Positions 1 to 33,436 of a DNA stretch of 33,436 bases are shown piece after piece. The position numbers were made by a program, and so were the translations under genes. Every line of letters starts with the position of its first letter. Position 1 is the stretch's first letter. The stretch comes from Paludibacteraceae bacterium. Its GTDB lineage: Bacteria > Bacteroidota > Bacteroidia > Bacteroidales > Paludibacteraceae. Under the pieces are notes generated by a model that was given only the letters and a program-made list of their open reading frames with translations, ran no database searches and was not told the DNA's origin. The DNA is taken from the NCBI GenBank assembly GCA_017464475.1, contig JAFTZQ010000029.1, positions 1-33,436 on the forward strand. Direction: 5' to 3'.

Positions 1-154
1 GACCGCTCCTTCGGACACGGATAAGGCGCATCTGGATGTACTGTCCGCTACGCGTGCGTATGCCGACAAACTCGGTTATTTCGACGCGGGAGTGAAAGTG
101 GCTTACCACTTCAACTTTCCGAAGAAGATGAAATACAAAGCATCGAAGCTGTAA
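1..154 (+). CDS. 3' end of an unidentified protein (partial)
   Basis: The frame with codons starting at position 2 is open from the window edge to the TAA at 152-154 and gives about 50 C-terminal residues ending in AYHFNFPKKMKYKASKL. The composition is ordinary and the tail is basic. No family is recognisable from this fragment. It is on the same strand as the fumarase gene and is separated from it by a terminator, so it probably ends an upstream transcription unit. Its stop codon is also the first TAA of a short TAAACGCG repeat. Confidence 0.6.
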   Translation, partial: TAPSDTDKAHLDVLSATRAYADKLGYFDAGVKVAYHFNFPKKMKYKASKL

Positions 155-194
155 ACGCGCTAAACGCGAAGCATTAAACGCGACTTTTAGTCGC
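152..194 (+). repeat. TAAACGCG short repeats and a small hairpin
   Basis: TAAACGCG occurs at 152-159, 161-168 and 175-182. The first two copies are 9 bp apart and the first contains the stop codon of the preceding gene. GCGACT TTT AGTCGC at 180-194 is a perfect 6-bp hairpin. This belongs with the other odd-period short arrays in the window. Confidence 0.6.
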
Positions 195-203
195 TCTAAA
201 CAG

Positions 204-233
204 AAAAAAGCGTCCCTCGGGGCGCTTTTTTTT
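204..233 (+). terminator. Rho-independent terminator
   Basis: A-tract, GCG/CGC stem with CC/GG pairs around a CTCG tetraloop (positions 216-219), then eight T residues. It ends the transcript of the gene at 1-154. Its T-tract runs into the TTTG that serves as the -33 element of the fumarase promoter. Confidence 0.85.
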
Positions 234-262
234 GCATATATCGAAAAAAAGCAGTAACTTTG
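231..262 (+). promoter_or_regulatory. Fumarase promoter (Bacteroidota type)
   Basis: TTTG at 231-234, a 20-bp spacer, then TAACTTTG at 255-262 match the Bacteroidota -33/-7 consensus. Transcription should start a few bases downstream, giving a leader of roughly 30-35 nt before the ATG at 301. The stretch 235-266 matches 27106-27137 in front of the AraC-type regulator at 30 of 32 positions. Confidence 0.85.
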
Positions 263-300
263 CAGCCGCAAATTGTGTGGAATTTAAAAAAACACTTGAT

Positions 301-1938
301 ATGGAATTCAAATACGCACCGATGTTTCAGCTCGGAAAAGACGAGACTGAGTATTATCTGCTGACCAAAGACTATGTGTCTGTCAGCGAGTTTGAGGGTC
401 ATGAGATTTTGAAAGTAGCGCCGGAAGCACTCACGCTCATGGCACAACAAGCCTTTCATGACGTTAGTTTCATGCTTCGGAGGACTCACAACGAGCAAGT
501 GGCGAAGATTCTGCGCGATCCGGAGGCTTCTGCGAACGACAAATATGTAGCGTTGACCTTCCTTCGCAATGCGGAAGTGGCTTGCAAGGGTCAGTTGCCT
601 TTGTGCCAGGATACAGGAACGGCAATTATTCATGGCGAGAAAGGACAGCAGGTATGGACAGGATTTGCTGACGAAGAGGCATTGAGCCGCGGTGTGTTCA
701 ATACCTATACGGAGTGCAATCTGCGTTATTCGCAGAATGCGCCGCTCACTATGTACGAAGAGGTGAATACCAAATGCAACCTGCCTGCGCAGATCGACAT
801 CGAGGCGACAGAGGGAGCGGAGTACCGTTTCCTTTGCGTGACGAAAGGTGGCGGAAGTGCAAACAAGACGTATCTGTACCAAGAGACGAAAGCTCGTATT
901 CAAAACCCCGGTACGCTGATTCCTTTCCTGGTGGAGAAGATGAAGAGTTTGGGCACGGCTGCTTGTCCGCCATACCATATCGCGATTGTGATCGGCGGCA
1001 CGAGTGCTGAGAAGAACCTGCTGACCGTAAAACTGGCAAGTACGCATTATTACGACTCGCTGCCGACGAGCGGCGACGAGACGGGACGCGCTTTCCGAGA
1101 CGTGGAGCTGGAGAAAGAGTTGCTCAAAGAGGCATACAAGATCGGTCTTGGTGCGCAATTCGGCGGCAAATACATGGCGCATGACGTGCGTGTGGTTCGT
1201 CTGCCGCGCCACGGAGCCAGCTGCCCGATCGGTCTGGGCGTGAGTTGTTCGGCTGACCGAAATATCAAATGCAAAATCAACAAGGAGGGTATCTGGATTG
1301 AGAAACTGGACAATAATCCCGGTTCGCTGATTCCTGCCGAATTGCGCGAAGCCGGCGAGGGCGACGCAGTACGGATTGATCTGAACCAGCCGATGAAAGA
1401 TGTATGTGCAATCCTGACACAATACCCGATCGGTACGCGTCTGAGTCTGAACGGCACGATTATTGTAGGGCGTGATATAGCTCACGCGAAGATCAAAGCG
1501 CGTCTGGATGCAGGCGAGCCCATGCCGGAATATCTGAAGAACCATCCAATCTACTATGCCGGTCCGGCGAAGACTCCGGCAGGCATGGCGTGCGGTTCGA
1601 TGGGTCCGACGACCGCTGGTCGTATGGATCCGTACGTAGATGAGTTCCAGGAGAATGGCGGTTCGCTGATCATGTTGGCGAAAGGCAACCGGTCGATTGA
1701 CGTGACGAATGCCTGCAAGAAACACGGTGGTTTCTATCTGGGTTCGATCGGCGGTCCGGCTGCTATCTTGGCGCAGAATAATATCAAGAGTATTGAGTGC
1801 GTCGAGTATCCGGAACTGGGTATGGAAGCGATCTGGAAGATTGAGGTGGAAGATTTCCCTGCGTTCATTCTGGTGGACGATAAAGGAAATGACTTCTTTA
1901 AAATGCTCAAGCCTTGCGAGGGATGCAGTATTTTGTAG
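301..1938 (+). CDS. Class I fumarate hydratase (iron-sulfur type)
   Basis: Interconverts fumarate and malate in the cytoplasm, in the reductive or oxidative branch of the TCA pathway. The 545-residue product matches the usual length of the FumA/FumB class. The three cysteines expected to bind the 4Fe-4S cluster are visible at C102 (in [10 protein letters not shown]), C222 (in GTAACPPYH) and C316 (in GVSCSADR). The substrate-loop sequence [10 protein letters not shown] is near residues 181-190. An ATG at 232 is in frame but lies upstream of the -7 promoter box, so the ATG at 301 is the supported start. It is the first gene of a plus-strand run and its stop codon is followed directly by a heptamer repeat array. 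Confidence 0.95.
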
Positions 1939-1973
1939 TTTAGAGTTTAGTGTTTAGAGTTTAGAGTTGGGAG
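1939..1973 (+). repeat. Heptamer array (TTTAGAG-type, 5 units)
   Basis: Five 7-bp units: TTTAGAG, TTTAGTG, TTTAGAG, TTTAGAG, TTGGGAG. The array starts directly after the fumarase stop, and its last unit contains the TTG used as start codon of the next gene. Confidence 0.85.
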
Positions 1974-2776
1974 AAAAGAGAAGGAAATATAGGTTAGCGA
2001 TGCTGGATGACCTGACGCTGCGCGAAGTGTTTCATTTCCGCGTCAGTATGTTGGGTGCCATCAGCGTCATTACGATAGCCATCATCTCGCTGATTGTGCT
2101 GCTATCGGTTCTGATCGTCTATACGCCGCTGCGGAATATTCTGCCGGGTTATAGCGCAAGTCTAAGGCAGCAGCTCGTGCAAGAATCAGCGCGAGTGGAT
2201 AGCTTGCAAGCCGATCTGGTCTTGCAACGGCAGTATTTGGATGTGATCCGCCAAGTGGCAGCCGGCGATATTCAGACGGACAGCGTAAAGAGTCTGGATA
2301 GTTTGCAGCGGGTCGAGCGTGAGCAGATCGCTGCGCAGAGCAATGAGGCGACAGAGGCTTTTATGGCTCAATACGAGCAGAAAGAGCGCGACCGGCTCTT
2401 GCTATTCGAGAACGTCATGCCGACCGGTATTCGCAAACTTTACCGTCCTGTGAAAGGAACGATCGTGCAAAGCGTGCGACCGGATATGAAGATGTATGGC
2501 GTGACCGTTCATACAACGAAAAACGAGAACCTGTTAGCCACCACAAGAGGCATCGTCGTCTCCGTTGAACGCATGGCGGACAATACATTCTCCCTGATAT
2601 TACAAGACGGCGCCTATGTGACGATTTATCGCCATGTGGGACGCGTGCTCAAACCGCAAGGCGCCAAGGTGGAGAGCGGTGAATCGCTCGGCATGGCGGA
2701 CGGTGAACACGATATAGAGATCGAGTTATGGGACGGAGGCAAACACGTCAACCCGGAGGAGGTGATCGTATGGTAA
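1967..2776 (+). CDS. M23/LytM-like membrane protein, probably catalytically inactive
   Basis: The 269-residue protein has a short cytoplasmic N-terminus, one membrane segment (about residues 29-52, rich in I, V and L), a coiled-coil-like stretch (about 65-145) and a C-terminal LytM-type beta domain (about 155-269). That layout resembles EnvC/NlpD-like proteins that act on or activate peptidoglycan hydrolases in the periplasm. The metal-binding His and Asp residues of active M23 enzymes are not visible: the first site reads RPDMKMYG and the usual HxH is replaced by IEIELW. The start used is a TTG at 1967, because homologues as I recall them carry a similar basic KYR segment before the membrane helix. 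An ATG at 2000 is an alternative. The stop overlaps the start of dxr by 7 bp. Confidence 0.8.
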   Translation: MGEKRRKYRLAMLDDLTLREVFHFRVSMLGAISVITIAIISLIVLLSVLIVYTPLRNILPGYSASLRQQLVQESARVDSLQADLVLQRQYLDVIRQVAAGDIQTDSVKSLDSLQRVEREQIAAQSNEATEAFMAQYEQKERDRLLLFENVMPTGIRKLYRPVKGTIVQSVRPDMKMYGVTVHTTKNENLLATTRGIVVSVERMADNTFSLILQDGAYVTIYRHVGRVLKPQGAKVESGESLGMADGEHDIEIELWDGGKHVNPEEVIVW

Positions 2777-3924
2777 AACAATTATGTATATTAGGTTCGA
2801 CGGGTTCGATCGGTACACAGACGCTTGATGTCGTACGCGCGCACCCGGACCGGTATGGAGTATATGCCCTTTGCGCCAATAGAAGCATAGACAAGCTGGT
2901 GGCGCAAGCGCAGGAGTTCCGTCCTGCGGTCGTGTGTATCGCGGATGAGGCGCTCTACGAGGAACTGAACCGGCGCATAGAAGCAATCAGTCCGGATATC
3001 AAAGTCTGGGCGGGATCAGACGCTATCGCGCAAGTTGTCGCGATGCCTTCGGTAGATGTCGTAGTAGCCGCAATGGTGGGATATGCCGGCTTGCGACCGA
3101 CGATAGAAGCCATCAAGGCGGGCAAAACGATCGCCTTGGCGAACAAAGAGACACTTGTTGTGGCGGGAGAAATCATTTGTGAACTGGCTGCCCGATACCA
3201 CACGCCGATCCTGCCGGTCGATAGTGAGCATAGCGCAATCTTTCAGTCGCTCGTTGGCGAAGACCGGAATGAGATCGAGAAAATCCTGCTGACCGCCAGC
3301 GGAGGACCTTTCCGCACCTTCTCGTTGGAGCAAATGCGCAGCGTGACGGCTGCAGAGGCTTTGAAACATCCGAACTGGGATATGGGTGCCAAAATTACCA
3401 TCGATTCCGCCAGTATGATGAACAAAGGATTCGAGGTGATCGAAGCCAAATGGCTGTTCGGCGTGGAGGTGGAAAAGATCCAAGTGCTGGTCCATCCGCA
3501 GTCAATCGTCCATTCGGCGGTACAGTTTGCCGATGGTGCTATCAAAGCGCAGTTAGGCGCGCCGGACATGCGGCTGCCGATCCAATACGCGCTCTCTTTC
3601 CCCGAACGACTCGCCAGCGATTTTCCCAGAGCAGACCTCTTGGCGCTTAAAGATCTGACGTTTGAGGAACCGGACTTGAAGCGTTTCCCGAACTTAGGGC
3701 TTGCGTACGAAGCGACTCATCGAGGCGGCAATATGCCGTGCGTGCTGAATGCCGCCAACGAAGTGACGAACCTGGCATTCCGCGAAGGACGCTGCGGGTT
3801 CCTGCAGATGAGCGAAATTATAGCCGAAACGATGGCAAAGACGGCGTTTATCGCCAAACCTACTTACGAAGAATATGTAGCTACTGACGCCGAAGCACGA
3901 CGCATTGCTGCGGAATTTATATAA
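2770..3924 (+). CDS. dxr: 1-deoxy-D-xylulose 5-phosphate reductoisomerase
   Basis: Converts DXP to 2-C-methyl-D-erythritol 4-phosphate with NADPH, the committed step of the MEP isoprenoid pathway, in the cytoplasm. The 384-residue protein shows the NADPH-binding GSTGSIG at residues 9-15, the metal/substrate motif DSEH at 151-154, ASGGPF in the catalytic region and GAPDMRLPIQYAL further on. The ATG at 2770 overlaps the stop of the preceding gene, which suggests translational coupling. An upstream in-frame ATG at 2728 lies inside that gene and would add residues unlike the family. dxr next to rseP is a common arrangement in this phylum. Confidence 0.97.
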   Translation: MVKQLCILGSTGSIGTQTLDVVRAHPDRYGVYALCANRSIDKLVAQAQEFRPAVVCIADEALYEELNRRIEAISPDIKVWAGSDAIAQVVAMPSVDVVVAAMVGYAGLRPTIEAIKAGKTIALANKETLVVAGEIICELAARYHTPILPVDSEHSAIFQSLVGEDRNEIEKILLTASGGPFRTFSLEQMRSVTAAEALKHPNWDMGAKITIDSASMMNKGFEVIEAKWLFGVEVEKIQVLVHPQSIVHSAVQFADGAIKAQLGAPDMRLPIQYALSFPERLASDFPRADLLALKDLTFEEPDLKRFPNLGLAYEATHRGGNMPCVLNAANEVTNLAFREGRCGFLQMSEIIAETMAKTAFIAKPTYEEYVATDAEARRIAAEFI

Positions 3925-3949
3925 TATTCATTAATTATTTATTAATATA

Positions 3950-5377
3950 GTGATACAAGCAATCCAATTGATATTAGCCCTGTCGTTTCTCGTGTTGATT
4001 CATGAGTTGGGGCATTTTACCTTCGCGCGCATTTTCCATGTGCGCGTGGAGAAGTTCTATATGTTCTTTAACCCCCGTTTCAGTCTCCTTCGACTGAAGA
4101 AGATCGAAGGCAAATGGCATGTGAAATTTTTTGCCAAGAACGAAGATCCGGAGTGGGACGTTCATCCGGAGAACACGGAGTGGGGTATTGGCTGGCTGCC
4201 TTTCGGAGGTTATTGCGCTATAGCCGGTATGGTGGATGAGACCCATTCAACCGAAGATTTGGCTTCCGAGCCGCAAGAATGGGAGTTTCGCTCTAAACCG
4301 GCATGGCAGAGACTGCTGATTATCCTCGGTGGTATATTAGTGAATTTCCTGGGAGCACTGGCCATTTTCTCGATGCTCCTCTGGCAATACGGCGAGAACA
4401 CGCTCCCGTTGCGGAATGTGACCACCGGACTGTATTATTCGGAGATCATGCTCAATGAAGGTTTCGAGCAGCAGGATCGAATTTTGACGATTGACGGTGT
4501 GGAGCCGCAGACGCTGAGCGATGTGGTTCAATCGATCATTATTGAGGGCAAACGCGATGTAGTGGTGCTTCGCGGCACGGACACGGTTGCTTTGACCATG
4601 AGCGAAGATCTCGGCACGCGCTATCTGGCGCAGCAGAATGCGTTCGACAAATCCGAGCGCGAGAAACACCGTGCGGACAAGAATTACCAGAAACGGCGGT
4701 TTGTGCTGGTTTCGGAATGGATTCCTGCTGTCGTGGACTCGGTAATCCCAGGCAATGCTGCATACAACGCCGGTATTCTTAAGGGGGATAGTATAGTGGC
4801 TGTGAATGGGGTGCCGACCCCCTGTAATGTGCTGATGACAGAGGAATTACAACGCCATCCATGCGACTCCGTAGCGATTGATTTCTACCGCGCAGGAGAA
4901 CTTCAAACAGCGCGGCTCTTCATCGGAGACCAAGGCACGATAGGGGTTGCTATTAAATGGAATATATTTGAGTTTGCGCACAAGGACTATTCGTTCTTCG
5001 AAGCCATTCCGGCGGGCATTCAATACGGATGGGATATATTGGCGATGTACGTGAAACAATTCCGTCTGGTGTTCACCAAAGAGGGCGCACAATCGCTTGG
5101 CGGATTCGGCGCTATCGGATCCATGTTCCCCTCCTATTGGAGTTGGTACGCCTTCTGGCACATGACCGGATTCCTCAGTATCATTCTTGCCTTCATGAAT
5201 TTCCTGCCTATCCCGGCTTTGGACGGCGGATACATACTATTCCTATTGGTGGAAATAATTACTCGCCGCAAACCGAGCGACAAGTTCCTGGAGAAAGCCA
5301 ACGAAATAGGCTTCTGGCTCCTGCTGGCGCTACTGATATTCGCCAACGGAAATGATATTTTGAAATGGTTCTTCTGA
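3950..5377 (+). CDS. rseP: RseP-family site-2 zinc metalloprotease
   Basis: Inner-membrane intramembrane protease that cleaves anti-sigma factors and remnant signal peptides. The zinc motif HELGH is at residues 18-22 in the first transmembrane helix. The second ligand motif is present as NFLPIPALDGG near the C-terminus. Two PDZ-like segments lie between, about residues 150-210 and 240-310, the second containing AYNAGILKGDSIVAVNG. Length (475 residues) is normal for Bacteroidota. The start is GTG at 3950, 25 bp after dxr. The stop TGA overlaps the ATG of the next gene. Confidence 0.95.
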   Translation: MIQAIQLILALSFLVLIHELGHFTFARIFHVRVEKFYMFFNPRFSLLRLKKIEGKWHVKFFAKNEDPEWDVHPENTEWGIGWLPFGGYCAIAGMVDETHSTEDLASEPQEWEFRSKPAWQRLLIILGGILVNFLGALAIFSMLLWQYGENTLPLRNVTTGLYYSEIMLNEGFEQQDRILTIDGVEPQTLSDVVQSIIIEGKRDVVVLRGTDTVALTMSEDLGTRYLAQQNAFDKSEREKHRADKNYQKRRFVLVSEWIPAVVDSVIPGNAAYNAGILKGDSIVAVNGVPTPCNVLMTEELQRHPCDSVAIDFYRAGELQTARLFIGDQGTIGVAIKWNIFEFAHKDYSFFEAIPAGIQYGWDILAMYVKQFRLVFTKEGAQSLGGFGAIGSMFPSYWSWYAFWHMTGFLSIILAFMNFLPIPALDGGYILFLLVEIITRRKPSDKFLEKANEIGFWLLLALLIFANGNDILKWFF

Positions 5378-5901
5378 TGGAAAACAAGGATTATTTTGTA
5401 CACGAGTCCTCCTATGTGGATGAGGGCTGCACGATCGGCAAGGGCACAAAAATATGGCATTTCAGCCATATCATGCGCGGTTGCACGATCGGCGAGGATT
5501 GTAATATCGGTCAGAACGTCGTTATTTCACCCGATGTGGTGCTGGGACGTAACTGCAAGATCCAAAACAACGTCTCCGTCTATACCGGCGTGCGGTGCGA
5601 GGACGATGTGTTCTTGGGACCATCAATGGTCTTCACGAATGTGATCAACCCTCGTGCGGCGGTCAGCCGCAAGGATGAGTACCGCGAGACGATCTTGCGT
5701 CGCGGGGTGTCTGTGGGTGCCAATGCTACCATCGTTTGCGGGCATACATTAGGAGAGTATTGCCTCATCGGAGCCGGTTCGGTTGTGACCAAGGATGTGC
5801 CGGCTTATGCGTTGATGGTCGGAAATCCGGCGCGGCAGATCGGGTGGGTCAATGCGCATGGTGATAAATGCGCTTCCCTCGAAGAAGCTATGAAACCGTA
5901 A
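5377..5901 (+). CDS. Left-handed beta-helix acyltransferase (WbpD/WlbB-like)
   Basis: A 174-residue hexapeptide-repeat protein with many I-G-x-x-x and V-I-x-x-x-V turns from about residue 15 to 150. Motifs such as IWHFSHI, NVSVYTGV, FTNVINPRA and GNPARQIGWV are characteristic of N-acetyltransferases acting on UDP-amino-sugars such as UDP-3-amino-uronates in surface polysaccharide synthesis. The exact substrate cannot be read from sequence. The ATG at 5377 overlaps the rseP stop (TGATG). No other polysaccharide genes are adjacent, so its pathway is an inference from family alone. Confidence 0.88.
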   Translation: MENKDYFVHESSYVDEGCTIGKGTKIWHFSHIMRGCTIGEDCNIGQNVVISPDVVLGRNCKIQNNVSVYTGVRCEDDVFLGPSMVFTNVINPRAAVSRKDEYRETILRRGVSVGANATIVCGHTLGEYCLIGAGSVVTKDVPAYALMVGNPARQIGWVNAHGDKCASLEEAMKP

Positions 5902-5931
5902 TTAGTAAATGACCAAATTGTTAATGAGCTT

Positions 5932-6384
5932 ATGATACAGAGAATACAAACTATTTATCTCCTGGTGGCGGCAGCGCTTGGGATTACATTGATTTTTATG
6001 CCGGTAGTGCAACTGGTTTCGCCGGAGGAGGCAGCCGAACTGCAAGTATTTGAACTTTCAGCCTTAGGCGGAGCACCTCTTAAGGGATTGTGGGGATTAA
6101 CGCTTACAACGGCGCTTATTCCGCTACTTGCCCTCGTGGACATCTTCCTCTATAAGAAACGCATCCTGCAGGCGCGACTCAATATCTTCACGGTCATGCT
6201 TTGCCTCGGTTATTACGGAGTGCTGGCTCTTTATATCTGGCTGGCGAAGATGAGTATGGGGCTGGAGTGGCATTTGATCCCATGGGCTTCTATTCCTCTG
6301 GTATGCATGATATTAACCCTGATGGCGACACGTGCGATCCTCAAAGACGAGGCACTCGTGCGCGCAGCCGATAGAATACGGTAG
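5932..6384 (+). CDS. DUF4293 family membrane protein
   Basis: 150 residues with four hydrophobic segments (about 5-27, 50-75, 84-105, 115-135) and an N-terminal MIQRIQTIYL typical of DUF4293, a small integral membrane family found in Bacteroidota. Function is unknown. It starts 30 bp after the acyltransferase gene and ends 2 bp before mscS, so it is probably co-transcribed with both. Confidence 0.85.
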   Translation: MIQRIQTIYLLVAAALGITLIFMPVVQLVSPEEAAELQVFELSALGGAPLKGLWGLTLTTALIPLLALVDIFLYKKRILQARLNIFTVMLCLGYYGVLALYIWLAKMSMGLEWHLIPWASIPLVCMILTLMATRAILKDEALVRAADRIR

Positions 6385-6386
6385 CG

Positions 6387-7394
6387 ATGAATACACTCCT
6401 TACTATTCTCCTTCAGGCTCTTACTGCAGAGGAAATACAGGCGCGGCAAGACTCGGCGCGTGCCAATGCGATGAGAATGATTGAACTTGCGAAGGAAAAT
6501 CCTGATACTTTCTGGCAAGAGGTCGGTCAGTCCATGCTGCAATTCGGAATCAAAGTGCTGGCGGCACTGTTGATCTTTGCCATCGGTATCCTGATCATTC
6601 GATGGGTACAGAATATCCTCAAGCGTTCGTTCGCCCGCCGCAAGACCGAACCGACCATCGCTTCGTTTGTATCCTCCTTCGTCTCCATCTCCATGACCAT
6701 TCTATTGGTCGTGATCTCGATCAGTACGCTGGGCGTGAACACCACCTCTCTTGCGGCGCTCTTAGCCGCCGGAGGTATGGCAATCGGTATGGCGCTCTCC
6801 GGTACGGTACAGAATTTCGCAGGAGGAATCATGCTTCTGGCTTTCAAACCGTTCAAAGCAGGCGATTTTATTGAGGCGCAAGGAGTGTCAGGAAAGGTAG
6901 TGGAGGTCAATATTACGGCGACCAAGATTTTGACGACGGATAATAAGGTGGTGATTCTGCCGAACGGCGCGCTCTCCAATGGGACGATACATAATTACAA
7001 CGGACGTCCTCTGCGGCGCGTGGAGTGGTCTGTTAGTGTCTCATACGGCGTAGATGCAGCCGCTTGTAAGGAAGCCATTCTCGCAATCGTCAATAGTGAC
7101 AAGCGGGTGCTTCAGGCGAAGACAAATATGAAGAAGCTGTACAAGGAGCTGAATATCTCCAATTATCAGCTCTCAACGGTCAATTATCAAATGGACGCTA
7201 TTCCTGCGCCCTTCGTAGGACTGAGTTCGCTCAATGCAAATGATATCACCTTTGTGGTGCGTGCGTGGGTGAGGGCTAATGATTACTGGGATGTGTTCTT
7301 TGCTCTCCAAGAGCGATTCTATACCGAATTACCGCAGCAAGGCTTCACATTTGCATATCCGCACATGGACGTTACTATGCTCCCAAACGAATAA
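6387..7394 (+). CDS. Small-conductance mechanosensitive channel, MscS family
   Basis: Inner-membrane channel that opens under membrane tension to release solutes on osmotic downshock. The 335-residue protein has membrane helices near residues 48-72 and 88-112, and a glycine/alanine-rich pore helix near 118-148 (LAALLAAGGMAIGMALSG, FAGGIMLL). The cytoplasmic beta domain follows (GDFIEAQG, VVILPNGALSNGTI). Between residues about 245 and 275, just before PAPFVGLSSL, there is an insertion compared with ordinary MscS proteins. It includes SNYQLSTVNYQ, encoded by a four-unit heptamer array. The ATG is 2 bp after the DUF4293 stop. Confidence 0.92.
   Translation: MNTLLTILLQALTAEEIQARQDSARANAMRMIELAKENPDTFWQEVGQSMLQFGIKVLAALLIFAIGILIIRWVQNILKRSFARRKTEPTIASFVSSFVSISMTILLVVISISTLGVNTTSLAALLAAGGMAIGMALSGTVQNFAGGIMLLAFKPFKAGDFIEAQGVSGKVVEVNITATKILTTDNKVVILPNGALSNGTIHNYNGRPLRRVEWSVSVSYGVDAAACKEAILAIVNSDKRVLQAKTNMKKLYKELNISNYQLSTVNYQMDAIPAPFVGLSSLNANDITFVVRAWVRANDYWDVFFALQERFYTELPQQGFTFAYPHMDVTMLPNE
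7160..7187 (+). repeat. Heptamer array inside mscS (4 units)
   Basis: Units CAATTAT, CAGCTCT, CAACGGT, CAATTAT, translated in frame as part of an extra loop of the channel protein (about residues 258-267). Same unit type as the array at 25725-25752. Confidence 0.7.
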
Positions 7395-7397
7395 CCC

Positions 7398-8480
7398 TTG
7401 GAAATCTTATTAGGTAAAACATTAGAGGAACTGCAGGCCGTGGCTATGGGAATAGGTCTGCCTAAGTTCGCCGGCAAGCAGCTGGCGGAGTGGCTCTATG
7501 TGCGTCGGGTGCGCAGTTTCGACGAGATGACCAATATCTCGCTCAAAGGTCGCGAGTCGCTGAAAGATCGTTATTTAGTAGGACGCCATGCGCCGGTGAG
7601 AGAAGCTGTTAGTGCAGATGGAACAAGGAAATACTTATTTGAAATCTCGGATTTAGGAGCCTCCGGCTCGCAAAGCGAACCTCAGTATGTGGAGAGCGTT
7701 TATATTCCTGAGGAGGATCGCGCAACGCTATGCGTCTCTACCCAAGCGGGATGTAAGATGGGATGCCGTTTTTGCATGACAGGCACGCTTGGCTTTCATG
7801 GCAACCTCTCGGCTGCGGAGATATTGAATCAGGTCTTCGAGATAGACGCTATGGCAGTAGCCGACGGGCGCGAAGCACTCTCTAATCTCGTCTTTATGGG
7901 CGAGGGAGAACCTATGGATAATATCGATGAGGTGCTGCGGACTTTGACGATCATGACTGCCTCTTACGGCTGCGCTTGGTCGCCCAAACGCATTACGGTC
8001 TCCACCGTTGGAGTTCCTGCAATGAAGCGCTTTTTAGACGAGAGCGAATGTCATCTGGCGGTGTCGATGCACAACCCGTTCAGCATTGAGCGGGCCTTGA
8101 TTATGCCGGCAGAGAAGATCATGTCTGTTACGGAGGTCGTTTCGCTCCTCAAACAATACGATTGGTCCCACCAACGGCGAGTCAGTTTCGAATACATCTG
8201 TTGGGCAGGAAAGAATGACACACCTCGTCATGCGAAAGAACTACTGCGCCTGCTCAAGGGATTGAACTGCAGGATTAATCTGATACGTTTTCACGAGGGA
8301 GTGGAGGATGTGGCTCGTACGAATAAGGATGAACGCCATTTCCCCGGCTCTGACGAGAAACAGATGGAATGGCTGCGGGATTACCTGACCGGTAACGGGA
8401 TTACGACTACTATCCGCCGCTCCCGCGGCGAAGATATTCTTGCCGCCTGCGGCATGCTTGTCAATTCTCTCCAGCATTGA
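7398..8480 (+). CDS. rlmN: Dual-specificity 23S rRNA/tRNA adenine C2-methyltransferase
   Basis: Radical SAM enzyme that methylates C2 of A2503 in 23S rRNA and A37 in some tRNAs. The CxxxCxxC cluster motif is at C119, C123 and C126. FMGEGEPMDN and the near-C-terminal GEDILAACGML with its catalytic cysteine are present. 360 residues is normal. The start is TTG at 7398, 3 bp after the mscS stop. The protein has a short extra stretch (about residues 86-96, GASGSQSEP) where relatives usually have a shorter link before YVESVYIPEEDRATLC. It is the last gene of the plus-strand run. Confidence 0.96.
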   Translation: MEILLGKTLEELQAVAMGIGLPKFAGKQLAEWLYVRRVRSFDEMTNISLKGRESLKDRYLVGRHAPVREAVSADGTRKYLFEISDLGASGSQSEPQYVESVYIPEEDRATLCVSTQAGCKMGCRFCMTGTLGFHGNLSAAEILNQVFEIDAMAVADGREALSNLVFMGEGEPMDNIDEVLRTLTIMTASYGCAWSPKRITVSTVGVPAMKRFLDESECHLAVSMHNPFSIERALIMPAEKIMSVTEVVSLLKQYDWSHQRRVSFEYICWAGKNDTPRHAKELLRLLKGLNCRINLIRFHEGVEDVARTNKDERHFPGSDEKQMEWLRDYLTGNGITTTIRRSRGEDILAACGMLVNSLQH

Positions 8481-8528
8481 ACCTAAGTCAGTCAGATCTC
8501 ATGCTGACGACTAACTAATAAGCTTTAT

Positions 8529-8571
8529 ATAACCTAGGTATAACCTGGGTATCACCTAGGCTAACCAGGTT
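8529..8571 (+). repeat. 11-bp tandem repeat (ATAACCTAGGT-type)
   Basis: Three 11-bp units, ATAACCTAGGT, ATAACCTGGGT, ATCACCTAGGC, and a degenerate fourth (TAACCAGGTT), in the 97-bp gap between the convergent rlmN and LytTR genes. Each unit is built around a CCTAGG-like palindrome. No clear terminator is seen in the gap. Confidence 0.8.
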
Positions 8572-8577
8572 CTTCTG

Positions 8578-9369
8578 CTACAGCATTCTGCTGAGTTGCT
8601 CGTAGTATTTAGGCGAGACCGGAACAGGTTTCGCATTAGTTATATCCAGTTCGGCTTGAATCATTCCTTCTTTGTCTCTGCGCAGTACGGACACATGGCG
8701 CGGATTGACGAAATAAGACCTCTGGCAGCGGACGATACCGTGTTTTTCCATTAGTTCCTCTATCCCGCGCATGGACTGGCGCAGGGAGTATTCTTTCATC
8801 TGCGCATTCTCCATATAATGAATGGAGACATAGTTCTCTTGCGCTTCGATGTACAGAATCACATCATGCGCAATAACCAGCTTGAGTCTGCCTGTATTGT
8901 CGGCAAAGCGGACTAGATCTTCTTCCGCAGCCATAGGTTCATCCGGTCTGATAAGCGCAAAGAGGATAGCAAACGTGATATACGGGTAGGGCAGAATACT
9001 GAACGCCATACGCAAGCAGTGCCCCAAAGCGGGGAAATAGCCTATGTCGCCATATACCAACGCCATGTACAGGGCTGCAAAGCATGAGAAGACCACTATT
9101 TCAGCAAAAGAAATTAGACTATACTGCCACCATGTCAAATGAGGTCTATTCCGAACGGCAGTAAGAGGAATGCGAACGGCGCATAGCACACCGATCAAGA
9201 TACAGGTCAACATGAGTGCATTAAAAACCACTCCGTGTCCTATACTCATGAATTTGACCATCCATTGACTCTCGTAAAGGAGGATAAAACCTAAAAAGAA
9301 TACCGGTATGGTGATTACATGCACCAGCATGGTCCATACAGAGAGGATAGAAGCAGGAATTTTAGTCAT
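8578..9369 (-). CDS. Membrane-anchored LytTR DNA-binding regulator
   Basis: 263 residues with four predicted transmembrane helices in the first half (about 10-32, 40-66, 85-110, 118-140) and a C-terminal LytTR DNA-binding domain (about 160-263). Recognisable LytTR features are YIEAQENYVSIHY, SLRQSMRGIEELM, VRCQRSYFVNPRHV and a C-terminal VPVSPKYYEQL. No receiver domain is present, so it is not a classic response regulator: it likely senses something in or at the membrane. LytTR proteins bind pairs of short direct repeats, and the region upstream (9370-9520) is rich in them, so autoregulation is plausible. It is divergent from the small membrane peptide gene at 9570. Confidence 0.88.
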   Translation of the reverse strand: MTKIPASILSVWTMLVHVITIPVFFLGFILLYESQWMVKFMSIGHGVVFNALMLTCILIGVLCAVRIPLTAVRNRPHLTWWQYSLISFAEIVVFSCFAALYMALVYGDIGYFPALGHCLRMAFSILPYPYITFAILFALIRPDEPMAAEEDLVRFADNTGRLKLVIAHDVILYIEAQENYVSIHYMENAQMKEYSLRQSMRGIEELMEKHGIVRCQRSYFVNPRHVSVLRRDKEGMIQAELDITNAKPVPVSPKYYEQLSRML

Positions 9370-9521
9370 AATTTAGTCTCCTTGTTTAGTGTGACGAAAC
9401 TGGAAAGTGTCTGTTTTTGTCACTATATTTGCATTTTAGTCATCATTTTGACAAAAATCGTCACATTTTTTAGTCCCTAATCACTTTTAGTTGTCTGCCT
9501 GCGCCAAAAGCAGTAATTTTG
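9361..9521. promoter_or_regulatory. Divergent regulatory region with repeated TTTAGTC and GTGAC elements
   Basis: The region between the LytTR gene and the 31-residue peptide gene. TTTAGTC or a one-base variant occurs at 9361, 9372, 9385, 9435, 9469 and 9486. GTGACGAAAC (9391-9400) and GTTTTTGTCAC (9413-9423) form an inverted pair, and a further CGTCAC ends at 9464. On the plus strand TTG at 9491-9493, a 20-bp spacer and TAATTTTG at 9514-9521 make a consensus promoter for the downstream genes. No clean minus-strand promoter could be picked. Binding by the neighbouring LytTR protein is inference. Confidence 0.6.
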
Positions 9522-9569
9522 CGTCGAATTTGAAACAAGATTGTATAACCTAAAACAATTATAACAGAT

Positions 9570-9665
9570 ATGAAAACTATTAAACGTATTGGTTTGGACC
9601 TGTTGGTCGCAATTTATTGCCTTCAATTACCGGCTATTATAGCCTATTTAGTTATTCACTTATAA
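9570..9665 (+). CDS. 31-residue single-pass membrane peptide
   Basis: ATG to TAA, 31 codons: a basic start (MKTIKR) followed by one hydrophobic stretch (LDLLVAIYCL, AIIAYLVI). It lies about 50 bp downstream of the TAATTTTG promoter and 17 bp before the next gene, which fits a real short gene better than chance. No family is recognised. Proximity to a divergent membrane LytTR regulator makes it a candidate target or partner of that regulator, but nothing in the sequence proves it. Confidence 0.55.
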   Translation: MKTIKRIGLDLLVAIYCLQLPAIIAYLVIHL

Positions 9666-9682
9666 TTAAAACCCTATTCATT

Positions 9683-10180
9683 ATGGACAAGACAGTTGTA
9701 ATTCAGCCTGAGAGCGGTCTTCTGTACAATTGGAAGGCCATTGCTTCAAACCCGAGTGCCCGTCATGAGCCGCAAATAGATTTAGTGGCTTATAAGGCGC
9801 TATATACCAATAGGATCGCGCAAGTGCGCGCAAGCGGGCAAGAGCCTGTATTGGTGAGTCTGCCAATTATAGACGAGAACCGCTATTTCGCCTATATTAC
9901 GCGTGGAATGACTACCCAGGAGCGCAAGAATCTTCTCTTCTGGTTAGGAGGAAATATCGAGCGTCTGCGTAATATCCATGCGTTGTATAATTTGGCATTG
10001 TTCCGCTTGGCAGCACAACAATGTGTGCATCTGGTGGACATCACTTCCCCCATGCTGGCAAGCACCCATTTTGATGAGTTGCTTGACCAGGATGGAGTAT
10101 CGCTCTCTCCCGCCGGAGAGGCATTAGTGAACAGCGAGTTAGCGTCGCTTGCCAGCCGCCTTAGCGTTCTCGCGAGCTAA
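9683..10180 (+). CDS. Unidentified 165-residue protein, SGNH-hydrolase-like
   Basis: Starting at the ATG at 9683 the protein has 165 residues without signal peptide or membrane segment. An in-frame ATG at 9617 lies within the preceding small gene and is less likely. The middle (EPVLVSLPIIDE) and the end (DGVSLSPAGEAL) resemble the later blocks of SGNH/GDSL hydrolases, where the last block usually reads DGxH. Here the His position is Ser and no N-terminal GDS block is visible, so a hydrolase function is doubtful. The last 42 bp overlap the 3' end of the convergent yidC gene. Confidence 0.7.
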   Translation: MDKTVVIQPESGLLYNWKAIASNPSARHEPQIDLVAYKALYTNRIAQVRASGQEPVLVSLPIIDENRYFAYITRGMTTQERKNLLFWLGGNIERLRNIHALYNLALFRLAAQQCVHLVDITSPMLASTHFDELLDQDGVSLSPAGEALVNSELASLASRLSVLAS

Positions 10181-12046
10181 ACGTTGCTGCTCGCGCTGCA
10201 TCTGCTCTAATCGAGCCATAAAGCCGGACTTGGGTTTGCCGGCTTTTTTCTTTTTATTCGCTTCGATCTCGGCTAACATCTTTTCGTCATTCAGCGTCCA
10301 GCGGAAAATCATGGTCTGGAGGATGGTGAAGAAGAGCGAAACGAGGTAGTAATAACTCAAACCGGCAGCATAGTCATTGAATATGAAGAGGAACATGAGC
10401 GGCATAGCGTACATCATGTATTTCATAAACTTCATATTCGGATCCGTTGCTTGCGATTGCATAGTGATATAGGTATAACCGATGTTACATACCGTCATCA
10501 GCAAGCAGAAGAGGGAGAGGTGGTCGCCCAAGAGAGGTATATTGAATCCCCAATGGAAGACGGCATCGTAGGTGGATAGGTCGTCCGCCCAAAGGAGCGA
10601 TTTGCCACGGAGTTCAATCGCGGTAGGCAAGAACCAGAACATAGCCATCAAGACAGGGAACTGGAACAACATCGGCAGACAGCCGGACATCGGGCTGACT
10701 CCTGCCTGCTGGTAAAGTTGCATCGTTGCTTGCTGGCGCTCCTGCATTTTCTCCGCCGGATATTTCTCGTTGATCGCGTCTATCTGCGGTTTCAGCGCTT
10801 TCATTTTGGCGCTGGATTTATAGGATACGAAGACGAATGGCAGAATGATCAGTTTGATGACAATTGTCATGAGCAGGATCACAATACCGATATGCAGTCC
10901 CCAGCTGGTAAAGAGGTCAAACATCGGAATGACCAGCCATTCGTTGATCCAGCTGACGATCTTCCAGCCCAGCGGTACCAAGGTATTCAGATGCAGGCGT
11001 TCGCTGCGATCTACGCCCTCGTCATAGGCTTTGAGCGTGTGGTAATGGTTCGGACCGCAATAGAAACGAAGCCCGGTGGGAGTCTTTCCCGACAAATCGA
11101 ACGGGATAGAGGTATGGGTGCTGTATTCCTTGATATAGCCGGACTGTTTGCTCTGCACCGTAGAGGAAAATTGCGAAGAGGAGAAGGCGTCGTCGGCGAT
11201 CAGGACGGTAGAGAAGAACTGGTCTTTGTATCCAATCCATTTGACGCGTGCGCTCTCTTTTGTATTGTCATCCTTGCTCTCGCTCAATTTCTCTATGTCG
11301 CCGCCTACCAGCATGTATTGCAACTGCGCATAGCGCTCCTCGAATTTGCGTCCTTGCTCTTGCTGTGGGATCAACTGGCGCCACTGCAACTCCAGGGAAT
11401 TGATGTTTTGCGCCAGTTCGGTCTGCATGTTATGCGGTTCAATGGCGAAATGTACCATGTAGTTGTCCGACAACTCATATACGAAGTCCAGCCATGCATC
11501 CGCAGAGGTCGTCTGCAGGCGCATGATGGCTTTGTTTGGCTCTTCCGAAGTAATAGGGGTAAAGAAGAGGTTGCCGGTCTGAATAATGCGGTTATTGGCG
11601 GTAATGAGGGTCAGTCCAAAGGCAGACTCGTCGCCGCGGAAGAGACTAAGCGGGTTGATGGTGTCGCCTGAGGCTTTGTATTCCAATAACTCTGCATGCT
11701 TAATCACACCGCCTAAAGTAGAGAGGGTGAGACGTACTTTCTCGTTTTGGAGAGTGACGAAGCGCTCTTCTCCTTGTGCTGCATTAGCGAATGTGCCGTA
11801 GGCGGCTTGAATGCGCTCCTGTACTTGCTCCGGCGAAACCGTTTCCTCCTGAGCGGATTGACCTGCAACGAGTTGCAGCGAGTCGGAGAGCCTCTGCGCC
11901 TCTGCGGCGGTCATACGGGCAATGTTAATAGAGTCTTGTACGCGTTGGCGCTCCGCCAATTCTTCTTTCGACGGGCGCTGAATCCATGTGAATCCAATTA
12001 CGATAGCGGCTATAAGAAGGAAGCCGATCCAAGTGTTTTTATCCAT
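10139..12046 (-). CDS. yidC: Membrane protein insertase YidC
   Basis: Inserts and folds proteins in the inner membrane, alone or with SecYEG. The 635-residue Bacteroidota-length protein has an N-terminal helix (MDKNTWIGFLLIAAIVIGFTW), a long periplasmic beta domain (about 60-355) and the conserved core membrane region (about 365-595). Within it are YKSSAKMKALKPQ, EKMQERQQATMQLYQQAGVSP, GCLPMLFQFPVLMAMFWFLP and a basic C-terminal tail. It is the last gene of the minus-strand cluster, 39 bp after the barrel protein gene. Its 3' end overlaps the convergent gene at 9683 by 42 bp. Confidence 0.97.
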   Translation of the reverse strand: MDKNTWIGFLLIAAIVIGFTWIQRPSKEELAERQRVQDSINIARMTAAEAQRLSDSLQLVAGQSAQEETVSPEQVQERIQAAYGTFANAAQGEERFVTLQNEKVRLTLSTLGGVIKHAELLEYKASGDTINPLSLFRGDESAFGLTLITANNRIIQTGNLFFTPITSEEPNKAIMRLQTTSADAWLDFVYELSDNYMVHFAIEPHNMQTELAQNINSLELQWRQLIPQQEQGRKFEERYAQLQYMLVGGDIEKLSESKDDNTKESARVKWIGYKDQFFSTVLIADDAFSSSQFSSTVQSKQSGYIKEYSTHTSIPFDLSGKTPTGLRFYCGPNHYHTLKAYDEGVDRSERLHLNTLVPLGWKIVSWINEWLVIPMFDLFTSWGLHIGIVILLMTIVIKLIILPFVFVSYKSSAKMKALKPQIDAINEKYPAEKMQERQQATMQLYQQAGVSPMSGCLPMLFQFPVLMAMFWFLPTAIELRGKSLLWADDLSTYDAVFHWGFNIPLLGDHLSLFCLLMTVCNIGYTYITMQSQATDPNMKFMKYMMYAMPLMFLFIFNDYAAGLSYYYLVSLFFTILQTMIFRWTLNDEKMLAEIEANKKKKAGKPKSGFMARLEQMQREQQRLARENAKAAGKRR

Positions 12047-12085
12047 TCTGTTTGTGTGATATATATTATTAATTTCTATTAGTTG

Positions 12086-12832
12086 TTAGCGATTTAGTTG
12101 GCCGAACATCACTCCTACATAGAGTCGCGGTCCGCTTGGCGTCATGAAATTGCTCCATTTGACGTCGTTGCCGAGGTTGGTAAGTCCGCTACTGGTCCGT
12201 CCGAAAGGTAACATATAGTCAATTCGGATCATGAGAGCAATATGGTTGGTTAAGCTGATTTCTAATCCTACGTATGGATCCATATAAAAGAACGGGGTCT
12301 TGACGTACGAAGAGTTGTAAGTAGTGCTCTCTTGAGGTGTAGAGCCGGGATTTTCCACGGGTTTCTGGTCTGGCACGTAGAGCCTTTTCATCGTTCCTCC
12401 GCCGACCGACAGACCTATCATAGGACGCACTTTGCCCCAGTTGGCATAGAAATCGGCGAAAGCACCTCCCCATCCGGTCCGTATATTCGAGCCGGTATTC
12501 ATAAGCGGCATCGTGCTCATGTGTCCCTCGCCGCCTAAATGGATATGATTGATAAAATGTATGCGCAACATACCACCGAGACCGAAAGCGGCTCCGGCTC
12601 TGGGCAGATTTTTGACGTAGTCAGCACTTCCCAAACCGGTGTTGCTAAACACTTTTGTCGGGTCATCGGAGAAGAGGTAACCGGCGTGCAGAAGCATACC
12701 GCCGGAGATACCGGTGAACACTTTAGAGCCCGATTTCTTCTCTTGGGCGGGTGCGGCATCGGCTTCTTGCCCTTGAGCCGTGAAACTCAGGGGCAAGAGA
12801 GCTAATACCACCAGAATCCATTGTTTTTTCAT
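12086..12832 (-). CDS. Outer-membrane beta-barrel protein, function unknown
   Basis: 248 residues with a Sec signal peptide (MKKQWILVVLALLPLSFTAQG) and a mature part made of alternating, glycine/aromatic-rich strands (GGMLLHAGYLF, LGLGG-type turns, PMIGLSVGGGTM, GPRLYVGVMFG) typical of a small eight-strand-like outer-membrane barrel. No specific family is recognised. It starts 2 bp downstream of the deoD stop, so it is almost certainly co-transcribed with it, and it precedes yidC by 39 bp. Confidence 0.75.
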   Translation of the reverse strand: MKKQWILVVLALLPLSFTAQGQEADAAPAQEKKSGSKVFTGISGGMLLHAGYLFSDDPTKVFSNTGLGSADYVKNLPRAGAAFGLGGMLRIHFINHIHLGGEGHMSTMPLMNTGSNIRTGWGGAFADFYANWGKVRPMIGLSVGGGTMKRLYVPDQKPVENPGSTPQESTTYNSSYVKTPFFYMDPYVGLEISLTNHIALMIRIDYMLPFGRTSSGLTNLGNDVKWSNFMTPSGPRLYVGVMFGQLNR

Positions 12833-12834
12833 CC

Positions 12835-13548
12835 TTAAATAATATCAAATGCAACATCCATCATGTTGGTGAATGAGTTCTGGCGTTGTTCTGCAGTGGT
12901 CGCTTCGCCGGTCAGGATATGATCGCTTACAGTGCAGATCACTAGAGCTTTCTTTCCAAAACGGGCAGCGTTCATATACAGTGCAGGAGCTTCCATCTCG
13001 TCTGCCAGAACCCCCATCTTGGTCCAGTTCACCTTGCGGGGATCCTCGCAATAGAAACTATCAGCCGAGAAGACATTTCCTACATGGTAGGTGTAGCCGA
13101 ATTTCTCGCATGCGTCCACCGCGCGGCGGCAGAGATCAAAGTCAGCGATCGGAGCGAACGTACCATTCAACTGGTATTGTTCTGCCCAGTTGCTGTCCGT
13201 GCAAGAGCCCTGTGCGATCACCAGGTCGCCCAGATGAACATACATCTGGCGCGCACCGCAAGAGCCTACGCGGATGATGGTCTCTACATCATAGAAATTG
13301 AATAACTCGTAGGTATAAATGCCGATCGACGGAATACCCATTCCATGCCCCATGACGGACACTTCTTTCCCTTTGTACATGCCGGTAAAGCCGAACATAT
13401 TGCGTACACTGGTCACCATTCGTGGATTCTCTAAATAGCGCTCTGCCATTAATTTAGCGCGAAGAGGGTCACCTGCCATGATCACTGTCTTTGCGATCTC
13501 ACCGTACTGCGCACCGATGTGCGGAGTAGGACAATTTTCTTTTGCCAT
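12835..13548 (-). CDS. deoD: DeoD-type purine nucleoside phosphorylase
   Basis: Phosphorolysis of purine (deoxy)nucleosides to base and (deoxy)ribose 1-phosphate in salvage. The 237-residue product shows the family pattern: TPHIGAQYGEIAKTVIMAGDPLRAK at the start (phosphate-binding GDPLRAK), GHGMGIPS, IIRVGSCGA and the nucleoside-binding EMEAPALY, then SDHILTGEATT. It sits between kdsB (30 bp upstream) and the barrel gene (2 bp downstream) in the minus-strand cluster. Confidence 0.94.
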   Translation of the reverse strand: MAKENCPTPHIGAQYGEIAKTVIMAGDPLRAKLMAERYLENPRMVTSVRNMFGFTGMYKGKEVSVMGHGMGIPSIGIYTYELFNFYDVETIIRVGSCGARQMYVHLGDLVIAQGSCTDSNWAEQYQLNGTFAPIADFDLCRRAVDACEKFGYTYHVGNVFSADSFYCEDPRKVNWTKMGVLADEMEAPALYMNAARFGKKALVICTVSDHILTGEATTAEQRQNSFTNMMDVAFDII

Positions 13549-13578
13549 AATTGTTGTGTTTTTAAAGGTTAATATTTT

Positions 13579-14328
13579 TTATCCATTATATTTATACCAG
13601 TTTATTGCTTTTTCGAGGTCTTGCGGTGTGTCGATCCCGATTGTAGGAACCTCGGTCACTCCGACGCGGATGGTGTAGCCGTTTTCGAGCCACCGCAGTT
13701 GCTCCAGCCTCTCAGCTATCTCCAGCGGACTCTGATCCAGCCGGGTGATCTGTGCCAATACATCTGCGCGGTAGGCATAGATACCGATATGCCGATAATA
13801 CTTGCCGTCCGCTGCAGCGATCACCTTGCGGGAGAACATCTTGGCTTTTCCCGTTGCCGGATCCCAATCCACTTTAGGCGTATTCACCTCCTCCAGTTCT
13901 TCGTTACTGTCTTCGTCGGTGAAGGGACGAACGAGGGTCGCTATCTGGGTGTCCGCGGAGTCGAAACACGTCATGAGTGTCTCTATCTGCTCCGGCTGGA
14001 TGAAGGGTTCGTCGCCTTGTATATTGATCACTATGGTATCCGCGTCATTCTGCTCCCGCCAAGTAGGTGTTGTGATGGCTTTATATGCCTCCAGACATCG
14101 GTCGGTGCCGCATTTATGATTCGGACTGGTCATTACCACTTTGCCGCTGAAACGCTCTACAGCCTCGTATATCCGCTCGTCGTCCGTAGCTACGACCACG
14201 GTGTCCAAGGCTTTCGACGCTTGTTCATACACGCGGCGGATGACCGTCTTTCCGCATATATCTGCCAGTGGCTTGCCCGGGAAGCGAGTAGAGCCGTAGC
14301 GCGAGGGGATAATACCGATAAATTTCAT
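13579..14328 (-). CDS. kdsB: 3-deoxy-manno-octulosonate cytidylyltransferase
   Basis: Activates Kdo to CMP-Kdo for lipid A/LPS core synthesis. The 249-residue protein begins MKFIGIIPSRYGSTRFPGKPL, the CTP-binding signature of the family, followed by VVVATDD, INIQGDEPF and KVIAAADGKYYRHIGIYAYR. The true start is the ATG at 14328, which overlaps the mfd stop as ATGA. A longer frame upstream runs inside mfd and is a shadow. Presence of kdsB agrees with a Gram-negative outer membrane. Confidence 0.96.
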   Translation of the reverse strand: MKFIGIIPSRYGSTRFPGKPLADICGKTVIRRVYEQASKALDTVVVATDDERIYEAVERFSGKVVMTSPNHKCGTDRCLEAYKAITTPTWREQNDADTIVINIQGDEPFIQPEQIETLMTCFDSADTQIATLVRPFTDEDSNEELEEVNTPKVDWDPATGKAKMFSRKVIAAADGKYYRHIGIYAYRADVLAQITRLDQSPLEIAERLEQLRWLENGYTIRVGVTEVPTIGIDTPQDLEKAINWYKYNG

Positions 14329-17300
14329 AATTCTCCTTTTTCTATTTTGGAGAGCAAAGTCATTGCTCCGTTGATTGTTTTTACATTCGTGATGGTCATG
14401 TACCGCCGTCCGGTCTTGAAACCTTTCTTGTCTCGCTCTTCTTGCATCATGCACCGTTCGGGTCTGGTCACGGCGTATTGGATCATATTGCCGAACTCTT
14501 TGGACTGCCAGTACGCGTCTTTTTTCTGCACCAGATAGAGGGTCATGTGCTCGCCTTTCAGCAATATTTTCTCTATTCCCAACCGGCAGCAGAGCCACCG
14601 TAACCGTACTACCTCCAGCAGCTCCTCTGCGGCTTCCGGGAGCGGACCGAAACGGTCTATCAAATGCTTGCGGTAGTCTAACAACTGGTCTTCGCTATGC
14701 AGACTGTCCAACTCGCGGTAGAGGGTGATGCGTTCGGATATATTCTCGATATAGTCGTTCGGAAAACATACCGCTATGTCCGTCTCTAACTGCGCATCGC
14801 TGCACCACGTCCGCTTGCTGTCATTCGGAAATATTGTACCGTCAAGATTGGACGAATTTGCATCGTTGAGTTCTCCTCCCATCTCTTCTCTCAGTTCCTC
14901 GACAGCTTCGTTCAGTATTCGCTGGTAGGTCTCGTATCCTAAGTCGGCAATAAATCCGGATTGCTCTGCGCCGAGCATATTTCCCGCGCCGCGGATGTCC
15001 AAATCTTGCATCGCCAGATTAAATCCCGCGCCTAATTCGGCGAATGTGCTCAATGCCTCCAGTCTCCGCCGTGCATCTTCGGTCAACAGCTCTTTCTCCG
15101 GCGCGATCAGATAGCAGTACGCTTTTCTGTTTGATCGTCCCACGCGTCCGCGTAGTTGGTGAAGGTCTGCCAGTCCGTATTGGTGTGCGCTGAAAATCAG
15201 GATGGTGTTCACGTTCGGTATATCCACGCCGGATTCGATGATCGTGGTGGAGAGCAGAATATCCGCGTCATAATTGATAAACGCCTCCAGCCTTTCCTCC
15301 ATCTCACCTGCCGGTAGCTGGCCGTGCGCTACGATGATTCGCGCTTCAGGGCACAGCTTGCGGATGCGGTTTTCGATACGAGGCAACATCTCAATGCGGT
15401 TGTTGACGATGAAAATCTGACCGTTGCGCTCCATTTCCAGGTCTATCGCCTCTTTGATTATATCTTCGTCGTCGATGGTGATCAGTTCCGTCTGCACAGG
15501 GTATCTGTTGGGTGGCGGAGTGGTCATCACGCTCAGGTCTCGGGCGCCCAGCAACGAGAACTGCAGGGTGCGAGGGATCGGAGTCGCCGTCAGGGTCAGC
15601 ACGTCGATGTTCGCCCGGAGACTCTTTAACTTCTCTTTGGCTGCTACGCCGAATTTCTGCTCCTCGTCTATGATCAGCAGACCTAAATCGTGCCATTTGA
15701 CATTCTTGCCAATGATCTTATGGGTGCCGATCAGGATGTCTATCTTGCCTGCCTCCAGTTTCGCGAGTAGTTCTTTGATCTCTTTGGCGGATTTGAGTCG
15801 GCTGAGGTATTCTATCCGCACCGGCATGTTCTTCATCCGCTCGCGGAACGTGTTATAATGCTGTAGTGCCAATACCGTCGTGGGCACCAAGACCGCTACT
15901 TGTTTGCCGTCGGTCGCTACTTTGAAGGCAGCCCGCATAGCTACTTCGGTCTTGCCGAAACCGACATCTCCGCATACCAGTCTGTCCATCGGCATCGGGC
16001 TCTCCAAGTCGCGTTTTACGTCTGCCGTGGCTTTCGCCTGGTCCGGTGTGTCTTCGTATAGGAACGAAGCCTCCAACTCATGCTGCATGTACCCGTCCGG
16101 CGAGTAGGCGTAGCCTTGCTGCTGCTTACGGGTGGCATAGAGTCGGATCAGGTCTCGCGCTATGTCTTTGACTTTGTCCTTTGTCCGCTCTTTGAGTCGT
16201 TCCCATTGACCGCTGCCTAAACGCGCGATGGTCGGTTCGCTGCCTTCACGACCCTTGTATTTGCTGATCCGGTGCAAGTTATGAATGCTGACAAACACAT
16301 TTGCTCCGTCGCGGTAATTGAGTTTGATCATTTCCTGCGGCTTGCCGTTTACCGGAGTGGTCACCAGACCGCCGAACCGCGCTATACCATGGTCGGAATG
16401 CACCACATAATCGCCTATTTGTAATTGGTTGATCTCCCGCAGGGTGATGATTGCTTTGCCGCGGCGGGCATTCTCGCTGGAGACTCTTACACGGTGGAAA
16501 CGCTCAAATATCTGGTGGTCGGTGTAACAACAAATTTTCAGTCCCTTGTCCACGAAACCCTCATGAATGGTTGCATTGATCGGGATGAAGATGTCCTCGC
16601 CCAAGATCGCCTGCAAGCGATCCAGCTGTTTCTTCTGCTCGGCTAAAATATAGATCTTGTATCCCTCTGCCCGGTGTTTTTGAATATCCTCGGTGAGCAG
16701 ATCAAACTGCTTGTGGAAAACAGGCTGGGGCAGAGTGTCAAATGCGATCTTGCTATGCGTGAGGAAATAACTCTTCTCCGCCATCTCGATCGTCCTGCGT
16801 TCCTGTAACCCGTCCGTCGTCATCTGTAATCCCTCTAATTTATACTTCACGACGCTCCACTCGTTGCTGACCCATATAAATTCGTCGTTCAGGTAGTCTA
16901 TGATAGAGGTAGACGGCTGATCGCCGGCTTCTGAGGACTGACCTACTATCTCCGCTTCTTCCACCTTGGTCTTGCTCAGTTGGTCCTCGATGTCAAACTC
17001 TCGGATACTGTCTATCTCGTCGCCGAAGAAATCCAGACGGTAGGGGATGTCGTGGCTGTAACTATATATATCCACGATACTTCCTCGGATGGCGTATTGC
17101 CCGGGCTGGAAGACAAAATCCACGTGCTCAAAGCCCAGATCGCTTAACTTCCGGCTGAGTTCCGAGTGCGGGATTTCTTGTCCCACACGCAGGGTCATGC
17201 TACTCTTCTCCAGCGTCTTGGGGCTGGGCACGTTCTCCGCGATGGCTTCCGGGTAGGTCACCACTATACTATTTTTATCCGCGCGCATGAGAGCGCCCAA

Positions 17301-17618
17301 GGTCTCTGTGCGCTGGATCGCCATAGCTTCGTCTGTCGTGCGCCGGCGGATACTGGAAGGGAAGAAATATACTTCTCCTTTTCCTTCAGGGGAAGGCGGG
17401 AGGAGGCTTCTGAGATCGCCGTAGAGGTATTGCGCCGCCTCTCCATTGTCCATAATAATGAATAAGGACGTGCGCAACTGCGCGAGCGCGAAAGCGCGTG
17501 CGCTTGCGTGCAAACCGCTCAGGAGAAGGTGGATCCCTTTTCCTTTCTGCAACTCCCGTCGAGCCAAAGCTATCTCTGGGTGTTGGGCAAATAATATGTT
17601 CAGATCCTCGATCTGCAT
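14325..17618 (-). CDS. mfd: Transcription-repair coupling factor Mfd
   Basis: ATP-dependent translocase that removes stalled RNA polymerase and recruits UvrA. The 1097-residue protein has the UvrB-like N-terminal region (about 1-350), the CarD-like RNA polymerase interaction domain (about 395-470; GDYVVHSDHGIARF) and the RecG-like helicase core (Walker A GDVGFGKTE, DEEQ box, TATPIPRTL, QLRGRVGRS). A C-terminal UvrA-contact domain follows. In the N-terminal part, residues 74-82 read PPSPEGKGE, encoded by a GC-rich palindrome (17375-17406) where relatives have a plain loop before FFPSS. The start is 13 bp after the NadR-like gene and the stop overlaps kdsB. Confidence 0.96.
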   Translation of the reverse strand: MQIEDLNILFAQHPEIALARRELQKGKGIHLLLSGLHASARAFALAQLRTSLFIIMDNGEAAQYLYGDLRSLLPPSPEGKGEVYFFPSSIRRRTTDEAMAIQRTETLGALMRADKNSIVVTYPEAIAENVPSPKTLEKSSMTLRVGQEIPHSELSRKLSDLGFEHVDFVFQPGQYAIRGSIVDIYSYSHDIPYRLDFFGDEIDSIREFDIEDQLSKTKVEEAEIVGQSSEAGDQPSTSIIDYLNDEFIWVSNEWSVVKYKLEGLQMTTDGLQERRTIEMAEKSYFLTHSKIAFDTLPQPVFHKQFDLLTEDIQKHRAEGYKIYILAEQKKQLDRLQAILGEDIFIPINATIHEGFVDKGLKICCYTDHQIFERFHRVRVSSENARRGKAIITLREINQLQIGDYVVHSDHGIARFGGLVTTPVNGKPQEMIKLNYRDGANVFVSIHNLHRISKYKGREGSEPTIARLGSGQWERLKERTKDKVKDIARDLIRLYATRKQQQGYAYSPDGYMQHELEASFLYEDTPDQAKATADVKRDLESPMPMDRLVCGDVGFGKTEVAMRAAFKVATDGKQVAVLVPTTVLALQHYNTFRERMKNMPVRIEYLSRLKSAKEIKELLAKLEAGKIDILIGTHKIIGKNVKWHDLGLLIIDEEQKFGVAAKEKLKSLRANIDVLTLTATPIPRTLQFSLLGARDLSVMTTPPPNRYPVQTELITIDDEDIIKEAIDLEMERNGQIFIVNNRIEMLPRIENRIRKLCPEARIIVAHGQLPAGEMEERLEAFINYDADILLSTTIIESGVDIPNVNTILIFSAHQYGLADLHQLRGRVGRSNRKAYCYLIAPEKELLTEDARRRLEALSTFAELGAGFNLAMQDLDIRGAGNMLGAEQSGFIADLGYETYQRILNEAVEELREEMGGELNDANSSNLDGTIFPNDSKRTWCSDAQLETDIAVCFPNDYIENISERITLYRELDSLHSEDQLLDYRKHLIDRFGPLPEAAEELLEVVRLRWLCCRLGIEKILLKGEHMTLYLVQKKDAYWQSKEFGNMIQYAVTRPERCMMQEERDKKGFKTGRRYMTITNVKTINGAMTLLSKIEKGEL
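17375..17406 (-). repeat. Palindromic element in frame in mfd
   Basis: CTTTTCC and GGGGAAG arms (with G-T pairs) around TTCA, followed by GCGGGAGGAGG. It translates on the minus strand as PPSPEGKGE. Same family as the elements at 25521-25553 and 31554-31588. Confidence 0.6.
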
Positions 17619-17631
17619 TAATCCCTAATCC

Positions 17632-18114
17632 TTAATCATTACTCTCTTCGTGCCGAATGATATAATACGGTATATTCAGCGCCTGTATCTCCGATTCGTA
17701 GCGGTCAAATAATTCTTTTCGTATCTCGTCCGAGCCGTTGCTGCGCGCGGGGTCGGGTACCCACGCTATGTCCGGATAGGTCAGCAGATAGACGTCCATC
17801 GGGTAGGCTTTGATGGCTTCGTTGAGCCACTCCGGCACACGCCCGAAAGCATAATCAAACCACACTTTGGTCACGATTAGTTCGGTGTCGAAGAAACTGA
17901 TATCTGATAGCTGATAGCTGACAGCTTTTATCTCCTCTATCTGCCGCCGTGCTATCTCGCATAGCTCCTCATAACTCACCTCCGTCGTACCTTTTTCCTC
18001 TACGTACCGCCGCGCATATTCCTCCACCAGCACGCCCTTGTATCGTCTCGCTAAGTACCGCGCCAATACGCTCTTCCCTGTGCTCTCCGGTCCTATGATC
18101 CCTACCTTGTACAT
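17632..18114 (-). CDS. NadR-like P-loop ATPase/kinase
   Basis: 160 residues with a Walker A motif GPESTGKS at 8-15, EEYAR at 31-35 and FFDTELIVTKVW near 74-85. This resembles the ribosylnicotinamide-kinase-like ATPase domain of NadR, which exists as a stand-alone protein in many Bacteroidota. It may phosphorylate nicotinamide riboside in NAD salvage, but the substrate is not proven. Residues 64-73 (AVSYQLSDIS) are encoded by a heptamer array. The ATG at 18114 shares its first base with the last base of the sprA stop (TGATG). A GTG one codon earlier is possible. Confidence 0.85.
   Translation of the reverse strand: MYKVGIIGPESTGKSVLARYLARRYKGVLVEEYARRYVEEKGTTEVSYEELCEIARRQIEEIKAVSYQLSDISFFDTELIVTKVWFDYAFGRVPEWLNEAIKAYPMDVYLLTYPDIAWVPDPARSNGSDEIRKELFDRYESEIQALNIPYYIIRHEESND
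17897..17924 (-). repeat. Heptamer array inside the NadR-like gene (4 units)
   Basis: Plus-strand units CTGATAT, CTGATAG, CTGATAG, CTGACAG. Read in frame on the minus strand as part of AVSYQLSDIS. The same CTGAnnG unit type is found in ruvA (26523-26550). Confidence 0.75.
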
Positions 18115-21100
18115 CACCTCGTCAGCATCAACTTGATATTCAATCCCACATTGTCTGCCTTCACCGGATAAGAGGACGAGATCAGCGGCGTCGTACCTTG
18201 GTGGTCGTAGAAGAGTTGCAGGTTGATCTTCTGGCTCAGGACATAGTCCGCCGAGATCTTGATCGCCAGCACTTTGTTGCCGGACGAAGCTTGCGTGATG
18301 CCTTCTTCTACTTTGCGGAGCAGCATCTTCACGTCCTTGTAGGACACATCTACTTGCAGCTTCAAGTCGTTGCTCACTTTCTTTTGTCCGCCGTCTTTCT
18401 TCTTGGCGATGAAACTGAGGTTTTTGATCGTATATCCGGCTCCGATGACGAACTCGGATGTATGTCCTTCGGTCAGTTGTACGCTCGTCACGTTCAGCGC
18501 CAGGTTGCGCTGCTTGCGGTACTCGGCTTTGAGACTCAACGAGTTTTTCATCGTCAAGTTCAGTCCGATTAGCGGCGCGAAAGCTTCGGTCAGCGTCACA
18601 TTGCTGATGTCGTACGCCGAGCTTGGACGCGGAGCGTCGGTCGTCACGTCGCGCACGAAACCGAGCATCTTGTTATTGCCGTCGCCGCCTACCCAGGTCG
18701 AGTAGCTGCCGTACGAACCGATGGCGTACTTACAGGTATAAGCGTGGGTCAGTGTCACGGACTTGAAATGGTCGCGCATCCACGGCAACTTGCCTAAACC
18801 GTCGTAGGTCACAGACCAGTTCGGCAGGATCTTCAGAATGCCCAAGAACGGGTTCAAACCGATCCTTCCGGCGTCTCTGCCGGTATAAGCCGCGAGGAAG
18901 GCAGGCACGAGTACATCCGCCGAGTTGCGGTTCACGGTGCCGTGTTTCGTCGGGTCGTATTTGGTGCCGAGCGGAATGTTGCTCATGAATCCGGTGCTTG
19001 GCAGGGTCATGCCGTTGTATTGCTCTTGCACGCGGTCGGTCAAGAGCGCGCGGTTCTCCAAGAAGCGGTCAAACGCGCTGTTGGCGAAGTTCTCCTCTTG
19101 GCTGCCGACGCGGCTGAAGATCGTTCCGATCGCTACTTGGGTGATGTTGAACGAACCCGTCATGTTTTCCTGCAGGTCGCCGTAGCTGTAAATGATCGAG
19201 GTGGATTGCGCCATATATCGTTTGCCGTTCAGCTGGATCTTGAATCCCGGAAGCGGTTCTAATGTCAGTTTGATGTCCAGATCGGAGGTGTGTGCCCTCG
19301 TCGCCGGCTGCACGATAGAGGTATCGCCGGAGAGCCAGCCGTGGGTTCTTGCGCGTTCCATAAAGTTATTCGGGATGAAACCGAAGGCGAAATCAAACCC
19401 CGGAGCATAAGCGCCGTTGGCTTTGCGTTGTCCCATAAATCCGGCTTCGGGCATGAATCCCGGTACGCTCAACGAGTTCGTCTCGCGGTAGGTCACTTGC
19501 AGCCTCCGGAACATCGTTCCTACGTAGGCGAACATATCGCCTGCGATCTGGGCGGAGGTGCGCTGGTTCGGATCCTTGGTCGTCACGGTCACGACGGCGT
19601 TCGCGCAGTCGCGCTTGGGGGTAATGGTCACTTTGGTGTTACCCGCCGGACGGAAGCTCACGGGCAGAACTCTGCCTGCCGAGTCGGTCACAGCCACTTG
19701 CAGCAACTCACTGTTGAGCCGGTGGGTGATCTCGACCGCTTCGCCTTTCTTCATATTGATAGTCTGGGTGTAAGTCTTGGGTTTGAAGGCACGCTGGCGC
19801 CCGCCACGACCTCCGTACCGCTGTGTCATCGTCTTCCAGTACTTGGACTTACCGTACCACGTCTCGAAATTGATTCCTCCATCGACCTGCCAGCTTTGGA
19901 GGCTGCTGACGGTGTTACCGCGGTCCACACCGTTCGTCGTAGAGGACGCCGTGCGGGTCCAGTTATAGGTCGCGTTGTAGGATCCGTTCGCAGTCAGCGC
20001 GTCCAGACCCGGAATGCGGTTCAAAGGCACATTCCAGCTGGCGGTGAAGACTTGTTGGTAGGTGTAAGGCGAACCCCATTTGGCGAGCGAACGCTGGATC
20101 GTATCACGCCATGCCTCGTATTTATCGTGGTTGAACTCCGGGTCGAAATACTGACCTTTCAGGATCTCCGGCGTGTATTTACCTTCATCAATGATGGCGT
20201 TCATTGCGCTCTGGAAACTGAATTTCATATTCTTCGTCAGGTCGTATTTGAAATCGACATGCCGGTCCCATGTGAAATCCTTGCTGTAGGTCAGATCCAT
20301 CGCATCGCTTGCCCCTCCGGCGAGGTCGCGCATCTTCATGTGACTGAAGGTACGGTGCATGTTGGTGTTGAATGCCCAGGACTGGGGCAGGTAGTAGAAA
20401 TTCATCTCTTTCAGGAATTTCACTTTCTGCACTTTCTCCACCTTGCTGAACGGCTCCCAGGGTTTGGGATTGAAGCTATAGGCGTATTGGAACGAACCCT
20501 TGTGGTCGGTGGTGTAGTTGGTTTCCATTTCCGGCGAGTGCTCGTTCTGTTTGTTGAACGAAGCGGAGATCGAGAAGTTCGCCGGATCGTAGAACATATC
20601 GCGTTTCTTGGAGTGGATGTTGACCTTCAGGTTGCTGACACTGAACGATGTGGACTCGTGTACGGTGTTGGTCATCCGTTTGATCGAGTCGCGTTCCTCT
20701 TTGGTGTCGTAGGTACTGAGGGTCTCGCTCAACTTGACGTCGCTGTCCAGAGGGTCGTAGTCGGGGCTGGTGGTCTCGTTGCTGTAGGAGACGTAGAGCG
20801 GCATCTGGATCTTCGCTTTCTCCGGGAAGAGACGTCCTCCTTCGAGGGCTGCGCTGACCGAGATCTGGTAGAAGTTATCCATGTTGCGGTCCAGCACGTT
20901 CGACTCGATCGAACCGTATCCTGCGGTCTCTAACCGTCCGGCTACGTTCAGCTGGGCGATGTCGCTGATCGCGAGGGCGGCATTCGCCATCGCAGCCACA
21001 CCGCCTTGTTCGTTGAACTGGCTCAGACGCAGCTCGTTCACCCATATCTCACCCGAGGCCTCGTGCTGGCCGTTGTTGCGCACACCGATCATGATGGTGC

Positions 21101-24100
21101 TGACGTCTTCCAGCGTCGGGTTTCCGAGGACAGTGATCTTGTTCTGTGGTTTGTCGTTCGCGTCGTCGTAGATCACGTACGGGATCGTGTTGCTGACACC
21201 CTCGTTGCCTGCCCGTTTGGCTTTGTTGCGGGCGGTCTTGGCGTCTGTCAGCACCTTCAGCGCAAAGTCGAACATATTCTCCTTCGGCCAAACGATCTCG
21301 CGGTCGGCAGCAGAGTTGTTGTTATACAGACCCGGTGCGGTCAGATGTAGCGGGATCTCATATTCGTAGTAGTTGTTGCGCAGGTCGGAACCCAGACGGA
21401 TGAAGCAGCTCAGGTCTCCGTCCTTCAAGTCCGGATCAACGGTACTCAGTTGCTCGGCATGGACAAACATCTGCAGGTTCTTGTATTGCCGCATGTCGTA
21501 ACCGGAGTTCTTGTACATCGCTCTGGCGTCGTGCGGGCTGAGATGTGCTACGCGCAGCACCATCGCTTGCTCGTTCTGGGCAATCAGCTGTGCCTGACCC
21601 GGGTCGGTCTGACGGCTTACGCCCGGAGGAAGCACGTAGTTGATCGGGGTACGGGTGCTGTTCTCCTCGATGTTGACGGTCTGCACGTCGATGGACGCGC
21701 CGGTGTTGACCGGCGTCCCGACGGGCGCCAGATCACGCGTGTACTGCCTCCAGTCGCCGCGCACCAAGTCCAGCGTAGCGAAACGCAAGTGCGTCTCTTT
21801 CTCGAATCCCGTCATGTACATACGCATGAAACGGATCGATTTCCAGTTGCGGATCGAACCGATCTTCTGCACGCTGGCGCTGTCGCCGCGGAGAGGAATC
21901 TTGAATTGGTACCACGTCACCTCTTGCGTCTCGCCGTTGCGCAGCGTCACATTGCGCACTTTCTTCTCCGTGATATGCTGCCGTCCCACCTCCATCATAT
22001 CCGGACGCAGGATGACCTTGTATTGGTAGTATTTCTCGTATTCGTTCAGGGTGTTATCGAGGTTGATATCCTCTATATCCGGCGTCAGAGTCGAAGCCGT
22101 ACCGTAACTCTCGCTCTGCTGCTCTGTCGCGGGCGAGTTGCCCTCCGTACCGTTGTAGTGTTTGTAACGCTCCAGAATAGGCACTTCCTCGCGGTCGAAA
22201 TCGGAACCTCTGTAGTAGTGGAAATCATCTCCCGCAGGGTCGTTCCTCGGCGAGAAGCGCTCGCCCTCCCAACGGTTCCAAACGTCTGCGGACACGCGGC
22301 TCTCCAGCTCCGTCAGGTACTGACGGTAAGCAGGCCAAGTCTTCTCCTGCTCGCTGTTCAGACCGTTCAGACCGACGTCCTGCATAGCGCGGGATCCGGT
22401 CTCGTTGCTGAAGGCAACAACGGTGCTGGTGGTCTTCGGGACATAACCCCAAATGGTGCTATCGACGCGACCTTGGTCGGCAGCGCTCACCGGCAGACCA
22501 TGCTCAAACGCTTTCTTGCCGTCGCGCAAGATGTCTTCGCTGATGTCACCGAGGTTGATATATAGTTCGCCGTCGTAGCCCTCGGGGTTGGTCAGCGCCG
22601 GGTCCATCAGCCAGAACTGGATGTACTCGATGTTGGCTTTCTCGAAATCGGTGTTGTCCAGCCGTCGCATAATACCGCCCCAGCGCTTCTTGGGGTTGGT
22701 CAGCTTACCGTCCGTACCGATCTCGCTGGCGGAGATATTGTACTGTCCGCGCTCCTCGGGGTAGTACGCGAGGTTCAGGATCGGCAGCTTGGTATCGACA
22801 TTGCTTGCTTCCTGGCGGTTAGGGTAAATCTCGTCCTGATAAACGATACGTGTCCTGTGGTCGCTCAGTGCCGCCAGGTCGTTTTTGATATGTGCCGGCG
22901 TGTTGGACTGGGGGTAGCCGAAAATAGGATCTACTGAGAACCACGACAGCAAAGCCCTGTTCTTGTTATATTCCGGTTTGTTGATTTCTTTCGATTCGTC
23001 GAAGACGGTCGGCGTGGAAGCGAGGAACCAGTAACTCGGATAGTGAATGTCGATATTGGTCGTGGTGCTCTCGAAATCGTCGATGTACGCTGTTCCGACG
23101 GCTCCGACATCGCGGGTGTGTCCCGGGATAAGGTGCGCAAACTCCGCATTGATCTGGAAGGTCGAAGGCGCGGTGGCATTGATCCAAGGAATCTTGTCGA
23201 TGGCGTTGGTGAGCCACTGCATCTCGGTCTTCCAACTGCCGTTGACGCCCCAGATCGTGTTCGCCAGCGGCTCCGAACCGGTGTTGACCTTGGTGGTCAG
23301 AGGACGCTCGCGCAAGTGCATGATCGTACCGCCGAGGACGAGGTCTTTGTTGAACTCGTACTCCAAGTGTGCACCGAACAGGCTCTTCCGTTGCAGCGAG
23401 AACGTACTCTGGTTCTCCAGCTTCACATCCACGTTCGTGCCGCTCTCCAGGATCGAGGTGTTCAGGATCGTCACTGTTCCCATCGTGTAATCGACGGTGT
23501 AATCGACGTTCTCGATCAGGGTAGCACCGCCGGCTGTGACGGTCACCGACCCACGCGGCACGTTCATCGCGCCCAGACGGATCTCGCTGCCGTTCGTGCC
23601 TTTGTATTTACCCGTCAAGTGGAATTTGTTCTTCTCGCTCAGTTCCTGCGCCACGATCAGCGTCGAGTCGTAGAGCTCGGGGAAGCAGTATTTCTTCACC
23701 AGCCGCGGGTCGTTGCCCAGGGCGTCTGCCAAATGGCTGCCGAACGGCTCCAGCACAGGGAAAATGATCTTGCCGGACGAGGCATAGACGGTCAGTCCTT
23801 CGATGAAGTCGAACCGTCCGTCGGGGGACGCGTTATGTTTCTGGTCTAATCGGTCGAGGTTCATCACGCGCAGCAGCTGCTTGCCGTTGATCGCCTCCGG
23901 TCCTTCGTTCAGGTATTGCACGTCCGTTCCCACCGAGTCGTTGCGGTACGTGACGTAGAGTTCGAACTTGTCTTGGTTGATGCTGGTAGCGCCGAGGGAG
24001 TAGATGTTTTTCATCATCAGGTCCCATGTGCCGCGACCTTTTTTGTTGGGTGCGTTCGCGCTGTTTTTCAGCATCTTCAGTGCCAGCGCATTCGGCGCGT

Positions 24101-25727
24101 GCAACTCCTCGCTGCCGTCCGTCGAGAACTCACCTACCTGATAGACCTTGCCGTTGTACGTGTATTCGTAAGCCACCGCCAAGACTTCGTCTTGGTTCAG
24201 CGCGCTCTTCAGCGAGATGTAACCCAACGCGCTGTTGAGCGTATATTCGCTGCTGGTCAGCAACCGCGCACTCTCGATCTTCTCGAAGTCATTTCCGCCC
24301 TCCATGCCGTTCATCCCTTCCAGCACTTGGCTGGTCTGCTGCAGGTTGCGGAAATCGGTCGCGCGGATAGCGGCATAAAGTCCGTTGGTGTTGTTGTCCG
24401 GTGCCAGACCGGGAGCGCCACCCCACGAGGTGTTAAAGACGTGGTCGCTGTTCTCGCCGAGGTCCGCAAAAGCCACGATGTTACGCGCTTGGTCGTAGTT
24501 ACCGCGTTTATTGGTGATCCAGACCTCGATCTTGTTGATCGTGATGCCGGAGGCTATGTAGGGCACGCTCGCCATCGCCGATTCGTAGCGGTCGCGGAAA
24601 TAGTGGCTCAGGAAGAAATGTCGGTTCTCGTCGTAGCTGTCGCCGCTGATGTCGAACTTGGTCATCTGCGATCCGCCTTTGCTGCTCACGGTCTGCGCCT
24701 CGCTGTTCTGCTGGCTGATGAGCGCCTGAATGCGGAACTTGCCGAATTTCAGGTTCGTCTTGATTCCGAAAAGTGCCTGGCTGCCTCGGATGAGCGATGA
24801 GGGCAGGTCCATCGTCACGTTACCGGCTTCGATACTCTGGATGATGTCGTCCTCTTCGCCTTTGTAGTTCAGTTTGAGGTTCTGCTGGTCGAACGAGAAA
24901 GAAGCCTCGGTGTTGTAACTCATGTTGAAATTGAGTTTCGAACCGACTTTTCCTTGTATGCTGGCTTGGATCTTCTCGTCGAAATCGAAGATGTTGTTGT
25001 TGCGCGCGCGTACAGTAAGAGACGGGTTGGCGATGTATTGGTGCTTGAATCCGAATAGCAACTCGGCGCTTCCTTGCATCTTCAGTTGCACGCCGCCCGG
25101 ACCGAACACTTTGTCCGCCGGACCGATATTGAATTTCATATCGGTGATGTCGAACTTGGACTCGTTGTTATGCTCCACCTCGCCTATTTTCTGCTGCCAG
25201 TACCGGTGCATGATCTGCCGCTCGGCGTAATGGTTATATTCGTCTTGCGTCAGCATATACGGCGTCGTGACGTCGGTCTCGCCGATGCGTGTGTGCAGCA
25301 CATACATACCCGTCTCCGGCTGGTATTCCACGGTAGTGGATATATTACCCGGATCTTGCAGATCCAATGAACTCTGCGGCTGCACCAGCTCGCCGAAGTT
25401 CTCCACGCCGAGTTGCTTCACTTTCGTCGGCGCCCAGATAGCGCTGTCCGTCTCCGTCACATAATCCGCTGCGGCTTCAGGGCTCGTCCCGTCGGCGGTA
25501 ACCGTTGCCCCGTCACCGCTCTCCCTCCCTTGAGGGGAGGGTTGGGGTGGGGTTTGTTTCTCTTTCTCGGCTTCTTTCCGTGCTTTCTCTTCCGCCACGA
25601 GTTCTTTCAGACTCTTGCCGCCGCGTTTGCTTTTGCCGTCGTTGTTCTGCGCATCAACCGCCATAGTCACCATCGGCAACCACAGCAACAGACTAACCAA
25701 TAATATGTATAAATATCTACCTTTCAA
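18114..25727 (-). CDS. sprA: SprA/Sov, type IX secretion outer-membrane translocon
   Basis: The very large (2537-residue) outer-membrane barrel through which T9SS substrates pass; also needed for gliding in flavobacteria. Features are an N-terminal signal peptide (about 1-24), a lysine-rich low-complexity segment, and then a long beta-rich body. Typical SprA stretches include FNIGPADKVFGPGGVQLKMQGSAE, YKGEEDDIIQSIEAGNV, GAVGTAYIDDFEST and the C-terminal LFYDHQGTTPLISSSYP. Residues 59-70 (TPPQPSPQGRES) come from a palindromic insertion. The start is a TTG that forms the edge of a heptamer array. The next in-frame Met lies inside the signal peptide. ruvA upstream and overlapping downstream genes suggest one transcription unit. 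Confidence 0.96.
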   Translation of the reverse strand: MKGRYLYILLVSLLLWLPMVTMAVDAQNNDGKSKRGGKSLKELVAEEKARKEAEKEKQTPPQPSPQGRESGDGATVTADGTSPEAAADYVTETDSAIWAPTKVKQLGVENFGELVQPQSSLDLQDPGNISTTVEYQPETGMYVLHTRIGETDVTTPYMLTQDEYNHYAERQIMHRYWQQKIGEVEHNNESKFDITDMKFNIGPADKVFGPGGVQLKMQGSAELLFGFKHQYIANPSLTVRARNNNIFDFDEKIQASIQGKVGSKLNFNMSYNTEASFSFDQQNLKLNYKGEEDDIIQSIEAGNVTMDLPSSLIRGSQALFGIKTNLKFGKFRIQALISQQNSEAQTVSSKGGSQMTKFDISGDSYDENRHFFLSHYFRDRYESAMASVPYIASGITINKIEVWITNKRGNYDQARNIVAFADLGENSDHVFNTSWGGAPGLAPDNNTNGLYAAIRATDFRNLQQTSQVLEGMNGMEGGNDFEKIESARLLTSSEYTLNSALGYISLKSALNQDEVLAVAYEYTYNGKVYQVGEFSTDGSEELHAPNALALKMLKNSANAPNKKGRGTWDLMMKNIYSLGATSINQDKFELYVTYRNDSVGTDVQYLNEGPEAINGKQLLRVMNLDRLDQKHNASPDGRFDFIEGLTVYASSGKIIFPVLEPFGSHLADALGNDPRLVKKYCFPELYDSTLIVAQELSEKNKFHLTGKYKGTNGSEIRLGAMNVPRGSVTVTAGGATLIENVDYTVDYTMGTVTILNTSILESGTNVDVKLENQSTFSLQRKSLFGAHLEYEFNKDLVLGGTIMHLRERPLTTKVNTGSEPLANTIWGVNGSWKTEMQWLTNAIDKIPWINATAPSTFQINAEFAHLIPGHTRDVGAVGTAYIDDFESTTTNIDIHYPSYWFLASTPTVFDESKEINKPEYNKNRALLSWFSVDPIFGYPQSNTPAHIKNDLAALSDHRTRIVYQDEIYPNRQEASNVDTKLPILNLAYYPEERGQYNISASEIGTDGKLTNPKKRWGGIMRRLDNTDFEKANIEYIQFWLMDPALTNPEGYDGELYINLGDISEDILRDGKKAFEHGLPVSAADQGRVDSTIWGYVPKTTSTVVAFSNETGSRAMQDVGLNGLNSEQEKTWPAYRQYLTELESRVSADVWNRWEGERFSPRNDPAGDDFHYYRGSDFDREEVPILERYKHYNGTEGNSPATEQQSESYGTASTLTPDIEDINLDNTLNEYEKYYQYKVILRPDMMEVGRQHITEKKVRNVTLRNGETQEVTWYQFKIPLRGDSASVQKIGSIRNWKSIRFMRMYMTGFEKETHLRFATLDLVRGDWRQYTRDLAPVGTPVNTGASIDVQTVNIEENSTRTPINYVLPPGVSRQTDPGQAQLIAQNEQAMVLRVAHLSPHDARAMYKNSGYDMRQYKNLQMFVHAEQLSTVDPDLKDGDLSCFIRLGSDLRNNYYEYEIPLHLTAPGLYNNNSAADREIVWPKENMFDFALKVLTDAKTARNKAKRAGNEGVSNTIPYVIYDDANDKPQNKITVLGNPTLEDVSTIMIGVRNNGQHEASGEIWVNELRLSQFNEQGGVAAMANAALAISDIAQLNVAGRLETAGYGSIESNVLDRNMDNFYQISVSAALEGGRLFPEKAKIQMPLYVSYSNETTSPDYDPLDSDVKLSETLSTYDTKEERDSIKRMTNTVHESTSFSVSNLKVNIHSKKRDMFYDPANFSISASFNKQNEHSPEMETNYTTDHKGSFQYAYSFNPKPWEPFSKVEKVQKVKFLKEMNFYYLPQSWAFNTNMHRTFSHMKMRDLAGGASDAMDLTYSKDFTWDRHVDFKYDLTKNMKFSFQSAMNAIIDEGKYTPEILKGQYFDPEFNHDKYEAWRDTIQRSLAKWGSPYTYQQVFTASWNVPLNRIPGLDALTANGSYNATYNWTRTASSTTNGVDRGNTVSSLQSWQVDGGINFETWYGKSKYWKTMTQRYGGRGGRQRAFKPKTYTQTINMKKGEAVEITHRLNSELLQVAVTDSAGRVLPVSFRPAGNTKVTITPKRDCANAVVTVTTKDPNQRTSAQIAGDMFAYVGTMFRRLQVTYRETNSLSVPGFMPEAGFMGQRKANGAYAPGFDFAFGFIPNNFMERARTHGWLSGDTSIVQPATRAHTSDLDIKLTLEPLPGFKIQLNGKRYMAQSTSIIYSYGDLQENMTGSFNITQVAIGTIFSRVGSQEENFANSAFDRFLENRALLTDRVQEQYNGMTLPSTGFMSNIPLGTKYDPTKHGTVNRNSADVLVPAFLAAYTGRDAGRIGLNPFLGILKILPNWSVTYDGLGKLPWMRDHFKSVTLTHAYTCKYAIGSYGSYSTWVGGDGNNKMLGFVRDVTTDAPRPSSAYDISNVTLTEAFAPLIGLNLTMKNSLSLKAEYRKQRNLALNVTSVQLTEGHTSEFVIGAGYTIKNLSFIAKKKDGGQKKVSNDLKLQVDVSYKDVKMLLRKVEEGITQASSGNKVLAIKISADYVLSQKINLQLFYDHQGTTPLISSSYPVKADNVGLNIKLMLTR
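25521..25553 (-). repeat. Palindromic element in frame in sprA
   Basis: CCCTCCC and GGGAGGG arms around TTGAG, then TTGGGGTGGGG. It translates on the minus strand as TPPQPSPQGRE. Palindromes with this exact character recur in Bacteroidota genomes (recalled, not searched). Confidence 0.7.
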
Positions 25728-25752
25728 TTCTCAATTCTCAATTATCAATTCA
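25725..25752 (-). repeat. Heptamer array at the sprA start codon (4 units)
   Basis: Plus-strand units CAATTCT, CAATTCT, CAATTAT, CAATTCA. The first CAA is, on the minus strand, the TTG start codon of sprA. Confidence 0.85.
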
Positions 25753-25890
25753 CAAGGGGCTTACGGAGTTTGGTACAATGTTTTAAGATACGTACGGACT
25801 TCTAATTTTGTACCAAAGCCTCTAGGACGCTTTGTACATTGTACATTGTAAATTGTTTAGTCCCTAAAAAATATTTTTCTTATTTTTTAT
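25753..25890. other. ruvA-sprA intergenic region, sprA-proximal part
   Basis: No gene seen. It contains a 10-bp perfect inverted repeat (TTTGGTACAA at 25769-25778, TTGTACCAAA at 25808-25817). A second heptamer array lies at 25835-25855 (TACATTG, TACATTG, TAAATTG, possibly with a degenerate unit before them). An A/T-rich run at 25866-25890 leads into the promoter of the RNA candidate. No minus-strand TAnnTTTG box for sprA was found. Confidence 0.6.
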
Positions 25891-25898
25891 TATTTTTG
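25891..25898 (+). promoter_or_regulatory. -7 box for the RNA candidate downstream
   Basis: TATTTTTG matches TAnnTTTG and sits 3 bp before the first paired base of the structured RNA. No good -33 TTG is present at the normal distance, so strength is uncertain. Confidence 0.5.
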
Positions 25899-25901
25899 TA
25901 A

Positions 25902-26034
25902 GGCAGCCGGACGACTTATTGAAGTCGTGCGGAATGGGTATTGGTTTTTGTTCTCTGGGAGCTTGCTCACAAGAGGGCAAAAGCCGGTGCCCATTAGGCT
26001 ACATTAGTAGCCGTCCTGCCGCATTTTCGTTTTT
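25902..26034 (+). ncRNA. Candidate structured RNA 1 (four-helix, unknown family)
   Basis: Helices seen: a closing stem GGCA...TGCC (25902-25905/26017-26020) with GG/CC continuing after a bulge; hairpin ACGACTT-ATTG-AAGTCGT (25911-25928); an uninterrupted 24-bp helix 25933-25956 with 25972-25995; and hairpin GGCTAC-ATTA-GTAGCC (25997-26012). The long helix has six G-U pairs that would become A-C mismatches on the other strand, so the plus strand is the RNA strand. It is capped by GGGAGCUUGCUCACA containing a GAG-CUUG-CUC mini-hairpin. T-rich sequence follows (to 26034). An alternative closing stem TGCGG/CCGCA (25928-25932/26019-26023) is also possible. It is convergent with ruvA and antisense to the ruvA-sprA spacer. 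Confidence 0.65.
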
Positions 26035-26049
26035 AATCTTCAAATCTTC

Positions 26050-26679
26050 TCAAAGCATTTTCAGCGCCTCGCGTATGACCGCTTCCACTTTGAGTGTCGG
26101 CTCGCCTTTGAGTATCTTGTCAACCGCCTTGCCGCTGGGCGCCGTAGCGAACCCGAGCATCGTCAGTGCGCTGATGGCTTCGGCGCGCACGCCGGTGTCC
26201 GCTTCGGGCGCTAACATCGGTATCTCCGTGGGGTCGCCTCCGAGATCCAGCTTGATCGCTTTGTCTTTCAGATCAACGATGATCCGTTGTGCGGTCTTGG
26301 GTCCGAGGCCTTTCACTTTCGCCATCGCTTTGGCGTTGCCGGTGGCGATCAGCATCCGCAGTTCCTCTGCGCTGAACGCGCTCATGATCATGCGCGCGGT
26401 CGATGCACCCACGCCGCTCACGGTCATCAGCAGCTCAAACAGCCGCCGTTCGCTTTTCTCCACGAAACCGTATAACTCATGCGCGTCCTCGCGTATGACC
26501 TCCGTGATATAGAGCTTCACTTCTGACGGCTGATGGCTGACGGCTGAAGGCTCTTCTTTCCCCACCATCGCGCTGTACCCTGGCAGCGTAATAGCGATAG
26601 CGTATCCCACGCCCGCTGCTTCGACCACTGCTTCCGTCGGATTCAGTTCCGTCAATATTCCTTTTATATAATCAATCAT
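26050..26679 (-). CDS. ruvA: Holliday junction branch migration protein RuvA
   Basis: Binds four-way junctions and loads the RuvB motor. The 209-residue protein has the N-terminal OB-fold (MIDYIKGILTEL, GVGYAI), the linker VREDAHELYGF-type segment, two helix-hairpin-helix motifs (LLMTVSGVGASTARMIM, KAMAKVKGLGPKTAQRIIVDL) and the C-terminal RuvB-contact domain. Residues 41-53 (KEEPSAVSHQPSE) form an extra loop in the OB fold, encoded by a heptamer array. It heads the minus-strand cluster, with sprA next but separated by about 320 bp that hold an RNA candidate on the other strand. Confidence 0.96.
   Translation of the reverse strand: MIDYIKGILTELNPTEAVVEAAGVGYAIAITLPGYSAMVGKEEPSAVSHQPSEVKLYITEVIREDAHELYGFVEKSERRLFELLMTVSGVGASTARMIMSAFSAEELRMLIATGNAKAMAKVKGLGPKTAQRIIVDLKDKAIKLDLGGDPTEIPMLAPEADTGVRAEAISALTMLGFATAPSGKAVDKILKGEPTLKVEAVIREALKML
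26523..26550 (-). repeat. Heptamer array inside ruvA (4 units)
   Basis: Plus-strand units CTGACGG, CTGATGG, CTGACGG, CTGAAGG. It encodes AVSHQPS-like residues in a loop of the OB domain that is shorter in ordinary RuvA. Confidence 0.75.
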
Positions 26680-26807
26680 TTATATATTTCCCTTTGTGTA
26701 ATTAAAATTCGTTTAATTCGCGTAATTCGTGAACGAAAAGCAAATAAATTTTTGAATAATTTTGGGTAATTTTGGACCAACTAAATAAATTTTATCTTTT
26801 TTTATGG
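26680..26807. other. ruvA upstream region with 9-bp repeats
   Basis: No gene seen. AATTCG recurs at 26706, 26715 and 26724 (9-bp units AATTCGTTT, AATTCGCGT, AATTCGTGA). TAATTTTG occurs twice, at 26757-26764 and 26767-26774, as a 10-bp tandem repeat. Each matches TAnnTTTG and could start a transcript into RNA candidate 2. No convincing minus-strand promoter for ruvA was found. Confidence 0.5.
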
Positions 26808-26926
26808 CTTTTAAATGCTTTACCCGCAGGGTGTGGATTTTGGGGATAGAAACTATCCGGGTGCTTGCACACGAGGAGTTTATAGCCCCGAAATACACAT
26901 AGAGCGAAGCTCAAAGCATTTAAAAG
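26808..26926 (+). ncRNA. Candidate structured RNA 2 (same architecture as RNA 1)
   Basis: A perfect 14-bp closing stem (26808-26821 with 26913-26926) encloses three further helices. These are hairpin ACCC-GCA-GGGT (26822-26832), a long helix 26833-26858 with 26875-26898 (three purine-purine mismatches, one G-U pair, a 2-nt bulge), and hairpin GAGC-GAA-GCUC (26902-26912). The long helix is capped by GGGUGCUUGCACACGA with a GUG-CUUG-CAC mini-hairpin. Overall span is 119 nt, the same as RNA 1. A local alternative, GGATAG-AAA-CTATCC (26844-26858), competes with the long helix. No open reading frame is evident inside. Function unknown. Confidence 0.62.
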
Positions 26927-27057
26927 TGTTTATCTATGTTTATTTACTTTATCAAAGATCTTATACGCGAAAAAGCGCACAAAATTACAACTTTTTTTTC
27001 GAATACGCAAGAAAGTACGCATTTTTGACGATTTTTCCACCTTTTATTTTTGTTTTT

Positions 27058-27104
27058 GATTGAAAATGATGATATTTTTTTGAAAATTGATTGAAAATGA
27101 TGAT
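27058..27104 (+). promoter_or_regulatory. Paired 16-bp operators before the AraC-type regulator
   Basis: GATTGAAAATGATGAT occurs perfectly at 27058-27073 and 27089-27104, start-to-start 31 bp (about three helical turns). The second copy starts 37 bp before the -7 box. The same arrangement recurs at 28895-28941. It probably binds a dimeric regulator; the adjacent AraC-type protein is the obvious candidate. Confidence 0.75.
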
Positions 27105-27105
27105 T

Positions 27106-27137
27106 CATATATCAAAAAAAAGCAGTACCTTTGCAGC
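27106..27137 (+). promoter_or_regulatory. Promoter of the AraC-type regulator
   Basis: TACCTTTG at 27126-27133 is the -7 box, within a 32-bp stretch nearly identical to the fumarase promoter core at 235-266. No TTG lies at the usual -33 position; the operator copy ends there instead, which fits an activator-dependent promoter. Confidence 0.75.
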
Positions 27138-27152
27138 AAAATTCATATAATT

Positions 27153-28808
27153 ATGAAACGCACATCTGTTTTTCTTGCATTGTTGCTCGCCTGCTGCTCC
27201 CTGTGGGCGGCTGATCCGGAAACATCGCTGGCGGCTTTTGACAAGAAAGTGACGCCGGCTAACGCGGCTCTTTTCTTCTCAGCCCTGGAGGAGCGGGAAT
27301 TCCTCGACGAACCGATCGTGGTTTCTGAAACCACCTCGCATGACTCCCTCTGCGCCTGGGTCTGGTATTGGGCGGCGGAGTATTACTATGACGCCCAGGA
27401 TTTCCTCCGCTCTGCCGGCTATGGCGAACGCGCACTGCCCCTATGCGAAGCCATCGGTGACAAGACCATGGAGGCGGACTGCGCCTCTCTCCTCGGTCTG
27501 ATCTATGTGCGACTCGGCGATTTCGACAAGGCCGCGCTCTATGCCAAACGATGCAACAGACTGGACATCGAGAGCGGTAATCCCAATAACATCGCCTCCT
27601 CGTATAACACCCTCGCGGGCATTTACATGTCCATGCGAAAGCCGGACGAAGCGGAGCAATATATCCTGCGCGCCATCGAATATGTGGAGAAAACGGATAA
27701 TCTGCCGCGAAAAGCGGTCATCTACGGCATGGCGTCCGAGGTGTACCAGCATCAGAGGAAGTTCCCGCAGACGCTGGATTATGCTACACGCGCTTGGGAA
27801 ATCGAGACCCGGCTCGGACGTACGGACAAAGCGGCTATCCGCCAAACCCAGCGCGCTGCCGCGCTCATCGCTATGGACCGGTTCGACGAAGCGGAAAAGA
27901 TCTTGCGGGAAGCCATTCCTGTCATCGAAGCCTCCGGCAATTACCACTCGCTCGCTATCGCCTATAACCATCTGGGAGACCTCCTTTATATCACAGGGCG
28001 AAACCGCGAAGGAGCCGATTACTATTACAAAGCCCTGCCCATCTTCATGGAGCAGCATGATATTTATAATGAAGCGCACACGCGCAAGGGCTTGCGCGAA
28101 ACACTACGGGGCATTGATCCCGAAGCCGCGCTCGAGCACGGGGACCGCTTTGAGCACTTGCGAGACTCTATCTATGATAGCGAATCGAATGCCAACCTCA
28201 CGAGGCTGGCTGCCGAGATGGAGAACGACATACTCCGGCAGATCAACCGGAAGCAGCAGATCCGGACGATCATCCTGATCTCGGTCATCAGCGCGATCTT
28301 CGTCTTCATGGCGATCGCTACCTATGTCAATTATCGACGCAGAACACGCAGACAGGTGGAGCATTTCAGCCATCTGCTCAACGAAGTCCAGAAACTCCGC
28401 CATGCCGAGCGTGTCAAGCACGCCATCGCCAAGGCTGAACCCGCAACGGAAGAGAAGGAATTGCTCGCCGAAGCTGATGACGATCTCTTCATGGCGAGGG
28501 TCATTGATTATATTTCCGCACACCTTCCTAATGGAGATCTCGGTATTAACGGAATGGCGGAGTCGCTTTGCATGTCTTCATCCACCTTCCGGCGCAGAAT
28601 GTATGCAATCACAAAGGGTTCGCCGAAGATGTTTGTCCGTGTCGTTCAGATCAATAAAGCTAAAGAACTTCTGTCCTCTACCACCTTGACTATCAAGGAA
28701 ATATCTGCCCAATGCGGCTATAAGGAAGTCAACTCTTTCATCCGTGCTTTCCAGAGCGACACAGGCGTCACGCCCGCCAAATGGCGAGACCAATATAAAA
28801 CCGAATAA
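27153..28808 (+). CDS. TPR - transmembrane - AraC-type one-component regulator
   Basis: 551 residues from the ATG at 27153; an in-frame ATG at 27087 lies upstream of the -7 box and is rejected. Order: signal peptide (about 1-19, MKRTSVFLALLLACCSLWA), TPR repeats in a presumably periplasmic region (about 85-330; e.g. YNTLAGIYMSMRKPDEAEQYILRA, YNHLGDLLYITGRNREGADYYYKAL), one membrane helix (about 369-392), a short basic linker, and an AraC/HTH_18 DNA-binding domain (about 455-551; MCMSSSTFRRRMYAIT-type first helix-turn-helix and IKEISAQCGYKEVNSFIRAFQ second). Such proteins sense outside and bind DNA inside. Its own promoter and that of the following adhesin gene carry identical repeat pairs. 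Confidence 0.9.
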   Translation: MKRTSVFLALLLACCSLWAADPETSLAAFDKKVTPANAALFFSALEEREFLDEPIVVSETTSHDSLCAWVWYWAAEYYYDAQDFLRSAGYGERALPLCEAIGDKTMEADCASLLGLIYVRLGDFDKAALYAKRCNRLDIESGNPNNIASSYNTLAGIYMSMRKPDEAEQYILRAIEYVEKTDNLPRKAVIYGMASEVYQHQRKFPQTLDYATRAWEIETRLGRTDKAAIRQTQRAAALIAMDRFDEAEKILREAIPVIEASGNYHSLAIAYNHLGDLLYITGRNREGADYYYKALPIFMEQHDIYNEAHTRKGLRETLRGIDPEAALEHGDRFEHLRDSIYDSESNANLTRLAAEMENDILRQINRKQQIRTIILISVISAIFVFMAIATYVNYRRRTRRQVEHFSHLLNEVQKLRHAERVKHAIAKAEPATEEKELLAEADDDLFMARVIDYISAHLPNGDLGINGMAESLCMSSSTFRRRMYAITKGSPKMFVRVVQINKAKELLSSTTLTIKEISAQCGYKEVNSFIRAFQSDTGVTPAKWRDQYKTE

Positions 28809-28838
28809 TGGACCCAAAACGCCAAATTTTCTACAATT

Positions 28839-28930
28839 CCGTCATTTTTTACACATCGCAATACAGCTCTCTTTTTTCTTCATAACCGCATTTTGATTGA
28901 AAATGTAGATATTTTCTTAAAAAATGACGG
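28839..28930. repeat. 13-bp inverted repeat flanking the second operator region
   Basis: CCGTCATTTTTTA (28839-28851) and its exact complement TAAAAAATGACGG (28918-28930), with 66 bp between. The right arm runs into the second operator copy (28926-28941). It could be a second binding site type or a long-range hairpin. Confidence 0.7.
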
Positions 28931-28941
28931 AAAATGATGAC
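28895..28941 (+). promoter_or_regulatory. Paired operators before the first adhesin gene
   Basis: GATTGAAAATGTAGAT (28895-28910) and GACGGAAAATGATGAC (28926-28941), 31 bp apart start to start, with the second copy starting 37 bp before the -7 box. Both distances equal those before the regulator gene. Confidence 0.72.
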
Positions 28942-28962
28942 TGCTGTTTCAAAAAAAAGATG

Positions 28963-28970
28963 TACCTTTG
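28963..28970 (+). promoter_or_regulatory. -7 box of the first adhesin gene
   Basis: TACCTTTG, preceded by an eight-A tract at the same offset as in the regulator promoter. Transcription should start around 28974-28978, giving a leader of more than 200 nt. Confidence 0.75.
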
Positions 28971-29007
28971 CACCGTGATTTGATACAAATCATCGCGGTG
29001 CTTTTTT
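28970..29007 (+). terminator. Rho-independent terminator overlapping the promoter
   Basis: GCACCG (28970-28975) pairs with CGGTGC (28996-29001), and TGATTTG with CAAATCA inside it, loop ATA, then six T residues. It can end transcripts from the upstream regulator gene. Transcripts starting at the local promoter would lack much of the outer arm. Confidence 0.8.
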
Positions 29008-29052
29008 ATGCTCGCTCGTGTTCTTTCACCTTTCACCTTTTTCCTTACAAAA

Positions 29053-29107
29053 GGGGGTGATTAGGGGGTGATTAGGGGGTTATTAAGGGGTGATTAGGGG
29101 GTTATTC
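29053..29107 (+). repeat. 11-bp G-tract tandem array (5 units)
   Basis: Five 11-bp units, three with the start GGGGGTGATTA or GGGGGTTATTA, one with four G, and a fifth ending TTATTC. Five runs of four or five G separated by 6-7 nt lie in the untranslated leader of the adhesin gene, a pattern compatible with an RNA G-quadruplex. Confidence 0.85.
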
Positions 29108-29194
29108 CTATGACGCAAGAGGGACAATAATGAGCCATAACAGACCTTTTTTATAACAAACAACATATTATTAACCCTTTAAACAAATGCTATT

Positions 29195-31672
29195 ATGAAG
29201 AAGATCTTTCTTTTTCTGTTCGCAGCTTTTTTGGCTGCTAACATGCAGGCTGAGCTCAACAGCCTATCGTTCCAGCAAGTGGACTCTTTGCCTTACCCCC
29301 GTTACATTAGAAATATCCGGGTGGACAAGGACGCCAAAACAGTCACTTTTGATGTGTACAACCCTGTTTTCTTTGAGGACGGAGACCCCTATACTACGGG
29401 GGATGATACCTACCTTCCGCACGAAGCGGCTCTGAATCACCAGTTTACGGTAATTATTTTCAACAGAGCGCCTTATGACCGTTCGCACACATGGAAAATA
29501 AAGGGCAACGGATGGCCCGAAGGTACTTATAACTATGGTGAGCTGGTAACAAACGACGAAGGCAAATTGACTTTGCGGTATGCTTCTCGTATTTCGGAAA
29601 GTGAAGAGGTGGAAAATACGCTGAATCCGCTGGTCGTATCCTATGAGAAAACGATGGATATCTCTGCCCCGCTGGATACCATGCTCGCAAGAGGATATAC
29701 GGACCTCCGTGTCGCAATAATAGGAGAAATCGCAGCTGGACCTTTCTATTCGATTTGGGCGCCTTTCGAGACACGTTCTACTGACGATAATGGTAGAAGA
29801 CTATACCTCAACAACTATGTGGACATCTCCTATCCCACTGTTACAGAGCACGATCTCTCTGCCTCCGCTGCCGAGGTGAAATACGGCGAGAACTTCTCGC
29901 TCACCGGTACAATCAAAGGCACCAACAAGACCAAGATCACGCTCCAATACCGGCAAGAAGATCAGACCTGGAAAGGCGTGGAAGCGAGAGAGATCTCTCC
30001 CTTGCAGGCGCAGGAGGGTTATACCTATACCTATAAGCGCGTCATGCTCAAAGACTACCCCGCTGCGCGGACATACCGCCTCAAGATACAGGACATCCTT
30101 ACCGGCAATATTTATTACTCCAATACGGTGGACGTCACTTTCAAATACCGCCTCGATAAGCTCAATTTCTCATCGACCTATTACTCCGCCGGACACCATA
30201 TCACGCTGCCTTATCCGGCTCCGGAAATGCAGTATCATTTCTCCTCGGACTACCCTGTCCAGACCGAGCAGACCAGCAACGGTATAGAGTTCGACATGCC
30301 GGCATGCAATGTGCTCTACCGCGAGACCTATCCTATGTACACCGTCAAGTTCTATGACTACGACCACACGCTCCTCAGCACCCAGCAGGTGGAGGAGGGG
30401 CATGCTGCCTATGCGCCGGTCGTTCCCACACACGAAGGAATGACCTTCGACCGCTGGAACGGTGACTACTCCAATATCCAGCGCAACTGCAGCTTTACTG
30501 CCCTCTATAAGATAGAAGGTGTGGAAACCGAACTCAGTATGGTTGATTATGAGGAGAACTATATCACGATGGGAGAAAGATACTCCTTCAATGTCTATCT
30601 GAAGGCTCCTAATACCGCCAAGGTTTATCTCCAAGTCGCTTATCAGACCCATGACAACGATGAATTGGCATGGGCTAACACAACCTATAACTCTGTATAT
30701 ACTGTGGCGGAGGCTGCAAACGGTACTAATAAAACCTTCAGCGATGTGCTCATTAAAGACGGCGTGGATAAATACCGCGCAATATATTTCCGGCTCAAAA
30801 TCCAGATGCATGAATCTTCCGAATTCATCTATTCCAATGTGATAGGCTTCAAGACCTTCTATCCGGTGAATATTTATAGTCAGGATCTCTCACTCTGGAC
30901 GCGGACGAATGACTTCACTCTCTTTATCAACGGAACAATCCTCTCTCGTCCGCTTGACACCATTTGGATACAGGAAATTGGTTCGAATGTCTGTGCGCTA
31001 GACCTCGAACTCGCAATGGGTGAGGAGACGACAGGAGTGGATCAATTGGGAACCTATATCGTCATGCCCGAAGGGTACGGCGACAACACCATCACCGTTC
31101 GGCGTCATAAACATACCGTCCTCTTCTATGCCGAGGGACACATGGACGGATATTGGAGACTCATCCACGGAGATGGTGTCTATGAACCGCAGGAAATCCC
31201 CTGCGGTGGTGCTGCCACGCCGCCGGAGATAGAGGAAGAACTGACTAAAAGCGCCCTCTTCCACGGCTGGAAAGCACGCGGCGAATATGCCGACGACGCA
31301 TACCTCAACGTGACAGAAGACATGGCGTTTGACGCTATCCTACAGCCGCAGGGCACCTTTGTTGTCACCTTCAAGGACTGGGACGGCTCTACTCTCGATA
31401 TCCAGACCGTGGTGGAAGGAGAGAACGCCTGCCCGCCGGATACCTACCGACCCGGATATGAGTTCATCGGATGGGACGGCAGTTATACCCAAATCACCTC
31501 CAACCGCACCCTCAACGCCCTCTACGAGGAAATACCCGAAGACATTGAAAATACTCCCTCTCCCTTGAGGGGAGAGACGGAGAGGGGTTACAAATTCCTC
31601 CGCAACGGCGTCCTCCTCATCCTCCGCCCGGACGGCAAGACCTACAACGCCCAAGGCACACAGGTCCAATAA
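29195..31672 (+). CDS. Secreted InlB-repeat surface protein
   Basis: 825 residues with a Sec signal peptide (MKKIFLFLFAAFLAANMQA). The mature part contains two related beta-sandwich modules (about 215-320 and 450-555, each with a Y-x-F-x-L/V pattern and RLKIQ...IYYSN or FIYSN). InlB-type beta-grasp repeats follow (about 388-432 and 715-760; VKFYDYDHTLL...FDRWNGDYSNI and VTFKDWDGSTL...FIGWDGSYTQI). A short C-terminal segment, FLRNGVLLILRPDGKTYNAQG, resembles tail signals of Bacteroidales secreted proteins (from memory). Residues about 787-798 come from a palindromic insertion. Export by the T9SS encoded here is inference. Under the paired-operator promoter. Confidence 0.85.
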   Translation: MKKIFLFLFAAFLAANMQAELNSLSFQQVDSLPYPRYIRNIRVDKDAKTVTFDVYNPVFFEDGDPYTTGDDTYLPHEAALNHQFTVIIFNRAPYDRSHTWKIKGNGWPEGTYNYGELVTNDEGKLTLRYASRISESEEVENTLNPLVVSYEKTMDISAPLDTMLARGYTDLRVAIIGEIAAGPFYSIWAPFETRSTDDNGRRLYLNNYVDISYPTVTEHDLSASAAEVKYGENFSLTGTIKGTNKTKITLQYRQEDQTWKGVEAREISPLQAQEGYTYTYKRVMLKDYPAARTYRLKIQDILTGNIYYSNTVDVTFKYRLDKLNFSSTYYSAGHHITLPYPAPEMQYHFSSDYPVQTEQTSNGIEFDMPACNVLYRETYPMYTVKFYDYDHTLLSTQQVEEGHAAYAPVVPTHEGMTFDRWNGDYSNIQRNCSFTALYKIEGVETELSMVDYEENYITMGERYSFNVYLKAPNTAKVYLQVAYQTHDNDELAWANTTYNSVYTVAEAANGTNKTFSDVLIKDGVDKYRAIYFRLKIQMHESSEFIYSNVIGFKTFYPVNIYSQDLSLWTRTNDFTLFINGTILSRPLDTIWIQEIGSNVCALDLELAMGEETTGVDQLGTYIVMPEGYGDNTITVRRHKHTVLFYAEGHMDGYWRLIHGDGVYEPQEIPCGGAATPPEIEEELTKSALFHGWKARGEYADDAYLNVTEDMAFDAILQPQGTFVVTFKDWDGSTLDIQTVVEGENACPPDTYRPGYEFIGWDGSYTQITSNRTLNALYEEIPEDIENTPSPLRGETERGYKFLRNGVLLILRPDGKTYNAQGTQVQ
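31554..31588 (+). repeat. Palindromic element in frame in the adhesin gene
   Basis: Perfect arms CTCTCCC and GGGAGAG around TTGAG (31558-31576), then ACGGAGAGGGG. Translated TPSPLRGETERG, between the last InlB repeat and the C-terminal tail. Confidence 0.7.
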
Positions 31673-31675
31673 AAA

Positions 31676-31729
31676 ACTAGTTGTACTAGATAAACTAGAT
31701 AAACTAGATAAACTAGTCAGACTAGTCCC
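31676..31729 (+). repeat. 9-bp tandem array (ACTAGnnnn, 6 units)
   Basis: ACTAG recurs exactly every 9 bp at 31676, 31685, 31694, 31703, 31712 and 31721, with unit ACTAGATAA in the middle three. It starts just after the stop codon of the preceding gene and runs into a nine-C homopolymer (31727-31735). Confidence 0.9.
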
Positions 31730-31738
31730 CCCCCCAAG

Positions 31739-31765
31739 CCATGCAGGGCTGACTACCCTGCATGG
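31739..31765 (+). other. Perfect 10-bp hairpin between the adhesin genes
   Basis: CCATGCAGGG and CCCTGCATGG with loop CTGACTA. No T-run follows, so it is not a standard terminator. It may act as an mRNA processing or stability element between the two adhesin genes. No TAnnTTTG promoter was found for the downstream gene. Confidence 0.6.
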
Positions 31766-31816
31766 TTACAGATTTAAACTGAAGAGGCAACAGGATAAAA
31801 CCGCCAACAAACTATT

Positions 31817-33436
31817 ATGAGAAAACTTTTTACACTGTTAGCTGCTGCGATAGTAGCGGCAACAATGTTTGCCACCGAAGGCGCGCTGCCCGGGGCATTC
31901 ACCATCAACAAAGACGGCGACAAAATCCAGTTCGCGCAAGGAAACTTGCAGTACCAAGAGAGTACCGAAGAGTATTATTTAGCAGATGAGCAATGGAAGG
32001 TCAATATGGTGTTAGAAGCTGGTGAGATTCTTTTGGCTGATGAAGCAAAGAAGGAGAAAATCTACAAGGATATATGGAGATTATTAACCATTCATGAATG
32101 GTATTTTCTCTTGGAAGGGCGTAATAATGCCTCTAATTTAAGAGGAGCTGCTACCGTTAATGGTGTAGAAGGGTATCTTCTTCTTCCTGATAATTGGACA
32201 CTACCTCAAGGCCTCAGTTTCACCGCAAACGGCTCCACAACGGACAATATTTATACTTTGCAAAAATGGGCGACCATGCAGAATGCAGGTGCTGTGTTTT
32301 TACCGCAAGACGGCAGTCAATGGAAAGGTGAACCTCTTTATTCCTGTTATCTGTCTTCATCCACTAGCTTCTTCAGCTCAGAAATGGGGCATTATTCATC
32401 AGTGTGGTTCTTTAAATTTCAGGCAGATGGTTCATATGATACTGAGGTCCGAGGGTTTGATGGATATTATCACTATGAAAGTGATATTCTTGGACCCTAT
32501 ACAGAATACTATAGTACTACTCTCTATGGTTCCTTCCGCCTCGTGACGGAAGTGACTTTCAGCACTGTCACCTTCAAAGACTGGGACGGAACGGTGCTCA
32601 AGACCGAGGAGGTGGATTTGGGTGCAGATGCCACCGCACCGGCGGACCCTGTACGAGAGGGATGCACCTTCGTCGGATGGGATGCCGTGTTCACCAACGT
32701 ACAGTCCGACCTGACCGTTACCGCCATATACAGCAAACCCTTGACCGGACGTTTCTCCGTCGCTGCCGACAAACAAATCATCTTCGCGCAAGGAAACCTG
32801 CAATACAAAGCCTCGGACAACAAGTGGGCGTTCAGCGACAAGCAGTATGATATGATCGGTTATGACAATGCGAATATCTCCTCTTCCTACAACGGCTGGA
32901 TAGACCTCTTCGGCTGGGGCACGGCTGCCAACCCGACCGAGACCTCCAAAGAGTCGGCACCGTATACCTCTTTCACCGATTGGACTACCAAGACCATCAT
33001 GAATGCGGCGAACCAGACATGGTACACCATGCCCGAAGACGAGTGGAACTACTTGCTCTCCACACGCGCCAATGCGGCTTCCAAGCAAGGTCAGGCACTC
33101 GTGAATAACGTGAAGGGATATATTCTCCTGCCGGACGAGTGGAGTTTGCCGGAAGGCTTGTCTTTCACCGCCACGCCTTATAACTACACGACGAATGTCT
33201 ATACCGCCTCACAGTGGGAGAAACTGGAAGCGGCAGGAGCGGTCTTCCTGCCCGCAGCAGGATTCCGTTATGGTATAGAAATAAACGGATTGAGTGCCGG
33301 AAACGGCTATTATTGGACACCGACTCCCTCTTCCCAATATGACGATATGGCGCAGGCACTAATGATTTCCGAATATTCAAAAGCCAAGGTCAATTTCGGT
33401 ATGCCCTGTTATGGCTATTCCGTCCGTCCTGTCCGC
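31817..33436 (+). CDS. Secreted modular surface protein with InlB repeat (3' end missing)
   Basis: An open frame of 540 codons from ATG at 31817 to the window end without stop. Signal peptide about 1-19 (MRKLFTLLAAAIVAATMFA). Module 1 (about 27-235) and module 2 (about 310-540) share the pattern FAQGNLQY...GYxLLPDxWxLPxGLSFT...AGAVFLP and end with a formylglycine-enzyme-like or paralogous-domain tail (GYSVRPVR in module 2). An InlB repeat lies between them (about 250-300; VTFKDWDGTVL...FVGWDAVFTNV). Module 1 lacks the central WIDLFGWGT block of module 2 and is visibly richer in A/T-ending codons. Likely co-transcribed with the preceding adhesin gene. A repeat-built cell-surface or secreted protein of unknown ligand. 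Confidence 0.85.
   Translation, partial: MRKLFTLLAAAIVAATMFATEGALPGAFTINKDGDKIQFAQGNLQYQESTEEYYLADEQWKVNMVLEAGEILLADEAKKEKIYKDIWRLLTIHEWYFLLEGRNNASNLRGAATVNGVEGYLLLPDNWTLPQGLSFTANGSTTDNIYTLQKWATMQNAGAVFLPQDGSQWKGEPLYSCYLSSSTSFFSSEMGHYSSVWFFKFQADGSYDTEVRGFDGYYHYESDILGPYTEYYSTTLYGSFRLVTEVTFSTVTFKDWDGTVLKTEEVDLGADATAPADPVREGCTFVGWDAVFTNVQSDLTVTAIYSKPLTGRFSVAADKQIIFAQGNLQYKASDNKWAFSDKQYDMIGYDNANISSSYNGWIDLFGWGTAANPTETSKESAPYTSFTDWTTKTIMNAANQTWYTMPEDEWNYLLSTRANAASKQGQALVNNVKGYILLPDEWSLPEGLSFTATPYNYTTNVYTASQWEKLEAAGAVFLPAAGFRYGIEINGLSAGNGYYWTPTPSSQYDDMAQALMISEYSKAKVNFGMPCYGYSVRPVR

Follow-up and report, generated by a model that had tools for sequence, protein, structure and literature searches.

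Among described systems, those closest to the elements considered here are the REPIN/RAYT (TnpA-REP) systems, or REPtrons. These comprise extragenic structured repeats dispersed as singles and inverted pairs and an enzyme gene flanked by its own repeats, with one repeat family per enzyme type and several per genome (PMC3116915, PMC6006769). One of these papers also states that REPtrons do not transpose as a unit (PMC6006769). The intervening sequences of 23S rRNA with the S23 ORF are described as small selfish elements with a short ORF and a folded RNA (PMC4990558), and the MITEs of Bacteroidales, e.g., those of Porphyromonas gingivalis, as short, dispersed, non-autonomous repeats (PMC4596501).

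The elements described below resemble each of these in part. They share with REPIN/RAYT a layout in which repeats flank a cognate enzyme gene, with one class per enzyme clade (a likeness of layout only, seen at 3 + 20 genes), and they too are dispersed as singles and inverted pairs. However, the neighboring enzyme is a PD-(D/E)XK protein (PF13366/TIGR04256) and not an HUH Y1 protein, and the unit is a four-helix fold of ~140–170 bp, whereas a REP is a 20–40-bp palindrome with a GTAG-type foot. Unlike in REPINs, the 5' ends face each other in pairs, and the unit of gene plus element is itself polymorphic between sister species, which sets it apart from REPtrons as described. Neither the enzyme nor the fold is related to its counterpart in REPs, so the system would work like a REPtron without being a member of that group; judged by analogy, its layout copies REPIN/RAYT with an unrelated enzyme. 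Like the 23S rRNA intervening sequences, these would be small selfish elements with a short ORF and a putatively folded RNA, but the protein family is another one and the elements are intergenic in the copies whose context was read. Like the MITEs they are short, dispersed, and non-autonomous, but single copies have direct-repeat-like T-rich ends and no terminal inverted repeats, and their secondary structure covaries.

The window is the whole stretch of DNA that was analyzed, the 33,436-nt contig JAFTZQ010000029.1 of Paludibacteraceae bacterium GCA_017464475.1, a 1.90-Mb assembly that is 71% complete (the source genome). The original prediction placed two structured RNAs of equal length on either side of ruvA. 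Direct inspection of the sequence agrees that both segments are 119 nt long and on the plus strand, and they form the cores of two larger units (R1 is a covariance model introduced below):

18114..25727, minus strand: ORF of 2537 aa downstream of ruvA, which we take to be sprA-like; copy 1 lies between it and ruvA
25892..26029, plus strand: copy 1, whole type I element of subgroup A (from sequence, fold, and R1 match at E 2.7e-5), with ATTTTTG as left end signal, followed by TAA, the core, and GCATTTTCG as right end signal
25902..26020, plus strand: core of copy 1, from the fold
25902-25906/26016-26020, plus strand: helix P1 of copy 1, from the fold
25907-25932, plus strand: helix P2 of copy 1, from the fold
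25933-25956/25972-25995, plus strand: helix P3 of copy 1, from the fold
25957-25971, plus strand: apical GGGAGCUUGCUCACA of copy 1, from the fold
25982..25984, plus strand: AGC of copy 1, 11 nt 3' of the loop pattern (pattern match 25957-25984)
25997-26012, plus strand: helix P4 of copy 1, from the fold
26050..26679, minus strand: ruvA ORF, between copies 1 and 2 and outside the element
26790..26947, plus strand: copy 2, whole type II element of subgroup B (from sequence, R1 match, and conservation of the ends)
26790-26805, plus strand: T-rich left end of copy 2
26805-26936, plus strand: R1 match of copy 2, 124.6 bits (copy 2 is itself in the model)
26808..26926, plus strand: core of copy 2, from the fold
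from 26859, plus strand: apical GGGUGCUUGCACACGA of copy 2, from the fold
26928-26947, plus strand: T-rich right end GTTTATCTATGTTTATTTAC of copy 2

Both cores fold far better than shuffled sequence, copy 1 at -69.7 kcal/mol (z -10.0) and copy 2 at -46.0 kcal/mol (z -6.2), with none of 200 shuffles equally good in either case. Copy 1 is the top fold of the window, 6.75 sd below the G+C trend (120-nt windows, step 20, both strands). Energies on the plus strand are lower than on the reverse strand (-71.3 vs -49.1 for copy 1; -48.8 vs -43.7 for copy 2). The folds agree with the proposed order of helices, i.e., closing P1, short P2, long P3 with an apical hairpin, and short P4. Equality of the helices does not extend to their lengths, as P1 measures 5 bp in copy 1 against ~14 bp in copy 2. 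The proposed long helix of 24 bp is found in copy 1, whereas in copy 2 it is interrupted by internal loops. The surmise that this is no known RNA family held, in that Rfam 15 gave no match in the window at gathering score and nothing credible up to E 10; seven loci with further copies also gave none at the gathering threshold.

The apical loop shared by the copies exceeds chance: the pattern GGGNGCTTGCNCAC has 13 matches in the 1.90-Mb source genome and none for a reversed-pattern control. Twelve of the 13 show the four-helix P1-P2-P3-P4 design in their minimum-energy fold, the exception being L003, where the P2 region pairs differently, and all 13 carry AGC 3' of the loop pattern, at 11 nt or, in one, 10 nt. 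By stem sequence they fall into subgroups A (five, with copy 1), B (three, with copy 2), C (three), D (one), and E (one). The strict pattern including AGC occurs in just 4 of 61 genomes, the source genome counted, because the loop itself covaries elsewhere; relatives have GAG/CUC, GUG/CAC, and AAG/CUU variants and UUUA in place of CUUG. What stands of the predicted functional RNA family is a structured-RNA-like family with covarying stems and a conserved apical hairpin; the loop that was thought fixed is not.

The covariance model R1 was built from eight sequences, six copies from the source genome (subgroups B, C, and E, copy 2 included) and two from relatives. Copy 1 and its subgroup A were left out, and R1 recovered copy 1 nonetheless, at the E value given above. 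Matches at E ≤ 1e-3 occur in 88 of 151 genomes of this rumen Paludibacteraceae genus, the source genome included. Scoring the best 22 candidates per genome gives lower bounds of at least 22 matches in the source genome, 21 in G029, and 19 each in G086 and G113. In stretches of the source genome R1 finds 29 places on the element strand, including one truncated copy and one at E 0.027. Across the order, strict filters and scoring of the best 11 candidates in each genome left matches in 3 of 295 genomes: the source genome, one congener, and G655, from outside the genus, with a single weak match (E 5.8e-4). The named relatives are rumen Paludibacteraceae or Bacteroidales MAGs. Among the matches listed, at least 10 begin <150 nt from a contig start, which is expected if near-identical copies break assemblies. 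A search for viral carriage found four viral contigs that fit the strict loop pattern, none that fit two other patterns, and no R1 match at E ≤ 0.01 in any of the four; plasmid and phage records held no similar DNA at E ≤ 0.01. No description of such an element was found in the literature searched (mostly open-access papers), nor a mention in the main text of PMC8040213. Judged from sequence and predicted structure, copies 1 and 2 are members of a large family of small, mobile-looking repeats with RNA-like structure, a family that is carried by rumen bacteria and is not yet catalogued.

Covariation was measured on 85 R1 matches at E ≤ 1e-8, 84 of them distinct. Here 91.9% of cells pair, against 75.2% when shuffled, both partners vary in 35 of the 36 base pairs, and covariation scores 0.535, compared with 0.228 after shuffling and no more than 0.155 after sliding. 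The evidence is strong rather than unbiased, since the alignment was fitted to R1 and its rows are related. The covariance-model search and covariation test suggested with the original prediction therefore came out in its favor. G-U cells outnumber A-C cells (201 vs 30), and 83 of the 85 matches have the lower energy on the plus strand; both point to function on one strand, so that the folded strand would most simply be RNA. The same covariation and strand bias would suit small-RNA genes or cis-regulators of the host, with their own promoter, serving the cell and copied by duplication. In addition, TATTTTTG just before the type I core fits the -7 consensus of Bacteroidetes, TAnnTTTG. We consider this reading unlikely, as the elements are present or absent, and change place, between sister species, and the nuclease gene discussed below is the only constant neighbor. 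Variable stems on a constant design, together with bias to a single strand, are also found in the attC-like cassette sites of integron-like systems, and G002:C9 holds a run of four same-strand copies. That the elements are such sites is highly improbable, given that copies occur in either orientation, dispersed next to ordinary genes, and that the constant part is apical (by general criteria for attC).

The complete unit is ~140–170 bp long, with a four-helix core of ~120 nt. Among 41 type II copies, conservation fades ~20 nt to the left and ~16 nt to the right of R1, and the left ends resemble TTTATNTATGTTTATYGC, the right ends GTTTATCTATGTTTATTTAC. Type I ends, seen in subgroup A and class F, are ATTTTTG|TAAGGC on the left and GCCGC|ATTTTCG on the right. 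In single copies the T-rich ends stand in like orientation and are not terminal inverted repeats. As to whether the T-rich sequence is a pre-existing target, a pattern of joined ends has matches in 2 of 151 genomes and is no commoner than the control, with two matches; most likely, then, the ends are part of the element. Inverted pairs recur among R1 matches, with 5' ends facing and 46–212 bp apart (L010, L071, L072, L073, L033, L034, L035, L057, L236). Class F is a further class in the source genome, with type I ends, found at six places (L188, L189, L190, L192, L194, L197); its apical sequences differ from those of other copies and some are much longer. Several class F copies are preceded by what looks like a mini-element, a short TAAGCGAAGCGC unit with an ATTTTTG repeat on either side. 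A AATTTTTGACTAATAAAAA-like repeat, perhaps a preferred target or another repeat, lies just beyond the left end of copy 2, L010, L058 11240 and 13076, L066 1107, L067 3356, L071, and L072.

A tie to ruvA is not supported. RuvA of the window was found in 141 of 151 congeners, and among 80 related ruvA loci R1 matches twice in L109, once just upstream in L117, and once ~3.8 kb upstream in L124; an element lies within ~1 kb of ruvA in only two of the 80, one belonging to a nearest sister. On these counts we reject a regulator tied to ruvA. The two copies are moreover of different end-types, linked to different nuclease clades, and so are no pair made for ruvA. In the relative L084 the counterparts of ruvA and of the 2537-aa ORF almost adjoin.

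Comparison with sister species bears on mobility. The nearest relatives by RuvA (99%) are RUG11067, which has the same contig coordinates as G087, and RUG13776. RUG11067 has both window copies at ruvA and RUG13776 has neither. In RUG13776 the stretch after ruvA aligns and copy 1 is absent; the stretch before ruvA could not be aligned, and rearrangement may account for the absence on that side. One RUG13776 stretch after ruvA resembles a scar of joined ends. In one syntenic block the source genome lacks an A-type copy that G087 has, with the join exactly at ATTTTCG. This is the one precise join; the joins are not clean where the source copies L058 13076 and L059 3499 are absent from G087 or where L058 16013 is absent from RUG13776. 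No target duplication could be established at the presence/absence sites compared, most of which are not clean. A 338-bp A/F pair, 91% identical, stands in different places in the source genome and RUG13776. The sole D-type element of the source genome (L002 1440-1577, plus strand) adjoins an HPF/YfiA gene; in RUG13776 the D-type element is elsewhere, and at that other place the source genome has a truncated remnant. Copies thus come and go between sisters, and the elements do not look like fixed host genes. The original prediction had named occurrence only as parts of transposable elements without RNA expression as a result that would count against it, and that is half the case, as the family behaves like a mobile element.

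Two orthologous sites differ in another way between the source genome and G087: the outer flanks match and the element cores differ (L058 16013-16147 and L059 51-185 vs L062 8683-8817 and 4806-4938). The second of these sites has an inner stretch, surrounding the TGTGAGCTTGTTCACA loop, that is common to both species. Since simple insertion does not explain differing cores inside matching flanks, the pattern suggests that copies were replaced or recombined with one another; compensatory change at a very fast rate is another possible explanation.

One element of the source genome adjoins a TIGR04256 (GxxExxY, PDDEXK_3) gene. Such genes score over the cut-off in 79 of 151 congeners, and both clades recognized here, MQYTLKR and VEEPRRQEL, are present in the source genome. 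Twenty nuclease loci were taken, 6 for a known nearby element and 14 by score rank, the latter with no element nearby among the matches listed (G127:C17, G128:C21, and G018:C32 were left out despite similar rank). These 14 loci contain 12 MQYTLKR-clade genes, 10 of which have an R1 match within 250 bp (E ≤ 0.01). At the two exceptions, L229, missed by R1, and L221, with a match 782 bp away, an upstream element is visible by eye. Structure at z ≤ -4 is found in the upstream flank of 9 of the 12 antisense and 7 sense, in the downstream flank of 4 and 2 on the two strands, and inside the genes in none on either strand. Among matches within 250 bp, the nearest upstream one is antisense in 11 of 12 genes (the exception is L236), and the downstream one is sense in 9 of 12 (the exceptions are L225, L228, and L232).

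The two clades also differ in the ends of their neighboring elements. By simple expressions and in small numbers, the type I start signal accompanies all 3 VEEPRRQEL-clade genes and none of the 20 MQYTLKR-clade genes, and a loose type II start signal, within 55 nt and upstream-antisense, beside 17 of 20 MQYTLKR and 0 of 3 VEEPRRQEL genes. The end-type of copy 2 therefore goes with MQYTLKR and that of copy 1 with VEEPRRQEL. The VEEPRRQEL gene of the source genome is inserted together with its element where both sisters lack them. At the genome level, R1 matches and GxxExxY are associated with an odds ratio of 10.9 (p 1e-8) for a hand-read 90–113-bit set and of 5.6 for all GxxExxY over the cut-off, figures that are uncorrected for kinship and partly circular. 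G149 (13 copies) and G006 (10 copies) have no GxxExxY match in drafts that are 83 and 84% complete, and G002 (13 copies; 90% complete) has one, below the cut-off. These neighborhoods make a GxxExxY PD-(D/E)XK nuclease the likely partner of the elements.

A structured neighbor beside the nuclease gene on nearly every copy of one clade would also be found if the nuclease acted as a toxin or selfish gene, with the RNA as its antitoxin or control element and the unit spreading otherwise. We regard this as very unlikely: in contrast to type III systems, the strand of the upstream element is opposite to that of the gene; most copies were found without an adjoining nuclease gene; and PADLOC gave no match.

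The PF13366 profile matches 21 of 21 nucleases compared, TIGR04256 scores 107.8 bits against a cut-off of 35, and the catalytic-looking residues D83, E93, and K95 are invariant in all 21. The predicted structure (mean pLDDT 93.9) is nearest to 4ic1 (SSO0001), presumably a Cas4, followed by lambda-type exonucleases; at E 3.9e-4 this nearest solved fold has a TM-score of only 0.50. A PDB sequence search gave no match. From conserved residues and modeled fold, the protein is likely an active nuclease. The PD-(D/E)XK superfamily includes junction resolvases, which makes a four-way junction beside such a nuclease suggestive; Phage_endo_I, which we take to be a junction resolvase family, matches weakly (6 of 21 members, best E 0.021, below threshold), so a resolvase-like role is just a hint. 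Passages on GxxExxY in one paper of the literature searched do not concern RNA. GxxExxY scores over the cut-off in 149 of 296 sampled Bacteroidota genomes. Structure was also considered as a general trait beside GxxExxY across the phylum, and canonical genes mostly lack structured flanks: among the 30 best-scoring loci, with the ORF miscalled in ~4, upstream flanks reach z < -4 in 6 and 5 on the two strands, downstream flanks in 1 and 1, and controls in 1–2. Several GxxExxY subfamilies within the genus lack structured flanks as well.

Enzymes other than the neighboring nuclease might move the elements. REP-like or IS200/IS605-like single-stranded DNA elements are moved in trans by Y1 (HUH) transposases, and in that case the nuclease would be a passenger. 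Hairpin-bearing units with unlike ends, inverted pairs, and one precise join suit such a mover, and Y1_Tnp shows a weak genome-level association (odds ratio 2.7, p 0.009, uncorrected for kinship). This is nevertheless distinctly unlikely, as the association is weaker than that for GxxExxY, many of the Y1 matches are themselves weak, in the loci that were annotated no copy has a Y1 gene next to it, and the two genomes with the most R1 matches, the source genome and G029 (drafts 71 and 82% complete), have no Y1_Tnp match. Spread by reverse transcription of the RNA through a resident reverse transcriptase, as in a bacterial SINE, would fit the RNA-like strand bias, T-rich ends, and many gene-less copies. 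There is scarcely any probability in it, given that RVT_1 occurs in 31 of 151 genomes, neither the source genome nor G029 among them, and is not associated with copies (odds ratio 1.2, p 0.84).

Recurrent protein families of ~100 aa (MGKVVFEDPIHH... and MSKYNLEVPF...), with no Pfam or NCBIfam name, stand beside several elements of the source genome (L001 356-673, minus; L004 447-755 and 1196-1531, plus; L007 1043-1381, minus; L010 789-1094, plus; L013 817-1155 and 1925-2248, minus), those of L013 near a smalltalk-like ORF. These are possibly another type of mobile or hypervariable locus. The 573-aa ORF at 27087-28808 of the window adjoins copy 2 and has, by eye, repeat-like and helix-turn-helix-like parts; proteins with a similar C-terminal end adjoin elements in L005/L059 and L012.

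On balance we think it probable, with some reserve, that copies 1 and 2 are non-autonomous mobile elements cognate to GxxExxY nucleases; their transcription, and their binding and movement by the nuclease, are what we infer. One strand of the unit is predicted to fold into a four-way junction of four helices, and T-rich end signals, of which there are two types, mark its borders. The nuclease gene usually has one element directly upstream, on the strand opposite to its own, and often a second downstream on its own strand, the 5' ends facing the gene, and each of the two clades has its own end-type. By analogy with REPIN/RAYT, the nuclease may recognize the folded strand, as RNA or single-stranded DNA, together with the ends, and may promote excision and the dispersal of copies that lack a gene, the two near ruvA among them. 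A rather unlikely variant is a new class of mobile ribonucleoprotein in which GxxExxY binds a cognate four-way-junction RNA that the element encodes and, with its help, cuts or joins DNA, with RNA-only copies spreading SINE-like without a reverse transcriptase or Y1 transposase.

If elements cognate to the nuclease are indeed what these copies are, they would constitute a REPIN-like system that has an unrelated nuclease at its core and a folded unit of much greater size. This would give GxxExxY a first testable role and substrate, and it would account for up to dozens of uncatalogued structured repeats per rumen bacterial genome. The presence of two end-types and two nuclease clades in one genome makes cognate recognition testable in vitro.
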